Assembly: GCA_007859745.1 (NCBI GenBank)
Contig: SMLU01000004.1
Coordinates: 124,001 to 188,000 of the forward strand
From: Phycisphaerae bacterium RAS1
GTDB lineage: Bacteria; Planctomycetota; Phycisphaerae; UBA1845; Fen-1342
Direction of reading: 5' to 3'
Length of the DNA: 64,000 bases
Below the pieces are notes generated by a model. The model did not search any database, was not told where the DNA came from, and saw only the letters and a program-made list of their open reading frames with translations. Shown piece after piece: positions 1 through 64,000 of the stretch; positions within the stretch are counted from its first letter, which is position 1; each line of letters opens with the position of its first letter. The translations under genes were made by a program, and so were the position numbers.

Positions 1-354
1 GTTCAGCGCCACGTCCCTCGCCGGCTCGATGGCGCGCTGCAGCGGAGGAAGGGCAGGACCGTCGCGGTCCACCGGCGCCAGCGTCACGAATTCCGTCGCC
101 CCCTGCGGCTCGATCACCGAGGGAGGCGTATGAACTGCGCTGGGGCGCGCAAACGCATCGGGCGAAACGCGCCCGGCTTCGACATCGCGGCTCTTCACCG
201 CTCCGTCGCCAGGCTCGCCGGTCGTGGTCGGCTGAGCCCGCGTCGGTATGACGCCGCCACCGCTTCCGGGCAGCGCCACCTGGTTCACGGCCCATGTCAT
301 GCCGCCGATGAACAGCAGGCACACCATGAGGGCCGCCTTCACGCTCATCACCAT
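1..354 (-). CDS. Partial membrane-anchored protein downstream of rsmH
   Basis: This reading frame is open on the minus strand from an ATG at 354 to the window edge (118 codons, 3' end missing). The first 20 or so residues form a hydrophobic segment containing MVCLLFIGGMTW. It is followed by a Pro/Thr/Gly-rich stretch without recognisable domains, so this is probably a single-pass membrane or exported protein with a flexible extracytoplasmic linker. It is the third gene of the mraZ-rsmH run, where many bacteria carry ftsL. The hydrophobic N-terminus fits that place, but I see no leucine-zipper periscope typical of FtsL. A second ATG at 348 is possible. Function unknown. Confidence 0.6.
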   Translation of the reverse strand, partial: MVMSVKAALMVCLLFIGGMTWAVNQVALPGSGGGVIPTRAQPTTTGEPGDGAVKSRDVEAGRVSPDAFARPSAVHTPPSVIEPQGATEFVTLAPVDRDGPALPPLQRAIEPARDVALN

Positions 355-378
355 TGCTCGCTCCCGTTCGAAAGGCCA

Positions 379-459
379 AATGCCAAAGTGCCAAGTGCCA
401 AGTGCCAAGTGAAACGCGAAGGTTCGGCCGCTGGCCCTTGGCCCTTAGCCTTTGGTATT
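379..459. repeat. Family W hairpin of reiterated words (AATGCCAAG type)
   Basis: The left arm starts AATGCCAAAG and then repeats GCCAAGT three times. The right arm (GGCCCTTGGCCCTTAGCC, then CTTTGGTATT) is its approximate reverse complement. The distal arm overlaps the 3' end of rsmH, so the last residues (PNTKG) and the TAA stop of rsmH are encoded inside the hairpin. The same architecture with different words recurs at 12652-12735 and 61339-61463. Confidence 0.6.
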
Positions 460-1365
460 CGGCCGTCTCCGTGCCACACGCAGCTTCGCGCTGCGGCTGC
501 GTGGGTTTGTGCCGCGCTCGCGAGGCGACGCGACATCGGGCCGGTCGGTCAGCTCTTCCAGCAGCCCCGCGGCGCATGCGTCACGCAGCGAGCGCTTCAC
601 CAGCCCATCCTCAATACTGTGGAACGAAATCACCGCCAGGCGGCCGCCCGGCGCCAGGTGCTCCGGAGCGACCGCGAGAAACCGCTTCAGATTGTCATAC
701 TCATCGTTGACCGCGACGCGCAGCGCCTGAAACACGCGCGTCGCCGGGTGCGTCTTGCCGCTGCGGGCGCCGCCTTCGCCGACGACCGCCGCTTCCACCG
801 CGCGAGCCAACTGAAGCGTGGTCGTGATGCGTCCGCTGTGACGTGCATGGCAGATGCGCTTGGCGATCTTGCGGCTCAGCCCCTCCTGACCGAACTCGTA
901 GAACAGGTCGGCCAGCTCGCGCTCGCCCAGACCGTTCACGAGGTCGATCGCCTTCTTCTTCTGGTCCTGGTTAAACCGCATGTCCAGCGGCCCATCCCGA
1001 TCGAACGAAAACCCGCGAGCCGGGTCCGCCAACTGCGCCGAGTTCACCCCGAGATCCAAAAGCAGCAATTCCACTCGCTGCAGACCGCGCGTCTTCAGGA
1101 CCTCTGTGAACTCGGCGTAATTGGCCTTGACCAGCTCAACCGCGCCGCCAAATTCCGCCAGGCGCCGCCGCGCCGAAGCCAGAACCAAGTCGTCCAGATC
1201 CAATCCGATGAACCGTCCGCCGGGCAGAATCCGCGGGAGAATCGCGGCCGCGTGTCCGCCCAAGCCGACCGTCCCGTCCAGCACAACCTGTCCGGGCTGC
1301 GGATCGAGGTGGCGCAGCACTTCCGCCACCAGCACCGGCTGGTGTTCAAACTGTGTTTCATTCAC
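445..1365 (-). CDS. rsmH: 16S rRNA (cytosine(1402)-N(4))-methyltransferase RsmH (MraW)
   Basis: RsmH uses S-adenosylmethionine to N4-methylate C1402 in the decoding centre of 16S rRNA. The 306-residue length is normal for the family. Visible hallmarks are the N-terminal HQPVLVAEVL, the SAM-binding loop DGTVGLGGHA (residues about 30-39), the LDLGVNSAQL segment, FSFDRDGPLDMRF, FQALRVAVNDE and VISFHSIEDGLVK. Translation appears to start at GTG (1363-1365). It lies downstream of mraZ on the same strand, but the gap is an unusually long 314 bases. The C-terminal PNTKG and the stop codon lie inside a palindromic repeat, suggesting that the original end was replaced. Identity is secure. Confidence 0.95.
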   Translation of the reverse strand: MNETQFEHQPVLVAEVLRHLDPQPGQVVLDGTVGLGGHAAAILPRILPGGRFIGLDLDDLVLASARRRLAEFGGAVELVKANYAEFTEVLKTRGLQRVELLLLDLGVNSAQLADPARGFSFDRDGPLDMRFNQDQKKKAIDLVNGLGERELADLFYEFGQEGLSRKIAKRICHARHSGRITTTLQLARAVEAAVVGEGGARSGKTHPATRVFQALRVAVNDEYDNLKRFLAVAPEHLAPGGRLAVISFHSIEDGLVKRSLRDACAAGLLEELTDRPDVASPRERGTNPRSRSAKLRVARRRPNTKG

Positions 1366-1679
1366 GAAAACATCCCCGGGTCAGACCGCACCCGGGCCGG
1401 AACTGGCCCGCGACGTCTGGACGTGCCGGTCGCGGGCGGATACAAGATGCGCCTTCGCCTCACGGCGAAGAAAACGCCCGTCGCCGGCCTTCCATGGCCG
1501 GCGACGAGCAGGAGCTGGCGGAGCATCCACTGAACCGCCATGCGGAAAGCGGAAGCGTCATGCTTCCGTGCCGAGGCGCCTCGGCGTAAAGCGCCTGCGG
1601 CTTCCGCGTTCTGCCTTGAGGGAGCGGCGATGCCGGCGATACCGACATCGCCGCGTGAGGACCCTCTTCGAAACCCAAC
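1366..1679 (-). other. Structured mraZ-rsmH intercistronic region, no gene
   Basis: No coding potential is seen in these 314 bases, but four strong hairpins occur within about 170 bases. They are a 10-bp perfect stem at 1480-1489/1496-1505 (GTCGCCGGCC with a 6-base loop), a 7-bp stem at 1550-1556/1562-1568 (CGGAAGC), the perfect palindrome CCGAGGCGCCTCGG at 1571-1584, and a 7-bp stem at 1626-1632/1646-1652 (GGCGATG). On the minus strand the 1480-1505 stem is followed after five bases by TTTTC, so it could be a weak terminator or attenuator between mraZ and rsmH. Confidence 0.45.
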
Positions 1680-2198
1680 TTATTCGCGTCGGCCCCTGGC
1701 TTCGTCGCCCGGGCCGGTGAATTCGTCCATCAGCTCCTTGGAGAGCTCTTCGAAGCACTCGTGCAGGCTGGCCGACTTTTCGTGGTACGCGGCGTAGTTG
1801 GCCTTTTCGAATGCTTCGTAGTCGCTGCGATTCCAGAGCTCCAGATGATCGACGTTGCCGACCATCGTCACCTCGCGACCGATTCCGTTGGCCTTCAGCA
1901 GCCGGTCCGGAATCAGCGCCCGCCCGCTGGCGTCGGTCTCGAGCAGCGCGCTCTGCGAATTTACAAAGAGCAGGCCGCCAGGGAACTCGCGAAACTTCTC
2001 GCGCGAAGCGCGTGCCCGGGCCAGCAACTTCTCCCAGACCCGCTCGGGATAGAGCACCAGCGTCCCGCTGCGCGGTCCGACGGTGGCATAGAGCGACGTT
2101 CCGATTCGATCGTTAAGCGACTTGCGAACCGCCGCGGGAACCGACATCCGCGACTTCTCATCGATGTTGAGGTCGAATTTGCCGACGAAGGCTGCCAT
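1680..2198 (-). CDS. mraZ: Transcriptional regulator MraZ
   Basis: MraZ is a SpoVT/AbrB-fold protein that forms rings and binds direct repeats upstream of the division and cell-wall cluster. In Escherichia coli it represses its own promoter. This 172-residue protein has both half-domains. The first is FVGKFDLNIDEKSRMSVPAA near the N-terminus; the second, LLETDASGRALIPDRLL, lies at about residues 85-101, followed by VTMVGNVDHLELWNRSDYE. It is slightly longer than the usual 140-150 residues because of a charged C-terminal tail. The start at 2198 (ATG) directly precedes the MAAFVGKF N-terminus. It heads the mraZ-rsmH run from a promoter with candidate MraZ boxes. Confidence 0.93.
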   Translation of the reverse strand: MAAFVGKFDLNIDEKSRMSVPAAVRKSLNDRIGTSLYATVGPRSGTLVLYPERVWEKLLARARASREKFREFPGGLLFVNSQSALLETDASGRALIPDRLLKANGIGREVTMVGNVDHLELWNRSDYEAFEKANYAAYHEKSASLHECFEELSKELMDEFTGPGDEARGRRE

Positions 2199-2220
2199 CG
2201 ATGATTGTGCATCCGGAAGA

Positions 2221-2250
2221 TCGTGCCACTTTCTGCCACTTCTTCCCTCT
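2221..2250 (-). promoter_or_regulatory. Candidate MraZ box, three 10-bp direct repeats
   Basis: On the minus strand three consecutive 10-mers read AGAGGGAAGA, AGTGGCAGAA and AGTGGCACGA. The exact 10-base period matches known MraZ operators (GTGGG-type boxes spaced one helical turn apart). The core here is GTGGC in two of the three boxes. The array lies just downstream of the predicted -10 element and upstream of the mraZ start, as expected for autoregulation. Confidence 0.55.
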
Positions 2251-2259
2251 CTACGGGAA

Positions 2260-2287
2260 AATATACCACGTTACTTAAGCGATGCAA
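2260..2287 (-). promoter_or_regulatory. Sigma70-like promoter of mraZ
   Basis: On the minus strand a -35 hexamer TTGCAT (2282-2287) and a -10 hexamer TATATT (2260-2265) are separated by 16 bases. Transcription would start near 2253, immediately before the candidate MraZ boxes. Confidence 0.55.
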
Positions 2288-2462
2288 GCGCACGCGAAAA
2301 AAAAATCGCGCAGAATTTCACCTGACCGCCCCATCACGCCGGGCGGCGCGTTAGCACGACTGCGTTGACTGCTCACACCTCTACCGCCTATTGGTTCGGC
2401 GCACCGCCCATGCCCCGTAGGATGTGTGTCGGAGGTGAATAATGTCGCGTTGATCGTAGCGA

Positions 2463-2498
2463 GACGTCAACCCGCCGCTTGGCGCGGCGGGTTCGGAA
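2463..2498. repeat. Family B palindrome, half element
   Basis: This is one arm of the family B palindrome (CCCGCCGCTTGGCGCGGCGG, then GTTCGGA), overlapping the 3' end of hutF. The partner arm present in full copies elsewhere is absent. The hutF frame reads through it as FPNPPRQAAG and then stops. Confidence 0.75.
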
Positions 2499-3966
2499 AG
2501 AGATCGCGCGAGCCGCCTGGCGCGGGCGGCGCGGTCCAGGCCCCCGCCACGCACACGTCGCGCACGCACTCGCGGCCAGCGCCGAGAAGCCAGCTTGCCA
2601 GCAGCGTCTGCGACGTCCAGCCGTCGAGCGTCGGCGCGTCGAGATCAATCGTGAGAAAATCCGCCGCCGCCCCAACGCAAATCTCGCCGACACGGACAGG
2701 CGCAGCCGGCAAAGCAGAGCCGTGCACTCGTCTGATTCCGTCCAGGCCTAACGACACCGCTCCGTTGCTCGTGCCGCAGCGCCATAGCCGCCGCGCCAGT
2801 TCGCCGTCGGCCTCCTTGCAGACGCCGCGTTTTTCGGCCCGCAGCCGCTGCACGAACTCCAGCCAGCGCAGCTCTTCCGCGAAATCGATGCGGATGTTCG
2901 AGTCGCTGCCGATGCAGACGCCCGCGCCAAGCTGCTGGATCAGCCCCCCTTCCGCGATCCCGTCGCCCAGGTTCCCCTCCGTCAGCGGGCACACGCCGAT
3001 GTGTGCGCCGCTGGCCAGATAGCGCCGCAGGTCGGGCGGAGTCGAATGTGTCGCGTGGATGATCGTGTCGCGCGGCCCGAGCGGCGTATTGTCCAGCAGC
3101 CACACCAGCGGACTCACCCCCAGCGCCGCCCGCACCTCTTCGATCTCCTTCCGCTGCTCCTCGATGTGAGTATGGCAGACGACGCCGCGGCGATCGGCTT
3201 CCGCCTTGAGCGACTTCAGATCGTCCGGCGGCACGGCTCTCAGGCTGTGCGGCGCCAAGCCGATCGATTGTGTGCGCGGGTCGAGCAGCTTCTCCAGGCG
3301 CTCGAACTGCCGCACAAACCGCTCCACATCCGGGGTCGCGAAGCGCCGCTGCCCGCCGACGAGCGGTTTTCCCACGCCGCCGGTTTTGTAGAAGCACAGC
3401 AGCAGAACGAGCCGGATGCCGGCTTCCTTCGCGGCCTCGATTACCAGCTCATCCAGGGCAAAATCCTGGGCATCGATATCCGCGTGATGCACATAGTGAA
3501 ACTCTCCGACGGTTGTGATGCCGGCGGCGAGCATTTCGCGAAACGCGTGCAACGTGATTCGCTTGAACGTCGGCGGATCGAGGCGCTCCACCAACCCGTA
3601 CATGGCTTCGCGCCACGACCAGAAATCGCCCATCCCCGCCGGATAGCTCTCTCCGAATCCGCGCAGCGCCCGCTGAAACGCGTGGCTGTGGACATTGACG
3701 AACCCGGGCAACAGCGCGCGACGATGCAGGCGCGCCGCCGCGCAGCGCTCCGACGCGGAGCGCTCCGACGCGGAGCGCTCCGGCGATCGGCCCTCATCGG
3801 AGGACGGGCCTGTGCTGGGGGACCGTCCTCCGGCCGGTCTTTCTTCGTCAGGGCTCGCGAATTCGATCGCTGCGATGCGCCCGTCGTCGCCAATCTGAAT
3901 GCGTACGCCCGGGCGAAACACGCCGTCAATCAGCGTCCAATCGGCTTCAATCCAACTTGGAGGCAT
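2467..3966 (-). CDS. hutF: Formimidoylglutamate deiminase HutF
   Basis: HutF deiminates N-formimino-L-glutamate to N-formyl-L-glutamate and ammonia in one branch of histidine degradation. It is an amidohydrolase-superfamily protein with a catalytic metal. Diagnostic segments are VNVHSHAFQRALRGFGE (metal-binding HxH), TTVGEFHYVHH, CHTHIEEQ, IIHATHSTPPDL and the metal-ligand Asp region GSDSNIRIDFAEELR. The start is placed at ATG 3966 because an upstream in-frame ATG at 4047 lies in a family C repeat. That gives 499 residues, longer than usual. Two additions explain this: a linker of about 30 residues containing SERSASERSASER, read from palindromic DNA, before the HSH motif; and a C-terminal FPNPPRQAAG read from a family B repeat. 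No other hut gene is in the window. Confidence 0.88.
   Translation of the reverse strand: MPPSWIEADWTLIDGVFRPGVRIQIGDDGRIAAIEFASPDEERPAGGRSPSTGPSSDEGRSPERSASERSASERCAAARLHRRALLPGFVNVHSHAFQRALRGFGESYPAGMGDFWSWREAMYGLVERLDPPTFKRITLHAFREMLAAGITTVGEFHYVHHADIDAQDFALDELVIEAAKEAGIRLVLLLCFYKTGGVGKPLVGGQRRFATPDVERFVRQFERLEKLLDPRTQSIGLAPHSLRAVPPDDLKSLKAEADRRGVVCHTHIEEQRKEIEEVRAALGVSPLVWLLDNTPLGPRDTIIHATHSTPPDLRRYLASGAHIGVCPLTEGNLGDGIAEGGLIQQLGAGVCIGSDSNIRIDFAEELRWLEFVQRLRAEKRGVCKEADGELARRLWRCGTSNGAVSLGLDGIRRVHGSALPAAPVRVGEICVGAAADFLTIDLDAPTLDGWTSQTLLASWLLGAGRECVRDVCVAGAWTAPPAPGGSRDLFPNPPRQAAG
3738..3840. repeat. Palindromic tract inside hutF
   Basis: The 15-base unit GCGCTCCGACGCGGA is repeated, so each GCGCTCC is followed by its complement GGAGCGC. 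A second hairpin follows, with arms GGAGGACGG and CCGTCCTCC. The 15-base period is a multiple of three and encodes SERSA-type pentapeptides in the hutF frame. Confidence 0.65.
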
Positions 3967-3974
3967 GACGGGAA

Positions 3975-4125
3975 GTGTAACCGGTAGCGGCCGGCCCCCG
4001 TGCCGGCGTAGTCCGAGACCGATCGACCGGCTGGAAGCCGATACCACAAGCTGGAAGGCGATACCACAAGCTGGAAGCGGATACCACGGTCAACGGCCGG
4101 CACGGGGGCCGGCCGCTACCGCAGG
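3975..4125. repeat. Family C palindromes, inverted pair with spacer repeats
   Basis: CGGTAGCGGCCGGCCCCCGT at the left and its inverse (ACGGGGGCCGGCCGCTACCG) at the right face each other. Between them AAGCTGGAAG/CGATACCAC-type words are repeated three times. The pair fills the gap between the DinB-like gene and hutF. Related copies lie at 36710-36735 and 56329-56425. Confidence 0.7.
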
Positions 4126-4616
4126 AAGCTCTTTCCCCGCAGCCGGCGGATCATCGCGAGCTGCCCGGCGTGAAACGCCTCGTGCCGCGAGCAGTGACTC
4201 ACGGCCCCGAGCTTGTCGCGATAGTGCGGGTGAATCGAGCCGTTCGCGCCAAAGGCCGGCTCTGCCAGCGCCGCATCACTCATGCCGCGAATCGCGACCA
4301 GCGTTTTCTGATGCGTCTCTTCCATCACGCCGCGAACGTCGTCGACCCGCGGGTAAGGACGCTCGCTCGTGCCGGCGACCGGGCCGCCGATCTGAAAGTG
4401 CTTCGCGAAGGCGTCATCCACGACGCTCGTGCCCAGGCAGCGCTGGTGAATCAGCACGTTCTGCGAAACCGCGAGGTGCCCGCACAGCCACAGCGCATGC
4501 GCCAAGCCCGGCGCCGGCTGAAAACCCCAGTCCCCCTCGCCGAAATCAGCCAGGAGCCGCTGCGTCCAGTCGCGCGTGTAGTGAAGCTGCTCCGCCAGGA
4601 CCGGCCCGAGCCCCAT
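4116..4616 (-). CDS. DinB-family putative metal-dependent protein
   Basis: The 166-residue length and helix pattern fit the DinB/YfiT four-helix superfamily, whose members bind a metal through three histidines. Their roles range from thiol transferases to unknown. Candidate ligands are the His in LWLCGHLAVSQN (about residue 47) and the HxxxH pair in SRHEAFHAGQ near the C-terminus. ATG at 4616 begins two bases after the tatA stop, so the two are probably co-transcribed. The specific substrate cannot be read from the sequence. The last codons abut a family C repeat. Confidence 0.75.
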   Translation of the reverse strand: MGLGPVLAEQLHYTRDWTQRLLADFGEGDWGFQPAPGLAHALWLCGHLAVSQNVLIHQRCLGTSVVDDAFAKHFQIGGPVAGTSERPYPRVDDVRGVMEETHQKTLVAIRGMSDAALAEPAFGANGSIHPHYRDKLGAVSHCSRHEAFHAGQLAMIRRLRGKSFLR

Positions 4617-4618
4617 GA

Positions 4619-4894
4619 TCAGTGCTGCTCCCCCGCATCGCTGGCCACGGGCGCTTTCTCCGCCGGCGCCGCGGTGCGCGGCGCAGGCTCATTTGCCGGC
4701 GCTCGCAGTTTCGGCTTGGGGGGGTCGTCGCCGCTGGTCGTGTCCTTCAGGTCGTCGCCAACGTCTTTGAGGCCCTTTTTGAATTCGTTGAACGCTCGCC
4801 CCAGAGAGCGGGCCACATCCGGGAGGCGGTTGCCGAAGAGCAGCAACGCGACGATGCCAATGACCAGCCAGTGCATCGGACTGAACCAGCCCAT
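4619..4894 (-). CDS. tatA: Twin-arginine translocase subunit TatA/TatE-like
   Basis: TatA proteins assemble with TatC to export folded proteins across the inner membrane. The 91-residue protein has the expected plan. A short hydrophobic N-terminal helix (MHWLVIGIVALLLFGNRLP) with the conserved FGNRLP turn is followed by an amphipathic helix ARSLGRAFNEFKKGLKD, then a low-complexity Pro/Ala-rich acidic tail. A GAGGGA Shine-Dalgarno precedes the ATG at 4894. TatB cannot be fully excluded, but the FGNRLPDVARSLGRAFNEFK sequence is TatA-like. Confidence 0.9.
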   Translation of the reverse strand: MGWFSPMHWLVIGIVALLLFGNRLPDVARSLGRAFNEFKKGLKDVGDDLKDTTSGDDPPKPKLRAPANEPAPRTAAPAEKAPVASDAGEQH

Positions 4895-5356
4895 GTGCGT
4901 CCCTCACGTGTAGCCGACGCTCGCGCGCGTCGCCGGCGGGCCATCGCCGCATCGACCGCTCCGGTTGCAGCGCGCTGCGGCGACCCCCTGCACGGCCATC
5001 AGCGCCACACGCGTGACGCCGCAGGGATTATCAGATTCTATCCGCTCCAAGTCAAAGGCGGCGTCCGGAATCGGGCTCCATCCCGATAGAGGTTGCGATC
5101 AGCGGCGTCTCTCCGAACCCGCCGCGCCAAGCGGTGGATTGATGATGGTCTGCGATCGGGGCCTCACAGGCCGCGGGCGTCACCCCGCCGCTTGGCGCGG
5201 CGGGTTCGGAAAGAAAAGCGGCAGCCCGGAAAATCGGGCGCAACCGGCCGCGCCGACGGCGGCTGCGATGGGTGGCTTTCTTTCGGGCGCTCGAAGTAAA
5301 ATATGCGCGCCCGGGCGGCGAATACGTCTGCAAACACCACGGTCCGGAGACGCGCG
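4895..5356. other. Divergent intergenic region with a family B element
   Basis: No gene is seen in this gap between divergent tatA and the gene at 5357. It holds a complete family B element at 5112-5210, preceded by the shared flank ATAGAGGTTGCGAT (5086-5099), which recurs next to the copy at 18128. Confidence 0.6.
5112..5210. repeat. Family B bipartite palindromic element, full copy
   Basis: A 99-base element runs from TCCGAACCCGCCGCGCCAAG to CTTGGCGCGGCGGGTTCGGA. The two arms are each palindromic and are inverted relative to each other across a spacer of about 45 bases. Full copies also occur at 9741-9848, 18128-18226, 23630-23728 and 40147-40265. Confidence 0.85.
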
Positions 5357-5875
5357 ATGATCAACCTGTGCATATTCGGCGGTCACGGCGGCCAGCTTGG
5401 ATCAACCAAGCGGATCTTCGTAACCGTGTTTGGCGGCTGCGAACTGAAGCGGCCGACCCTGGCGCGGCAGATCATCGACATGAAGCGCGCGGGGGTCGAG
5501 AACTTGCGTCCGAAAACCTACTTCTTCCTGACGCTGTTCGGGGGAACATCCATCAAGTCACCCACGCTTGCGGAGGAGTACATCGCGCTCCAGGACGCAC
5601 TACGCGCCGGGCTGCTCACGACCGCGGAATGGGATCGGGCGGTCGGCCACATCGCCGCCCTGGATGGATTCGAGGCCGCCTCGCTCACGCTCTTCGGCGG
5701 GTTCGACACCAACGAGCTGCCGACGGAAGACGAGGAGCTGGACGCGCTGGCGGTGCAGCGGCAGATCGGCAACATCCCCAGCAGCGTGACCGATACGCTG
5801 ATGCTGGCGATCGGCCAGGGCGGCGCGCAGCGGCCGGCGGTAATCCGCCGGGCGACCGGCGCGGCGATCGCGTAG
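5357..5875 (+). CDS. Hypothetical protein with three TxFGG repeats
   Basis: This 172-residue soluble protein contains three spaced T-(VL)-FGG segments (VTVFGGCELKRPT, LTLFGGTSIKSPT and LTLFGGFDTNELPT). Each is followed by charged residues, suggesting an internally repeated beta structure. The rhythm loosely recalls the C-terminal domain of LiaF-type cell-envelope-response proteins, but the transmembrane helices of that family are missing. GGAGA lies about eight bases before the ATG. Convergent family A repeats follow directly. I do not assign a function. Confidence 0.6.
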   Translation: MINLCIFGGHGGQLGSTKRIFVTVFGGCELKRPTLARQIIDMKRAGVENLRPKTYFFLTLFGGTSIKSPTLAEEYIALQDALRAGLLTTAEWDRAVGHIAALDGFEAASLTLFGGFDTNELPTEDEELDALAVQRQIGNIPSSVTDTLMLAIGQGGAQRPAVIRRATGAAIA

Positions 5876-5913
5876 AGATGCAACATTCAGAATTCGGAAT
5901 AACCGTCTCTTCG

Positions 5914-6028
5914 GTCCGAGCCGCGCGCGTGAGCAAGCGGTTCTCATCGCTCCGCTCCCGCACGGTCGCGGCTCGGACATAAGAACCGCTCCCTCACGGT
6001 CGCGGCTCGGAAATGTCGCGGCTCGGAT
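5914..6028. repeat. Family A palindrome cluster
   Basis: One left-type arm and three right-type arms (ACGGTCGCGGCTCGGA and a shortened version) lie in the gap between the convergent genes at 5875 and 6035. The core matches the repeats inside valS. Confidence 0.8.
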
Positions 6029-6034
6029 AGAGGC

Positions 6035-7543
6035 TCAATTCGGCGCCGATGGATCGCGAATAATCAGTACCGCCGGCGCGACGGAGATGTTGTCGGCTTC
6101 CTGCCCGGCGTCCGCGTCGATGTAGGCGAAGAAGTGATACGTGCCGGGGGCGAGCGTGCCGGGAATCTGCCAGTTGAACGTGTCCTGAACGCCGTCGGCC
6201 CCGGCGTCGCGATTGGCCAGGATTTCGATCTCGGCGATGTCGTCCGCGCTGCCCGCCTCGTTCTGGGCCGGAGTCGCGTCGTCGTCCACGGTGATGCGGA
6301 TCAACCCTTCGCCGTCGGGATCATCGTCACGCCAGGTGATGCTCACGAAACTGCCGGGCGTGCCGGTCACATTCGTCCCCGGCGTCAGCAATGCGATCAA
6401 CGGCTGGTTGTCGCTGGCGCGGCGGAACACGAGCCCCTCGCCGGGCTTGGTCGTGGGCGTGGCCGTGCCGGCGCTGGAGACGATGAGCGGGCGGTAGATT
6501 CCGTTCGCGACGCGCTGGCCGGCCGCATCCAGCCCATCCCAACTGAACACGTCCGTCTCGGTGCCGGCGGAGACGAAGCGTTGCGAGAGAATCGTGATTT
6601 CGTTGCCGTTGGCGTGGTTGTCGTCCGTGTCAATCTTGATGTCGATCAGGACGTCGTCGAACTGGTTCACGCCGAATTCGATCCGCAGCGCGTCGTCGGT
6701 CTCGAGGAAGGTTGTGTCTTCGGCCGGTTCGCGGATGCCCAGCTCGACCGTGCCGTTGTCGTTGTCATTGTCGTTGCTGTTGCTGTTGTCAGCGGCCTCT
6801 ACCGTGATCGTCGCCAGACCGTTGACGGTCGACTCGGCGTTCACCACGTCCGACAGCCGCGCGAACAGGTTGTACGTGCCGGCGTCGACCTTGGCGTCCG
6901 CTGAGTTCTTTCCATCCCATTCGAACGAATCCTCCTCCGCTTCCTCGGGCAGGTCTTGTTCGAGAATCGTGGTCTCATTGCCATTGCCGTGATCGGAGTC
7001 AACGTCGATCGCCAGCACGAGCTTGCCGTTTCCGCTGGCGTCCCCGCCGGTCCACGCGATGTTGACGGTGCCGCCATCGGGCAGGTTGACGGCCGCGGCC
7101 GGCTCCGTAAAGGAAAAGGTCGGGGCGGCGTCGAGCGTGGCCTTGCCGGGCGCGACGGTCGTGCGCGTCGTGGTGTCGACCGTGATCTCCGCACCGATCG
7201 AGTAAACACCGGGCGCAAAGCTCTTGGTGTTCCAGGTCACCATCTGATCCGTGAGCGTGGTCGTTACGGTCACGCCGCTCACCAGGTTGGTGCGCGTCAG
7301 GTCCTCGCGCGATTCGACGAAGATGGTCGCCAGCGCCGTGGCGTCTTGGTTGTTCGAGGCGCTCCAGCGGATTGGCAGGACCGAGCCTTCGGGAATCGAA
7401 ACGTCTTCGGTCGGCGTCAGAACCGCGATGGCGACCGTGTTGGGCGAAGGGGTTTGCGTTTCGCTCAGATTCAGGAGAGGACCACACGTCGAGCCGGTCA
7501 GAAGCCAGAACCCCGCCACAAGTGAGACCAGTGCGATTCGCAT
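6035..7543 (-). CDS. Secreted or lipoprotein with FlgD/Ig-like repeats
   Basis: The start is placed at ATG 7543, preceded by GAGGT, giving 502 residues. The N-terminus MRIALVSLVAGFWLLTGSTC is a signal sequence ending at Cys20. The -1 residue is Thr, so this is a poor lipobox and anchoring is uncertain. The body contains several immunoglobulin-like beta modules. Two carry a FlgD-like signature (DSFEWDGKNSADAKVDAGTY and DVFSWDGLDAAGQRVANGIY), separated by an acidic Asn/Asp-rich linker (DNSNSNDNDNDNG). There is no catalytic motif, so an adhesive or structural surface role is the most that can be inferred. An upstream in-frame ATG at 7594 is less likely. Confidence 0.7.
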   Translation of the reverse strand: MRIALVSLVAGFWLLTGSTCGPLLNLSETQTPSPNTVAIAVLTPTEDVSIPEGSVLPIRWSASNNQDATALATIFVESREDLTRTNLVSGVTVTTTLTDQMVTWNTKSFAPGVYSIGAEITVDTTTRTTVAPGKATLDAAPTFSFTEPAAAVNLPDGGTVNIAWTGGDASGNGKLVLAIDVDSDHGNGNETTILEQDLPEEAEEDSFEWDGKNSADAKVDAGTYNLFARLSDVVNAESTVNGLATITVEAADNSNSNDNDNDNGTVELGIREPAEDTTFLETDDALRIEFGVNQFDDVLIDIKIDTDDNHANGNEITILSQRFVSAGTETDVFSWDGLDAAGQRVANGIYRPLIVSSAGTATPTTKPGEGLVFRRASDNQPLIALLTPGTNVTGTPGSFVSITWRDDDPDGEGLIRITVDDDATPAQNEAGSADDIAEIEILANRDAGADGVQDTFNWQIPGTLAPGTYHFFAYIDADAGQEADNISVAPAVLIIRDPSAPN

Positions 7544-7857
7544 CGGGAGACCTCTTCTGCCATTGCCGCGGCTGACGCCCGCCTGCGGCGACACGTAACT
7601 CGACGTACGTCCATTATTTGCCGTTCCACGAGACCGTCAAGCAGACCGGCCAGAGGCCGGTCCCCCATTATTCGGCCGGTCCTCGGTTCGGCCAGTCCCC
7701 GAAGTTGGCCTCCGCCGGCACCCCACGTCCGGCACGCCCTGACGGACGCTTTCCGAAGGTCGTGGACGCCGCTAAGATTCATCGGCCGCAAGCTGTCGAT
7801 AAGTGTGATGATACCGCGGTTGTCGCGGCCGGTGTTTGCGGGCGTCGAGGGCTTCTC

Positions 7858-8445
7858 GTGAGCGTTGCCAAGAGGGTGCTGCCGGGCGTCGCCGCTGCCG
7901 GCCTGGCCTTTGCACTTCAGGCCGGCGGAGGTTGCACCGATACAACGCTCTTTCTGAACCAGACCGCCGAACGGACCGGCAACGTCACCCTCCAGTTTGT
8001 CAACAACACGGGCTTCCGGGCGGCCTTCACCTTCGGCTCGTTCGACTCGCTCGACCGCATTAACCCCGGCGTTGTCCAGCTGCAGCAATTGCGCGTCGAG
8101 GCCAACACCTCCAGCGCCGCCGTGAACCTGACGTGTCGCCGCAATATCGCCCTGGCCACGAAGGAGTTCGTCGACCGCGTCATCGAGACCGACACCGACA
8201 ACAGCACGGCGAATTTCGATCGCGATGCGTTCGGCGAGGTGGTGAACTTCTCGGACGCGCCCGCCAATTCCGAATTCGCCTCGCAGCCCACGGCGGGGAC
8301 TGCCAAGGGGCGCGAAGTGCTGCTGGGGGTGGACTACAGTTGCAACGACCGGCTGATCTTCACATTTGAGGCTGACCCCAGCGCTCCGGGCGGCTTCCGC
8401 ATCGACTTCGTCGCCATCCTCGACGAGGACGAGCCCGATCGGTAG
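7858..8445 (+). CDS. Putative lipoprotein of unknown function
   Basis: I choose GTG 7858, preceded by GAGG, because translation from there yields a clean signal sequence (VSVAKRVLPGVAAAGLAFAL) ending at AGGGC, a plausible lipoprotein cleavage site. The mature part (about 165 residues) has no recognised domain. It contains NVTLQFVNNTGFRAAF, two conserved-looking cysteines (LTCRR and DYSCND) and an acidic C-terminus. It lies seven bases before the amidase gene, so both are probably co-transcribed. An in-frame ATG at 7618 would add a non-signal N-terminus read from repeat-like DNA and is rejected. Confidence 0.6.
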   Translation: MSVAKRVLPGVAAAGLAFALQAGGGCTDTTLFLNQTAERTGNVTLQFVNNTGFRAAFTFGSFDSLDRINPGVVQLQQLRVEANTSSAAVNLTCRRNIALATKEFVDRVIETDTDNSTANFDRDAFGEVVNFSDAPANSEFASQPTAGTAKGREVLLGVDYSCNDRLIFTFEADPSAPGGFRIDFVAILDEDEPDR

Positions 8446-8452
8446 TACGCGC

Positions 8453-9646
8453 ATGACGGGCGCTCCCACCACCGATCCGCAAGGAACCGACGCCGCAACC
8501 CGGCTGCCCCCGCGCAGAAATCCCTACACGGTCGCCGTCTCGCACGCGGTCGCGGCTGCCTTCGGCGCGGTGCTGGCGAGCGTCTGGCTCGCGCCGGTTC
8601 GCACCGCGACCCTGCCCACGCCGGCGCCGGGGCCGGATCCGCTGCGCGCCGAGCCGGCCGAGTTCACCTGGGAGCAGCATCCCGAGGCCGCGTTTCCGCT
8701 GCCGCCGTACGCGGCGTTCCTGAGAGACGCGACGATCGTGATCGATCCGGGCCACGGGGGGCGTGAGGACCGGCCGAACTGGAAGCGCGGTCCGACGGGT
8801 CTGCGCGAGGAAGTAGTGAACCTGAGCGTCGCGCTTCACCTGCGCGATTTTCTGCGGGCGGCGGGGGCAAATGTGATCATGACCCGCGAGCGCGACGTCT
8901 ACCTGGACAAGGCCGACGCGGTTGATCTCAAAATGCGCGCGGAGATCGCCAATCGCGCCCGAGCCGACCTGCTGCTATCGATCCACCACAACTCAGCCGA
9001 GCGGGCCGAGGCGAACTACACGTCGGTCTTCTATCACGGCGATCCGGATGATTCGCCCGCGTCGGTCTGCGCGGCGCGCCACATTCTCGCCGGACTGAAC
9101 GACGCACTGCGGCTGTCGCAGCACATCGAATGCGCCGCCCTGAGCGACACCGTCATTTATCCGAAGGTGGGATTCGCCGTGCTGCGCGAGGCGCAGGTGC
9201 CGGCGGTGCTGGCGGAGTCGTCCTTTCACTCGAACCCGGACGAGGAGGCGCGGCTGCGCGACCCGATCTACAACCGCCGCGAGGCGTACGGGCTGTTCAT
9301 CGGCCTGGCGCGCTGGGCGCAGGCCGGGTTGCCGCGCGTGAAGCTGCTGGGCGCAGAGCGGCGGCGCGACAATCAGACTGACGTGGTCATCGAGCTGGAC
9401 GACGGTCTCAGCAAGCGCGGCGGCATGGCGGCCCGCAGCCGGAAGATCATCGAACAGTCCATCAGCGTCCGCTGGGGCGGTGCGGCGCTTCCGTTTTCGG
9501 TTGATTGGGAAAAGCGGCAATTGCGGATGACGCTGCCGGCGGGCGCGGCGTCGAAGACGCTGCGTGTCGATTTCGAAAACGTGTTCGGCCAGCACGTGCT
9601 GCATCCGCTGATGGAGCTTCGCGGGCTTTCCGAGCCGCGACCGTGA
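8453..9646 (+). CDS. N-acetylmuramoyl-L-alanine amidase (Amidase_3)
   Basis: Amidase_3 enzymes are zinc hydrolases that cleave the bond between MurNAc and the stem-peptide L-Ala in peptidoglycan. The start at ATG 8453 gives 397 residues. One N-terminal membrane segment (about residues 27-45) indicates an anchored periplasmic enzyme. The catalytic domain shows IVIDPGHGGRED (Zn ligand His101), REEVVNLSVALHLRDFL (Glu ligand), LLLSIHHNSAE (His ligand) and AVLAESSFHSNPDEEARLRD (catalytic Glu). A C-terminal beta-rich domain of about 100 residues follows. The last residues SEPRP and the TGA stop are supplied by a family A palindrome. Peptidoglycan remodelling is consistent with cell-wall synthesis in planctomycetes. 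Confidence 0.88.
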   Translation: MTGAPTTDPQGTDAATRLPPRRNPYTVAVSHAVAAAFGAVLASVWLAPVRTATLPTPAPGPDPLRAEPAEFTWEQHPEAAFPLPPYAAFLRDATIVIDPGHGGREDRPNWKRGPTGLREEVVNLSVALHLRDFLRAAGANVIMTRERDVYLDKADAVDLKMRAEIANRARADLLLSIHHNSAERAEANYTSVFYHGDPDDSPASVCAARHILAGLNDALRLSQHIECAALSDTVIYPKVGFAVLREAQVPAVLAESSFHSNPDEEARLRDPIYNRREAYGLFIGLARWAQAGLPRVKLLGAERRRDNQTDVVIELDDGLSKRGGMAARSRKIIEQSISVRWGGAALPFSVDWEKRQLRMTLPAGAASKTLRVDFENVFGQHVLHPLMELRGLSEPRP

Positions 9647-9700
9647 GGGAGCGGTTCTTCAGGCCGTTCGGGGCCGCGACCGTGAGGGAGCGATTCTTCG
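9628..9700. repeat. Family A palindromes, two tandem left arms
   Basis: CCGAGCCGCGACCGTGAGGG occurs at 9629, overlapping the amidase stop codon, and a near copy (GGCCGCGACCGTGAGGGAGC) follows at about 9671. Together with the family B element downstream they fill the convergent gap. Confidence 0.8.
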
Positions 9701-9740
9701 GGGTGCCGCCAAGACCTTTGCAGGCTCAGCGGCATATCGG

Positions 9741-9848
9741 TCCGAACCCGCCGCGCCAAGCGGCGGGGTGACGCCCCAATGCGAGCGGCGCGACACTGCC
9801 ACGGGCGGGCAGGGACGTCACCCCGCCGCTTGGCGCGGCGGGTTCGGA
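9741..9848. repeat. Family B bipartite palindromic element, full copy
   Basis: This copy has the same inverted arms as the one at 5112, with a slightly longer spacer (108 bases in total). It lies between the convergent amidase and the dockerin-tagged gene. The rest of the 9647-9955 gap holds only family A repeats. Confidence 0.85.
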
Positions 9849-9955
9849 AAAGCGGCTCGGCCGGCGGCACTTGGAAAAACGGCAAGGGCGCGCCGGCCAT
9901 TAAGACCCGCGCGCCCTGTATCCGTCAATCCGTCGGCCCGTTGTTCCTGCCTTGC

Positions 9956-11446
9956 CTATCCCTGGATCAGCAGAATGAACGCGTTGATATCCAGAACATC
10001 CACGCTGCCGTCGTGGTTCGTGTCGCAGTTCAGGATATTGCAGCCCGGATACGCGGCCGCGTAGGCCAGCGGATCGGAAATCGCCAGCTCGAACGGATTG
10101 ATGTCGAGGATGTCTACCACGCCGTCGCAGTTGGCATCGCCGGGGAAGACGTTGGCCTGCGGCACCGGGGCCGTGAAGGAGACGGCCTGCGGTGTGTGCG
10201 GCTTGAAGAGGCCGAGCGTGACCGTGCCGCTGGTCGGCGGTGAGTTGGCCACGAACCAGAAGTTGTACATCGTGCCCCAGCGCAGCGCGTTCGAGTTCGG
10301 ATTCTGAGCGAACGTCTGCGGGCTGTTCCAGTTCACCGCGGCCGGCGCGACCGTCTTGGTCCAGTCGGTGTTGTCATAGATTTCGCCGGAGTGATAGTTC
10401 ACGTCCTTGAAACCGACGCTGAGCGGGTTGACCGTGACGCCGGCGGCCAGCGGCACGCTGAACGAACCGCCGCTGCGGTCGCTCGACATGTTGTAGATCG
10501 CGTAGTCGTAAGTCCACGTGCCGTCGTTGTTGTCCCTGACCTTGGTCGCCGTCCAGAAGCGACCCTCCGACGGAACGTCCAGGATGCCGATGGTCACCGA
10601 CGAATCCGGGATGCCCACGCCCAGGCCGTGATCGCGCCAGGCCTGAATCGCCGGCGTGTTGACCATCGAACCCTGCGCCGTCCAGGCATACGTCCCGGCC
10701 GTGACGGTGAAGCGCTTGTGCGAGGCGTTGTTCTGCGGGTTGCCCGAGCCGGCGGCCCCGACCGCGTCGTCGCTGGCGATGTAGGCGCCTTCAAGGAAGT
10801 AAAGCGCGCCGGGGAATGACGCGGCATCCAGATCGACCTGCGGAACCTGGAGGCGCTTGTAGATGGCGTCGCCGGTCGTGGTCGAGGCCAGCACGTGCGC
10901 CCCGGTGTAGGCATTGATGCCCGAGCGTGCGCCGAGCCGGCTCTGGCCGCCGTTCCATCCGGCCGAGTAGTAGTCGCGGCAGCCGGCGCCGAGCATCGAG
11001 CCGCCGACGCCGTTGCACGTGCCGCAGCCGCTGGTGGCGCCCGCGCAGCAGGCCTGCTTGACCCACGACTGGCCGATCTGCATCAGCCGGCCGTTATGCA
11101 GCCGGAACGCGTTCTGCGCCAGGCTGGGCGAACCCTGCCACGAACCGCCCCAGCGGAGATTGGCGGTGCCGATGTTGCAGGTGTAGCTCTCGAACATGTA
11201 CCCGCGAATGCCGCCGATCGCGCCGTAGTTTTGAATGCCGCCCGCGGCGACCTCCTGCAGCGTCACATCCGGGCCGGCGTACTCGTCGCCGTCGAAACCC
11301 TCGCCGCCGTCCCAGGTGCTATCGACCTGGGGGGCGTTCTCAGCCGGGGTGCGTTCCTCGCCCGCCCGGCTCCAGCCGCCGGTCAACGACAGGGACAGCA
11401 TGCCGCCCATCAGCACTGCCACGCTTCCAGTTACCCAACGCGTCAT
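9956..11446 (-). CDS. Secreted protein with dockerin-like C-terminal tag
   Basis: The start at ATG 11446, preceded by GAGGAG, gives 496 residues with a signal peptide (VTGSVAVLMGGMLSLSL). The mature domain is Gly/Asn/Trp-rich and Cys-containing (QACCAGATSGCGTCNG). No enzyme family is recognised. The C-terminus carries two EF-hand-like loops, GDANCDGVVDILDINPF and DTNHDGSVDVLDINAF, separated by SDPLAYAAAYPGC. This matches the tags of the proteins at 27883, 36733 and 37548. In the dockerin family such loops bind calcium and mediate protein attachment; here their partner is unknown. Confidence 0.75.
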   Translation of the reverse strand: MTRWVTGSVAVLMGGMLSLSLTGGWSRAGEERTPAENAPQVDSTWDGGEGFDGDEYAGPDVTLQEVAAGGIQNYGAIGGIRGYMFESYTCNIGTANLRWGGSWQGSPSLAQNAFRLHNGRLMQIGQSWVKQACCAGATSGCGTCNGVGGSMLGAGCRDYYSAGWNGGQSRLGARSGINAYTGAHVLASTTTGDAIYKRLQVPQVDLDAASFPGALYFLEGAYIASDDAVGAAGSGNPQNNASHKRFTVTAGTYAWTAQGSMVNTPAIQAWRDHGLGVGIPDSSVTIGILDVPSEGRFWTATKVRDNNDGTWTYDYAIYNMSSDRSGGSFSVPLAAGVTVNPLSVGFKDVNYHSGEIYDNTDWTKTVAPAAVNWNSPQTFAQNPNSNALRWGTMYNFWFVANSPPTSGTVTLGLFKPHTPQAVSFTAPVPQANVFPGDANCDGVVDILDINPFELAISDPLAYAAAYPGCNILNCDTNHDGSVDVLDINAFILLIQG

Positions 11447-11979
11447 AGCACGAACTCCTCTCGCGACTCCGTCGCGGTCCCGAAACGCTCTCACCCATCA
11501 CACGAAAACGTAATTGCCGAACGTGTGTTGCACGGGCGCAGCAGCGCCGCCCGCGAACATCCCGGCCCGAACCATGTGGCCGACTTTCGACGATGTGCAT
11601 GATAACGCGCCGACGAGGCAGCCGCGAGTCGATTTTGAGCGCCGAATCGTGGGGGTGCGCCGGGGACCAGCCGGTTTGAGGTTGCGATCCGTCCGAACCT
11701 GCCGCGCCAAGCTGCGGGCCGGCGGGTCGGAGGGTGCGTAACGGTTTTCGCGACGGCCCGCTGGGAACCGAGCCCCAAGCGCGAGCGCGTGGGCGTTTTC
11801 AGGGTTGGGTGACACTCGCACAAACACCCGCGCGCTCGCGCTTGGGGCTCCGATTGAGACCCCGCCAAAACGGACGAGCCGCTATACTGCCCGTTTTCGC
11901 GCGGGTGGCGCGGCTGGTGGATTGTCTGCCAGCGCAGCCCGCGCTGGCTCCTCGCAAGGCGCACACAGGCAGGAAGCAG
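11447..11979. other. Divergent intergenic region upstream of valS
   Basis: These 533 bases hold no convincing gene. They contain a degenerate family B arm (11692-11730) preceded by GAGGTTGCGAT, the family F inverted pair (11768-11852) and a TATACT hexamer (11883-11888) that could be a valS -10 element without a clear -35. Confidence 0.5.
11768..11852. repeat. Family F inverted repeat
   Basis: GAGCCCCAAGCGCGAGCGCG on the left is mirrored by CGCGCTCGCGCTTGGGGCTC on the right, across a spacer of about 44 bases. It lies upstream of valS and would form a long cruciform or RNA hairpin in its leader. Confidence 0.7.
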
Positions 11980-14900
11980 ATGAGCACCGGCGGCAGTTAC
12001 GATCCGCGCTCGATCGAGCCGGCGATTCTCGAATTCTGGGAGACGGGCGATAAAGGCCCAACGGGCAATGAACGTCGCAGCTATTTCAACGCCGACCTAC
12101 CCGACGCCTCCGCCCGCGGCAACGCGGCCAAGCCGTTCGTGATTCCGATTCCGCCGCCGAACGTGACCGGGGCGCTGCACCTGGGCCACGCGATCAACAA
12201 CACGGTGCAGGACATCATCGTCCGCTGGAAACGGATGCAGGGGTTCAACACGCTCTGGATGCCCGGCATCGACCACGCCGGCATCGCGACGCAGGCCGTT
12301 GTCGAGAAACGCCTGAAGGCGGAGCAGAACCTGACGCGCCACGACGTGGGCCGCGACGGGCTGGTCGCCAAAATCTGGGCGTGGAAGGACGAATACAGCG
12401 CCCGCATCCTCGGCCAGCTTCGCCGCATGGGGTGCTCGTGCGACTGGCGGCGGCTGCGCTTCACGCTGGACGAGATTTGTGCGAAGGCGGTGTACGAGGC
12501 GTTCTTTCAGTTCTTCAAGGCGGGGCTGATCTATCGCGGCAAGCGGATGGTGAATTGGGACGCGGCTCTGCAAACCGCCGTCGCCGACGACGAGCTGGTG
12601 CATGAGACGGTGAAGACGAATCTGTGGCACATTCGCTACCCCATCTTGAAAAGGGACCAGGGGATCAAGGGATCGAGGGATCAAGGGGAGTCGCAGTCTC
12701 TCGATCCCTTGATCCCTCGATCCCTTGATCCCTCTTTCCTCGTCGTCGCGACGACCCGACCCGAGACCATGCTCGGCGATACGGCAGTCGCCGTGCATCC
12801 GGATGACGAACGTTACAGGCACCTCATCGGCCAGCATGTGCTTCTGCCGCTGATGAATCGGCCGATCCCGATCATCGCCGACGGCGAGCTGGTGAAACAG
12901 GAATTCGGCACCGGCTGCGTGAAGGTGACGCCGGGGCACGACCCGAATGATTACGCCTGCTGGGAGCGGCACCGCGGTCAGGCGGACGAATTCGCGATTC
13001 TGGATTTGCTGACGCCGGACGGGAAGATCAACGAAGTCGGTCGCGGCAGTAGCGTCGGGACTCCGTGCCCGACGGCGTCGGCCACAGAGGGCCGACGCTA
13101 CGGTTCGTCCGACTCGGAGGTCGGACGCTACGACTATTCCGGCCTGCCGAAGGAGGAAGCTCGCAAGCGCGTCGTGGCCGATCTGGAGTCGCTCGGGCTG
13201 TTGGAAAACGTGGAGCCGTACGTGACGGAGGTGGCCCACAGCGACCGCAGCAAGACGCCGGTCGAGCCGCTGCGTAGCGAGCAGTGGTTCATGAAGATGA
13301 GCGCACTGGCGGAGCCGACGATGGAGGCCGTCCGCGACGGTCGCGTGTCGTTTACGCCGGAGCGGTATGCGAAGACGTATCTCGATTGGCTGGGGGAGAA
13401 GCGGGATTGGTGCATCAGCCGGCAGCTTTGGTGGGGGCATCGGATACCGGTGTGGACATTCAAAGCAGGCGTGAATATCGCGCCTACACCGTCACCGCAT
13501 TCCCGGTTAGACGCGCTCATAGAAGAGGGCAGGCTCTACTGCCGGTACGAAGTAGACAATCGCGAAATCAACTCTCTCGCCGCGGTAATCGGTCATCCTG
13601 CCGCTGAGAAGGTACTGCATGGTGCCTCGGCTTCCGACGACATCGAGTGGCGCAAGCTCTCTTTCTGCCCAAGGTCGGATTTCAAAGAAGACTTCGCGGC
13701 AATCGCCGATGGACTCGGGATGGAGCAAGACGCTGACGTCCTCGACACCTGGTTCAGCTCCGCGCTGTGGCCCTTCAGCACGCTCGGCTGGCCGCACGAC
13801 GGCGCGCATGAACCGAGCCGCGACCGTAAGGGAGCGGTTCTTCCGGACGCCCACACGACGTCGGACCGTCAACCGCTTCCTCACGGGCGCGGCTCGGAAG
13901 TACCCAAAGAACCGCTTCCTGACGGGCGCGGCTCGGAAGAACCGCTTCCTCACGGGCGCGGCTCGGAAGTACCCAAAGAACCGCTTCCTGACGGGCGCGG
14001 CTCGGAAAGACCGCGCGATCCGAACCCCGTCCATCCGAGCCGCGACCGTGAGGGAGCGGTTCTTCGACGCGCCGCGTCCGGCGCCGATCCGCAGGCATAC
14101 CTGATTACGTTTCACACGTACGGAACCTGGCTGCACGGCGCGGAACAGGGCTCCGTCGATCGTGAACACAACATCCCGGGTGAGCCCTACGTGGCTGCCG
14201 ATTCGCAGCGCGAGCGAGAGGAGTTTGTTCGATTGGCGCGTGAGCCGGTGAAATTGGACGACGCGCAACGCGCCCTCGTCGACCGGACCATTCACGAAGT
14301 TGCGGAGCACCGCGGGTGGACCCTGCACGCGCTGAACGTCCGCACGAATCACGTGCACGTCGTCGTGAGCGCCCCGGGTTCACCCGAACGGGTCATGAAT
14401 GACTTCAAGTCATACGCGTCGCGTCGTATGGTCGAGGCGCGGGTCTTTCCGCCGGACACGCCGGCATGGTCGCGCCACGGCAGTACGCGCTATCTTTGGA
14501 CGATGGATGACGTTCGGGGGGCGTGCGAATATGTGGACGAACATCAGGGTGGCGATCTTGGGACGGGAAAAGAACCGCTTCCTCACGGTCGCGGCTCGGA
14601 AGGGCGCGAAGAACCGCTCCCTCACGGTCGCGGCTCGGAAAGGCGTGAAAAACCGCTTCCTCACGGTCGCGGCTCGGAAGGGCGCGAAGAACCGCTCCCT
14701 TACGGTCGCGGCTCGGAAGGGCGCGAAGAACCGCTCCCTCACGGTCGCGGCTCGGAAGGGCGTGAAAAACCGCTTCCTCACGGTCGCGGCTCGGAAAATA
14801 CTGGGCGCGGCTCGGAAAGACCGGCCGAACCCGACCTCTCGACCCCTTCGCGAAGCGATTTCGAGCATTTCTTCCCCACCGACACGCTCATCACCGGCCG

Positions 14901-16425
14901 CGGGATCATCACGCTCTGGGTCGCGCGGATGGTGATGACCAGCCTCTATTTCACCGGCCGCGTGCCGTTCAACCGCGTCTATATCAACCCGACGATCCTC
15001 GACGGCCGCGGCGAGATCATGAACAAGAGCAAGGGCAACGGCCTGGACCCGCTCGACATCATCGAGGCCTACGGCACCGACGCCCTGCGCTTCACGCTGG
15101 CCCAATCGGCCACGGAGACGCAGGACCTGCGCATGCCCGTGGCCTACCGTTGTCCGCATTGCGGCCACCTGACGCCGCACACATCCGTGGTGCCGCACAA
15201 CAAGTATCCGATCGACGTGCACAAGGCGGCCTGCGGCTCGTGCAAGAAGCCGTTCGCGACGGTGTGGGCGCCGCAGGCGCTCAAGGACGAGCTGGGCGTG
15301 GCGCTGGATACGTCGGAGCGGTTCGAACTGGGGCGGAATTTCTGCAACAAGCTCTGGCAGGCGGCGACGGGGTACATCATTCCCGCGGTGAAGGATGTCC
15401 GTATCGCCGTCCGCACGGCGACGATTGATGGCAAGGCGTGCAAGCTCCATACCTCGTGCCCGCCGAAGGAACTGAACCTCTTCGACCGCTGGATTCGCAC
15501 GCGGGCGCAGCATTGCATCGCCGAAGTAGCGGAGTCGTTTGAACACTTCGAGTTTGCGCGGGCCTGCGAGTCGATCCGCACGTTCTTCTGGACCGAGTTC
15601 TGCGACTGGTATCTGGAAGAATCCAAGGACCGCGTCAAGGGACCCGACGACGACGCCAACGACGCAAAGATCGTGCTGTTGCAGACGCTGGATGTCGTGC
15701 TCGGCCTGTTGCACCCCATTGCGCCGTTTGTGACGGAGGCGATCTGGAAGAAACTCAGCGTCGACCCGGACTGGCCCGAAGTAGAAGAACCGATCGAGGG
15801 CAGGCCAGCGACTGGGCTCCAGCGACACTACGAGCTGGTCAGCGACACGCACCAGACAGAAGCCCCGGCGCCCGCATTGGTTGTTGCGGAATGGCCCGGC
15901 GTATGGAAGGAAGTACAGGACTCGCTCGTCGATCGCCAAGTGGGCAACCTCCTCCAGCCGATCATCCGTGCATTGCGCGACAAGCGCACGTCGATCAACG
16001 TCATCCGCTCGGCCAGCAAGGAGCCGGCGCTGCGCGAGCTGCCGCTCGGCGTCATTCGAGCCAGCGGCGACGACGAGCGAGTCATCCGCGATTTCGAACG
16101 GCTGATTTGTCGCCTGGGGAGCTGCAAGGAGCTCCAGATCGGCCCCACCGTCGCCAAGCCGACGCCCGCGATGAGCGCCGTCCTCACCGGCGTCGAGGTC
16201 TTCGTGCCGCTGGCCGGCCTGGCCGATCCGTCGATCGAGAAAGCCCGGCTCGAAAGGGAAATGGCCGAAGTCGCAGCCGCCATCGGCCGCGTCGAGGCCA
16301 AGCTGGCCAACGAGGGCTTCGTCGCCAAGGCGCCCGCGGCGCTGATTGAGCAGGAGCGGGCCCGCATGGCGGAGATGCAGCAGCGCCTGGCCGCGATGCG
16401 GGCTAATCTGGCCGACATCTCGTGA
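11980..16425 (+). CDS. valS: Valyl-tRNA synthetase with in-frame repeat and transposase insertions
   Basis: ValRS charges tRNA-Val. The start at ATG 11980 follows AGGAAG and gives 1481 residues, against 880-950 in most bacteria. Synthetase signatures are intact: GALHLGHAINN (HIGH motif, His67-His70), RDWCISRQLWWGHRIPVW, DVLDTWFSSALWPFSTLGWP, TGRGIITLWVARM, the KMSKS equivalent MNKSKGN (KSKGN at 1016-1020), FELGRNFCNKLW and a C-terminal coiled coil. Additions are a word-repeat tract (about 225-252), a family D tract (about 357-384), an insertion of about 347 residues between FSTLGWP and DFEHFFPT containing a RAYT transposase domain, and a four-Cys zinc ribbon (Cys1058, 1061, 1085, 1088). No stop or frameshift interrupts the frame. 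Confidence 0.93.
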   Translation: MSTGGSYDPRSIEPAILEFWETGDKGPTGNERRSYFNADLPDASARGNAAKPFVIPIPPPNVTGALHLGHAINNTVQDIIVRWKRMQGFNTLWMPGIDHAGIATQAVVEKRLKAEQNLTRHDVGRDGLVAKIWAWKDEYSARILGQLRRMGCSCDWRRLRFTLDEICAKAVYEAFFQFFKAGLIYRGKRMVNWDAALQTAVADDELVHETVKTNLWHIRYPILKRDQGIKGSRDQGESQSLDPLIPRSLDPSFLVVATTRPETMLGDTAVAVHPDDERYRHLIGQHVLLPLMNRPIPIIADGELVKQEFGTGCVKVTPGHDPNDYACWERHRGQADEFAILDLLTPDGKINEVGRGSSVGTPCPTASATEGRRYGSSDSEVGRYDYSGLPKEEARKRVVADLESLGLLENVEPYVTEVAHSDRSKTPVEPLRSEQWFMKMSALAEPTMEAVRDGRVSFTPERYAKTYLDWLGEKRDWCISRQLWWGHRIPVWTFKAGVNIAPTPSPHSRLDALIEEGRLYCRYEVDNREINSLAAVIGHPAAEKVLHGASASDDIEWRKLSFCPRSDFKEDFAAIADGLGMEQDADVLDTWFSSALWPFSTLGWPHDGAHEPSRDRKGAVLPDAHTTSDRQPLPHGRGSEVPKEPLPDGRGSEEPLPHGRGSEVPKEPLPDGRGSERPRDPNPVHPSRDREGAVLRRAASGADPQAYLITFHTYGTWLHGAEQGSVDREHNIPGEPYVAADSQREREEFVRLAREPVKLDDAQRALVDRTIHEVAEHRGWTLHALNVRTNHVHVVVSAPGSPERVMNDFKSYASRRMVEARVFPPDTPAWSRHGSTRYLWTMDDVRGACEYVDEHQGGDLGTGKEPLPHGRGSEGREEPLPHGRGSERREKPLPHGRGSEGREEPLPYGRGSEGREEPLPHGRGSEGREKPLPHGRGSENTGRGSERPAEPDLSTPSRSDFEHFFPTDTLITGRGIITLWVARMVMTSLYFTGRVPFNRVYINPTILDGRGEIMNKSKGNGLDPLDIIEAYGTDALRFTLAQSATETQDLRMPVAYRCPHCGHLTPHTSVVPHNKYPIDVHKAACGSCKKPFATVWAPQALKDELGVALDTSERFELGRNFCNKLWQAATGYIIPAVKDVRIAVRTATIDGKACKLHTSCPPKELNLFDRWIRTRAQHCIAEVAESFEHFEFARACESIRTFFWTEFCDWYLEESKDRVKGPDDDANDAKIVLLQTLDVVLGLLHPIAPFVTEAIWKKLSVDPDWPEVEEPIEGRPATGLQRHYELVSDTHQTEAPAPALVVAEWPGVWKEVQDSLVDRQVGNLLQPIIRALRDKRTSINVIRSASKEPALRELPLGVIRASGDDERVIRDFERLICRLGSCKELQIGPTVAKPTPAMSAVLTGVEVFVPLAGLADPSIEKARLEREMAEVAAAIGRVEAKLANEGFVAKAPAALIEQERARMAEMQQRLAAMRANLADIS
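12652..12735. repeat. Family W hairpin of reiterated words inside valS
   Basis: GGGATCAAGGGATCGAGG-type words on the left are mirrored by CCTCGATCCCTTGATCCC on the right. It is translated in frame as KGSRDQG...SLDPLIPRSLDP, within the editing-domain approach of ValRS. Confidence 0.75.
13049..13132. repeat. Family D palindromes inside valS
   Basis: GTAGCGTCGGGACTCCGTGC and its mirror GGCCGACGCTACGG are followed by TCCGACTCGGAGGTCGGACG. It is translated in frame as GRGSSVGTP...GRRYGSSDSEVGRYD, directly before YSGLPKEEARKRV, which resumes the synthetase. Confidence 0.75.
14089..14559 (+). mobile_element. RAYT / IS200-type Y1 transposase domain, translated within ValRS
   Basis: This is about 157 residues of the REP-associated tyrosine transposase family (HUH endonucleases that nick single-stranded DNA at REP hairpins). 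Recognisable blocks are AYLITFHTYGTWLHG, GSVDREHNIPG, NVRTNHVHVVVSAPGSPERV with the HxH pair (His791 and His793 in ValRS numbering), MNDFKSYASRRM with the probable catalytic Tyr812, WSRHGSTRYLW and a final CEYVDEHQGG. The domain looks essentially full length and all key residues are present. No ATG, GTG or TTG in this frame lies between the preceding repeat and the domain, so it would be made only as part of ValRS. Confidence 0.85.
14572..14818. repeat. 39-bp tandem array of family A arms encoding EPLPHGRGSE
   Basis: There are six copies of a 39-base unit whose core is CCTCACGGTCGCGGCTCGGA, plus a truncated seventh. The linkers alternate between GGCGCGAA and GGCGTGAAA forms. It is translated as EPLPHGRGSEGRE with substitutions Lys for Glu and Tyr for His. 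The unit length preserves the valS frame. Confidence 0.85.
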
Positions 16426-16430
16426 ATGGG

Positions 16431-16507
16431 TCCGCACAGCGGACCCTACGTCGATTGGTCCGCACCGCGGACCCTACGTAGATTGGTCCGCACAGCGGAC
16501 CCTACCT
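16431..16507. repeat. Family E, three tandem palindromes
   Basis: GGTCCGCACAGCGGACCCTA is repeated three times with a period of about 28 bases, between the convergent valS and SPFH genes. Each unit is a hairpin (GGTCCGC/GCGGACC), so the array could act as a bidirectional transcription barrier. Confidence 0.8.
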
Positions 16508-16514
16508 TACCACC

Positions 16515-17462
16515 TTACGCCTTGGCCGGCGCGCGCGGCGGCGGCGAGTGACCATCGGCCCGAGCCCGCACCTCGCCCGTCGTCAGCAGCGCCTGCGTGA
16601 TCTGATCCGCCATCGCGCTCATGCCTTCCGGGCTGTAGGGCACGAGCATGACCGTCGCCTTGCTGTGCGCGCCCACCGCGGTCACCGTGTCATAGTGCTG
16701 CGTCAGGAGCACCATCTTGGTCGCCTCTTCCGACGAAATGCCGGCTTCGGCGCAGGCCGCGACCGACTCCTTCAGGCCGTTGGCAATCGCCAGCCGCTGC
16801 CGCGCGATGCCCACGCCCTGCAACTCCTTGGCGCGCGCCTCGGCCTCGGCCTCGGCGATGACGCGAATCTTCTTGGCCTCGGCCTCGTTGCGGGCGGCCT
16901 CCTTGAGGCGGGCGCTGGCGTTGACCTGGTTCATGGCCTGCTTCACGGTCTCGTCCGGCTGAATGTCGTTCACCAGCGCCTGCATGATCGTGAAGCCGAA
17001 GTCCTGCATCGTCCCCTCCAGCCGCTCCTTCACCGCCGCCGCGATCTTTTCCTTTTCAGCGAAGACGTGGTCGATCGGCATTTCGGGAACCAGCGCGCGG
17101 ACGGTGTCGAAGACGTAGGAGCTGATCTGCTGATGCGGGTTGGTCAGCTTGTAGTGCGCCGCGAAGACGGCGTCCTCCGTCTCGCGGACGAAGAACTGCA
17201 CGGCGATGAGCAGGTCGACGAACACGTCGTCCTTGGTCTTGCTCTCGACCTTGATCTCCAGCTCGCGCACGCGGTGCGTCACGCGGGCCGCCACCCGGTC
17301 CAGAAGCGGTATCTTGAAATTCAGCCCCGGCGGCGCCACGCAGCAGAACTTGCCCAGCCGCTCGACGATCGCGTGCGTTTGCTGCTCGACGATGTACAGC
17401 CCGCTGAACAGGATGATCAGCGCGAAGACGCCCAGGACGATCGGGATAACGAACATGGTCAT
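16515..17462 (-). CDS. SPFH/band 7 (stomatin/HflC-like) membrane protein
   Basis: SPFH proteins form large membrane-associated oligomers that organise membrane domains or modulate proteases. This 315-residue protein has one N-terminal transmembrane helix (VIPIVLGVFALIILFSGLYI), then the band 7 domain beginning VEQQTHAIVERLGKF with PGLNFKIPLLDRVA. A long Ala/Glu-rich coiled-coil helix follows (NEAEAKKIRVIAEAEAEARA), then a stomatin-like tail. Its ATG overlaps the stop of the upstream zinc-ribbon gene (ATGA), implying translational coupling. No NfeD-type partner is present; the zinc-ribbon protein may take that place. Confidence 0.88.
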   Translation of the reverse strand: MTMFVIPIVLGVFALIILFSGLYIVEQQTHAIVERLGKFCCVAPPGLNFKIPLLDRVAARVTHRVRELEIKVESKTKDDVFVDLLIAVQFFVRETEDAVFAAHYKLTNPHQQISSYVFDTVRALVPEMPIDHVFAEKEKIAAAVKERLEGTMQDFGFTIMQALVNDIQPDETVKQAMNQVNASARLKEAARNEAEAKKIRVIAEAEAEARAKELQGVGIARQRLAIANGLKESVAACAEAGISSEEATKMVLLTQHYDTVTAVGAHSKATVMLVPYSPEGMSAMADQITQALLTTGEVRARADGHSPPPRAPAKA

Positions 17463-17947
17463 GTCCTTTCCGGGCTGTCGCCCGAAGGTCCGCCCGCCGG
17501 CGGGTACTTGGCGCCGGTCAGCGCGACGGTGACCTCTCGAACCGGCTCCGACAGGTCGTACGAGGGAAGCTCCAGCACGGCTTCGCCGCCACGCGGCAGA
17601 AGTCCGATTTCGCGCGTGGTAGAAATCACCGCCTCGCCCTTGTCGCCCAGCGCGTCGATCCGCACGGACACGTCCGTCAGGTCATATCCGGCGTTGAAGA
17701 GGCGCAGGCCGATTGTTTCACAACCGAGCACCAGCGGGCCGCCCCATGACGAACCGAACGTGAAGTAAAGGTCGCACGCGAAGCGGCAGCGAATCGCTCC
17801 TTCGGGCGCTGCGAGCGGCTGCGGATGGCGGACGCGGCCCGGCCCCGGCGGCCCGCCGCCCTCGGTCTGCAGGCTCAGCCCGCAGCGGGCGCAAAACTGC
17901 GCCACATCGACATTATCGGCACGACATCGCGGGCAATTGACCGCCAT
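17459..17947 (-). CDS. Zinc-ribbon protein coupled to SPFH gene
   Basis: The ATG at 17947 has GAGG six bases upstream; a GTG at 17962 is an alternative. The 162-residue protein begins with a zinc ribbon, VNCPRCRADN...QFCARCG (Cys5, 8, 19 and 22). A Pro/Gly linker and a beta-rich domain of about 100 residues follow, which could be Ig-like or a CARDB-type fold (LRLFNAGYDLTDVSVRIDAL and VLELPSYDLSEPVREVTVAL). There is no transmembrane helix. The four-base overlap with the SPFH gene suggests a stoichiometric partner at the membrane. Function unknown. Confidence 0.7.
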   Translation of the reverse strand: MAVNCPRCRADNVDVAQFCARCGLSLQTEGGGPPGPGRVRHPQPLAAPEGAIRCRFACDLYFTFGSSWGGPLVLGCETIGLRLFNAGYDLTDVSVRIDALGDKGEAVISTTREIGLLPRGGEAVLELPSYDLSEPVREVTVALTGAKYPPAGGPSGDSPERT

Positions 17948-18318
17948 TCGCTGCCTCGCCACGTCGGCGATCGGCGGGCCCGATCTGAACCGGCCGACGC
18001 CCCGAACTTGATGGTAGTGTACAACACGCCGTGGGCGTTGGAATTAGATTGCGTACCGCCGTTTGTAACTGCCGGGCGCGGGCATGGCAGGATGCAGCCC
18101 AATAGAGGTTGCGATTGACGGCGTCTTTCCGAACCCGCCGCGCCGAGCGGCGGGTTGACGATGGTCAGCGATCGGCGCCCCACCGGCCGCGGACGTCACC
18201 CCGCCGCTTGGCGCGGCGGGTTCGGACTGATCGCCGCCGAAAGCCGAATGCACCCGATCAGCACTTGCATAGCGCCGACGCGCGCGGCGCGGCCGGCTCT
18301 CCGTGTATTCTACGCGGT
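17948..18318. other. Divergent intergenic region with a family B element
   Basis: No gene is seen. A full family B element (18128-18226) with the upstream flank ATAGAGGTTGCGAT (18102-18115) occupies the centre. A TATTCT hexamer at 18305-18310 lies eight bases before the next start codon. Confidence 0.55.
18128..18226. repeat. Family B bipartite palindromic element, full copy
   Basis: This is a 99-base copy, nearly identical in arms and spacer to 5112-5210, including the 5' flank. It lies between divergent genes. Confidence 0.87.
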
Positions 18319-20454
18319 ATGGCGAACACGGCTGCTCGATGCAGGCGTTGGGGAGTCTTGGTTGTCGGTGCTGCGGCGCTCGCGGGGAGCGTGGCGCTTG
18401 TCACCGTTTCATATCGCGCCGTGCACGACAGGCCCCGAATCGACGCGACTGCCGCGAATGGAGTCTTCTTTGAGCTTCGAAAGCAGTACGAACAGCTTTC
18501 CCGCCAGATCGCGCTGCGCCCGCACGAGGCGATGCTCTATCTGCGGCGCGGGCGCGTGTGCGCCAAACTGGTACTCCTCGAAAACCCAGGAGACCGCGTC
18601 CTCGCTTGCGCCGGCGCGTTGGAGGACTACCGCGCCGCGTATGAGCGCGGCGGCGGGCACTGGAACTTCCCTTTCGGCGAGCTGAACCCTCTCAACCCAG
18701 CCTCGCTGACGCCGACGACGGCGCCGGCCTTCCCGGGCGCGCCGCCCGATCGCATCGTTCAGGCGCAGGCACTGGCCGATGCAGCCCGGGCGACCCTCTG
18801 GATATACCGCGTGGACCTGGCCAAGCTCCTGCTGGCGCGGGCGGCCGAAGTCAACGCCGACGAGCCGCTGGTGCGAATCGAGCAGCTTCGATTCAGCGGC
18901 TTTGACGACCGCCCCTGGAGCGAGGTGTCGACGGAGTTGCAGGCATTGGGCGCCGACGCCGCCCTGAGCGAATCGCCGGAGTACTGGTCAGCCCTGGCAT
19001 TCGCTCATCGACAGAACCGCGACTTCGCCAAGTCTCGCCAAGCCCTGTCCCGGGCGCGGGCGCTCGATCCGCTCGACCCGGCGGTTCAACAGGCGCTGGC
19101 GATGCTCGAGCACATCTCCGACGCGGACAAGCCCGGCGGGGATGTAGCCGCCCGCTCGCTACAGACCGACCCGTGGGAGATCTTCATCTCACTCAGGACG
19201 GCCCGCGCGCTGTTGCAGAGCGAACGCCCGGCCGACGCGAAGGCGGTGATTTCTCAGGTGCTGCAAGTCGCGCCGGCGTTCCCCGACGCCCTGTTCGAAC
19301 TTGCCGTGTGTCACCACGAGCTGCGCGAATTCCAGAAGGCGATCGAAGTCTACGACAAGCTGCTGAAGCTCACGCCTTTCAACGCCTCGGCCCACACGAA
19401 CAAGGGGCTGGCGTATCAGGAGCTGGGGCAGTTTCGCCCGGCGCTGGCCGCGCAGGAGGCGGCGCTGCTCATCGACCCGAAGAACAAGCGCTATCGACTT
19501 CGCTGCGCTAACGTGCTGCGCGAACTGGAGAAACTGCCCGCGGCGGAAAAGATGTACCGGGCAGCGCTGGAGATCGACCCCAGCCTCGTCGAAGCATCGA
19601 ACGGCCTGGGAGGCGTTCTTTTCGACCAGCAGCGCATTGCCGACGCGCGCGCCGTTTTCGAGGCCGTGCTCGAACGCCAGCCGAACGAGGTCGTCGCGCT
19701 GCTGGCGATGGGGGCGCTCGCGGAGCAGGACAGGCAATACGACGCAGCGATTGCCTACATGCGCCGAGCCGTCGGCGCTGCGCCCGCCAGCGACCGGGCG
19801 CTTGGCGGTCTGGCGAGCGTGCTGCTGCACGCCGACCGCTGGGACGAATTGTGTGCGGAGGTCCAAGCCACTCTGGACCGGGCGCCCCAGCGGGTCGTCG
19901 CGTATCAATGGCGCGCCTTGTGCCACGCGCATGCGGGACGCTTCGACGACGCACTGGCGGACTACGACCACTGCATCAGACTGGCCCCAACCGACGCAAA
20001 CGCCCATGCCTTCCGCGGCGCCATGCGACTGCTGCTGAATCAGCCAGCACCGGCGGCGTTGGCGGATTTTGACCAGGCGCTCCGGATTCAGCCGAACTTC
20101 GTCTTCGCCGCCGAGATGGCATGGGTCGCAGGACGCGACACCGGTCGAAACGACCCGGAAGCGCCGGTCAAGCGGGCGCTCGAGGAATCGCCGGCTGCCA
20201 ACACGTGGGGCCGCAACCTGCTCCGCTTCGTACTGGGCAGGTTAGAGGCAGAAGAGCTTTGCGATCAGGCGAAGACGAAGCAGCAGCAATGCGAGGCGTT
20301 CTACATCATCGGCGAGAAATCGCGGCTGATCGATGGCATCGATGCGGGACGTCCGTGGTTCGAACGGTGCAAGGAGCTGTCGACACCGGATTTCGAGACG
20401 TTTCTGGCGCGATGGCGATTGCGCTCGGACGCCGACGCGCCCGGCGGCCGCTGA
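18319..20454 (+). CDS. Membrane-anchored TPR-repeat protein
   Basis: The ATG at 18319 is chosen because the frame upstream runs through the family B repeat. The 711 residues begin with a short basic N-terminus and one transmembrane helix (WGVLVVGAAALAGSVALVTV). A long solenoid of tetratricopeptide repeats follows, seen as recurring A..Y..AL.L.P patterns such as EFQKAIEVYDKLLKLTPFNA, AHTNKGLAYQELGQF and RFDDALADYDHCIRLAPTDA. TPR solenoids bind proteins; partner and role are unknown. The DUF4032 gene follows after 75 bases. Confidence 0.8.
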   Translation: MANTAARCRRWGVLVVGAAALAGSVALVTVSYRAVHDRPRIDATAANGVFFELRKQYEQLSRQIALRPHEAMLYLRRGRVCAKLVLLENPGDRVLACAGALEDYRAAYERGGGHWNFPFGELNPLNPASLTPTTAPAFPGAPPDRIVQAQALADAARATLWIYRVDLAKLLLARAAEVNADEPLVRIEQLRFSGFDDRPWSEVSTELQALGADAALSESPEYWSALAFAHRQNRDFAKSRQALSRARALDPLDPAVQQALAMLEHISDADKPGGDVAARSLQTDPWEIFISLRTARALLQSERPADAKAVISQVLQVAPAFPDALFELAVCHHELREFQKAIEVYDKLLKLTPFNASAHTNKGLAYQELGQFRPALAAQEAALLIDPKNKRYRLRCANVLRELEKLPAAEKMYRAALEIDPSLVEASNGLGGVLFDQQRIADARAVFEAVLERQPNEVVALLAMGALAEQDRQYDAAIAYMRRAVGAAPASDRALGGLASVLLHADRWDELCAEVQATLDRAPQRVVAYQWRALCHAHAGRFDDALADYDHCIRLAPTDANAHAFRGAMRLLLNQPAPAALADFDQALRIQPNFVFAAEMAWVAGRDTGRNDPEAPVKRALEESPAANTWGRNLLRFVLGRLEAEELCDQAKTKQQQCEAFYIIGEKSRLIDGIDAGRPWFERCKELSTPDFETFLARWRLRSDADAPGGR

Positions 20455-20529
20455 CGCCGCCCGCACTTGCAGGCAAACTCCGCGTACGCCGTGAAGCCGG
20501 CCGCGCGTCGCAGCATCGTGAGGTTCGCC

Positions 20530-21774
20530 ATGCCGGACACTTCGCCCGCTCCCGCCGGGTTCCAGTCCACGCTCCGCCCGGGCTACCCGGATTTGCTTGA
20601 CCTGCCCTGGTCGCTGCCGCTGGAACGCTGGACGGGCGTCTGCCCGCGGATCGAGGAGGTTCCCCGCGGCGACTCGCGGCATCCGGTCGTGTTCGTCAAT
20701 TACGACGAGACGCTCTACGCGCTCAAAGAGCTGCCCGAAGCGCTGGCGGCCCGCGAGTACCAGGCGCTGCGCGACATGGAGGAGCGGCGGCTGCCGGTGG
20801 TCACCCCGGTCGGGCACGTCCTGGTGCGCCGCGCGGATGGGGCGGCGTCGATCGTCGTCACGCGCTTCCTCGAACACTCGCTGCCGTACCACGCGCTGTT
20901 CATGCGCAGCGGCCTGTCGCGCTATCGCGATCACCTGCTGGACGCGCTGGCGGGATTGCTCGTGCAGCTTCACCTGGCGGGCGTCTTCTGGGGCGACTGC
21001 TCGCTGAACAACACGCTCTTCCGCCGCGACGCCGGACGGCTGAACGCCTACCTCGTGGACGCCGAGACATCGGAGGTGCGGCCGTCGCTGTCGAACCAGA
21101 TGCGCGAGTTCGACCTCGATCTCACGCGCGAGAACGTCTGCGGCGGGTTGGAAGACCTGGTTGCGGCGGGAGCGCTGCCGGAAAGCTATCCCACGGTCGA
21201 AACGGCGTCGGCGATTCGCGATCGCTACGAGCGGCTGTGGAACGAGATTACGCGCGAGGAGCTGGTCGGCGCGGGCGAGCGCTACCGCATTCAGGAGCGA
21301 ATCCGCGCGCTCAATCAACTGGGATTCTCGGTCGACTCGGTCGAGCTGCTCGGCGCCGACGGCGGCCAGCATCTGCGGCTCAAAGCAGTGGTGACGGATC
21401 GCAGCTTTCACCGCGACCTCCTGCACTCGCTTACCGGACTGGAGGCCGAGGAGATGCAGGCGCGGCAGATGCTGAACGAAATCAACGAACGCCGGGCGGC
21501 GCTCTCGTCCGCGTCGAACCGCAGCACGTCGCTCTCGGGGGCGGCGTACGAGTGGCTGAACCAGACCTACCTGCCGACGCTCCGCCGCCTGCGGCCGCTG
21601 GCCGACGCGGAGGCTGACCCGTGCGAGCTGTATTGCCAGGTGCTGGAGCACAAGTGGTACCTGTCGGAGCAGGCCAAGCGCGACGTAGGGCACGCGACGG
21701 CGGTTGAGGATTTCATCAAGCGCTTCGGCGGGGCGGGGGATAGCGGCCGGCCGCGGGGGATGAGGAGCGGCTGA
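20530..21774 (+). CDS. DUF4032 / LPS-kinase-like protein
   Basis: I place the start at ATG 20530 (MPDTSPAP), preceded by GAGG, giving 414 residues. The central part has protein-kinase-like features of the WaaP/Kdo-kinase group: LYALKELPE resembles the ATP-anchoring Lys strand, LAGVFWGDCSLNNTLFRRD the catalytic loop (Asp and Asn) and YLVDAETSEVRP the metal-binding Asp. The FWGDCSLNNTLFRRDAG signature and the C-terminal region (YEWLNQTYLPTLRRL, EHKWYLSEQAKRDVG) match my memory of the DUF4032 family. The substrate is unknown. The TPR gene just upstream may be functionally linked. Confidence 0.72.
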   Translation: MPDTSPAPAGFQSTLRPGYPDLLDLPWSLPLERWTGVCPRIEEVPRGDSRHPVVFVNYDETLYALKELPEALAAREYQALRDMEERRLPVVTPVGHVLVRRADGAASIVVTRFLEHSLPYHALFMRSGLSRYRDHLLDALAGLLVQLHLAGVFWGDCSLNNTLFRRDAGRLNAYLVDAETSEVRPSLSNQMREFDLDLTRENVCGGLEDLVAAGALPESYPTVETASAIRDRYERLWNEITREELVGAGERYRIQERIRALNQLGFSVDSVELLGADGGQHLRLKAVVTDRSFHRDLLHSLTGLEAEEMQARQMLNEINERRAALSSASNRSTSLSGAAYEWLNQTYLPTLRRLRPLADAEADPCELYCQVLEHKWYLSEQAKRDVGHATAVEDFIKRFGGAGDSGRPRGMRSG

Positions 21775-21775
21775 C

Positions 21776-21833
21776 AGAACCCGCCACGGAAGTGGCGGGC
21801 GAGCAGGCCCCGCACTCCCGTGCGGGGTTCTGA
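21776..21833. repeat. Family G paired hairpins
   Basis: Two adjacent palindromes, CCCGCCACGGAAGTGGCGGG and CCCCGCACTCCCGTGCGGGG, are bounded by an AGAAC/GTTCT outer pair. They follow directly after the DUF4032 stop and may serve as a terminator. Confidence 0.7.
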
Positions 21834-21915
21834 TAGGAGTTCTAAGAAACGGCCGTGAAGGTCGCGGCGATCGTTCGCTCCATTCTGTGGACCTTTACAC
21901 GGAATGGAGATGCCC

Positions 21916-23598
21916 ATGGCTCGCACAACCCGTTCAATCACGATGGCCGGCCTCGCGTTCGGAACCGTTCTGGCCGCGTCGCCGCCGGCCGGCGCCGCGG
22001 ATCATCACGTCGCGGTGAACGGCGATAACGCCGCCGCGACCGGGGCGGCCGCCCGGCCCTGGGGCACCATCGCGGCGGCGCTGCAGGCGGCCCAATCCGG
22101 AGACACGCTGATTCTTCATGCCGGCACCTACCGCGAGCCGGTGCGCGTGCTGCTTCCGAACATCACGATCCAATCGGCGGACAACGAGAAGGCTGTCATC
22201 GAGTGGGGTTTCGGCGAAGCGGATTCGCCCGACGTCTGCGTTCACTTTGACGTGGACGCCTCCAACGGCACGCTGCGCGGGCTCGAAATCGTCGGCGGGT
22301 ACTACTGCGTGAAGATGGAGACGCGCTGGGACTGGGGCGGGCCCGACCGCAACGGCGTCTCCAACATGCTGATCGAGGACTGCAAGCTGTCCGGCAGCGG
22401 CCGCGACTGCATCAAGATCACGCCGCAGTGCAACGGCGTGACGATTCGCCGCTGCGAAATCTTCAACTCGGGGCAGCTCTATCCGCCGGGCACGCCGTCT
22501 GACAACAAGAACGCGGAGGGAATTGACGTCACCGGCGGCAACCGCGTGCTGGTGCAGGATTGCTACGTGCACGACACGGCGACGACGGGCATCTACTTCA
22601 AGGGCGGCGCCGCGGACTGCGTGGTCGAGCGCACGCGCGTGTCGCGCTGCGGGGCGGCGGGCATCCTGCTGGGTTTTGACACCAGCCCTGAGTTCTTCGA
22701 CACGGTCGCGAATCCGGAGTACTACGAGTGCGTCCGCGGAATCGTGCGCAACTGCATCATCGAGGACACGAACTACTCCGGCATCGGTTTCTACGCCGCC
22801 CGCGACGCGCTGGCCGCGAACAACACGATCATCAACACCGCCAAGATCGGCCACAGCCCGATTTACTTCGGCATCACGTTCCAGGATTGGGTGGAGGAGG
22901 CCGGGCGGCCGGCGTGCAAGGGCGTCACGATTTTGAACAACGTCGTCGCTCAATTGGAGTCGATCGCGCAGCCGGTCGTATACGTCCGCTATTCGGCCGA
23001 GCTCGGCGGCTTGTCCGGACTCGACGGTATGCCGCTGATGAGCAACAACCTCTACTTCACCGCGGGCGCGGCGCCGCGCTTCGGCGACGCCCGGCCGGGA
23101 AGCCCGCTGACCGACGCCGATTTCGACGCCTGGCAGATGCACATTTACGGCGACGCCGGCTCGCTCGTGGCCGACCCGCTGCTGGACGACGAGGGACGGC
23201 CGATGGCGGCCAGCCCGGCGCGCGATAGTGGCGTGACGCTTGAGGAAGTGATGGACGATTTCGACGGCGACGCTCGCGTCGCCCCGTACGACATCGGCGC
23301 CGACGAGTTCGCCGCGACCCCCGCGCCTACGCCAACGCCGATTCCGACTCCGACTCCTACTCCGACCCCTACCCCGCCACCCACGCCGATACCTACTCCG
23401 ACGCCGACGCCCACTCCGACTCCCACACCGACTCCACCGGTCGCCCGTGAGACGCCGGCGCGCGACCCAGCTCAGCCGGAATCCGTGGGCGCTGAGATCG
23501 AGAGCATCAGTGGCGGGCTGTGTCCGGCGACGGCGCTGGCGACGATGGCGCTGGGGCTGCTTGGACTGTGCTGCTCAAACGCGCGTCGAGCACGGTGA
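21916..23598 (+). CDS. Secreted right-handed beta-helix protein with Thr-Pro linker and C-terminal anchor
   Basis: Among three nearby ATG codons (21904, 21910, 21916) I choose 21916 because GGAG lies six bases upstream. The 560 residues start with a signal peptide (ITMAGLAFGTVLAASPPAGAA). A DUF1565-like/pectate-lyase-type parallel beta-helix follows, with repeated asparagine-rich turns (NMLIEDCKLSGSGRDCIKIT, VLVQDCYVHDTATTGIYFKG, VRNCIIEDTNYSGIGFYAAR). After the helix comes a linker of about 45 residues built from Thr-Pro repeats, then GGLCPATALATMALGLLGLCC and a basic tail. That tripartite end looks like a C-terminal sorting or anchoring signal. A carbohydrate-binding or carbohydrate-cleaving role is possible, but no catalytic residues can be assigned. 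Confidence 0.75.
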   Translation: MARTTRSITMAGLAFGTVLAASPPAGAADHHVAVNGDNAAATGAAARPWGTIAAALQAAQSGDTLILHAGTYREPVRVLLPNITIQSADNEKAVIEWGFGEADSPDVCVHFDVDASNGTLRGLEIVGGYYCVKMETRWDWGGPDRNGVSNMLIEDCKLSGSGRDCIKITPQCNGVTIRRCEIFNSGQLYPPGTPSDNKNAEGIDVTGGNRVLVQDCYVHDTATTGIYFKGGAADCVVERTRVSRCGAAGILLGFDTSPEFFDTVANPEYYECVRGIVRNCIIEDTNYSGIGFYAARDALAANNTIINTAKIGHSPIYFGITFQDWVEEAGRPACKGVTILNNVVAQLESIAQPVVYVRYSAELGGLSGLDGMPLMSNNLYFTAGAAPRFGDARPGSPLTDADFDAWQMHIYGDAGSLVADPLLDDEGRPMAASPARDSGVTLEEVMDDFDGDARVAPYDIGADEFAATPAPTPTPIPTPTPTPTPTPPPTPIPTPTPTPTPTPTPTPPVARETPARDPAQPESVGAEIESISGGLCPATALATMALGLLGLCCSNARRAR

Positions 23599-23629
23599 AC
23601 TGCAGCCAGGGCCGCCGCCGGGCCGTTTT

Positions 23630-23728
23630 TCCGAACCCGCCGCGCGAAGCGGCGGGGTGACGATCAGAAGCGAGCGGCGCCACACCGGCCGGGGACGTCG
23701 ACCCGCCGCTTGGCGCGGCGGGTTCGGA
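23630..23728. repeat. Family B bipartite palindromic element, full copy
   Basis: This is a 99-base copy. The left arm has one change (CGCGAAGCGG instead of CGCCAAGCGG) and the right arm matches the consensus. Confidence 0.86.
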
Positions 23729-23852
23729 CAGTGAGGCCCGCCGAGCCGGCCAAGGCATGCCCGCCGAGCCGGCCCACATGTCTGGTGACACCGACCCCCA
23801 CTCACCCAGCGAAGCCACACCCAAACCGCACGCACCGCCCACCCATCCCAGA

Positions 23853-23968
23853 CTAGAAACTATCCCAAAACTCTCTCCGAGCCGCGACGGCGAGGGAGCG
23901 GGGACCTAGGAACCACTTGCTTACGCGCGCGGCTCGGATCGAAAACAGGGTTCTGGGATAGCTTCTAG
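23853..23968. mobile_element. MITE-like element with CTAG-ended inverted repeats
   Basis: The 116-base element begins CTAGAAACTATCCCAAAAC and ends with the reverse complement of CTAGAAGCTATCCCAGAAC, giving 19-base terminal inverted repeats with two mismatches. Inside are a left-type and a right-type family A arm (CCGAGCCGCGACGGCGAGGG and CGCGCGCGGCTCGGA). This is the only copy in the window where family A palindromes sit within clear outer terminal repeats. No transposase is encoded. Confidence 0.7.
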
Positions 23969-24065
23969 TGCCCCCCAACGCCGCAGCGGCGGTACGTAGA
24001 CGCTTCCGCGCCGATCAAGATAGAATCCGTTGTTCGCAAGTCCCCTTGTCGGGCCCGAGCCGCGT

Positions 24066-24671
24066 ATGGAACACGATCCGCTGGCCACGTCGCAGCTCAC
24101 CGATCAGGACCGCCGCCTGCTCGATCGGCTCATCGCCGGCGACGAAGCGGCCGCGGCCGAGATCGACCAGCGCTTTGGCCAGGAGCTGCGCCTCTTCTGC
24201 CGGCGGATGCTAGGCGACGCGGCCGGCGCCGAAGACATCGTGCAGGACGTGTTCTGCACCTGCTGCAAGGTCGGCCCCGAGTCGCTGCCGACACGCAGCG
24301 TCCGCGCCTGGCTCTACCAGATCGCCCGCCGCCGCTGCATCGACGTGCGGCGGCGGCAGAACCGCACCGGCGGGGACGCGGCGGCGGCGGTGCGGCGCGT
24401 GCAACCGGGGTTCGACAACGCGATCGACCCGCTGACGACGCCGGCGGGCAAGGCGCTGAAGCGCGACCGGGCGGCGAAGCTCCTGGCGCTGCTTGACGAT
24501 CTCGACGACGATTTGCGGACGGTCGTCGTCATGCGCTACTTCCAGAACCTGCCGCGCGACGAAATCGCCGAAGCGGTCGGTCTGACCTTGGCCGGCACGA
24601 AGGCCCGCCTGAGCAAGGCCATGGACCTGCTGCGCGACAAGCTGACGCAGCTCGACGACTCCGGCACATGA
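24066..24671 (+). CDS. ECF-type RNA polymerase sigma factor
   Basis: This 201-residue sigma70-family protein has only regions 2 and 4. Region 2 includes EIDQRFGQELRLFCRRMLGDAAGAEDIVQDVF and SVRAWLYQIARRRCIDVRRR. Region 4 is RTVVVMRYFQNLPRDEIAEAVGLTLAGTKARLSKAM, a helix-turn-helix. Translation starts at ATG 24066. Its stop overlaps the ATG of the kinase gene (ATGA), so the two are translationally coupled. ECF sigma factors paired with Ser/Thr kinases are characteristic of planctomycetes. Activity is probably controlled by the partner protein. Confidence 0.88.
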   Translation: MEHDPLATSQLTDQDRRLLDRLIAGDEAAAAEIDQRFGQELRLFCRRMLGDAAGAEDIVQDVFCTCCKVGPESLPTRSVRAWLYQIARRRCIDVRRRQNRTGGDAAAAVRRVQPGFDNAIDPLTTPAGKALKRDRAAKLLALLDDLDDDLRTVVVMRYFQNLPRDEIAEAVGLTLAGTKARLSKAMDLLRDKLTQLDDSGT

Positions 24672-27481
24672 CCTGCGACGAGATCCAATCGCTGATGCTC
24701 GAATTCGCCGAGGGGGAGCTGGATGATCCGCAGAGCGACGCCGTCCGCACGCACGTGCGCGCTTGCGGCCCGTGCATGGCGAAGCTGCGCAGCACGCGCG
24801 AGCTGGTGGGCGACCTGTCGGCGGCGCGCTCGCTCGATCACCAGGTTAACCAGTCGTCGCCGCCGCCGCCGACCGCGGCGGAGAGCCTGCTGGGGCGTCG
24901 GAAGATCGGCGATTTTGAGATCCTGGGCGAGCTGGGGCGCGGCGGGATGGGCGTGGTGTATCGCGCGCGGCAGATCAGCCTGAACCGCGTGGTGGCGCTG
25001 AAGGTGCTGAACGCCGGGACGATTCAGTCGGAGCGGCACGTGACGCGCTTTCGCAAGGAGGCGCGCGCCGCCGCCCGCCTGCATCATACGAACATCGTGC
25101 CGGTTTATGCGCAGGGCGAAGAGGATGGGCTTTTCTATTACGCAATGGAGCTGATCGACGGCCGCTCGCTCAGCCAGGTGCTCCAGGAAAACTCGAGCCT
25201 CGTCATGTCGCCGGAAGCCGTGATGGACGCCGGTCAGCCGTCGCCCGCGGCTTCGACCTCGCCGCGCGCAGCGGCGTCCGCGCCGGCGGCCGCCGACCCG
25301 CCGCCCGGCCTGGCGACGCAGACGCACGCCGCCCGCGGGCCGGCCTCGCTACCGACCGCCTTCTCAATCACGGTGAAAAAACCCGCGCCGCAGCGCTCCT
25401 TGCTGCACTCCGGCGTGCGCCATCGCGATTACAAACGCATCGCGCGACTCTTTGCCGAAGTCGCCGACGGATTGCAGCACGCGCACGAGCAGGGCATTGT
25501 CCATCGTGACATCAAGCCGCAGAACCTGATGCTCGGCCGCGACGACCGCCTGCACATCACTGACTTCGGCCTGGCGCGGCTGCTCGACGAGCCGGGCATG
25601 ACGCTCAGCACCGAGCTGGTCGGCACGCCGGCCTACATGTCGCCCGAGCAGGTCTCCGGCGACCGGCAGCGCGTGGGACCGCGTTCCGACATCTACTCGC
25701 TCGGCGTCTCGCTCTACGAAGTGCTCGCGCTGCAGCGCCCGCACCAGGCTGAAACGTACGACCAGATGATCCATCACGTGCTGCACCGCGATCCGCCGCC
25801 GCCGCGGAAAATCGACCCGCACGTGCCGCTCGATCTCGAGACGATTTGCCTGCGCGCGATCGAAAAAGAGCCGGCGCGCCGTTTCGCGGCGGCGGCGGAC
25901 ATGGCCCGCGAGCTGCGCCGCTACGCCGACGACACGCCGCTTACCATCCGCCGCACCGGACCGCTGGGAAAGCTCGTCCGCTGGGTGCGGCGCAATCCGG
26001 CGCGGGCGACGGCGGGCGCGGCGGTGGTGGCGGTGCTCCTGCTCGGCGTACTGACGCAGAACCTGCTGAAAGCCTACGTCTTGCGCGAGCTGTCCGCGGC
26101 GTGGGACGCGCTGATGGAGGACTATCGCAATGACGAGCCGGCCCGGGCGCACCTGGCGTCGATCCGCTGGCTGAATCCGCTGTTTGGCGATTCGCGGCGA
26201 TTCCTGATGGCCGACGCGCTGGCCAACGCCCTGCACGACGCCGCCCGGGCGCATGCCTCGATCGAACAGCATCTGCTCAAAAGCCCCGCCGACGCCGACG
26301 CGCACTGCCTGGCCGCGTGGATTTGCGTCCGCCTGATGCGCGACATGGGCGACCAGAAATGGGCCGACGCCCGCGCCCACCTGGCCCGCGCCGAGCAGCA
26401 CGTGGCGGACCTCACCCACGCCGGCCACTTTTTCCGCGGCATGGCCCTGGTGCAATTCGACCCGGAAACCGCCGCGGGGGCCTTTGGCGACGCCGTCAAG
26501 ATCAAGGGCGCCGGCTTCCTGCAGGCCATGATGCAGCAGGCCCGCGCCTCCAACTACTTCATGTACATGCTGCGGGACCGCGGCATCAAGGTCTACGGCC
26601 GCACCGCCGACGACCTGGGTTACATCGTCCGCCTTCAACCGCAGCGCGAGCTGCCGCGTTACCTGCTGGCGACCTGCCACATCATCGCCGCCGAGATCTA
26701 CCGCGACGACGGCAAGCCGGAGCAGGCCGACGAGTGCTACCGGCTCAGCCTGGCCGTCTGGGACGATCCGGCGGTCGAGAGCATTCCGCCGGAAAACCGC
26801 TTCAACGTCATCGCCCGCGCCCACGAAAGCCGCGGCGACCTGGCCAAGGCGATTCAGGTGTTGGAAAGCACGCCCGAGTCCGTGCTGAAAAACACCTCGC
26901 GCCGCGAGGAGTGGGCGGCGTATCTGATGCGGCTGTACTACTGGACCGGCAACTACGCCAAGGCCGCCGAGTGCTGCCGCATTCGCTTCGAAAAGGTGAA
27001 GAAATACGACCCCGACGCGGCGCTTTTCGCGGCGCTGATCGCGCACGCGGCGAGCGACGATGACGCCGCCCGGCAGGCGCTGGACGCGGGCGTGCAGGCG
27101 TCGGAGCGAAACGCCGAGCACCTGTTACTGCTCGACGCCGGCTACCGCCTTGTCGGTCTGCCGCCGCCGGACGGACTGTTGTCGGACGAAAAAGACTTCA
27201 ACTCCCCGGCGTCGCCGCGCTGGTCGTCGGACTGGTTGAAACTTCTGTATCGCTACCAGCGCGGCGAAACCGCCTGGGATGAGGTCATTCGCGTCGCCGA
27301 CGAGCTGAGCGGCGGCAGCGAGGTCTGGCGTCACCTGCTGATGGCCGGGGCCCACTTCTACCGCGCGGCGGCGACCAACGACGCGGCGACGCGGCGCGAA
27401 GCGCTGCGGGCGGCGTGGAAGCAGCATGACAATGAGCGCTACGCGTTTCGGGCGAAGATGGTCCTGGGGCCGGAGCCGTAA
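24668..27481 (+). CDS. Ser/Thr protein kinase with N-terminal anti-sigma zinc finger and TPR domain
   Basis: The 937-residue protein starts with a zf-HC2-type module (Cys3, His29, Cys33, Cys36), typical of anti-sigma factors. A PknB-like kinase follows: glycine-rich loop LGRGGMGVVYRA, ATP Lys112 (VALK), catalytic HRDIKPQN at 279-286 and DFG at 299-301, then GTPAYMSPEQ. About 90 extra Ala/Pro-rich residues sit between the hinge and the catalytic loop. A single transmembrane helix near residue 450 (TAGAAVVAVLLLGVL) separates the kinase from a large TPR-like extracytoplasmic domain. With the coupled sigma factor this looks like a membrane sensor whose zinc finger holds sigma and whose kinase may signal release; the mechanism is inference. 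Confidence 0.88.
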   Translation: MTCDEIQSLMLEFAEGELDDPQSDAVRTHVRACGPCMAKLRSTRELVGDLSAARSLDHQVNQSSPPPPTAAESLLGRRKIGDFEILGELGRGGMGVVYRARQISLNRVVALKVLNAGTIQSERHVTRFRKEARAAARLHHTNIVPVYAQGEEDGLFYYAMELIDGRSLSQVLQENSSLVMSPEAVMDAGQPSPAASTSPRAAASAPAAADPPPGLATQTHAARGPASLPTAFSITVKKPAPQRSLLHSGVRHRDYKRIARLFAEVADGLQHAHEQGIVHRDIKPQNLMLGRDDRLHITDFGLARLLDEPGMTLSTELVGTPAYMSPEQVSGDRQRVGPRSDIYSLGVSLYEVLALQRPHQAETYDQMIHHVLHRDPPPPRKIDPHVPLDLETICLRAIEKEPARRFAAAADMARELRRYADDTPLTIRRTGPLGKLVRWVRRNPARATAGAAVVAVLLLGVLTQNLLKAYVLRELSAAWDALMEDYRNDEPARAHLASIRWLNPLFGDSRRFLMADALANALHDAARAHASIEQHLLKSPADADAHCLAAWICVRLMRDMGDQKWADARAHLARAEQHVADLTHAGHFFRGMALVQFDPETAAGAFGDAVKIKGAGFLQAMMQQARASNYFMYMLRDRGIKVYGRTADDLGYIVRLQPQRELPRYLLATCHIIAAEIYRDDGKPEQADECYRLSLAVWDDPAVESIPPENRFNVIARAHESRGDLAKAIQVLESTPESVLKNTSRREEWAAYLMRLYYWTGNYAKAAECCRIRFEKVKKYDPDAALFAALIAHAASDDDAARQALDAGVQASERNAEHLLLLDAGYRLVGLPPPDGLLSDEKDFNSPASPRWSSDWLKLLYRYQRGETAWDEVIRVADELSGGSEVWRHLLMAGAHFYRAAATNDAATRREALRAAWKQHDNERYAFRAKMVLGPEP

Positions 27482-27546
27482 TGCCGCCGCCGTTCGGCCG
27501 GACGTTCACGAGCCGGCGGTGCGCGTCTATCATGGGGCGGTCGGTT

Positions 27547-27620
27547 GGGCCCATAGCTCAGTCGGTTAGAGCGGCGGACTCATAATCCGTTGGTCGCAGG
27601 TTCGAGTCCTGCTGGGCCCA
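27547..27620 (+). tRNA. tRNA with CAT anticodon (Met elongator or Ile2)
   Basis: The 74 bases fold as a complete cloverleaf. The acceptor stem GGGCCCA pairs with TGGGCCC, the D arm is GCTC/GAGC, the anticodon stem GCGGA/TCCGT has loop CTCATAA, and the T arm is GCAGG/CCTGC. The discriminator is A and no CCA is encoded. The variable loop (TGGTC) resembles that of tRNA-Ile2, in which C34 is modified to lysidine, but elongator tRNA-Met cannot be excluded. The final A at 27620 is the last base of the gene. Confidence 0.93.
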
Positions 27621-27882
27621 GTGGTTCGGCCAATTTCGATGCACGATCGCCAGAATGCGGGGTACCTCTTCTTGGGCCGTGCCGATAGCGCGGCCCGCGT
27701 GACGGGACGGCGCGAGGGACCGTGGAAGGCGCCGTCGGACGCCGCGGTCCGAGGCTACGAAACCGGCGAAAACCGCCGAATCGACGCTCGATCGGTGTAC
27801 AATGACCGCTCCGTTTGCTCCTGTCACGATCGACCAACCTGGCAATTCGGGCTGCGGCTCCGCCGCGCCGGCGAGGTGCCAC

Positions 27883-30800
27883 ATGCGTCAACGGCGGAAC
27901 TTCGGTTCGATTTCTCTGCCCACCTGCATTGCCGTCGCCCTGGCGTCGATATGCGCCGCACTATCGCCGCCCATCCCCGCCGCCCTGGGCCAGACCGTCC
28001 TGCGCGTCAACGACGATGCGACGGCGGGCGGGAACGGCTCGACCTGGGACCTGACCGGCCCGAACGCGGCGTTCAAGTTCCTGCAAGACGCCCTGGCGGC
28101 GGCCGCGCCGATCGCGGGCGGGGGAACGAACGTTGAAATCTGGGTGGCGGCGGGGACGTACCGGCCGGATGAATCCGCGGCGAATCCGAACGGAACGGGG
28201 GATCAGGGCGCCACGTTTCAGATGCGGAACCGTGTGGCGCTTTATGGCGGCTTTGCAGGAATCGAGCCGTCTCGCGCCGCGCGACAGTTCTCCTTCTGCA
28301 CGAACGGCCTCGTTGGCGGCCAGCTTCCGGCGCCGTGCGTCAACGAGACCATCCTGAGCGGCGATCTGATGGGGAACGACCTGTTCGATTTCGGCAACTA
28401 CGTCGACAACACCGCAAGCATCGTCCATTCCGTCGCAAATGATGCAACCGCCGTCATCGACGGCTTTTCGGTTGTGGGCGGCCGGGCCATCGGCGGCGGC
28501 GGTATCGTTATTTCAGCAGATTCTGCCATCACGATCCGAAATTGCACCTTTTACCGCAACGAAGCGGGCTATGGCGGTGCGATCTACACTGAGTTCTCCC
28601 TTCCATCGATCATGAACTGCCGCTTTTTCGGAAACCACGCCACGTCGGCCCTGGCGGCCGGCGACGGCGGGGCCGTTCGACACTCCGGCGTCTCGGGAAA
28701 CGTCATTCTCACAAACTGTGTATTCTCGGGGAATCGAGCAGACCGATACGGAGGTGGCATCTACTCGTTTCCGGGCGTTGCGCCAAGTTCACTCTCGACC
28801 TACAACTGCACCCTCACTCAGAATCTCGCAGGGACGGCCGGTGGAGGCGCATTCTTCGGACACTATCCACAGCTTCACAACACGATCATCTGGAACAACA
28901 CCGCGCCGGCCGGCTTTGAGTTCTTCGGAAACGGCGCGCAGATCTTGGTCAATCACATAACCACTATCAACGGCGGCTACCAGGGCGACAATGGCTCCAC
29001 GATCATCCCGTTGCCTGTGAGCTATCATGCGGACCCGCTCTTTGTCGATGTGGACGGAGCCGACAACGTCATCGGCACGCCGGACGACAACCTGCGCATT
29101 TCACCGGGCAGCGGATCGCTGGAGTTGGGGGACAACAGTGTTGTCAATTACCCGGCCGATATCGACGCGAGACGGCGCGTGGTTGATGGCGACACAAACG
29201 GCGCCGCTGTGGTCGATATCGGAGCGCACGAGTTCGGCGCGCCGCCCTATTCGCCAGTTCTCTACGTGAAGCCGCCGACCGTCGTCCCACCTCAGGTCGA
29301 ACCAGCCACCGGCGACGGCTCATCGTGGGCGAGTGCCTTCAGCGGCTCGCTTGGGTTGCAGGCGGCGCTGGCCTTCGCCGCCGATCCGCTTAACGGAATC
29401 AGCGAGCTGTGGGTCGCAGCGGGAACCTACCGGCCGGCGCTGCCCATCGCCGGCGGCGGCTTGCGCTCGGCGACTTTTCAACTCAACAGTAACGTGTCCT
29501 TGTACGGCGGGTTTAGCGGAACGGAAACACAGCTCGCTCAGCGCGATCCCGGGGTCAATGTCACCATCCTCAGCGGCGATTTGAACGGCGACGACGGCCC
29601 ACACTTCGCCCTTAACGGCGAGAACTCCTACCACCTCGTCACCTGCGAGGGCGTCGACTCGTCCGCGAATCTCGACGGCTTCACCCTCATGGCCGGGAAC
29701 GCAGATGTCAACAGCGCTCCGCTGGAACGGGGCGGGGCATTGTTCGCAGACGCGCTCGGCGGCAGCCCGACCGTGCGGCGCTGCGTCTTCGCCTCCAACA
29801 GCGCCCTGTGGTACGGCGGCGCCGTCTCGATTCAATCCGGCGCCCCGACGTTTGAAGCGTGTCGGTTCGTCGCGAATCGCGCTTCCGGCGCGTCGAGCGC
29901 AGGCGGGGCAATCTACTTCGGCGCGCCGGGGCTTCTGGCGCTGACGAATTGCGAATTCATCGGAAATGCCGCCGACCGTGGCGGAGCCGTGTCCTGCTTC
30001 TTCGGTCTGGCGGCCGTCAACTGTACGTTTACCGCCAACCACGCCACCCTGGTCGGTGGAAACACGGGCCGGAACGGCACGGGGGGCGCGCTGTACCTCG
30101 ACGGCGCCCCGGCGCCGCCGGCGCGGATCGAGAACTGCATCATCTCCGACAACCTGGCCGAAAACCTCGGCGCAAGCCTGGTCGTGTGGGGGTCGCTCCC
30201 CGAAATTGGCAACTCCCTTTTTGACGGCGACAACCCGGCCGGCGTTTATGGCGCCTACACGGACCTGGGCGGAAATATCCTCAGTGTGGATCCGCTTTTT
30301 CTGGACGCCGATGGCCTGAACAACGTCACGGGCGACGCCGACGACGACCTGCGGCTCCGTCGCTACTCTCCCGCCGTCGACCGCGGCCGGAACGCCGCCG
30401 TTCCGCCGGGCGTCACCACGGACTATACCGGCGGTGCACGCGTCGTCGACGGCGACGGCGTCGGCGGGGCGACGGTGGACATGGGCGCCTATGAATACAG
30501 CGGCCCACCGTTCGCCGGCGTGCTGTATGTGAAGCAGTCCAACCCCACCAGCGGCGACGGCACGTCGTGGGCCAGCGCCTTCAAGGAGCTCCGCGACGCC
30601 CTGCCCATCGCCCAGTCCATCGTCGCCGGCGGCCGCGGGCCGGTGCAGGTATGGGTCGCGGCGGGGACGTACATGCCCTACGGCGTTGTGAGCGACCCGG
30701 ACGATCCCGGCCGCGCGGTGAGTTTCCAGTTGAACAACGATCTCGCCCTGTACGGCGGTTTCATCGGTTCGGAGACGCAGCTTTCGCAGCGGAACCCGAC

Positions 30801-33800
30801 AACCAACATAACGGTCCTTAGCGGCGATCTGAACAACGACGATATCGGCGCTCTAAATCTCGCCGACAATTCGCTTCACGTCCTGATCGGCAGCGGTACC
30901 GGTCCTTCGACAGTCGTGGACGGGCTGACCATCGAAGCCGGCAACGCCGACAGACCGACCGAGCCCGAGCCCGGCGGCGGTCGACAGGGCGGCGGCATGT
31001 TGATTGTGAACGGAAGTCCGACGGTGACGAATTGCGCGTTCTCTGAGAACGTGGCGCTGCACGGAGGAGCGGTGTTTATCTCCGAGGCGAGCAACCCGAC
31101 ATTCTCCGGATGCCGCCTTGTCGACAACCGTGCGACTCGACTTACGGGCTTCGCCGAAGAGCCGTACGGTGGCGCCGTCTCAATGCATCAGAGCAGTCCC
31201 CGTTTCCATAACTGCTACTTTTCAGACAATCGCGTGCTCGGCGATACGACCTACGGCGGTGGCGCCGTGCTGGTTGAGGCCGGGCGCCCGGTGTTTAGCG
31301 GCTGTACGTTCGAGAGCAATGACGCTGACGCACTGGCTGCGCGGGGCGGCGCAATGCACGTCACTGTGGCTACGGCTACTGACCTGGTCAACTGCCGTTT
31401 TGTCAGCAATCATGTCGACGGTGCCGGCGGGGCGCTCTTCCTTGACATAGACGCGACCCTTAACGCCGTCAATTGCCTTTGGGTGGCCAACGTCTCGCGA
31501 AGCGGTGGCGGCATTTACTTTCGGAATGCGGGTGGGACGCTTACAAATTGCTGCTGGTTCGCTAACACCGAGAATGGCGCGGATGGCGTCGGCGGAGGCG
31601 GCGTGTATCTACAGCAATCCTCTCCGTCGCTGCGGAATTGCCTGCTCTTTGCAAATACCTCGGTCGATTTTGTGGGCGAGCTCGCGCAGCTTCATCCGTA
31701 CATCAGCTCACCGGACATCACGTACTGCTCAGTCGAGGGCTGGACCGGATCGTCTGACAATGGTAACAACGGCAATGACCCGCTTTTCATGGATCCAGAC
31801 GGTGACGATGACGTCATCGGCACGATCGACGACGACCTTCGCCCCGGCTCCGCCTCGCCTGCGATCGACTCCGCCGATTCGCTTGCGCTGCCGCTCGATT
31901 CTTACGACAGTGATCTCGACGGGAACACGACTGAGCGCCTCCCTCTCGACCTTGCGGGCCAGCCGCGCTTTCTCGACGACCCCCAAACCCCCAACACCGG
32001 CCCCGGCAACCCGCCGGAGTTCGTCGACCGCGGCGCCTACGAATACGTCGCCAACTGCGTTACCTGCGCCGGCCCGCGCCTGTGGCGGCTGCCGCAAGAC
32101 GGCTTTTTCGGCGAGCTGCTGAACTGGACGCCGAGCCTACCGAATACGTCCCACGAAGTCCTCTTCAACCATCGCGGGAATACCTTCGAAGTAGACTTCG
32201 ACGACACGGTGCACACACTTGCCAACCCCGTCAGCAACGACCGCCTTGTCGTCCGCAACGGCTTCGTCACCTTCGACCTCTTGCGCACGACGCCGGCGCC
32301 GGTCTACATGACGTACCGCCTGACGGCCACCAACCTGTCTTCGATCGAAGTTGCCGACGAGCCGACCTCGAACGCCTCGCTCAGTGTCCGCGACGGTTTT
32401 CTCGAAGGCGTCACTGCCCGCGTCGCCTCCGCCGTCGGCTCCATCGGCACACTCACAGTCACCGGACCCAACTCCGGCTTCCGCGTCCCCGGCGTCACCG
32501 GCGACCTCGAAATCGGCGGTGACGGCGTCGGCACGTTCAACCTCCTGAGTGGCGCGAGAGCCATCAGTGCATTTGCAACCATCGGCAATCAGCCCAGCGC
32601 CGCCGGTTCGCATGTGCTCGTTTCCGGCGCTGATTCGACCTGGACCAGCTTCTTCACGCTGCTGGTCGCCAATGGCTCGCTCGAAGTCCGCGACGGCGGA
32701 ACTGTCGGCACCGGATTCGGCATGTTTGTCACCGCCGGCGGCTCGGTCACCGGCGACGGCACGATCATCGGCGACGTGATCAACTTCGGGCAGGTCGCCC
32801 CCGGCAACAGCCCTGGCACACTCACCGTCACCGGCGATTATGAGCAGGTCGGACTGATCCCCGAGCTTGGCGCGAATTCCGGTTCATTGCGGATGGAAAT
32901 CGCCGGAACAGCCCAAGGCCAGCGCGATCAGCTCTCCGTCGGCGGCGCGGCGACGCTGGGTGGCGGGCTGTTCGTGACTTTCACCGGCGATTTTGGAAGC
33001 GCCAAGAATCCCGTCCCGGCGCAACTCGATCTGCCGCTGCTCGCGGCCGGGTCGGTTGGCGCCGCCAACCGCTTCGACGTCGCCTTTTTCCCGGGCATTA
33101 CCGGCAACCGATTCCTCAAGCTCGAATACTTGACTTCCACCAACGGCGGCCCGCGCGGCGGGGACATTGTGCTCACGGTCGCGGACCTGCAGGGCGAGAT
33201 CGACCTGAACGACCCAGACAACGCCTCCGTCCCTGGCCTGCCCAATGCGGTTGCCGTCGGAGATCTGAATGGCGACGGAATGCAGGACTTGGTGTTGACC
33301 GTGCCGGACGCCGACGACCCCGCCACCGCACCCGGCTCGGCATTCGTTCTGCTGACCGCCTTTGGCGCGGGCGGCGCCTACACGCCGGTCACCACGCAGT
33401 ACACCGTCGGCGTCGAACCATCCGCTGTCGCCGTCGGCCATCTCGACGATGACAATGGGGCCTCCGGCGCGGACATCGCCATCGCCAACGCCGGCGACGA
33501 CAATGTCACCATTCTGCGTAACAATGGCGCCGGCGGATTCAGCGTGCTTTCCAATCCGCCCGCGCCGCCGCCGGGTACTGTCCCCGCCGGCGACCACCCG
33601 CGCGGCATCTGTATCGCCGATTTCGACCAGGTCAATGGCAACGACATCGCCGTCACGCTCGACGGCGACGACAACAACCCCGCCGACGACGGCGTCACGC
33701 TCCAACTGCACGGTCCCGGCAAGGGCATCATCTTTGTGCCGCTCCCCGGCGGAACGATCCCCACCGCCCCGCGCCCACGCCACCCGCGCCCCTTCGACGG

Positions 33801-34890
33801 CGACAATGACAAGGATTTTGACCTGGTCTTCGGTTCGCTCGGTTCGCCCAGCGCTCCGGGCGACCCCGGCCCGCCCGATTCTCTCGGCATTCTGGTCAGC
33901 AATGGCGGCGCCGGCGACGGATTCGGCTTCCTGCCTGCCCCGGTCACGCTCAATGTCGGCCGCGAGCCGGTGCAGTTCGTCGTCGGCGACCTCAACCCGG
34001 CCGGCGGCAGCAGCGACCGGCCCGACATTGTCACTGTCAACCGCAATGACGGCACCGTCTCTGTGCTTGTCAACACCACGTCCATCAGCGGCGGCTCCGA
34101 CAACATTACCTTCGCCCCCGCCGTTGATCTGCCGGCGCGCACCAATCCCACTCCCGGCCAGCCCGATTTGTCGGCCGATGCACGATCAATCACCATTCTC
34201 GACCTGGATCAGGACAATGATCTGGATGTCGTCTTGCTGGCCCGCAGTGAACCGAGCATTCCATTCCCCGCCGGACAGCCGGTCGCCCGCGTGCTGCGCA
34301 ACGACCTCTCCGCCGGCCAACTGGCCTTCGCCCCGGCGACCGACCTGGCGGCCGGGAGCAGCCCGCTGCTGCTCGCCGCGGCCGACCTGAACGCCGACAC
34401 GCGCGACGACCTGGTGGTGATTGACGATCAGTCGTTGCTGCTGGCGATGGAATCGTCCGACTCAGAGGTCGGACGCTACGGGACGTCCGTCGCGGAGGTC
34501 GGACGCTACGGGACGTCCGTCGCGGAGGTCGGACGCTACGGGACGTCCGACCCGGAGGTCGGACGCTACGGGGGCGATCGGCCGGCCGTCGCGAAGCTCG
34601 GCCATGCAGACGTCGCGAGCCGTGACGACCGCGCCAGCCGCGGCGGCGGCTCGGGCCGCATCGACATCCGCCTGAACGCTCCGGCGCCCAAGCTCACGCT
34701 CGGCGACCTGAACTGCGACGGCCTGACCGACATCCTCGACATCAACCCCTTCGTGCTGGCGCTCTCAGACCCGGCCGCCTATCAGCAGCAATTCCCAATC
34801 TGCCCCATCGCCAATGGCGACATCAACATGGACGGAAACACCGACGTACTGGACATCAACCCGTTCGTCGCCCTGCTGACCGGCGGGTGA
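27883..34890 (+). CDS. Giant secreted beta-helix / FG-GAP protein with dockerin-like tag
   Basis: The start at ATG 27883 follows GAGGT, giving 2335 residues with a signal peptide (LPTCIAVALASICAALSPPIPAALG). Three tandem modules of about 400-500 residues each open with LYVK...GDGSSWASAF, ELWVAAGTY and LYGGFSGTET. Each continues as a right-handed beta-helix (YGGAVSIQSGAPTFEACRF and similar) and closes with DLRLRRYSPAVDRG-like sequence, as in choice-of-anchor Q/polymorphic membrane-protein-like repeats. A passenger-like beta region follows (about 32050-33180), then FG-GAP/VCBS repeats (GDLNGDGMQDLVL). Near the end a family D repeat is read as four EVGRYG copies. The last residues form two EF-hand-like loops (GDLNCDGLTDILDINPF and GDINMDGNTDVLDINPF). 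A cell-surface adhesive or matrix role is likely but unproven. Confidence 0.82.
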   Translation: MRQRRNFGSISLPTCIAVALASICAALSPPIPAALGQTVLRVNDDATAGGNGSTWDLTGPNAAFKFLQDALAAAAPIAGGGTNVEIWVAAGTYRPDESAANPNGTGDQGATFQMRNRVALYGGFAGIEPSRAARQFSFCTNGLVGGQLPAPCVNETILSGDLMGNDLFDFGNYVDNTASIVHSVANDATAVIDGFSVVGGRAIGGGGIVISADSAITIRNCTFYRNEAGYGGAIYTEFSLPSIMNCRFFGNHATSALAAGDGGAVRHSGVSGNVILTNCVFSGNRADRYGGGIYSFPGVAPSSLSTYNCTLTQNLAGTAGGGAFFGHYPQLHNTIIWNNTAPAGFEFFGNGAQILVNHITTINGGYQGDNGSTIIPLPVSYHADPLFVDVDGADNVIGTPDDNLRISPGSGSLELGDNSVVNYPADIDARRRVVDGDTNGAAVVDIGAHEFGAPPYSPVLYVKPPTVVPPQVEPATGDGSSWASAFSGSLGLQAALAFAADPLNGISELWVAAGTYRPALPIAGGGLRSATFQLNSNVSLYGGFSGTETQLAQRDPGVNVTILSGDLNGDDGPHFALNGENSYHLVTCEGVDSSANLDGFTLMAGNADVNSAPLERGGALFADALGGSPTVRRCVFASNSALWYGGAVSIQSGAPTFEACRFVANRASGASSAGGAIYFGAPGLLALTNCEFIGNAADRGGAVSCFFGLAAVNCTFTANHATLVGGNTGRNGTGGALYLDGAPAPPARIENCIISDNLAENLGASLVVWGSLPEIGNSLFDGDNPAGVYGAYTDLGGNILSVDPLFLDADGLNNVTGDADDDLRLRRYSPAVDRGRNAAVPPGVTTDYTGGARVVDGDGVGGATVDMGAYEYSGPPFAGVLYVKQSNPTSGDGTSWASAFKELRDALPIAQSIVAGGRGPVQVWVAAGTYMPYGVVSDPDDPGRAVSFQLNNDLALYGGFIGSETQLSQRNPTTNITVLSGDLNNDDIGALNLADNSLHVLIGSGTGPSTVVDGLTIEAGNADRPTEPEPGGGRQGGGMLIVNGSPTVTNCAFSENVALHGGAVFISEASNPTFSGCRLVDNRATRLTGFAEEPYGGAVSMHQSSPRFHNCYFSDNRVLGDTTYGGGAVLVEAGRPVFSGCTFESNDADALAARGGAMHVTVATATDLVNCRFVSNHVDGAGGALFLDIDATLNAVNCLWVANVSRSGGGIYFRNAGGTLTNCCWFANTENGADGVGGGGVYLQQSSPSLRNCLLFANTSVDFVGELAQLHPYISSPDITYCSVEGWTGSSDNGNNGNDPLFMDPDGDDDVIGTIDDDLRPGSASPAIDSADSLALPLDSYDSDLDGNTTERLPLDLAGQPRFLDDPQTPNTGPGNPPEFVDRGAYEYVANCVTCAGPRLWRLPQDGFFGELLNWTPSLPNTSHEVLFNHRGNTFEVDFDDTVHTLANPVSNDRLVVRNGFVTFDLLRTTPAPVYMTYRLTATNLSSIEVADEPTSNASLSVRDGFLEGVTARVASAVGSIGTLTVTGPNSGFRVPGVTGDLEIGGDGVGTFNLLSGARAISAFATIGNQPSAAGSHVLVSGADSTWTSFFTLLVANGSLEVRDGGTVGTGFGMFVTAGGSVTGDGTIIGDVINFGQVAPGNSPGTLTVTGDYEQVGLIPELGANSGSLRMEIAGTAQGQRDQLSVGGAATLGGGLFVTFTGDFGSAKNPVPAQLDLPLLAAGSVGAANRFDVAFFPGITGNRFLKLEYLTSTNGGPRGGDIVLTVADLQGEIDLNDPDNASVPGLPNAVAVGDLNGDGMQDLVLTVPDADDPATAPGSAFVLLTAFGAGGAYTPVTTQYTVGVEPSAVAVGHLDDDNGASGADIAIANAGDDNVTILRNNGAGGFSVLSNPPAPPPGTVPAGDHPRGICIADFDQVNGNDIAVTLDGDDNNPADDGVTLQLHGPGKGIIFVPLPGGTIPTAPRPRHPRPFDGDNDKDFDLVFGSLGSPSAPGDPGPPDSLGILVSNGGAGDGFGFLPAPVTLNVGREPVQFVVGDLNPAGGSSDRPDIVTVNRNDGTVSVLVNTTSISGGSDNITFAPAVDLPARTNPTPGQPDLSADARSITILDLDQDNDLDVVLLARSEPSIPFPAGQPVARVLRNDLSAGQLAFAPATDLAAGSSPLLLAAADLNADTRDDLVVIDDQSLLLAMESSDSEVGRYGTSVAEVGRYGTSVAEVGRYGTSDPEVGRYGGDRPAVAKLGHADVASRDDRASRGGGSGRIDIRLNAPAPKLTLGDLNCDGLTDILDINPFVLALSDPAAYQQQFPICPIANGDINMDGNTDVLDINPFVALLTGG
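34456..34575. repeat. Family D tandem array inside the giant protein gene
   Basis: A 30-base unit (core GAGGTCGGACGCTACGGGAC) is repeated four times and translated as EVGRYGTSVA with variants. The period of 30 keeps the reading frame. It sits between the FG-GAP region and the dockerin-like tag. Confidence 0.8.
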
Positions 34891-35002
34891 GGCGGCCGGC
34901 ACGCAGAGGCCCCGCACGCGGCGCTGCCGCCCAGGCCACCAGTGCGTTTGCAGCGGGGAATTCCCGGCCGAGGGCGGCCGGGCTACCGTTCACGATGAAC
35001 TG

Positions 35003-36595
35003 CTACCGCGCGCGCCACGACGCGAGCTTCTGCGACATTTCCTTTTCGTCCGGCAGCTTCAGCACATGCGCCAGATCGACTGCCTCCTGCAGCGCCCGCA
35101 GTGCTTCGTCCCGCCGCCCGGCCGCCATGCACAGTTCCGCGGTGCGCCGCAGACAGAAGAGCTGCCCCTCGAACTGATCGGTGTCCTTCAACCGCTCGTA
35201 GGCCAGCTTGTATTGGCTGAGCGCGTCGTCGGGCCGTCCCATCGCTTCGTAGAGCCGCCCGAGCGCCGCCTGAACCGCGGGCCGCGCGTCGTCCAGCGAC
35301 AGCTCAAGCGACTTCTGCATCGCTTCAACGGCCTTCTCCCATTGCTTCAGCCGCTGAAAATGCTCGCCGCGGGCCATCCACGCGGCCGCCTGGCTGCGCT
35401 GCGAGCCGCAGCGCGTCGCCACATCCAGCATGCGGTCAAATGCGGCCATTTCCGCGTCGGCGTCGCCCAGTTCGCGCCACAGCATCGCCAGCTTGCCCGC
35501 GGCCGGCGCCTCTCCGGTCAGGTCGCCCAGCCCGCGCAGCCCATCGAGCACCAGCTCGTGCCAGGCGATCGCGCGGCGGACGTGTGCATGCCGAAAGGCC
35601 CGCAGATCCTCATCGCTCCAATTGTCAACGCGCGGCGGGCGCCGCACGAGCAGCAGATCACAGATGCTGTTCATCGCGTTCACCTGGCCGAACCCATCGC
35701 CGCTCTCGCAGGCCAGCGCCAGCGCCGATTCGTAGCGCGTCATCGCGCCGTCATAGCTGCCGCCGAGCTGCTGCGACAGCCCCAGCGCCGCTTCCGCGGA
35801 AGATCGATCCAGAAGATCGCCGGCCGCGCGGGCCAGCTCCAGCATCGAAGCCAGCCGCGCCTCAGCCCGCCGCCTCGGCCCGGGACCGCCGAGCATCTCC
35901 AGCTTGGCCAGCATCTCAATCGCGGGACGAAAGCGATTGTCGTACTCCAGCGCGGCGCGACAGTCACGGGCCGCCTCGTCCAGCTTCTCTGCCCGAGCCG
36001 CGAGTACCGCGCGCGCGTAATACTCGAGCGCGCTCGGCGTGCGAGCCGGCGGGGCGAAGATCAGATCTGAGAGCGGCTTCTCCGCCGGCGCTGCGGACAG
36101 GCGCTCGAGCGTCCAGCGCGTTGCGGAGTCGATCACGTCAAGCAGTCCGCCGGACGCCTTGTGCCCGCTTGCCGTGCCGTCGACCGCCTGGAGCGAAAGC
36201 TGAAGGGCAACCGCGTCCGCGGTTCCGCTCACGCGGGCGCTGAGCCATAGCTCCGCGCCGAGGCCGCGTTGCACATCCTCCCAGCGCACCTCGGCACCCG
36301 GTCCGCGCTGGAGCTCGCGCCGCGACTGCTCCGCCCAGCTGCGCGGCGCGACCTGCAGCGCCGGCGACTTGCGCAGCCGCCAGCAGAGCGTCTCTTCGAT
36401 TGCGGTTGCAATCCACCCGTCGCGCGCGTCGCCGCCTTCGAATGCGAAACCGGCCACCATGACGCGCGTCCGCTGCGGCGCCTCGTCAGCTAGCGCGGCG
36501 CTCATCAAGCAAAGAAGGAAGCAAGCGGCCAGCGGCCGAAAATTGAGCGTTTGCCTGGTGAGGCGCCGTGTCGGGGATCGAGCAGTGATCAGCAA
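35003..36595 (-). CDS. Exported TPR-repeat protein
   Basis: Translation from ATG 36700 would read a family A repeat. I prefer TTG 36595, preceded by GGAGG at a six-base spacing, giving 530 residues with a signal peptide (FRPLAACFLLCLMSAALA). The first third resembles a FlgO/CsgG-like or adenylate-cyclase-associated beta domain (RVMVAGFAFEGGDARDGWIATAIEETL). The remainder is a TPR solenoid (QWEKAVEAMQKSLELSL, RPAVQAALGRLYEAMGRPDDALSQYKLAY, GRRDEALRALQEAVDLA). No catalytic motif is visible. Confidence 0.7.
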   Translation of the reverse strand: MLITARSPTRRLTRQTLNFRPLAACFLLCLMSAALADEAPQRTRVMVAGFAFEGGDARDGWIATAIEETLCWRLRKSPALQVAPRSWAEQSRRELQRGPGAEVRWEDVQRGLGAELWLSARVSGTADAVALQLSLQAVDGTASGHKASGGLLDVIDSATRWTLERLSAAPAEKPLSDLIFAPPARTPSALEYYARAVLAARAEKLDEAARDCRAALEYDNRFRPAIEMLAKLEMLGGPGPRRRAEARLASMLELARAAGDLLDRSSAEAALGLSQQLGGSYDGAMTRYESALALACESGDGFGQVNAMNSICDLLLVRRPPRVDNWSDEDLRAFRHAHVRRAIAWHELVLDGLRGLGDLTGEAPAAGKLAMLWRELGDADAEMAAFDRMLDVATRCGSQRSQAAAWMARGEHFQRLKQWEKAVEAMQKSLELSLDDARPAVQAALGRLYEAMGRPDDALSQYKLAYERLKDTDQFEGQLFCLRRTAELCMAAGRRDEALRALQEAVDLAHVLKLPDEKEMSQKLASWRAR

Positions 36596-36616
36596 ACCGC
36601 GCCTCCAACCGCCATT

Positions 36617-36735
36617 AACCGAGCCGCGACCGTGAGGGAGCGGTGGTCGATCGACCGCCGGAAGCCACTCCCTCACGGTCGCGGCTCGGACACGCGCCAC
36701 TCGCGCTCGACCGCCGGCGCGGGGGCCGGCCGCTA
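36617..36735. repeat. Family A inverted pair and family C palindrome
   Basis: A left arm (CCGAGCCGCGACCGTGAGGG) and a right arm (CCTCACGGTCGCGGCTCGGA) face each other across about 27 bases. A family C palindrome (GGCGCGGGGGCCGGCCGCTA) follows. Together they fill the gap between two minus-strand genes. Confidence 0.8.
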
Positions 36736-37440
36736 CTCAGCCAGCAGCGCCACGAACGGATTGATATCCAACACGTCGAAAAATCCGTCACGATTAACGT
36801 CGCCGGCGTAGATCGGATTCACGCCGTACGCCGCCTCGTACCCAATCGGGTCCGAGAGTCCGAACACAAAGTCATTAATGTCGAGCACGTTTACGCTGCC
36901 GTCGCGATTCATGTCGCCGGTGATCGCCGGGATGCGCGTCAGCGTCGCCGAACCGCTCGTGAAAAGCAGGCTGCCGACCAGAAACGAGGGGGTCAGCACG
37001 ACATCCGTAAACGCGAAATAGGCGACGCCGTCAGCCTGGATTCCGGCGGAAAGCGTCAGTCCGTACGTGACGGTAATCCCCAGCAGCACGGTCGATCCGT
37101 CGGTGCGCTGATTGACCGTCTCGAAGGGCAGCGCCCCGCTCGCGTTGTAGCTTTCGCCGTTCAGCGCGGCCGACGATCCGGGCGCGAGTGATTCGAGCAC
37201 CGTCGCCAACGGCGTCGGATTCGGAAAGAGCGTTCCGAGCACGCCCCCCTGCCCACGCACCAACCCGTCAATCGCGTGGCGATAACCGAAGCCGGCGTCG
37301 ATCGTATCGGCTCCACTATTGCGCGACTGGTTCGTGGCATTGCGGATTTGCACACCCGTGAGGTCGATCACCGCCGAGTTGTCAGCCAGCGCGGCGCCGA
37401 CGAAAAACACGGTGACGTAGATCGCTGATAATCGCGTCAT
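36733..37440 (-). CDS. Small secreted protein with dockerin-like tag
   Basis: The 235-residue protein has a short signal peptide (LSAIYVTVFFVGAALA) and a strong GGAGGAG ribosome-binding site. The mature part of about 140 residues is beta-rich and unrecognised. Its C-terminus has two EF-hand-like loops, GDMNRDGSVNVLDINDF and GDVNRDGFFDVLDINPF, of the same type as in the divergently transcribed amylase, suggesting a shared location or attachment partner. The first loop has Asn in place of one usual Asp (SVNVLD). Confidence 0.72.
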   Translation of the reverse strand: MTRLSAIYVTVFFVGAALADNSAVIDLTGVQIRNATNQSRNSGADTIDAGFGYRHAIDGLVRGQGGVLGTLFPNPTPLATVLESLAPGSSAALNGESYNASGALPFETVNQRTDGSTVLLGITVTYGLTLSAGIQADGVAYFAFTDVVLTPSFLVGSLLFTSGSATLTRIPAITGDMNRDGSVNVLDINDFVFGLSDPIGYEAAYGVNPIYAGDVNRDGFFDVLDINPFVALLAE

Positions 37441-37471
37441 TCGACCGCTCCTCCAGTTGAATCGATGCCCC

Positions 37472-37516
37472 AGTATAACGCCTCATACCCGGATTCGGCG
37501 CGGTCGCCGCTATAAT
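37472..37516. promoter_or_regulatory. Divergent -10 elements between tagged gene and amylase
   Basis: TATAAT at 37511-37516 (plus strand) lies 31 bases before the amylase ATG, and TATACT on the minus strand (37472-37477) lies 31 bases before the 37440 ATG. Neither has an obvious -35 hexamer, so these are weak predictions. Confidence 0.35.
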
Positions 37517-37547
37517 GAACTCGTCCGACCAACCTCGCGAGGCGTTT

Positions 37548-40109
37548 ATGCAGGTCCAGCGGAATTACCGCATTCTGTCGGTGCTTCTCTCCGCGGCGTC
37601 CATCGCGCCGGTTTTCGCCGGCCTCCCGCCGCGCCCGGTCGAGGACGAGGTCTTCTATCAGATCATGCCGATCGCGTGGCGCGACTCGAACAACGACGCC
37701 CAGCGTTTCGGCGATTTTGGCGGCCTGACGGCGTCGCTCGACTACCTGGAAAACCTCGGCGTGACGGCCGTCTGGCTCAATCCGATTTTCCCGTCTCCGG
37801 CGTATCACGGCTACCAGCACGGCGACGCCAGCCAACTGAACTCCTGGTTTGGAAATGAGGCCGGGTTCCTGGATTTCGTGAGCCAGGCGCACGCCCGCGG
37901 CATCAAGGTTTTCCTTGACCTGGTCTGTTACGGCGTGAGCCACAACTCCCCCTGGTTCTTGTCGGCCTTCAACCACCCGGAGAGTCCGTATGACACGTGG
38001 CTGGCCTTCACCAATGGAGCCAACACTTCGTATCAGGGATACACGTACAACTCGTGGAACGGCTCCTTCGTCGGCTTCATTCACTGGGACCTGCGCACCG
38101 CCGCCGCGCGCGATCTCGTAACGAACTGGTCACGGCACTGGCTCGACCCGAACAACGACGGCGATCCGTCCGACGGCATCGATGGTTACCGGCTGGATCA
38201 TGTCTGGGTCCAATATGGCCAGGGGCCGGACGGCTGGGGATACAACCTCGACGATTTTTGGACTCCGTGGAAGGCGTCGCTGCAACAGGTAAATCCGGAC
38301 GTGTTCACGTTCGCCGAGCAGCACGAATGGGGCAGCTACGGCGCCGAGTACCTGACGGCCTTCGACGCGGCCTTCACCATCCCGTTCATGTTCAGCGCTC
38401 GAGACGCGGTCTCGCAGGAGCTGGCGGCCGGACTGTACGGCACGATGGGCACGGCCGTCAGCCTGCGACCGGCCGATCGCAATTTCCTTGCCATTCTCGG
38501 AAATCACGACGTAGACCGCGTCGCGTCGGCCGTCGGCGCCGTCACCGGCAAGCACAAGCTGGTTGCCGCTATTCTGCTGACGCAGCCGATGCCGCCGGTG
38601 ATCTACTACGGCGACGAGCTGGGGATGCGCGGCGTGAAATCGACGACGAACGGGTCGGACGCTAATGACATCCCGATGCGCGAGCCGTTCAAGTGGAACG
38701 CGGTGGCCGGGCCGCCGATGAGCAACTACTTCGTCCTGAACACGTCCGCCTACGCGAACCGATATGAACGCGACAACGACGGCCGTAGCGTTCAGGAGCA
38801 GGAGGGAATCTCCGGCTCGCTTCTGGAAGAATATCGCGCGCTGATCGCCGCCCGGCACGCCCACGCGGCCCTGCGGCGCGGCTCCTACACGCCCGTGACC
38901 AGCAACAGCACGCGCGTCTGGTCATTCCTGCGGCACGTGAGCGGCGCAGAGTCGATGCTCGTCGCCATCAACCTGCGCGGACAGACGCAGAATGTCACGC
39001 TCGACTTGTCGACCATGTCGATCCCCGGCGGTTCGAGCACGGTTCGCAACATCCTGACGAACCAATTCCTTTCGAATATCACCACCGCGAACCAGTCGGC
39101 TTACAGCCTGTCGCTGCCCGCGTACGGGTACGTCATCCTGGCCAATACGCTGATTCCGCCCGCGCTGCCCGCCAGCCGCGTGGACGGCGTGAATATTCCG
39201 GCCGATCTGGGACAACCCGCGCTGGCCGCGACGCAGAACAACGCCACCGGGCTGGGCGACAACCAGTCTGAATTGAACCAGCTTTTCGTGCGTCGCGAGA
39301 GCGACGGGCTGATTGTCGGTGTCACGGGCAACCTGGCGCAGGACGGCACCGGCTTCGTGCTGACGTTCGATTCGCTCGCGGGCGGACAAAACGTGCTGGA
39401 TACCGAGAATGTCGGCGACCTGCCGAACGGCCTGGCCGAGCTGCACGGCTTACAGTTCGACGCCGGGTTTGCGCCGGATCGGCTCTATTTCATCAACACC
39501 TTCAGCGCCGCCATCTACGTGGACGCCGTGACGCTGCCCACCGGCAGCGGGGCGACGAAGGTCTATCGCGGGCAGGGCGCCGTCGGCGACGGCGACGGGT
39601 TGCTCAGCGGCGGCGCCAACCCCGACGGCATGCAGGTGGCCATGAACAACAGCAACACCGCCGGCGTCACCGCTTCTTCCGCGGCCGGCGCCGCGAGCGC
39701 CACCAGCGGCTTCGAGCTGTTCGTACCGTACGCCGACCTCGGGATCGCGTTTGACCCCGACGCGCCGATCGCCGTCGCCGCCTTTGTCACGCAGGACGAC
39801 GGCAGCGTAAGCAATCAGTGGCTTCCGGGGCTCGGCGGCGGGTTCGGCAATCTCGGACTTGCGCCGAATCTCAATGCGATCGCCGGCGAGCAATACGCCT
39901 TGGCGCCGGCGATCCTGATCGGCGACACGAACTGCGACGGGAGCGTCAACGTGCTCGACATCAACCCGTTCACGCTCGCCATCAGCGATCCGCCCGCGTA
40001 CGCGCAGCAGTATCCCGGCTGCCCGATTCAATCCGGCGACGTCAACGGCGACGGCGACGTGGACGTGCTGGATATCAATCCGTTCGCGGCGCTACTGGTC
40101 GGAAAGTGA
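37548..40109 (+). CDS. Secreted alpha-amylase family (GH13) enzyme with dockerin-like tag
   Basis: The start at ATG 37548 follows GAGG, giving 853 residues with a signal peptide. The (beta/alpha)8 domain shows EVFYQIMPIAWRDS, VTAVWLNPIFPSPAYHGY, DGYRLDHVW with probable nucleophile Asp217, TFAEQHEWG with probable acid/base Glu257, and LGNHDVDR with transition-state Asp321. These are the three GH13 carboxylates, although Gln replaces the usual residue after the catalytic Glu. Beta domains and a DOMON-like segment of about 200 residues follow. The end is a pair of EF-hand-like loops (GDTNCDGSVNVLDINPF and GDVNGDGDVDVLDINPF). It likely hydrolyses alpha-glucans outside the cell; exact specificity cannot be read. 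Confidence 0.88.
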   Translation: MQVQRNYRILSVLLSAASIAPVFAGLPPRPVEDEVFYQIMPIAWRDSNNDAQRFGDFGGLTASLDYLENLGVTAVWLNPIFPSPAYHGYQHGDASQLNSWFGNEAGFLDFVSQAHARGIKVFLDLVCYGVSHNSPWFLSAFNHPESPYDTWLAFTNGANTSYQGYTYNSWNGSFVGFIHWDLRTAAARDLVTNWSRHWLDPNNDGDPSDGIDGYRLDHVWVQYGQGPDGWGYNLDDFWTPWKASLQQVNPDVFTFAEQHEWGSYGAEYLTAFDAAFTIPFMFSARDAVSQELAAGLYGTMGTAVSLRPADRNFLAILGNHDVDRVASAVGAVTGKHKLVAAILLTQPMPPVIYYGDELGMRGVKSTTNGSDANDIPMREPFKWNAVAGPPMSNYFVLNTSAYANRYERDNDGRSVQEQEGISGSLLEEYRALIAARHAHAALRRGSYTPVTSNSTRVWSFLRHVSGAESMLVAINLRGQTQNVTLDLSTMSIPGGSSTVRNILTNQFLSNITTANQSAYSLSLPAYGYVILANTLIPPALPASRVDGVNIPADLGQPALAATQNNATGLGDNQSELNQLFVRRESDGLIVGVTGNLAQDGTGFVLTFDSLAGGQNVLDTENVGDLPNGLAELHGLQFDAGFAPDRLYFINTFSAAIYVDAVTLPTGSGATKVYRGQGAVGDGDGLLSGGANPDGMQVAMNNSNTAGVTASSAAGAASATSGFELFVPYADLGIAFDPDAPIAVAAFVTQDDGSVSNQWLPGLGGGFGNLGLAPNLNAIAGEQYALAPAILIGDTNCDGSVNVLDINPFTLAISDPPAYAQQYPGCPIQSGDVNGDGDVDVLDINPFAALLVGK

Positions 40110-40146
40110 CAGGCGAGTCCGGACTTCCGGGCCGGCGGCTTTTCTT

Positions 40147-40265
40147 TCCGAACCCGCCGCGCCAAGCGGCGGGTTGAGATGCGCACCGCGCTGGACGTCA
40201 ATCGGCGACGCGCCGCCGCGAACGCGCCTGGACGTCACCCCGCCGCTTGGCGCGGCGGGTTCGGA
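40147..40265. repeat. Family B bipartite palindromic element, full copy
   Basis: This is a 119-base copy with a longer spacer than the others, between the convergent amylase and anti-sigma genes. It contains the consensus arms in inverted orientation. Confidence 0.86.
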
Positions 40266-40323
40266 CAGATCAGCGGCTTGCCGGAATGTCTGGGCACTCC
40301 CCGATGGAGGGATTTCGCCGGAC

Positions 40324-41919
40324 TCACCGCGGCTGAGTGCTCGCCTGCGATTCAGCGGCAGGCAGCGGCGGTACAACCAGAATCCGCAGCCGAACGGCGC
40401 CGCCGCTCGGCGATTCACCCAAACTTCCAGGCAGTCCGGCGTGCATCGCACTTCGGGCTCTCGATTCGATTCCCCGCAGCCGCGCAAAAAACATAGGACT
40501 TCCTTTTCGGTCCGCGGTATCGCGTGCAGCGGTCGCCGTCCCGTCAATATCCCGGTCCGTAGGCGCACTCTCGGCCACCAGCGGCACGGCGCCTCCCGCC
40601 GGCGCCGGCTCGGGAAGGCGCGGTGCGGAGGCCGCCGCGTCGGCCCGGTCCTTCGTTTCCGGTTCCCGCGCCTGACCCGCGCTGCGCGCCGCGGCCTCTG
40701 ACTGACCTTCCGCGCGCCGCAACTTTTTGAGCCGGTCCTCGCGCGGATGTGCGTCGCGCGGCACGGTCGCCGGCGCCGGCCGAACGCCCGGCGGCGGCGG
40801 CGCTGCCAATCCCGCGGCGCCCGCGGCACCACCCGGCGTCTCACGAATCTCGCTGCGCCAACGCGTATCCATCCCGCCAACGGACGACGGCTCGCCCGGC
40901 GATTCTGCGTCCGACTCCGATTCCGCGGCAGACCGCAGCGCTTTCAGCGTCTGGCTGAACGAGCCACGGCCGCGCAACGTGTATTCCACCTGCCGCGGCG
41001 CCGCTTCCTCCAGCCGGTCAATCCAGTCAGCCGCTATCGCAGAACTCACGAGGTACTCTTGTTGCGTAGCTATCGCCCCACCGCCACCGCGCCCACCGAC
41101 CATCCCCACCGCCTGGTCGCTCTTCGATTCAGCAAACCCTTCGAGTGCGCGCCGGACGGCCGTTGTGGCTTCCGGCGAATCGGCGCGCACTGTCACATCG
41201 AGCGTCAGCGCTTCGGGCGCCACCGACATCAGCGCCCCGCCCAAGTACACCTTGTCCGATTCTGGCGCAGCGCCGGCCGGCCGCGCCTCCGGCGCGTCAG
41301 CTCGCGCGGCCAGCTCGCCCCCGACTGCCGGCGGAGGTACGCCCTCACTCGCCGCAATCTGCTTCTCCCCTGCTGCAGGCGCAACCGCCGCGGCGGGCGC
41401 AGTGCGCGTGGCGAATACCGTTGCTCTGTCCGCCTCTTCTTTCGCATCCTCAGCGGGAGATGCCGCCACGGACGGCTCCGCCGGACCACCCCACGGCGCC
41501 TTGTCCGCGGCGGCTAGCTGCCGTTCGACCGGAGCCGCCGCGTCCCTGGTCGCCTTGGTCTCGCGAAGCACCGCGTCCGGCAGATACACCTGCGTTCCAA
41601 CCAGCGCAAACAGCGCCACGACCGCCGCCGCCGAAAACACTCGCAATACGAGCGAAAGCCGCACCAGCCGTGGCGCCGCCCCACCGCCGGCCGCCGGCCG
41701 CTCCGCCAGAGTCGCCAGCGCCGCGCGCAGCGCCGCCGGCGCCGCCGCCCGCGGCAACTCGCGCAGCGCGACGGACACGTCGCGCAGCTCCTCGAGCCGC
41801 CGCCGCAGCTCCGGCGACGCCGCCAGCGCCCGCTCCACTTCGCGGCGGCGCGCGTCGCCCAACTCGCCATCCAGGTAGGCGGAAAGCTCTTTCTCGAAAT
41901 CCCGCACGTCCGCGCTCAC
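40324..41919 (-). CDS. Membrane-bound anti-sigma factor, zinc-free type
   Basis: The GTG start at 41919 overlaps the sigma-factor stop (GTGA), implying co-translation. The N-terminus, FEKELSAYLDGELGDARRREVERALAASPELRRRLEEL, is the anti-sigma domain helix arrangement but lacks the His/Cys zinc ligands. A single transmembrane helix follows (LRVFSAAAVVALFALVGTQV, near residue 100). The extracytoplasmic part of about 400 residues is Ala/Pro/Glu-rich, with a folded centre (ALTLDVTVRADSPEATTAVRRAL...RQVEYTLRGRGSFSQTLKAL). It probably sequesters the neighbouring ECF factor at the membrane; the signal is unknown. Confidence 0.78.
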   Translation of the reverse strand: MSADVRDFEKELSAYLDGELGDARRREVERALAASPELRRRLEELRDVSVALRELPRAAAPAALRAALATLAERPAAGGGAAPRLVRLSLVLRVFSAAAVVALFALVGTQVYLPDAVLRETKATRDAAAPVERQLAAADKAPWGGPAEPSVAASPAEDAKEEADRATVFATRTAPAAAVAPAAGEKQIAASEGVPPPAVGGELAARADAPEARPAGAAPESDKVYLGGALMSVAPEALTLDVTVRADSPEATTAVRRALEGFAESKSDQAVGMVGGRGGGGAIATQQEYLVSSAIAADWIDRLEEAAPRQVEYTLRGRGSFSQTLKALRSAAESESDAESPGEPSSVGGMDTRWRSEIRETPGGAAGAAGLAAPPPPGVRPAPATVPRDAHPREDRLKKLRRAEGQSEAAARSAGQAREPETKDRADAAASAPRLPEPAPAGGAVPLVAESAPTDRDIDGTATAARDTADRKGSPMFFARLRGIESRARSAMHAGLPGSLGESPSGGAVRLRILVVPPLPAAESQASTQPR

Positions 41920-42524
41920 GTTCCGCCTGCTCTCCGTTTCGTGGCATCCTCGCCAACGAGCAACTCATGCAACATCGACCGGCCGCGATGAATGCGGCTC
42001 TTCACCGTTCCGATCGGCACGTCCAGCACGTCCGCGATCGCCGCGTAGTCCATGCCCTCAATGTCCTTCAGCACCACCGCGACGCGGAACTCCGCGTCCA
42101 GCGCCGCCAGCGCGGCTTCCAGCCGGCTGAGCATCTCGTGGCGCTCCATCTGCTCCGCCGGCCCCTCTTCATCGCTCGCCGCCGCCAGTGCCGCCGGCCG
42201 ATCGTCGCAATCCGCGTCGAGCGAGGCCGGTGCGCGGCGTGCAACGCGCCGATGCGAAAGTGTCAGGTTGACGGCGATGCGAAAGAGCCAGGTGTAGAAG
42301 TTCGCCCGCGCCTCGAAGCGCGGCAGCGCCTCGAGCGCCTTCGCGAACGCCGTCTGCGTCAAGTCCATCGCGTCTTCCCGGGCACGGCACATGCGGCCGA
42401 TCGCGTTATGGACGCGGTCCTGGTACCGCATCACCAGCTCGCCGAACGCGCCGCCGTCGCCCGCTTGGGCGCGGCGAACGAGTTCAGCATCGCTGGCGAC
42501 GAATTCGTCTGCCGGCCGGGTCAC
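41916..42524 (-). CDS. ECF-type RNA polymerase sigma factor
   Basis: The 202-residue protein starts at GTG 42524. Region 2 is visible in AFGELVMRYQDRVHNAIGRMCRAREDAMDLTQTAFAKAL and FYTWLFRIAVNLTLSHRR. Region 4 is EFRVAVVLKDIEGMDYAAIADVLDVPIGTVKSRIHRGRSMLHELL. This resembles the SigE/RpoE-like ECF groups. It is translationally coupled to the anti-sigma gene downstream. Confidence 0.92.
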   Translation of the reverse strand: MTRPADEFVASDAELVRRAQAGDGGAFGELVMRYQDRVHNAIGRMCRAREDAMDLTQTAFAKALEALPRFEARANFYTWLFRIAVNLTLSHRRVARRAPASLDADCDDRPAALAAASDEEGPAEQMERHEMLSRLEAALAALDAEFRVAVVLKDIEGMDYAAIADVLDVPIGTVKSRIHRGRSMLHELLVGEDATKRRAGGT

Positions 42525-42707
42525 CAGATCTGACCTTGAGATTAGACGCCGGGAGGGCGTCCGGGTTCCTGTCGCAGGAGCTTACTACGTCGCGCTGGGA
42601 TGTGATACAACCGCGTGATTCGAGGGTCGCCGATTGCGGGTCGGAAACTACCGCCGTTCCCCCCAAGTGCGATTAGTGCAATCGCATCAATCCGCGAGAT
42701 AGCGGGG

Positions 42708-43016
42708 CTACTTCGGACCGGAACTCGACCCCGTGCTCGAACCGTCCTTCATGCGTATGAGGCCACGCGAAACCGTTTTCGCCTCGCCCCCGGCGGCCGC
42801 CATGTTAATGACCTTGGGCTGCTCAGAAGTGGACTCTTCGCGCTCGTCATCCGGGTCGGTCAGCCAGGAGAGGATGCTCTCTTCCAGCGACTCGGACTTG
42901 GGCACCTCGAACTTCTCGTTGCACTTCTTGCAACGAACAGCTCGGCCCTGTGCCTCGAGCGGCAGGCGGTACTTGGCTCCGCAATGGGAGCAGGCACACT
43001 TGATCATGTCCGACAC
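42708..43016 (-). CDS. MJ0042-type zinc-ribbon protein
   Basis: The 102-residue protein begins at GTG 43016, preceded by GAGGTG. It has the MJ0042/DUF3006-like zinc ribbon KCACSHCGAKYRLPLEAQGR followed by AVRCKKCNEKFEVP, with Cys9, 12, 29 and 32 as ligands. The remaining 60 residues are acidic and Ser-rich without predicted structure. Planctomycete genomes contain many such ribbon-plus-linker proteins; the target is unknown. Confidence 0.8.
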   Translation of the reverse strand: MSDMIKCACSHCGAKYRLPLEAQGRAVRCKKCNEKFEVPKSESLEESILSWLTDPDDEREESTSEQPKVINMAAAGGEAKTVSRGLIRMKDGSSTGSSSGPK

Positions 43017-43344
43017 GAGTCACCTCTTCGTTCGTTTCTTCGGTCGGCGCGTACTGATCCCGCAGCGCAGAGCCGGGGCAGGACGCCTGACCGGACGCCA
43101 ATAACGCAAGCCTGACTGACGGCTGAAGGTGAATGAAAGGGCGTATGAACGAAGATGAGATTCGGTAAGAGGCCAGGTACGCCAGTAATGCGGCACATGT
43201 TCAGCCGACATGCACCACACCCTTGATACTAACTCAGCTATCGCGACAATTCAATACAAATTATCACACGATTAGGACTAATTCGTAATTTCTTGCGCGT
43301 TCAATCTCGCAGAAGCCGTCCGCTATCAACAGACCGGACGCGCG
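43017..43344. other. AT-richer intergenic region with minus-strand promoter
   Basis: No gene is seen. The region is distinctly lower in GC than its surroundings between about 43220 and 43310. It contains the promoter described next and an 18-base motif (TAGGACTAATTCGTAATT, 43273-43290) that recurs with one change before the ECF operon at 53423-53440. Confidence 0.5.
43227..43255 (-). promoter_or_regulatory. Sigma70-like promoter for the zinc-ribbon gene
   Basis: On the minus strand TTGAAT (43250-43255) and TAGTAT (43227-43232) are separated by 17 bases. The gene starts about 210 bases downstream, leaving a long leader. Confidence 0.45.
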
Positions 43345-44982
43345 CTACGGCCGAAACCACTCTCGACAATCCCGGCAAACCGGGAATCCGGTGAATTCCC
43401 CACTCCACACTCGCCGAGCCTCAGACAGCCTGGCGCCGCCCCACACGCCCCGCAGGCCATCTACCGCCGAGCCCAAGCACACCTCACCGGCGATGTGCCG
43501 ACTGCACAACGGGATATCTGCGTTTGCAAAAATAGCCAGCCGACCATCGAGCCGGCGGCACGGGCCGCGCACCGGCGGCACAACCGGCAGAAGCGTATCT
43601 GGCGGAAGCCGGCCATTGAACGTGTCGTAGCCGCGTACGACCGCCGACCCACACAGATGAATCCAGCGATCAACGAACGCCTCCAGCTCCGCCAACGTCG
43701 CCGCGTGCCGCGTGAAGCTGGGAACGATCAGCGGCTGCGGACTGCTGCGCAGCCGACGCTGCTCTTCGACCAGTTCCAGGTTGCGGATAACCTGGTCGAA
43801 CCGATCCACGCCATGCACCCGCCGATACGTCTCCCGCGACGCCGCGTCGAGTCGCACCTGCAGCACGTCCACCTTCGACTCAAACAAGGCCTCGACACTC
43901 TCCGCCGGTGCGTCCAAAAGCGCCGTCTCGACGCCCAGTCCGCAGACGCCGGCGGCGCGAATCCTGCGGCACACGTCGGCGAAGCGTGGGTGGAGCATCG
44001 GGTCGCCGCAGCCTGCCAGGAAGATCAGGCGATCGTCGTACTGCGCCAGCTCCCGCGCAGCCGTGTCGATGATCGAAAGGTCATCCATCATCCGCCGCGA
44101 TACGCGCGCCCCGCGCGGCAGCAGCGTCGTCTCCGGCAGCGGGTCATCCGTTGTCAGCTCGATTTCCACTTCGATGGGCAGCGGCCCGGCGCGGTCATTG
44201 CCGGCCCGGCTGCTCCAGGCGCACAGGGCCACCGCGTCCGCGTCCAGACCCAGCTCCGTCAGCGCTCGTTCAAGCAGCTCCAGTCCGCGGCGCGTGTCGG
44301 CGGTCAGGCGTGCGCTGCACTCCGCGACGCGCGCCTCGATCTGCATGCACGCCGGCCGCGTGATCAGATCGCCGCCGGAAATCTCCGGCCGGTACGACAG
44401 AAGCAGCCCCAGCGGGATGTCGCTTGTCAGCAAATCACGCACGACCCCGCGCCGCAGCAGCACGCCCGCCAGTCCCGGCGGCGCCTGCGTGAAGACGAAG
44501 GGCGCCTCGGCGTCGTGTTCGTGCTGGTGCGCGATCATCCGGCTTGCGAGCAGCGGATCGAAAGCCGCCTGATGTCCGTCGAGCAGCAGCGCGCCCTCGC
44601 ATCGGAAATGGTCGAGCACGCGCGCCGCGATCGCCGGTTCGGCAAACTCATCGAACCATGTCGCCCCGAGCGGGCCGCCGCGCCAGGATGAGAGGTTCCA
44701 CTTCCGCGCCGAGCGCAGCAACCCGCGCCGCGGACGGCGGCCGTCGTCGATGTCCGCCAGTTGAACGCGCGATTCCAGTCCGCTTGCGCGAAGCGCCGCC
44801 TCCGCCGCCGCGCGGTCCCGCGGCGTCACGATCAGCGCGACGCCCGTCGCTCCTTCCACGCGCAGCGCTCGCCGCAGCGTGTGCTCAATTACGCTACGGC
44901 CGGCGAGCTCGCTCGCCAGCCGCGACGCGTGTCCCAGGAAACTCGCGACAAAATCGGCAAGAACGGCGACGACGATTTTCAT
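43345..44982 (-). CDS. Nucleotidyltransferase-like / degenerate radical-SAM / SPASM protein
   Basis: The 545-residue protein looks composite. Its first 250 residues resemble a sugar-nucleotide transferase Rossmann fold (KIVVAVLADF, GRSVIEHTLRRAL, CEGALLLDGHQAAFDP). The second half matches a radical-SAM barrel with a SPASM-like C-terminus (LIFLAGCGDPMLHPRFADVC, VDVLQVRLDAASRETYRRVHG, then cysteines in GPCRRLDG, IPLCSRH, GEVCLG and PVCRDCREW). However, where radical SAM proteins have CxxxCxxC after the first strand, this protein reads EIELTTDDPLPETTLLPR and has no cysteine. It may be a structural relative without the cluster. Its ATG overlaps the stop of the DUF115 gene (ATGA), so both probably act together in glycan modification. 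Confidence 0.62.
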   Translation of the reverse strand: MKIVVAVLADFVASFLGHASRLASELAGRSVIEHTLRRALRVEGATGVALIVTPRDRAAAEAALRASGLESRVQLADIDDGRRPRRGLLRSARKWNLSSWRGGPLGATWFDEFAEPAIAARVLDHFRCEGALLLDGHQAAFDPLLASRMIAHQHEHDAEAPFVFTQAPPGLAGVLLRRGVVRDLLTSDIPLGLLLSYRPEISGGDLITRPACMQIEARVAECSARLTADTRRGLELLERALTELGLDADAVALCAWSSRAGNDRAGPLPIEVEIELTTDDPLPETTLLPRGARVSRRMMDDLSIIDTAARELAQYDDRLIFLAGCGDPMLHPRFADVCRRIRAAGVCGLGVETALLDAPAESVEALFESKVDVLQVRLDAASRETYRRVHGVDRFDQVIRNLELVEEQRRLRSSPQPLIVPSFTRHAATLAELEAFVDRWIHLCGSAVVRGYDTFNGRLPPDTLLPVVPPVRGPCRRLDGRLAIFANADIPLCSRHIAGEVCLGSAVDGLRGVWGGARLSEARRVWSGEFTGFPVCRDCREWFRP

Positions 44983-46949
44983 GCAGCCCCCCCGCCGCCG
45001 AGACGCGCGATCACGGCCGGCAGCACGTTTTCGAGCCAGCGGCAGCCGTCGATGAACGCTTCGACAAAATCGCGATCGCGGCGGAGCCGCCGCCCCGCGG
45101 TCTCGGCCGATTCATCCTCGTCGCTGTCGTCGAAACGCCGATCGGCCGACACGCGGCGAAGCTCCGCCTGCTGCGACACCTCCACCACCATGCGGTAGGT
45201 GCGCTCGTGCCGCTGCATCGCGACGCGCAGCTCATCCACCCGGGCGACGAGCCGGTTGAACCTGTCCGGCTGATCCAACAGGCCGGCAAGCTTCTGCAAC
45301 AGCCCGCTCATCTCCTCGGCAATCGCGCGTGCCGCTTGCAGTTCTATGCCGCGCGCTTCAAGCGCCGCGACGGCCGCGGCGCGCGACTGCCGCACGACAG
45401 CTTCGGCCGGCCGCGTGGACGCGCCTGCGCTTTCAAACATGTCGCGGGGCAGCGGCGCCGTGCAGAAGCGTTCCGCCGCCTCGCGCAGCGTCATTACCTC
45501 GGCCCCCTCCAGCCGCATGCCGCCTTCGCAGGCGTGAATCACGCGCGCCGCACTCGCCCGAAAGTCCGCCTGAAACTGCTCGGCATAAGTGAAGAGCTGT
45601 TCGTCCGTGTACACCTCGCGCCCATGAATATCGGTGACCTTCCTGAAAATCGGCCGCCCGCGGGCCACGCGCTCCCATTGCTTCATCTCGATCGTCAGAA
45701 AGCGGCTCATCTCCGGCTGCCAGGCGCGCTCGATCGGCATCCCGGGCGGGTAGTACAACCCGTCGCAGTAGGCCAGGTCCTGCCCGACCAGGATGATCGG
45801 GTCGCAGCCCAGGTGCTCGGCCAGGTAGAACGACAAATGCGCTACGGTGCTGCCGGGCCGCAGCCGGCCGCGGCGCGGCGCGAGTTCCAGCATTAGATCG
45901 TCGTACAGCGCCGCATGCAGTACGTGCTTGCGCCCGGCGAAGGCATCCGGGACATGCCAGGTCGCTTTCGGCTCCACCACCAGCACGGCACGGCTGGGGC
46001 ACGGCAGATCGGTGAAGAAGCGCTGCGACACCTCGTGAAAATCAAGACTGGTGACCAGGTGCGGATCGATGCCCCGCGCCAGGAGCGGCTTGAACACGGT
46101 CTGCACCGCGATGAGGACCGCCCGCTCGCGCAGTGCGTGCAACTGATCCACGTTTCGCGCAAGCGACGGCCCCGCCGCCACCAGGATCGCCGGAAATCCC
46201 CGGGCGCGCCCCGCCAACACCTCGACGCCGGCATGATCGAGATACGCCGGCAGGTTCATGGCGATGTTCTTGACGGTGATCCGCGCGTTTCGCAGCAGCG
46301 TCGTCAGGTGCATCCGCCCCACCGCCGCGAAATCCGCCACGACCGCGCGGACGCGCGCATGGAACTCCGCCGCGCGTCGAGCCGCGTGCGGCAGCGCCAG
46401 CACGCGGCAGCCGAGCATGATGGTCGTCTGGTGCGGTTTCAGGCGCGCCAGGAGTTCAACGCGGTCATCCGTCGTCAGCAGCACCATCCGCTGACGTTCG
46501 AGCAGCGCTGAAAAATCCGTGATGCACAGGGCCGACTTGATCAGCGCCAGGTCGCACTCGGAAACGAGAATCAGCGGCCGGTGGAGCGCCGCATCGAGCG
46601 CCACGACGTGATATCCCAGCCCGAGCCCGCACAGCACCACCGCCGCCGCCTCACGTCGCTCCGATTCCCCCGCGTCAGCCGCTTCCGCAAGTTGAGCCGC
46701 CACCAGTCGCCGCGCTTCGTCGCCCGGCGTGTAACGCGAATGCACGTGCAGCGGTTTGCCGTCGTCGGCGGCGACGCGAATCGTCGCGCCCCCGTCGCGC
46801 GTCGGCTCAAAGGGCGGCAGGCCGGAGAACGGAATCTCCTCGATTCGCGCCGCGAGGGCCGGGTCCGCACGGTAGAGCGCTTCCAGGTTGCGCAGATAGC
46901 AGGCCAGGCAGGCGGCGGACGTGAGCGCCGTGGCCGCGTCAATCGTCAT
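44979..46949 (-). CDS. DUF115 / motility-accessory-factor-like glycosyltransferase
   Basis: I select ATG 46949 (656 residues); GTG 46976 would add nine. The core resembles the MAF/DUF115 family (also MptE-like), which transfers nonulosonic acids to flagellin or attaches surface glycans. Supporting segments are FPAILVAAGPSLARNVDQL, RAVLIAVQTVFKPLLARGIDPHLVTSLDFHEVS and GSTVAHLSFYLAEHLGCDPIILVGQDLAY. The C-terminal region of about 150 residues is helical. The gene overlaps the SPASM-type gene, and the window also contains PseB and a pseudaminate-type methylase, which fits flagellin or surface glycosylation. Confidence 0.78.
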   Translation of the reverse strand: MTIDAATALTSAACLACYLRNLEALYRADPALAARIEEIPFSGLPPFEPTRDGGATIRVAADDGKPLHVHSRYTPGDEARRLVAAQLAEAADAGESERREAAAVVLCGLGLGYHVVALDAALHRPLILVSECDLALIKSALCITDFSALLERQRMVLLTTDDRVELLARLKPHQTTIMLGCRVLALPHAARRAAEFHARVRAVVADFAAVGRMHLTTLLRNARITVKNIAMNLPAYLDHAGVEVLAGRARGFPAILVAAGPSLARNVDQLHALRERAVLIAVQTVFKPLLARGIDPHLVTSLDFHEVSQRFFTDLPCPSRAVLVVEPKATWHVPDAFAGRKHVLHAALYDDLMLELAPRRGRLRPGSTVAHLSFYLAEHLGCDPIILVGQDLAYCDGLYYPPGMPIERAWQPEMSRFLTIEMKQWERVARGRPIFRKVTDIHGREVYTDEQLFTYAEQFQADFRASAARVIHACEGGMRLEGAEVMTLREAAERFCTAPLPRDMFESAGASTRPAEAVVRQSRAAAVAALEARGIELQAARAIAEEMSGLLQKLAGLLDQPDRFNRLVARVDELRVAMQRHERTYRMVVEVSQQAELRRVSADRRFDDSDEDESAETAGRRLRRDRDFVEAFIDGCRWLENVLPAVIARLGGGGAA

Positions 46950-47281
46950 GAGGCGCAGTTGTCGCGCGGCAAGCACCGCGCGTCAAGGATTCTGGAGACG
47001 CGCGGGCGCCCCGCCTCCGCCCGGTTTCTTCCTGAGCCGTGCGCGAGAATCTCCCCCGCGCCGATTCCGCCGCACCTTTTTTCCGGAACCGCCGCTTAAG
47101 CCGCCGTGGGTCAGATTCCGATACGTAAGTCTGCCTGGACGCCGCCGCCGGCCGGAAGCCGACGGTCGACGGAAGCGCGTATCACGAGACGAAAGCAGCG
47201 TGCGGACCGGCAGGGACACATCGCCGACGGGTTTTTCAGGAAGGTTTTCAGGGCTCCCAACCAAACACTCAGGAGAATCGA
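46950..47281. other. Divergent intergenic region, nothing recognised
   Basis: These 332 bases lie between the divergent DUF115 gene and the small gene at 47282. No ORF, RNA gene or clear promoter can be defended. A short T-run (TTTTTTCC near 47078) is the only low-complexity feature. Confidence 0.4.
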
Positions 47282-47566
47282 ATGACCACGACCACGCAGA
47301 ATCAGAACTGGACCAACACGAACACGCAGGGCTGCTGCACGACCGTTCCGTTTGATCAGATCAACGCGCCCGGCGCGTACATCTGCAACTGGAGCGGACA
47401 CCTGCTGCGCGTGCCCGAGGATGGCATTACGCCGGGTCGCTCGCCGATGCTGAACATCGTCGGCTGCGAGCCGCTGACGGTCACCAAGATCAGCGACAAC
47501 CCCTACATCACGGTCACCAAGGCCAAGCTCGTCGCCGCCAACTACGACATCGCGACCAACTTCTAG
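47282..47566 (+). CDS. Small Asn/Thr/Cys-rich protein of unknown function
   Basis: The 94-residue product follows a strong ribosome-binding site (AGGAGA) and is ended by a clear terminator, so it is probably a real, well-expressed monocistronic gene. The N-terminus is rich in Thr, Asn and Gln (MTTTTQNQNWTNTNTQGCC) and lacks a signal peptide. Four cysteines occur (18, 19, 35 and 61). The rest is beta-rich (GAYICNWSGHLLRVPEDG and PLTVTKISDNPYITVTKAKL). It is transcribed divergently from the DUF115/SPASM pair, whose substrate it might be, but that is only suggested by position. Confidence 0.6.
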   Translation: MTTTTQNQNWTNTNTQGCCTTVPFDQINAPGAYICNWSGHLLRVPEDGITPGRSPMLNIVGCEPLTVTKISDNPYITVTKAKLVAANYDIATNF

Positions 47567-47608
47567 GCCGTCCGCCTCACCACGGCGGAACGCACGCTGA
47601 CCTGCACG

Positions 47609-47643
47609 ACAGGCGGAGCCACACGCTCCGCCTGTTGTCTTTT
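47609..47643 (+). terminator. Rho-independent terminator
   Basis: The stem ACAGGCGGAGC (47609-47619) pairs perfectly with GCTCCGCCTGT (47625-47635) across a five-base loop and is followed by TGTCTTTT. It lies 43 bases after the stop of the small gene. Confidence 0.8.
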
Positions 47644-47694
47644 GGGTCTTCTTGCCCCTTGGAGGCCTCTCGAACTGTTCTCGTAGGTCGCCAA

Positions 47695-47782
47695 AAAACT
47701 GTAGCGTCGGCCCTCTGTGGCCGACGGCGAGTGCAAGAAGCCGCGGAATGTCGGCGTCGGCCACTGAGGGCCGACGCTACGA
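47695..47782. repeat. Family D inverted pair
   Basis: GTAGCGTCGGCCCTCTGTGG and its mirror GGCCACTGAGGGCCGACGCT are separated by about 40 bases. The same bipartite layout recurs at 55089-55172. Confidence 0.8.
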
Positions 47783-47814
47783 CCCGCGTTTCTCAGAAGC
47801 CTGCTAGTGCTCTC

Positions 47815-47880
47815 CCAAGCCGCGACCGTGTCGGAGCAGTAGCTTGAAAACCGCTTGCTTACGCGCGCGGCTCGGACTGG
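47815..47880. repeat. Family A unit
   Basis: A left arm (AAGCCGCGACCGTGTCGGAG) and a right arm of the variant type (GCTTACGCGCGCGGCTCGGA) face each other across about 15 bases. With the family D pair it fills the convergent gap before uvrB. Confidence 0.75.
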
Positions 47881-47904
47881 GACGCTAAAATCACCGAACC
47901 GCCG

Positions 47905-49971
<2,067 letters not shown>

Positions 49972-50112
49972 GCTCAACCTGCGTTGAAATTCCAACTCTC
50001 GCATATGATAAGGCGTAGACCGGGTTGTTTGGTGTGCGTACGCGTCTACGATCTGCACGCGCCAATACGCGCGTGCTCTGATCGACGCGGTTGCACAAAC
50101 GGGCCACCGACC

Positions 50113-51213
50113 TTGCGTAACGCTTCCGACTGGCAGACAAGCCTTCTGCGTCGTCTGGCGAGCGGCATCGCCCACGACCTCAATAATCTCCTCACCGCCA
50201 TGTTCGGCCGCGTCGCCGTCGCCCGGCTCGATCCGTCCGGCGGCCCAACCGCCGCTGCAAACCTCGCCGCACTCGAGGCCGCGTTGCAGGACGCCCAGCG
50301 GCTCGTGTCGACGCTCGCCTCGCTCGCGCGGCTGCGACCGCCGAAGATCGGGCCGTTCGGCATTCCGCAACTTTTGCAGGACGCGAATCGCCTGTTGAGG
50401 CACGCTCTGACTCCGAACGTCGCGCTGCGCGTCGACATTGCCGCCGAGTCGCCGGTGATGGCCCTCGGTGATGCGTTGCACGTCGAGCACGCTCTTCTCT
50501 ACCTGGCTGCCGATGCCGGCGAGTCCATGACGGACGGGGGCGACTTCCACATTTCGGTTGCTGACGCCCCGCCGGCCGACGCTGCCGACCTCGCACCGCC
50601 CGGCGGGCCCGCTCCGCCGGCGTGGACCATTCTCATCCACGCCACGCCGTCACGCCCTGCGCATCAGCCGGACGACCCGGCGACGATCGACGCGCACCCC
50701 GTCGATCTACCGGTTCAGCAGCTCCTTTCGGCCATCGGCGGACGCGTGCATATCGAGCACCGCGCCGCCGGCGAGACGCTTGCCCGGCTGGTCCTTCCGT
50801 CGGCCGGCGCGCAAGCCGGGGCTCACGCGCCTTTCCGGTCGCCCGGCGAACCCTCTCCGCTGATCATCGTCGGGCAGGCGCGCGAGGATGTGCGCCGCAT
50901 CCTCGTGTCGATGCTCTCATCGCTTGGGTTCACCGCTGTCGCGACGAACACGCTCAGCGCCGCCGCCGACGTGCTGAGCAGCCGCCAGGCTGACGCCCGG
51001 CTCGTCATCCTCGACGAAGACCTGTTCGAGTCGCCGTCGCCCGACCTTTCCAATCCGATCGAGCGGCGCTTCGGCCGCACGCCGGTGCTGTTGCTCACCA
51101 CCGGCTCGCCGCGCCGCGACCACTCGACTTCATCCGTTGCGTTGCTTCAAAAGCCGTTTCGGCTGACCGAGCTGGCCAGCGCCGTATCGCGCGCCATCGC
51201 CACGCGAGCCTGA
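50113..51213 (+). CDS. Histidine-kinase-like protein with C-terminal receiver domain
   Basis: The frame is open far upstream, but that part is antisense to uvrB. I place the start at TTG 50113 (366 residues), without a strong ribosome-binding site, so the start is uncertain. The N-terminus contains an H-box, [19 protein letters not shown]. The following ATPase-like region ([18 protein letters not shown]) lacks clear G1/G2 boxes. The last 120 residues look like a receiver domain: LVILDEDL with a phosphorylatable Asp, [10 protein letters not shown] and ALLQKPF with the conserved Lys. The first acidic pair is replaced by QARED. It may be a weakly active or regulatory hybrid kinase. Confidence 0.65.
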
Positions 51214-51309
51214 ATCCCGCGCACCCTGTCGCAACCGACCCCGCAGCCAAGCAACGCGCCGTGTTGCCCCGCCGGGCCGTCTCGAACATCATTCCGCGCG
51301 GGAGTCCCA

Positions 51310-53403
51310 ATGAAACAAACGTCTCTCGCCTTGATTCTCGCCGCCGCAACCGCCCTGGGCGCGCCGTCCGTCGCACAGGCTGGTCCGCCGCAACTACGCG
51401 GCGTCTCGGCCGAGCACGCGCTGCGCGTGACCTGCCTGCGCGACGACATCATCTACTTCGAATTCGCCGCCGCGGACGCGGCCGATGCTCCCGCCGCGCC
51501 CCCGACGCCGATGGTCGCCATGACCGACTGGCCCGGACCGACGACAATCGAGCCGACGGATCGGAGTAGTTTTCGCACACCGGCGGTCCAGGTGAGTTTC
51601 GATCCCGCATCGCTCGCTCTGACGATTCTCGACCTCGCAAGCGTCCGCCCGCTCGAACTGCTGACGCTTCGACCGCTGTGCCTCTCGCCCGACGGCTGCG
51701 AAATGTCCATCCGCACGCAATGCGACGCCAACGCCTACGGCCTGGGCGAGCAGTTCGATCGGCCGGGCGAATCCGACGGCGACTGGATCGGGCGCGTCCG
51801 GAAGCCGGGCAACGCCTACGGCAACGGGATGGAGAAGTTCGACGGCGCCTGGATCGGCAACGCCCAGTTCCCGATCCTCTACGCACTGGGGGATGGATTC
51901 GACAACGTCGCGCTCTTCATCGACGACGTGCACGCCGAGCGCTGGGACTTTCGCGGCCAGCCGTGGAGTTTCCGCACAACCGGCCCGCGGATCGCCGGCT
52001 ACATCATCACCGGCCCGAACCTACCCGACCTGCGGCGCGACTTCATGCAGATCGTCGGCCGCCCGCCCGTGCCGCCGGACGAGTTCTTCGGCCTCTGGGT
52101 CTCTGAGTACGGCTACGAATCCTGGGATGAGCTGGAGGGCGTGCTCCAGACGCTCAGGCAGCACGACTTCCCGCTCGACGGATTCGTGCTCGACCTGCAA
52201 TGGTTCGGCGGCATCACGCTGCACAGCGAAAAGAGCCGCATGGGCCGCGTCGCGTGGGACACGGAGCGCTTCCCGCAGCCGGCCCACAAGCTGCGCGAGC
52301 TGCGCGAAAAGTACAACGTCGGCGTGATTCCGATCGAGGAGTCCTACATCTCGCGCGGCTTGCCGGAGCACCCCACGCTTGCCGAGCGCGGCTATCTCGT
52401 TCGCGGCCGCAACGGCGATTCACCGCTCCTGCTCGACGAATGGTGGGGCGTCGGCGGCATGCTCGACTGGACCTCCGCCGCCGCGGCCGATTTCTGGCAT
52501 GATCTGAAACGCCAGCCGCTGGTCGAAGACGGCGTCTTCGGGCACTGGATTGACCTGGGCGAGCCGGAGAACTTTCATCCGTGGGCGCGCTACGCCGCGC
52601 AGGGCGCGACTGGCCCCGATCACGCCGCCAACGCCAATCTCTACAACTTCCGCTGGGCCGAAAGCATCGCTCGCGGGTACGCCCGCCACGATGTCGGCCG
52701 CGCCCCGGTGATCCTCTCGCGCAGCGGAACCTGCGGCATCCAGCGCTTCGGCGCCGCGATGTGGTCCGGTGACATCGCCTCGCGCCTCTCCAGCCTCGCC
52801 GCCCACCTGAACGTGCAGATGCACATGTCGCTCTCGGGCGTGGACTACTTCGGCGCCGATTGCGGCGGGTTCCGCCGCGACCGACTGGACGGCGACGAAG
52901 ATGAGATGTACACCGTCTGGCTGGCGCATGCCGCTTTGCTGGATTTCCCGCTTCGCCCACACACGTCGAACCTTGAAAACCGCTACCCCACCGCGCCGGA
53001 CAGGATCGGCGACCTCCGCAGCAACCTGCACAACGTGCGGCTGCGCTACGCCCTGCGGCCCTACCTTCTGGAACTCGCCCGCCGGGCCGCGACCGACGGC
53101 GAACCGATCGCCCCGCCGCTGGTCTACTACTTCCAGGACGACCCGGCCGTCCGCCGCATGGCGGACCAGAAGATGCTCGGCCCGCGGCTGATGGTGGTCT
53201 GCGCGCCGTGGTATGGCGCGACGGTCCGCGACGTGTATCTCCCGCGCGGGGTGTGGCGCGACTGCTACAGCGGGCGCGAGTATCGCAGCGCCGGCGAGTG
53301 CATCCGCGACGTGCCGCTGCGCGACGCGGAAGGCGTCTTTCGGCTTCCGCTCTTCGAACGCCTTGACGCTCGGTTGGATGGCGAAGCGGCGATTGCGCGA
53401 TAA
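51310..53403 (+). CDS. Secreted glycoside hydrolase family 31 (alpha-glucosidase-like)
   Basis: The ATG at 51310 follows GGGAGT. The 697 residues begin with a signal peptide (LALILAAATALGAPSVAQA). GH31 hallmarks are the N-terminal QCDANAYGLGEQFDRPG, the barrel strand LDGFVLDLQWFGG, GHWIDLGEPENFHP with probable nucleophile Asp415 and AAMWSGDIASRLSSLAAHL with acid/base Asp488, then YFGADCGGFRRD and a C-terminal beta domain (GVWRDCYSGREY). The usual WxDMNEP is WIDLGEP here. It probably removes alpha-linked glucose or xylose from oligosaccharides and could complement the GH13 enzyme in alpha-glucan use; specificity is not certain. Confidence 0.85.
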   Translation: MKQTSLALILAAATALGAPSVAQAGPPQLRGVSAEHALRVTCLRDDIIYFEFAAADAADAPAAPPTPMVAMTDWPGPTTIEPTDRSSFRTPAVQVSFDPASLALTILDLASVRPLELLTLRPLCLSPDGCEMSIRTQCDANAYGLGEQFDRPGESDGDWIGRVRKPGNAYGNGMEKFDGAWIGNAQFPILYALGDGFDNVALFIDDVHAERWDFRGQPWSFRTTGPRIAGYIITGPNLPDLRRDFMQIVGRPPVPPDEFFGLWVSEYGYESWDELEGVLQTLRQHDFPLDGFVLDLQWFGGITLHSEKSRMGRVAWDTERFPQPAHKLRELREKYNVGVIPIEESYISRGLPEHPTLAERGYLVRGRNGDSPLLLDEWWGVGGMLDWTSAAAADFWHDLKRQPLVEDGVFGHWIDLGEPENFHPWARYAAQGATGPDHAANANLYNFRWAESIARGYARHDVGRAPVILSRSGTCGIQRFGAAMWSGDIASRLSSLAAHLNVQMHMSLSGVDYFGADCGGFRRDRLDGDEDEMYTVWLAHAALLDFPLRPHTSNLENRYPTAPDRIGDLRSNLHNVRLRYALRPYLLELARRAATDGEPIAPPLVYYFQDDPAVRRMADQKMLGPRLMVVCAPWYGATVRDVYLPRGVWRDCYSGREYRSAGECIRDVPLRDAEGVFRLPLFERLDARLDGEAAIAR

Positions 53404-53495
53404 CTGTGGTTGGCTACTTGGCTAGGACTAATTCGCAATTGCACGGCCCACTCCGGTTCGCTACGATCAATCTCGGTTCATAACTGGGATGGGCC

Positions 53496-54128
53496 ATGCC
53501 GCGCGTTGAAAACTCGCTGCGGACCGCGCCGGTACCGCAGAACACCGCCGACGCCGACCGCTCGCTGGTCGCCGACTTCGATACGCAGCTCATGCTGCAA
53601 CTTCGAGCCGGCGACACCGATGCCGCGGCTGCGCTCGTGCGGCGGAACCTGCCGCGGGTCGCCCGGTACGTCGCCCGGGTCGTGCGGAACCCGCGTGTGG
53701 TTGAGGATCTGTCGCAAGACGTCTTCGTGCAGGTCCTGTCGAACGCCCGCCGCTACCGGCCGACCGCCCGGTTCTCCACGTGGCTGTATCGCATCGCAAC
53801 CAACGTCGCGATCGACTATCTCCGCCGCACGCGCGCACAAAAGCCCGCCGCCGAGCTGAATGCCGGCGACGCGGCCTCCATGCCGTTGCGGGACCGTTCG
53901 CTGAATCAGCCGGAACGCCTCGTCTTTCAAAAAGAGCTACAGGCGGCCGTGGGCAACGCGCTGGACCGGCTGCCGCCGAATCAGCGCGTGGCGCTGACGC
54001 TTTTCGAGCTGGAAGACTTCTCGTATGAGCAGATCGCAGCGGTGCTCGACGTCACCGTCGACGCCGTTCGCAGCCTGCTGCCGCGGGCCAAGGAATCGCT
54101 CCGCGCGCAGCTTCAACACGTCAGGTAA
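53496..54128 (+). CDS. ECF-type RNA polymerase sigma factor
   Basis: The 210-residue protein has region 2 (ALVRRNLPRVARYVARVVRNPRVVEDLSQDVFVQVL and FSTWLYRIATNVAIDYLRR) and region 4 (NQRVALTLFELEDFSYEQIAAVLDVTVDAVRSLLPRAKESL). It heads a three-gene run with a zinc-finger anti-sigma factor and a small membrane protein. The motif TAGGACTAATTCGCAATT (53423-53440) upstream also occurs at 43273 and could be a regulatory site. Confidence 0.92.
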   Translation: MPRVENSLRTAPVPQNTADADRSLVADFDTQLMLQLRAGDTDAAAALVRRNLPRVARYVARVVRNPRVVEDLSQDVFVQVLSNARRYRPTARFSTWLYRIATNVAIDYLRRTRAQKPAAELNAGDAASMPLRDRSLNQPERLVFQKELQAAVGNALDRLPPNQRVALTLFELEDFSYEQIAAVLDVTVDAVRSLLPRAKESLRAQLQHVR

Positions 54129-54181
54129 CCGCCGCCGCGGACGCCCAGGGCGGCGGGAGCGCTTGAGCGGAAGAGGCCGTC

Positions 54182-54655
54182 ATGGCCCATCTCGACCTGA
54201 TGCAGGCGCGGCAGTTCGCCCACGGGGCGCTCGACGACACCTCCCGACTGCGTTGCGAAGCCCATCTGCGCGAGTGCGAAGCATGCCGGCGGCTGGTTGA
54301 TGAGGTGCGGCATATTGGAGCGCTGCTGCGGCTCGATTCCGGCGCGGGCGATGTGCAGTGCGATGTCGATCGACTGGTCGGACGAATTCAGGTGCTCGCC
54401 GGACCCGGCGCCGCCGGGCGGCGTCGCTGGCGAACGACGCTGACCGGAGCGGCCGCGGCGCTGGTCTGCGGTGTGGCGGCGGGCGCGGCGGGCCGGCTCT
54501 GGCTGACAAGCGGCGACGCCGCGAGCGATCCATCCGCGGATCCCGCCGCAGCATATGCAAGCGAACTCGCGACGCTGGCGGCCAATCCCTGGCTGATCGA
54601 CAACTACATGCTTGTGCGAACGTTCGATCAGTTGCTCACCGAGAAGGAGCGCTGA
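54182..54655 (+). CDS. Zinc-finger anti-sigma factor
   Basis: The 157-residue protein carries a zf-HC2-type zinc motif RCEAHLRECEACRRL (Cys25, His28, Cys32, Cys35), an Ala/Gly-rich transmembrane helix (TLTGAAAALVCGVAAGAAG, near residues 86-105) and a short extracytoplasmic helix. It begins 53 bases after the sigma gene and ends one base before the next ATG, consistent with an operon. It is expected to hold the sigma factor inactive at the membrane. Confidence 0.85.
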   Translation: MAHLDLMQARQFAHGALDDTSRLRCEAHLRECEACRRLVDEVRHIGALLRLDSGAGDVQCDVDRLVGRIQVLAGPGAAGRRRWRTTLTGAAAALVCGVAAGAAGRLWLTSGDAASDPSADPAAAYASELATLAANPWLIDNYMLVRTFDQLLTEKER

Positions 54656-54656
54656 C

Positions 54657-55067
54657 ATGTCGCGCACGGCGCTGTGGACAGCGTGCTTTCTCCTGGGCGC
54701 GATGCTCGGGGCCCTGCTGGTCGGCGGCGGCACGGGCGCCGCAGCGACGGTTGCGACCACTCAACCAAACCCAACGACGCGCACGCGGCAGCGGCTTTAT
54801 AAGCTCGTCACGTCTCGCGACAACGCGCCTGAGATCTTCAGCCACGCGCGAATGTTCCGGCAGGCGCCCTCGTGGGAGCAGAACGAGCTGCGGACGCTGC
54901 ACGTCCTCATTGAAGCGTTTGTCGCCTCCCAGTCCGACGCGACGCGACGCTCACTGCTCGACCTGCCGGAAATCGCTCGCGCCGTGCGCGTGCTCAAGCT
55001 GATGGAGGATCAGCAGCCGCAGCAGGTGGCCGCCCTCGCGGCCCGCCGCCGAACCGGGCCGCCGTAG
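54657..55067 (+). CDS. Small membrane or exported protein of an ECF operon
   Basis: The 136-residue product begins with a hydrophobic segment (ALWTACFLLGAMLGALLVGG) that could be a signal anchor. A helical basic domain with no known signature follows (RTLHVLIEAFVASQSDATRR and EIARAVRVLKLMEDQQPQQ). GGAGC lies eight bases before the ATG. Its position directly after the anti-sigma gene suggests a periplasmic sensor or regulator of that system; this is inference. Confidence 0.65.
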   Translation: MSRTALWTACFLLGAMLGALLVGGGTGAAATVATTQPNPTTRTRQRLYKLVTSRDNAPEIFSHARMFRQAPSWEQNELRTLHVLIEAFVASQSDATRRSLLDLPEIARAVRVLKLMEDQQPQQVAALAARRRTGPP

Positions 55068-55088
55068 CAGGCCGCTGAAAAAGTGATC

Positions 55089-55172
55089 CGTAGCGTCGGC
55101 CCTCCGTCGCCGACGGCGATACTCGCGCGCTTTCACACGTCGTCGGCCGCGGAGGGCCGACGCTACGGTTTC
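55089..55172. repeat. Family D inverted pair
   Basis: GTAGCGTCGGCCCTCCGTCG and its mirror GGAGGGCCGACGCTACGG flank about 40 bases between convergent genes. The layout equals 47695-47782. Confidence 0.8.
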
Positions 55173-55204
55173 GCCAACGGGCTGAAAACGCCGATTGCGC
55201 CGCT

Positions 55205-56290
55205 TCAGCGCTCAAAGACGCGCAACGTGTAGTCGGGCTCCAGCTCGAACAGGTTAGTCAGGTCGGCCCCCGCGCGACGGAATGCGAGCGACTCGACCTC
55301 ACGCCAGCCGCGACGCCCGAAGACGCGCGCATAATCGCGCCCGAAGTGCCGCGGGCCGTCGCGCCCTTCAAACTCCAGCGTACATAGTAACCGCCTGCAC
55401 ACGCGCGCCATTTCGTCGAACACCCCCTCCGCATCCGGCGCAATGCACATCAGCGTCGCCAGCGTGAACACGACGTCAAACGACCGGTCGGCGAACCCAG
55501 TCAGGACATCCTCGACCGCCCCGGTCGTGAGCGTCACACACGTCGCCAGTTCAGGGAAAAAATCACGCATCGCACGGCCGACGAGCGGATTCACGTCGAT
55601 GCCGTGCAGGTTTCGATAGCCGCAGTACATCAGGTACGCGAGATTCCGGCCGACGTTGCAGCCGGGTTCGAGAATCGCCGCGTCCAGCGGGACGCCGCGG
55701 CGAGCGATGGCGTCGGCCAGCAGCGCGCTCCAGCCGACGCGCCGCAGATACGTCCGCGGCGAGTTCTCTTCGCCGGCGCCCGCGTCGCCGCGCGACTGCC
55801 AGTATTGCCGGATCGCGGCGGGAGATGCGGTCAAGGCGGCACCCGGCTGCCGCTGGCCCGGCGCGGCGTTTCCGCCGGACGTGCAATCCAATTCCGGATA
55901 GAGCCGAAACACCTCCATCCCCATCGTCTCGAACTCTCCGCGCCGCGCCCAGAGCGCAACCTCGCAGGCGTCGCTATTGAGGATCAGCGCGGTCGCTTCC
56001 AGCGCCGCCGCCTCCGCCGGTCGCACGACACGCCAGCCGCACACGTGCGCCCCCGGCTCCGCCCGATCATCGATGAACCCCGCGATCCGCAACGGCGGGT
56101 CGTAGAGCGCGGATAGCACTCTCAGCGTGTGTCGCCCCGCACCAAGCAGCGCTGCCGTGCGATGCCCGCGCCGCGCCGCCAGGGCCAGCGCGTGCCGCAT
56201 CCGCTCCGCCGCGTCAATCGGAGCAGCGGCGGTTTTTGCGCCCGCCGCTGTGCGAGTCGTGGCGGATTCCGTTACGGAAAGATCGAGCAT
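55205..56290 (-). CDS. SAM-dependent methyltransferase with N-terminal nucleotide-binding-like domain
   Basis: The 361-residue protein is two-part. The first 120 residues resemble the N-terminal fold of sugar acyltransferases or CoA-binding-like domains (RTAALLGAGRHTLRVLSAL and LRIAGFIDDRAEPGAHVCGW). The C-terminal part is a class I methyltransferase (AAILEPGCNVGRNLAYLMYCGYRNLHGIDVNPLV, SFDVVFTLATLMCI). It faces the glycan cluster and may methylate a surface sugar. Substrate unknown. Confidence 0.78.
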   Translation of the reverse strand: MLDLSVTESATTRTAAGAKTAAAPIDAAERMRHALALAARRGHRTAALLGAGRHTLRVLSALYDPPLRIAGFIDDRAEPGAHVCGWRVVRPAEAAALEATALILNSDACEVALWARRGEFETMGMEVFRLYPELDCTSGGNAAPGQRQPGAALTASPAAIRQYWQSRGDAGAGEENSPRTYLRRVGWSALLADAIARRGVPLDAAILEPGCNVGRNLAYLMYCGYRNLHGIDVNPLVGRAMRDFFPELATCVTLTTGAVEDVLTGFADRSFDVVFTLATLMCIAPDAEGVFDEMARVCRRLLCTLEFEGRDGPRHFGRDYARVFGRRGWREVESLAFRRAGADLTNLFELEPDYTLRVFER

Positions 56291-56328
56291 GGTTCGTTCT
56301 CGCTGCGGGCCCGCGGTGCTTCCGCCGG

Positions 56329-56425
56329 ACTACGGCCGGCACGGGGACCGGCCGCTACCGACCACGGCCGGCACGGGGACCGGCCGCTACCGACTACGGC
56401 CGGCGCGGGGGCCGGCCGCTACCGG
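56329..56425. repeat. Family C tandem palindromes, three copies
   Basis: CGGCCGGCACGGGGACCGGC is repeated three times with a period of about 32 bases, the third copy with CGCGGGGGCC. It lies between the divergent methyltransferase and glycosyltransferase genes. The flanking bases of the 56291-56548 gap hold nothing else recognised. Confidence 0.8.
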
Positions 56426-56548
56426 CACGTTCCCACGTTCCCACGTTCCTCGTTCTCAGGCGCGCGCCAGGCCCGCGCCGATAAAGATGTCAGTCTTCAT
56501 GTCTGATCGGCCGGCCTGCGGTACGGACGTGAAGGCCGGGAGCGCGCG

Positions 56549-57568
56549 ATGCCGCTGGCCACATTCGTCATTCCCACCAGCCGCCCGCCGCAGCAGCTCA
56601 TCGCCTGTCTTGACGCCATCGCCAAGCTGGAACTCGACCCGCAGGACTTGCAGGTGGCGGCCGTAATCAACGGCGTGCTCGCGCCGCGCGACTTCGGCCG
56701 TTCCTACCCGTTCCAACTCGTGGTCGAGTCGATCGCCCAGCCCAACATTTCCGCCGCCAAGAACCGCGCGCTCCAGCACGCTCGCGGCGAGTGGGTGTTT
56801 CTGATCAATGACGACACGTATGTCCAGCCGGACTTCGTGCGGATGCACCTGGAGATGCACGAGCGTCTGAGCCGCCCGGCGATGGTGCTGGGCCGTTCGA
56901 TATGGAAGACCTGGGCGGACCAGACGATCTTTGACCGCCTGGTCGCCGAGACGTCGATGATCTTTTTTTATGACCGGCTCCAGCCCGGCCGGCCTTACAA
57001 CTTCCGGCACGCCTGGAACCTCAACCTGTCGGTGCGGCGGCGTTATTTGGAGGCCATGCCGTTCGACGAGCAGCTCAGCCCCATGTTCTATGAGGACATC
57101 GAGTGGGCCTACCGCGTGCAGCAGGTGTTCGAGCTGGACGTGTACTACGCGCCCGACGCGATCTCGCTGCACGACCATCGCTACACGCTGGACGGCTATC
57201 TCAATCGAGAGGTCAACATGGGACAGGCCGCGCCGCGGCTGTGGCGCGCCAATCCGGATTGCTTTCGCGCGGTGTACGGGGCCGACCTGGACGCCGCGTA
57301 TCTCGACTACTGCCGCGCGTACATCGAGCGCGACGGCCGATCGGACGAATCGCTGCAGCTTCTTCGCGAACTGACGGCGCGGCCGGCGGCGGCGCTCTCC
57401 GGCACGCCGCAAGAACAGATGCTACAGCTTCAGTTGCTCTATCAGGCGCACCTGCCGCTGAAACGCCGCGCATTTCGGCGCGGGCTGCTGGACGCGATGC
57501 ACGCGACGGCGCTGAACGTGGAACCCGACGCGGAGCCCGCCGCCGCGGTCTTCGAGGAGACGATCTGA
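56549..57568 (+). CDS. Family 2 glycosyltransferase
   Basis: The 339-residue protein has the GT-A fold signature: ATFVIPTSRPPQQLIACLDAI, NISAAKNRALQHARGEWVFLINDD with the metal-binding DD pair, and a late acidic motif FYEDIEWAYR that usually provides the catalytic base. GGGAG precedes the ATG. It is immediately followed by the pseB-like gene (no gap). It likely transfers a sugar onto a surface polysaccharide or glycoprotein. Acceptor unknown. Confidence 0.85.
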   Translation: MPLATFVIPTSRPPQQLIACLDAIAKLELDPQDLQVAAVINGVLAPRDFGRSYPFQLVVESIAQPNISAAKNRALQHARGEWVFLINDDTYVQPDFVRMHLEMHERLSRPAMVLGRSIWKTWADQTIFDRLVAETSMIFFYDRLQPGRPYNFRHAWNLNLSVRRRYLEAMPFDEQLSPMFYEDIEWAYRVQQVFELDVYYAPDAISLHDHRYTLDGYLNREVNMGQAAPRLWRANPDCFRAVYGADLDAAYLDYCRAYIERDGRSDESLQLLRELTARPAAALSGTPQEQMLQLQLLYQAHLPLKRRAFRRGLLDAMHATALNVEPDAEPAAAVFEETI

Positions 57569-58651
57569 ATGAACTGGGGCAACGCGACGGTGCTGATCAC
57601 GGGCGGAACCGGCTCTTTCGGCCGACACTTCGCCGCCGTTTTGCTGGCCGAGCAGCGCCCGGCCAAGGTCATCATCTACAGCCGCGACGAGTGCAAACAG
57701 CACGACATGCGCATCGGCGGCTTTGATGGTCCCAGCCTGCGCTACTTCATCGGCGACGTACGCGACGCCGAGCGGTTGCGGCGGGCGATGCGCGGCGTGG
57801 ACGTCGTCGTTCACGCGGCGGCGCTGAAGCAGGTGCCGGCCTGCGAGTACAACCCGATGGAGGCGGTGGCGACGAACATCACCGGGGCGCGGAACGTCAT
57901 TGACGCAGCCCTGGACTGCCGCGTTTCGCGTGTGCTGGCGCTGTCCACCGACAAGGCCACCGAGCCGATCAACATCTATGGCGCCACCAAGCTTGTCGCC
58001 GAGAAACTCTTCGTGCACGCCAACGTCTACAGCGGCGACGGCTCGACCACATTTGCCTGCGTGCGCTACGGCAACGTGCTGGGCAGCCGCGGAAGCGTCG
58101 TGCCGCTCTTTCGCGAGCAGCGCAAGACGGGAACGCTGACGATCACCGACGGCCGCATGACGCGCTTCTGGATGACGCTCGACCAGGGCGTGCGCTTCGT
58201 GATCTCGTGCGTCGAGCGCATGCACGGCGGCGAGGTGTTCATTCCGCGCCTGCCGAGCATGAAGCTGGTCGACCTGGCCCGCGCGATCGCGCCCGAATGC
58301 CGGATGAACTTCATCGGCATCCGCCCCGGCGAGAAGCTGCACGAGTCGCTGCTCTCTGAGGACGAAGCCCGCATGGCCCGCGAGCTTTCCGACCGCTTCG
58401 TGATGCTGCCGGCCGACCCGCACTGGTCACGCGGCGTGTGGGAGAAGCTCGGCCCGCCGCCGCCGGAGGGCTTCTCGTATCGCAGCGACAACAACGCGGA
58501 CTGGCTGACGGGGCCGCAGATTCTGGAGCTGATCGAAGAGTCGCCGTCGCCGGACGTGCCGGCCGTCACCGCAAGCGTGGCGACGAGGTTCGTGGCGAGT
58601 CAGGAGAACGCACACGTTTTGCAGCCGGCGACCGTCGGCGTCGCCTCCTGA
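57569..58651 (+). CDS. pseB: UDP-GlcNAc 4,6-dehydratase (inverting) PseB-like
   Basis: PseB is the first enzyme of pseudaminic acid synthesis: it dehydrates and epimerises UDP-GlcNAc to a 4-keto-6-deoxy sugar using bound NADP. The 360 residues show the Rossmann motif TGGTGSFG, RDVRDAERL region, HAAALKQVPACEYNP, STDKATEPINIYGATKLVAEK with the SDR Tyr-x3-Lys, and RYGNVLGSRGSVVPLF. The length is close to PseB/FlaA1; a C-terminal extension of about 25 residues is poorly conserved. The neighbouring methylase and SpsF-like enzyme support a nonulosonic-acid pathway, though pseC, pseH, pseG and pseI are not in the window. Confidence 0.88.
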   Translation: MNWGNATVLITGGTGSFGRHFAAVLLAEQRPAKVIIYSRDECKQHDMRIGGFDGPSLRYFIGDVRDAERLRRAMRGVDVVVHAAALKQVPACEYNPMEAVATNITGARNVIDAALDCRVSRVLALSTDKATEPINIYGATKLVAEKLFVHANVYSGDGSTTFACVRYGNVLGSRGSVVPLFREQRKTGTLTITDGRMTRFWMTLDQGVRFVISCVERMHGGEVFIPRLPSMKLVDLARAIAPECRMNFIGIRPGEKLHESLLSEDEARMARELSDRFVMLPADPHWSRGVWEKLGPPPPEGFSYRSDNNADWLTGPQILELIEESPSPDVPAVTASVATRFVASQENAHVLQPATVGVAS

Positions 58652-58689
58652 GCGCGGCTGGTGCGGGCGCTCGAGCCGGTGAACTTTTC

Positions 58690-58756
58690 GGGTGGAACGG
58701 GCATCTTGCCCGTTCCTGAGGCCGCCGGGACGGGCGAGACGCCCGTCCCACCCTGG
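58690..58756. repeat. Family H paired hairpins
   Basis: GGTGGAACGGGCATCTTGCC with CCGTT, then GGGACGGGCGAGACGCCCGT with CCCACC, form two adjacent hairpins whose outer GGTGG/CCACC ends also pair. They lie between pseB and the methylase gene. Confidence 0.7.
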
Positions 58757-58796
58757 GTGACGAGCACGCCGCCCAACGGAAAGGACTGATGCGATC

Positions 58797-59465
58797 ATGA
58801 GCAAGCAACTGTGCGTCTGGCAAGGCGACTTTGGCGTCGCCTACACCGACCGCAACGTCGTTGACTGGCACACGCGGTTTGACGCCTTCCGCCGCATTCT
58901 GAAGGGCGCGGCGATCAGCAGCGTGCTGGAAGTCGGCTGCAACCGCGGCCACAACCTGGTGGCGCTGCGCGAGCTGCTCGGCCCCGAGGTGGAATACACC
59001 GGCGTCGAACCGAACGCCTACGCCCGCGGCATCGCAAGGCAGTGCGATCCCGAAATCCGAGTCGTGGAGGGGGACGTGTTCTCGCTGCCGTTCGACAACG
59101 GGCAGTTTGATCTCGTGCTGACCTCGTGCGTCCTGATTCACATTCGCGCAGAAGACCTGGAAACCGCGATGCGCGAGCTGCACCGCGTGTGCGGGCGGTA
59201 CCTGCTGTCGATCGAATATCCGGCCGACCGCGAGACCGTGATCCACTACCGCGGCCACGACGATCTGCTGTGGAAGCGCGATTTCCTGATGCACTTCCGC
59301 GCGGCGCAGCCCGATCTGCAACTCGTGAGCAGCGGCAACCTCGGGCCGGACGACGGATTCGACGTCTGTCGCTGGTGGCTCATGGAAAAGCCCGACGCCG
59401 CCGCGGCCGACCGCGTCTCAAAGCGAAAAGAAGAGATCGGCGCCGTCGGCGTCCCGCTCTGGTGA
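58797..59465 (+). CDS. Pseudaminic acid biosynthesis-associated methylase
   Basis: The 222-residue class I methyltransferase has SVLEVGCNRGHNLVALREL (SAM-binding loop), EYTGVEPNAYARGIA and FDLVLTSCVLIHI. The opening WQGDFGVAYTDRN and the overall length fit a methylase family found in pseudaminic-acid gene clusters. It probably methylates a nonulosonic acid or its precursor. A spaced AAGGA precedes the ATG. Confidence 0.83.
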   Translation: MSKQLCVWQGDFGVAYTDRNVVDWHTRFDAFRRILKGAAISSVLEVGCNRGHNLVALRELLGPEVEYTGVEPNAYARGIARQCDPEIRVVEGDVFSLPFDNGQFDLVLTSCVLIHIRAEDLETAMRELHRVCGRYLLSIEYPADRETVIHYRGHDDLLWKRDFLMHFRAAQPDLQLVSSGNLGPDDGFDVCRWWLMEKPDAAAADRVSKRKEEIGAVGVPLW

Positions 59466-59507
59466 GTCCCGGACGGCAAGCCCGACGCGGTCTGAAGGAG
59501 TGTTGAC

Positions 59508-60242
59508 ATGAAAATCGTCGCCACCATCGAAGCCCGAATGGGCTCCAGCCGCCTGCCCGGCAAATCGCTGACGCCCATCCTCGGCCGGCCGATGCTTGAA
59601 CTGCTGATCGAACGCCTCCGCCGTTCGCGTCGCGTGCAGCAGGTCGTCGTCGCCACCACGACGGCGCCCGAGGACGCCGTCATTCAAGGGCTGGCCCAGA
59701 AGCTCGAAGTCGGCTGCTTCCGCGGCAGCTCCGATGACGTGCTCGACCGCGTCCTGCAGGCCGCGACGCGCCACAAGGCCGACCTGATCGTCGAGATCAC
59801 CGGCGACTGCCCGCTGATCGACCCGCAGATCGTGGACCAGGTGGTCGAGACGTTCCTGCGCGGCGAGTACGACTACGTCAGCAACACGCTGCAGCGCACT
59901 TACCCGCGCGGCCTCGACACGCAGGTCTTCCCCACCCGCGTGCTGGCCGAAGTCGCCGCGCTCACGCAGGACCCGGCCGACCGCGAGCACGTTTCGCTCT
60001 ACATCTATGAGCACCCCGAGCGCTACCGCCTCGGCAACGTCGCCGCTCCCGCTGAGCTGCACAATCCCGACATGCGCTGGACGGTCGACACGCCCGAAGA
60101 CCTGGCGCTGATCACGTCGATCTACGAGCGGCTGTACCGGAAGAACCCGGGCTTTGCGTCGACCGACGTCATGAACCTGCTGAACACCGACCGGAACCTT
60201 GCGAGCACCAATGCCCACGTGCGCCAGAAGCCCGTCCGTTGA
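59508..60242 (+). CDS. SpsF-like cytidylyltransferase family protein
   Basis: The 244-residue protein matches the spore-coat polysaccharide F/CMP-sugar synthetase-like group. Signatures are the nucleotide-binding ATIEARMGSSRLPGKSL, VVVATTTAPEDAVI, EITGDCPLIDPQIVDQV and the C-terminal RWTVDTPEDLALI. GAAGGAG lies eight bases upstream. In nonulosonic-acid clusters such enzymes usually supply an activated sugar. The final 32 bases overlap the next gene, implying translational coupling. Confidence 0.85.
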   Translation: MKIVATIEARMGSSRLPGKSLTPILGRPMLELLIERLRRSRRVQQVVVATTTAPEDAVIQGLAQKLEVGCFRGSSDDVLDRVLQAATRHKADLIVEITGDCPLIDPQIVDQVVETFLRGEYDYVSNTLQRTYPRGLDTQVFPTRVLAEVAALTQDPADREHVSLYIYEHPERYRLGNVAAPAELHNPDMRWTVDTPEDLALITSIYERLYRKNPGFASTDVMNLLNTDRNLASTNAHVRQKPVR

Positions 60243-61248
60243 AACCGGCCTCTATCGAGCCGCCGTCGTCGGCTGCGGCCGCATCGGCTGCGGCTTCGAT
60301 GACGATTCGCGACGCGGCTATGTCGCCAGCCACGCCGGCGCGCTGCATCGCAGCCCGCGCTTCGAGCTGGCGGCGCTGTGCGACGTCGATTTCGACCGCG
60401 TGCGGCAGTACTCCGAGAAACTCGGCGTCGAGGGCCGCTATCGCGATTTCCGCGTGCTGCTGGACGAGGAATCGCCGGACCTGCTCTCCGTCTGCACGCA
60501 CGCCGACACGCATGAGCAGATCGTCGTCACCGCGGCGGACGCGGGCGTGAGGGCGATCCTGTGTGAAAAGCCGCTCGCTCCGACGCTGGACGCGGCTGAT
60601 CGCATGATCCGCGCCTGCCAGCAGCGCGGCGCCCTGCTGTTCACCGGCCATCAGCGGCGCTTCGACCCGGCCCACCGCGCCGCGGCCGATGCGCTGCGCA
60701 CCGGCGCGCTGGGAAGCGTGCAGCAGGTCACCTGCTACTACACCGCCGGCATTCACAACACCGGAACGCACCTGCTGGACCTCTTGCGGCTGCTTTTCGG
60801 CGATGCGCTCTGGGTGCAGGGCGCCTACAGCCATGCCGCCGCGCCCGACCCGCGCGATCCGAACATCGATGCGATCATCGCGTTCGAGCACGCTCCGCGC
60901 GTGGTGCTCTCCGCTTGCGACGTGCGGCATTACACGGTTTTCGAGGTGGATGTGCTCGCAGCCGAGGGCCGGCTGCGGATTGGCTCGCACGGTTTCGACT
61001 TCGAGTTCGAAGCTGCGGCGCCGCATCCGCGCTTTTCAGGCTATCGCGGACTGGAGCGGACGAGTGCGCCGTTTGAGGTCGACAGCCCGCGCGAGTTCCT
61101 GTTGGCGACGATGGACCACATCGCCGCCTGCCTCGACGGCCAGGCGACGCCCTGCTCGACCGGCGTCGACGGCCGCATGGCGTTGGAGTTGATCCTCGCG
61201 CTGAAGGAGTCAGCCGACCACGGCGGCAGGACGATCAGCCTGCCGTAG
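60211..61248 (+). CDS. Gfo/Idh/MocA-family NAD(P)-dependent oxidoreductase
   Basis: The ATG at 60211 gives 345 residues; a TTG at 60199 would add four. The N-terminal Rossmann domain has RAAVVGCGRIGCGFDDD and then LLSVCTHADTHEQIV. The family motif EKP is present (AILCEKPLAPTL), as are HQRRFDPAHR and HNTGTHLLDLLRLL with the likely catalytic His. It likely oxidises or epimerises a sugar or inositol-type intermediate for the aminotransferase that follows. Confidence 0.85.
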   Translation: MPTCARSPSVETGLYRAAVVGCGRIGCGFDDDSRRGYVASHAGALHRSPRFELAALCDVDFDRVRQYSEKLGVEGRYRDFRVLLDEESPDLLSVCTHADTHEQIVVTAADAGVRAILCEKPLAPTLDAADRMIRACQQRGALLFTGHQRRFDPAHRAAADALRTGALGSVQQVTCYYTAGIHNTGTHLLDLLRLLFGDALWVQGAYSHAAAPDPRDPNIDAIIAFEHAPRVVLSACDVRHYTVFEVDVLAAEGRLRIGSHGFDFEFEAAAPHPRFSGYRGLERTSAPFEVDSPREFLLATMDHIAACLDGQATPCSTGVDGRMALELILALKESADHGGRTISLP

Positions 61249-61254
61249 CGTCCG

Positions 61255-61335
61255 ACTTCGTAGCGTCCGACCTCCGAGTCGGACGACCGTAGCGTCCGAC
61301 TTCGTAGCGTCCGACCTCCGAGTCGGACGCCGGCC
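61255..61335. repeat. Family D tandem palindromes
   Basis: CGTAGCGTCCGACTTCGTAG and CGTCCGACCTCCGAGTCGGA occur twice in tandem directly after the oxidoreductase stop. This is the subfamily also seen inside valS and the giant protein gene. Confidence 0.8.
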
Positions 61336-61338
61336 GGC

Positions 61339-61463
61339 GAAATGCGAATGGCAAAATGGAAAATGAGAAATGGAAAACTGAAAACGAGAAGATGCCGCGT
61401 GGCCGACCGTTCCCGGCGTTTTCCATCTCCCATTTTTGATTTCTGATTTTTGATTGTTTTTCT
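61339..61463. repeat. Family W hairpin of reiterated words (AAATGG type)
   Basis: AAAATGGAAAATGAGAAATG-type words on the left are mirrored by CATCTCCCATTTTTGATTTC on the right. The stretch is strikingly AT-rich for this chromosome. It lies just upstream of the aminotransferase gene. Confidence 0.65.
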
Positions 61464-61498
61464 TGCGCGCGGACGCGCGACAACGTCAAGGTGCCTTA

Positions 61499-62869
61499 AT
61501 GAACGACTCGCCCCAGAAACTCGCCCTCCTCGGCGGCCCGAAAACGCGACACACTCCCTTCCCGCCGCATCCGGTGATCGGCAAAGAGGAGAAACAGGCC
61601 GTCCTCGACGTGTTGAGCCGCGGCAAGCTCTCCACGTTCCTCGCCGTTCCGGGCGAGTACTTCAACGGCGGCGCAGAGATTCGGCGCTTCGAGCGCGAGT
61701 TCGCCGACTATCACGGCGTGCGCTTCGCGGTCGCGTTCAATTCGGCGACCGCCGCGCTTCACGCCGCCGTCGCCGCCGTCGGCGTGCAGCCCGGGGAGGA
61801 AGTCATCGTTCCGCCCTACACATTCACGTCGACCGCCACGTGCGCGTTGATGCACAACGCCATCCCCGTCTTCGCGGACATCGACGATACGTACTTCTGC
61901 CTCGACCCCGCCGCCGTCGCGCGCAGCGTCAGCCCGCTGACGCGCGCCCTGATCCCGGTGCACCTCTTCGGCGGCACGGCGGATATGGACGGCTTGCTGG
62001 CGGTCGCCCGCAAACACAACCTGAAAGTGATCGAAGACTGCGCCCAAGCCCCCGGCGCCGAGTACCGCGGCCGAAAGGTCGGCGCCATCGGCGACTGTGG
62101 CGTCTTCAGCTTTACCGAGTCAAAGACGATCACCAGCGGCGAAGGCGGCATGCTCATCACCAGCGACGAGCAGATCGCCGAAGTCGTCCGCATGGTCCGA
62201 AACCACGGCGAGATCATCCTCGACGGCCAGAAGGAACGCACCTACCGCTCGACGATCCTCGGCTGGAACTACCGCATGACCGAGATGGACGCCGCGCTGG
62301 GTCGCGTGCAGTTCGGACGGCTCGACACGCTCAACGCGGTCCGCCGCGATCTATGCGGCTACCTCTCGCGGCAGCTTTCCGGCCTGCCCGGCCTGACGCC
62401 GCCGGCGGTTCGAGCCGATTGCACGCATGGGTTCTACCTGTACGCGATGAAATTCGACCCCGCCACGGCTGGCATCTCGCGTAGCCAGTTCCTGCACGCG
62501 GTCCAGGCGGAGGGGTTGCCGATCGCCGCCGGCTATGTGCGGCCGCTCTACCTGAATCCAATCTACCAGGAGAACCGCGCCGCGGCGTTCGCGTTCTACC
62601 GCGGCCAGGCGCGCTATGAGAAGGGCCTTTGTGCGGTGACCGAGCGCATGCACGAGCAGGAGCTGCTGACCTTGAGCGTGCTGCGCGCCCCGGCGACGCG
62701 CGCGGACGTGGATGACTTCGTGGCCGCGTTCAAAAAAGTGCTCGGCGGCGCCGCCGAGATTCGCAACGCCGGCACGATCGAAACGTTGCAGGGAAGCGCG
62801 AGACACGCGCCCGGGCCCGCGCCTGCGAAGCTCTTTCCGAGCCGCGACCGTGAGGGAGCGGTGGCTTAA
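61499..62869 (+). CDS. DegT/DnrJ/EryC1/StrS sugar aminotransferase
   Basis: The 456-residue PLP enzyme opens with KLALLGGPKTRHTPFPPHPVIGKEE and shows FNSATAALHAAV, VIVPPYTFTSTATCA, VIEDCAQAPGAEYRG and FSFTESKTITSGEGGML, whose Lys carries PLP. NYRMTEMDAALGRVQ follows. Such enzymes aminate keto sugars or keto-inositols, in line with the preceding oxidoreductase. The C-terminus departs from the family at about AGTIETLQ. The last ten residues (PSRDREGAVA) and the TAA stop are read from a family A palindrome. Confidence 0.88.
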   Translation: MNDSPQKLALLGGPKTRHTPFPPHPVIGKEEKQAVLDVLSRGKLSTFLAVPGEYFNGGAEIRRFEREFADYHGVRFAVAFNSATAALHAAVAAVGVQPGEEVIVPPYTFTSTATCALMHNAIPVFADIDDTYFCLDPAAVARSVSPLTRALIPVHLFGGTADMDGLLAVARKHNLKVIEDCAQAPGAEYRGRKVGAIGDCGVFSFTESKTITSGEGGMLITSDEQIAEVVRMVRNHGEIILDGQKERTYRSTILGWNYRMTEMDAALGRVQFGRLDTLNAVRRDLCGYLSRQLSGLPGLTPPAVRADCTHGFYLYAMKFDPATAGISRSQFLHAVQAEGLPIAAGYVRPLYLNPIYQENRAAAFAFYRGQARYEKGLCAVTERMHEQELLTLSVLRAPATRADVDDFVAAFKKVLGGAAEIRNAGTIETLQGSARHAPGPAPAKLFPSRDREGAVA

Positions 62870-62971
62870 GAACCGCTTGCTGACGCGCGCGGCTCGGATC
62901 AAACGCGTTCCGAGCCGCGACCGTGAGGGAGCGGTGGCTTAAGAACCGCTTGCTGACGCGCGCGGCTCGGA
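62836..62971. repeat. Family A, two tandem complete units
   Basis: Two near-identical units of about 62 bases each join a left arm (CCGAGCCGCGACCGTGAGGG) to a right arm (GACGCGCGCGGCTCGGA) through GGTGGCTTAAGAACC. Each unit folds as one long hairpin. These are the cleanest complete copies of family A in the window and define its unit. Confidence 0.85.
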
Positions 62972-62981
62972 CGGGACAAAC

Positions 62982-64000
62982 ATGGCCGTTGTTCTCTACA
63001 TCACGCGCAGCTACACCACGCACGACCGCCGCTTTGTCGCCGCGCTCGCGGACGGCGGACACGAAGTCTACTACCAGCCGTGCGAATGCAGCGCCATTGT
63101 CTACGAGCCGCGACCGCTGCCCGATGACGTGCGGCTGCTGCGTCCGCTCAGCCGCCGGCCGCTCGCCTTCAATTCCACGGACGTGGGCGCGCCGCTGCGC
63201 CGCCTGCACCGCGTGATCGAGACGTTGCAACCCGACATCGTGCACGCCGGCCCGGTCCCACTCGGCGGTTTTCTGGCCGCGCTGACAGAGTTCCACCCAT
63301 TGATCGTGATGGCGTGGGGGTCGGACGTGCTGATCGACGCGCTTCGCGACGACGTCAGCCGCAAGATCGCCTGGCATGCGCTCTCGCGCGCCGACTTCGT
63401 TATCGTCGATTGCCGGGCCGTGGCGCAGGCCGTCCGCGAACTGGCCGGCATCCCCGCCCGCCGCATTCTGACGTTTCCCTGGGGCGTCGACCTGGCCGCG
63501 TGCACGCCGGCGCTCGAGCGGCCCGACTTTCGCGCCGCCCTGGGCTGGAGCGACAACCCCGTCGTCGTGTACGCCCGTTCCTGGGAGCCGATCCACGCCC
63601 CGCTCGATTTTATTGACGCCGTCGCACAGGTTGCTCGGCAGCGCGGCGACGTGCGGGCGCTGATGCTCGGCGACGGACCGCTCGCGCCCGACGTTCGGCG
63701 GGCGATCGCTGCTCACAATCTGGGCGAGATCATCAACTGCCCCGGCCGCGTGTCCAGCCTGCTCCTGCCGCCGCTCATGGGCGACTGCAACCTGTATGTC
63801 AGCACGTCCGCCTGCGACGGCAGCTCGATCACGCTGCTCGAAGCCATGGCCATGGGCCTGCCGGCGATCGTGCCCGACGTCGGCGGAAACCGCGAGTGGG
63901 TCAGTCAGGGCGTGAACGGCTGGCGCTACCCGCCCGGCGACGTCGATACGCTGGCCCGCACGCTGCTCGCGGCGCTCTCCAGTGAGCAACTGAGCGAGAT
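62982..64000 (+). CDS. Family 4 glycosyltransferase, 3' end missing
   Basis: The frame from ATG 62982 is open to the window edge (339 codons). The GT-B fold is recognised by the N-terminal VVLYITRSYTTHDRRFVAALADGGHEVYY, AWGSDVLIDA, TFPWGVDLAAC, GDGPLAPDVRRAI and the nucleotide-sugar motif STSACDGSSITLLEAMAMGLPAIVPDVGGNREWV. The latter contains the conserved E-x7-E region of GT4 enzymes in part. It probably extends the glycan built by the preceding genes. It begins 11 bases after a family A repeat. Confidence 0.85.
   Translation, partial: MAVVLYITRSYTTHDRRFVAALADGGHEVYYQPCECSAIVYEPRPLPDDVRLLRPLSRRPLAFNSTDVGAPLRRLHRVIETLQPDIVHAGPVPLGGFLAALTEFHPLIVMAWGSDVLIDALRDDVSRKIAWHALSRADFVIVDCRAVAQAVRELAGIPARRILTFPWGVDLAACTPALERPDFRAALGWSDNPVVVYARSWEPIHAPLDFIDAVAQVARQRGDVRALMLGDGPLAPDVRRAIAAHNLGEIINCPGRVSSLLLPPLMGDCNLYVSTSACDGSSITLLEAMAMGLPAIVPDVGGNREWVSQGVNGWRYPPGDVDTLARTLLAALSSEQLSE

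Follow-up and report, generated by a model that had tools for sequence, protein, structure and literature searches.

A REP-flanked transposase domain of class-3 TnpA-Y1 type within the valyl-tRNA synthetase frame of a Phycisphaerae-like bacterium

The TnpA-Y1 transposases are divided into classes by the motif that follows the catalytic tyrosine, which is Y---Q in class 1, Y---NP in class 2 (the RAYTs) and Y----Q in class 3 (PMC6006769). Class 3 is rare, is found mostly in Planctomycetes, Acidobacteria and Proteobacteria, and is associated with hairpins that carry a CnGA foot; how and why genomes keep single-copy REP transposases is an open question (PMC6006769). REPs are also known in frame within coding genes, tRNA synthetases included, where they encode about 20-82 residues; like the palindromic elements of Rickettsia they are apparently tolerated, and they come without a transposase (PMC3733652).

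Here we describe a TnpA-Y1 domain that lies in frame within valS, the gene for valyl-tRNA synthetase (ValRS), in a 64,000-nucleotide stretch of DNA (the window) from a Phycisphaerae-like genome of 5.5 Mb (7 contigs, 99% complete). It resembles the class-3 proteins, which occur mainly in Planctomycetes and Acidobacteria, in its HuH core, its conserved tryptophan and its Y----Q motif, and also in being flanked by many hairpins, with a CCGA foot that matches CnGA; unlike them, since they are described as free genes (PMC6006769), it is situated inside a presumably essential enzyme and has no start or stop codon of its own. With the class-2 RAYTs (TnpAREP) and their REPtrons (E. coli 4er8; PMC6006769) it shares the fold, the inverted REP flanks and the association with REPs, but not the Y---NP motif; the copies in the isoleucyl-tRNA synthetase (IleRS) and GcvP of the same genome are of the RAYT kind. 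Its palindromes are comparable to the intragenic REPs, whereas the valS insert holds the enzyme itself. Inteins with homing endonucleases and IStrons are familiar cases of a nuclease gene that persists inside an essential host gene, and the valS insert is similar in this respect, although it bears no signature of protein or RNA splicing and appears to be retained in the mature protein. In the open-licence literature we found no described transposase inside an aminoacyl-tRNA synthetase, in agreement with the initial annotation of this DNA; in-frame REPs in proteins are known, and the embedded transposases are, within that literature, new.

The valS frame runs without a stop from the ATG at 11980 to the TGA at 16425, as initially read (Table 1). 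Matches to the ValRS models of Pfam and NCBIfam flank the insert on either side, the conserved domains are complete, with the KMSKS motif present as IMNKS, and a second valS, an intact copy of which had been raised as a possibility, was looked for genome-wide and not found. The single copy, together with what is established for synthetases, suggests that valS is essential. In an alignment to the T. thermophilus enzyme (1gax) query residue 607 pairs with Tth 472 and query residue 959 with Tth 474, and this jump defines the insert as residues 608-958; the extra codons first noticed between FSTLGWP and DFEHFFPT are thus real, albeit 351 and not about 347 in number. At the same site, relatives have 5 to 131 residues, consisting of other repeats or of the same REPs without a transposase. 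The palindromic repeat further upstream in valS lies in the loop region that holds the embedded RAYT in the IleRS of this genome.

Table 1. Features of the valS locus (window positions) and other host genes with embedded transposases
Feature	Position	Strand	Basis or remarks
valS, sole valyl-tRNA synthetase, 1,481 aa with insert	11980..16425	+	TIGR00422, 825 bits; PRK05729, 945 bits
Second in-frame palindromic repeat, GGGATCAAGGGATCGAGGG type, without transposase, CP1 loop of valS	12651..12734	+	TRF, translation, IleRS comparison
Third apparent in-frame repeat-type insert in valS, GTCGGGACTCCGTGCCCGAC..	13035..13135	+	Sequence inspection and translation only
In-frame insert, residues 608-958, 351 codons, FSTLGWP-FxPT loop	13801..14853	+	1gax alignment
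Left REP array, 6 REPs: 13813(+), 13873(-), 13912(-), 13942(-), 13981(-), 14035(+)	13813..14059	+	One codon phase, PSRDREGA or PLPHGRGS
Class-3 TnpA-Y1 (HUH) domain, residues 701-861, complete, no own start or stop	14080..14562	+	Pfam Y1_Tnp, AlphaFold2, Foldseek, alignment
HUH motif His791-Val792-His793	14350..14358	+	Both His invariant in 43 homologues
Trp830, conserved TnpA-Y1 core W	14467..14469	+	Invariant in 43 homologues; residue described in PMC6006769
Catalytic Tyr851 and metal-ligand Gln856, Y----Q	14530..14547	+	Invariant in 43 homologues; signature from PMC6006769
Right REP array, 6 REPs, all on the minus strand, period 39 (13 codons)	14575..14794	+	
IleRS of source genome, 1436-aa frame, class-2 RAYT in CP1 editing-domain loop	C3:127500-134500	minus	
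GcvP of source genome, 1228-aa frame, class-2 RAYT	C1:695500-703500	minus	Flanked by VARPPS / RPGAAGL repeats
AlaRS, three sites			Same clade as window copy; 12 genomes
ValRS, second site ('SDQWYVKVTDD')			Same clade; G481, G311, G485 and ten GTDB-collection loci
BREX-2 PglX methyltransferase of G404 (single contig)			1574 bits; holds embedded class-3 transposase
PurH, one common site			Sister-group Y1 transposase, Y---Q; 7 genomes (loci L175-L178, L182-L184)
ValRS, second site			Sister group; 3 genomes
LeuRS			Sister group; 1 genome
IleRS, CP1 loop			Class-2 RAYT; source genome and 5 others
IleRS, before KMSKS region			Class-2 RAYT; 3 genomes

Both domain and fold place the embedded segment in the IS200/IS605 Y1 superfamily: Pfam Y1_Tnp (PF01797) matches valS residues 763-819 with 31 bits against a cut-off of 23, an AlphaFold2 model of the domain has a pLDDT of 83, and all 30 Foldseek matches of that model below E 1e-3 are IS200/IS605/RAYT transposases, 4er8 included. 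The initial annotation had called the segment a near-complete RAYT/Y1 transposase with HxH at 791/793 and Tyr812 as the candidate catalytic residue. Its Y1_Tnp assignment is borne out by Pfam, NCBIfam and Foldseek alike, and the two histidines were correctly placed, being among the residues invariant across the alignment of 43 homologues together with Trp830, Tyr851 and Gln856. Tyr812, in contrast, is a histidine in a free homologue, which rules it out as the catalytic residue in favour of Tyr851, invariant like Gln856, and the domain is complete rather than nearly so, because free relatives end directly past the equivalent of residue 860. The RAYT label also needs revision: the window copy reads YVDEHQ, the HuH and Y----Q combination of class 3, the Y---NP of class 2 is absent from it, and its score with the RAYT model NF047646 is 30 bits, under the cut-off of 80. 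By motif, host group and hairpin foot, with 12 flanking REPs of high copy number in the genome, the valS domain appears to fit class-3 TnpA-Y1, as judged from sequence.

Both arrays in the insert are read in the same phase, all 12 REPs appearing in the protein as PSRDREGA or PLPHGRGS. The REP consensus is CCGAGCCGCGACCGTGAGGGAGCGG, its foot is CCGA, and as single-stranded DNA it is predicted to fold with a 2-bp inner stem set off from a 7-bp stem by a tandem mismatch. This fold has only a modest z-score (-1.7), and the better argument for a hairpin is therefore provided by compensatory change, in which variants with G11-C18 in place of C11-G18 are found in the window 36 nt away from other copies and inverted relative to them. 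The REPs immediately flanking the transposase are in inverted orientation, which is the layout of a REPtron. The genome contains 367 REPs (25-mer, up to 3 mismatches) or 497 (degenerate pattern) against no copies of a reversed-pattern control, and such numbers of the flanking type are not attributable to chance. Such REPs are absent from the 3-kb locus around the free class-3 gene of this genome (C4:523), which leaves the valS copy as the one class-3 gene here that was observed alongside them. Elsewhere in the window (5916-5986, 36619-36690, 47815-47876, 62837-62971) the REPs form inverted doublets about 36-46 nt apart, resembling REPINs or BIMEs, often with a canonical copy paired with a compensatory variant, and at 9630-9654 a REP apparently encodes the C-terminal SEPRP and the stop codon of an amidase-like ORF (8366-9646).

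Within the order, matching REPs are more numerous where embedded copies are present, with a median of 58 per genome in carriers of embedded subfamily-I copies, 16.5 in those with free copies only and 6 in those with none (p 0.003 and 1e-4, on counts uncorrected for phylogeny). There are also REP-rich genomes in which no intact class-3 gene was found, such as G113 with 271 REPs and G079 with 230, some assemblies being incomplete.

The valS copy lacks the start and stop codons of an autonomous insertion sequence. No in-frame ATG, GTG or TTG precedes the first core strand, the first GTG (14191) being within the domain, and no stop codon directly follows the core; it follows that fusion is the only form in which this copy can exist, as had been proposed from the outset. 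The accompanying proposal that the element is hard to lose is, in that form, doubtful. Each of the 24 same-direction REP pairs that span the transposase would delete the domain in frame (a multiple of three), which rules out the notion that any direct REP recombination wrecks the host gene, and in relatives this loop holds REP arrays alone. Since in-frame loss is easy in principle, conservation of the domain is the more telling, and what speaks for its retention is selection acting on it, rather than an inability to be excised.

A search of 114 genomes from this order, mostly MAGs, with a profile of the subfamily showed that nearly all of the top-scoring copies lie within very long frames. For a selection of these the host was named by NCBIfam models, and the host counts in Table 1 are lower bounds from targeted profile searches. 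Two transposase copies are present inside one AlaRS of G011, a genome of the same family, and where an alaS with an embedded copy is whole, it is the sole alaS of its genome. The ten GTDB-collection loci with a copy at the second ValRS site come mostly from Phycisphaerales or Phycisphaeraceae MAGs, some possibly representing the same genomes. Loci L230 and L240 look like further hosts of the DNA-methylase type. Embedding in AlaRS, ValRS, IleRS, LeuRS, PurH and GcvP rules out a unique accident, and the source genome alone has an embedded transposase in each of valS, ileS and gcvP, three in all. The RAYT in its IleRS has inverted repeats of its own (GGTGVSPV / DGRDARPTH) and scores 72.3 bits with NF047646, below the 80-bit cut-off that the GcvP copy passes with 90.8 bits. 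This IleRS also contains several further in-frame repeats of the GTGNREQGT type, so that the genome evidently tolerates many repeat families in its core enzymes. Catalytic residues are nearly invariant among embedded copies, the PurH copy of G018 lacking the first HUH histidine. Two frames were left out because the host is uncertain, namely a 1408-aa frame of G102 with a Y1 transposase before MutS and a 469-aa frame of G097 that is probably a spurious extension; the former, whose start site is uncertain, also reads a long SPGIHAGSSA repeat ahead of MutS.

Free and embedded copies differ at their ends: in free copies a methionine adjoins the core and the stop codon comes right past EGQGxDL, whereas embedded copies have neither, with G058 the one exception for the methionine. 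A tree of 47 rows groups the embedded subfamily-I copies into one clade (support 96/87) that includes a single free member; there the window copy pairs with the site-C copy from the AlaRS of G011 as its sister (97/94). The embedded and free states cluster on the tree, requiring 4 changes, a number as low as which was reached in none of 500 shuffles. Within the embedded clade sites and hosts are intermixed, and a tree fully congruent with the hosts was not found; in particular AlaRS sites A and B mix, and the copies are thus neither purely vertical in descent nor the product of a single event. This pattern suggests that the unit has moved between synthetase genes while staying embedded, although for copies at equal sites the host genes themselves may instead have been exchanged laterally.

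The PurH copies allow selection to be compared within single genes. In a same-genus pair with the transposase at the same site, dS is 0.64 for the transposase and 0.74 for the host, values similar enough to indicate that the transposase was inherited with the host, and dN/dS rises from 0.127 in the transposase to 0.239 in PurH and 0.49 in the linkers. Two other same-site PurH pairs gave 0.085, 0.273 and 0.58, and 0.158, 0.273 and 0.45, in the same order, transposase dS being saturated in several same-site pairs. The PurH-embedded transposases are under stronger purifying selection than either host or linkers. For the window copy compared with four homologues pN/pS is about 0.3, with pS saturated, a value compatible with such selection but not a clean test of it.

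Our preferred reading, to which we assign a probability of about 0.72 on sequence evidence, is that the insert is a REP-transposase-REP unit, in which ValRS carries a working REP-processing nuclease as a domain in a surface loop, translated only as a fusion. The fusion would fold as a synthetase with the nuclease tethered on flexible, REP-encoded linkers, and the nuclease would nick and rejoin REP hairpins in single-stranded DNA, an activity that could maintain the approximately 370-500 REPs of the genome. Permissive loops may first gain in-frame REPs, after which the transposase would enter or leave a REP-bearing loop either by REP-REP recombination or by its own activity. With an essential host gene, survival would be limited to events that keep the frame and fall in tolerant loops, and since the unit has no start or stop, expression of a new copy would require an in-frame landing in some other host gene. 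Persistence would then depend both on selection on the domain and on the frameshift intolerance of the host gene. A broader claim, that this is an obligately intragenic lineage which uses in-phase REP arrays to spread among essential genes (AlaRS, ValRS) and whose only expressed form is a domain within host enzymes, is put forward tentatively, at slightly less than even odds.

Several other explanations can be weighed against this. Repeat arrays can mislead assemblers, but an artefact of assembly or binning is hard to reconcile with the recurrence of the architecture in many unrelated assemblies, single-contig genomes among them (ValRS of G481, PurH of G032 and G036). The related idea that the insert is an intron or intein removed from the product fares no better: an Rfam scan of 13400-15300 gave only sub-threshold miRNA matches, ruling out a group I or II intron, scanning the entire protein with Pfam and NCBIfam listed no intein family, and the junctions are REPs. 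We regard artefact and removal together as highly improbable. Release of the domain as a separate protein, by linker proteolysis or internal initiation, is simply unlikely; the linkers, judged from their translation, are long, hydrophilic, repetitive and probably disordered, while initiation within the frame is countered by the lack of any start codon before the first core strand.

It could also be argued that the domain is a neutral passenger in a tolerant loop, now functionless and open only because stops or frameshifts would kill ValRS. The host frame by itself would keep the transposase free of stops, its distribution is patchy, and the PurH copy of G018 has lost an HUH histidine; yet missense change is suppressed as well, with dN/dS of 0.09-0.16 in the same-site PurH pairs against 0.45-0.58 in the adjoining linkers, and the H, H, W, Y and Q residues are unchanged throughout the 43 homologues, which makes this explanation distinctly unlikely in our judgement. 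Domestication in the service of the host enzyme, through tRNA or single-strand binding or regulation rather than REP movement, seems improbable. Copies occur at several sites in AlaRS, ValRS and IleRS and also in PurH, GcvP and BREX-2 PglX, with different classes of transposase, and close relatives do without the domain; moreover, catalytic residues are kept beyond those for binding, and REPs flank the embedded copies that were read. Strong conservation of the domain and the preponderance of aminoacyl-tRNA synthetases among the hosts found are the points in its favour.

Embedding in essential genes, as envisaged in the REP-transposase-REP reading, offers a concrete and testable answer to the question of how single-copy REP transposases are maintained, as it would couple expression of the transposase to that of the host enzyme, preserve its frame and limit new copies to in-frame landings. 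These observations also suggest that the loops of synthetases can accommodate an entire foreign enzyme, and that a long aminoacyl-tRNA synthetase annotation in a planctomycete is not necessarily an error; AlaRS, ValRS, IleRS and LeuRS provide a natural set of insertion-tolerant sites. The recurrence across three groups of transposases is more suggestive of a general process than of an accident. If the lineage is indeed obligately intragenic, then together with the parallel lineages in IleRS and PurH it would mean that mobile DNA regularly inhabits essential enzymes in the Phycisphaerae.
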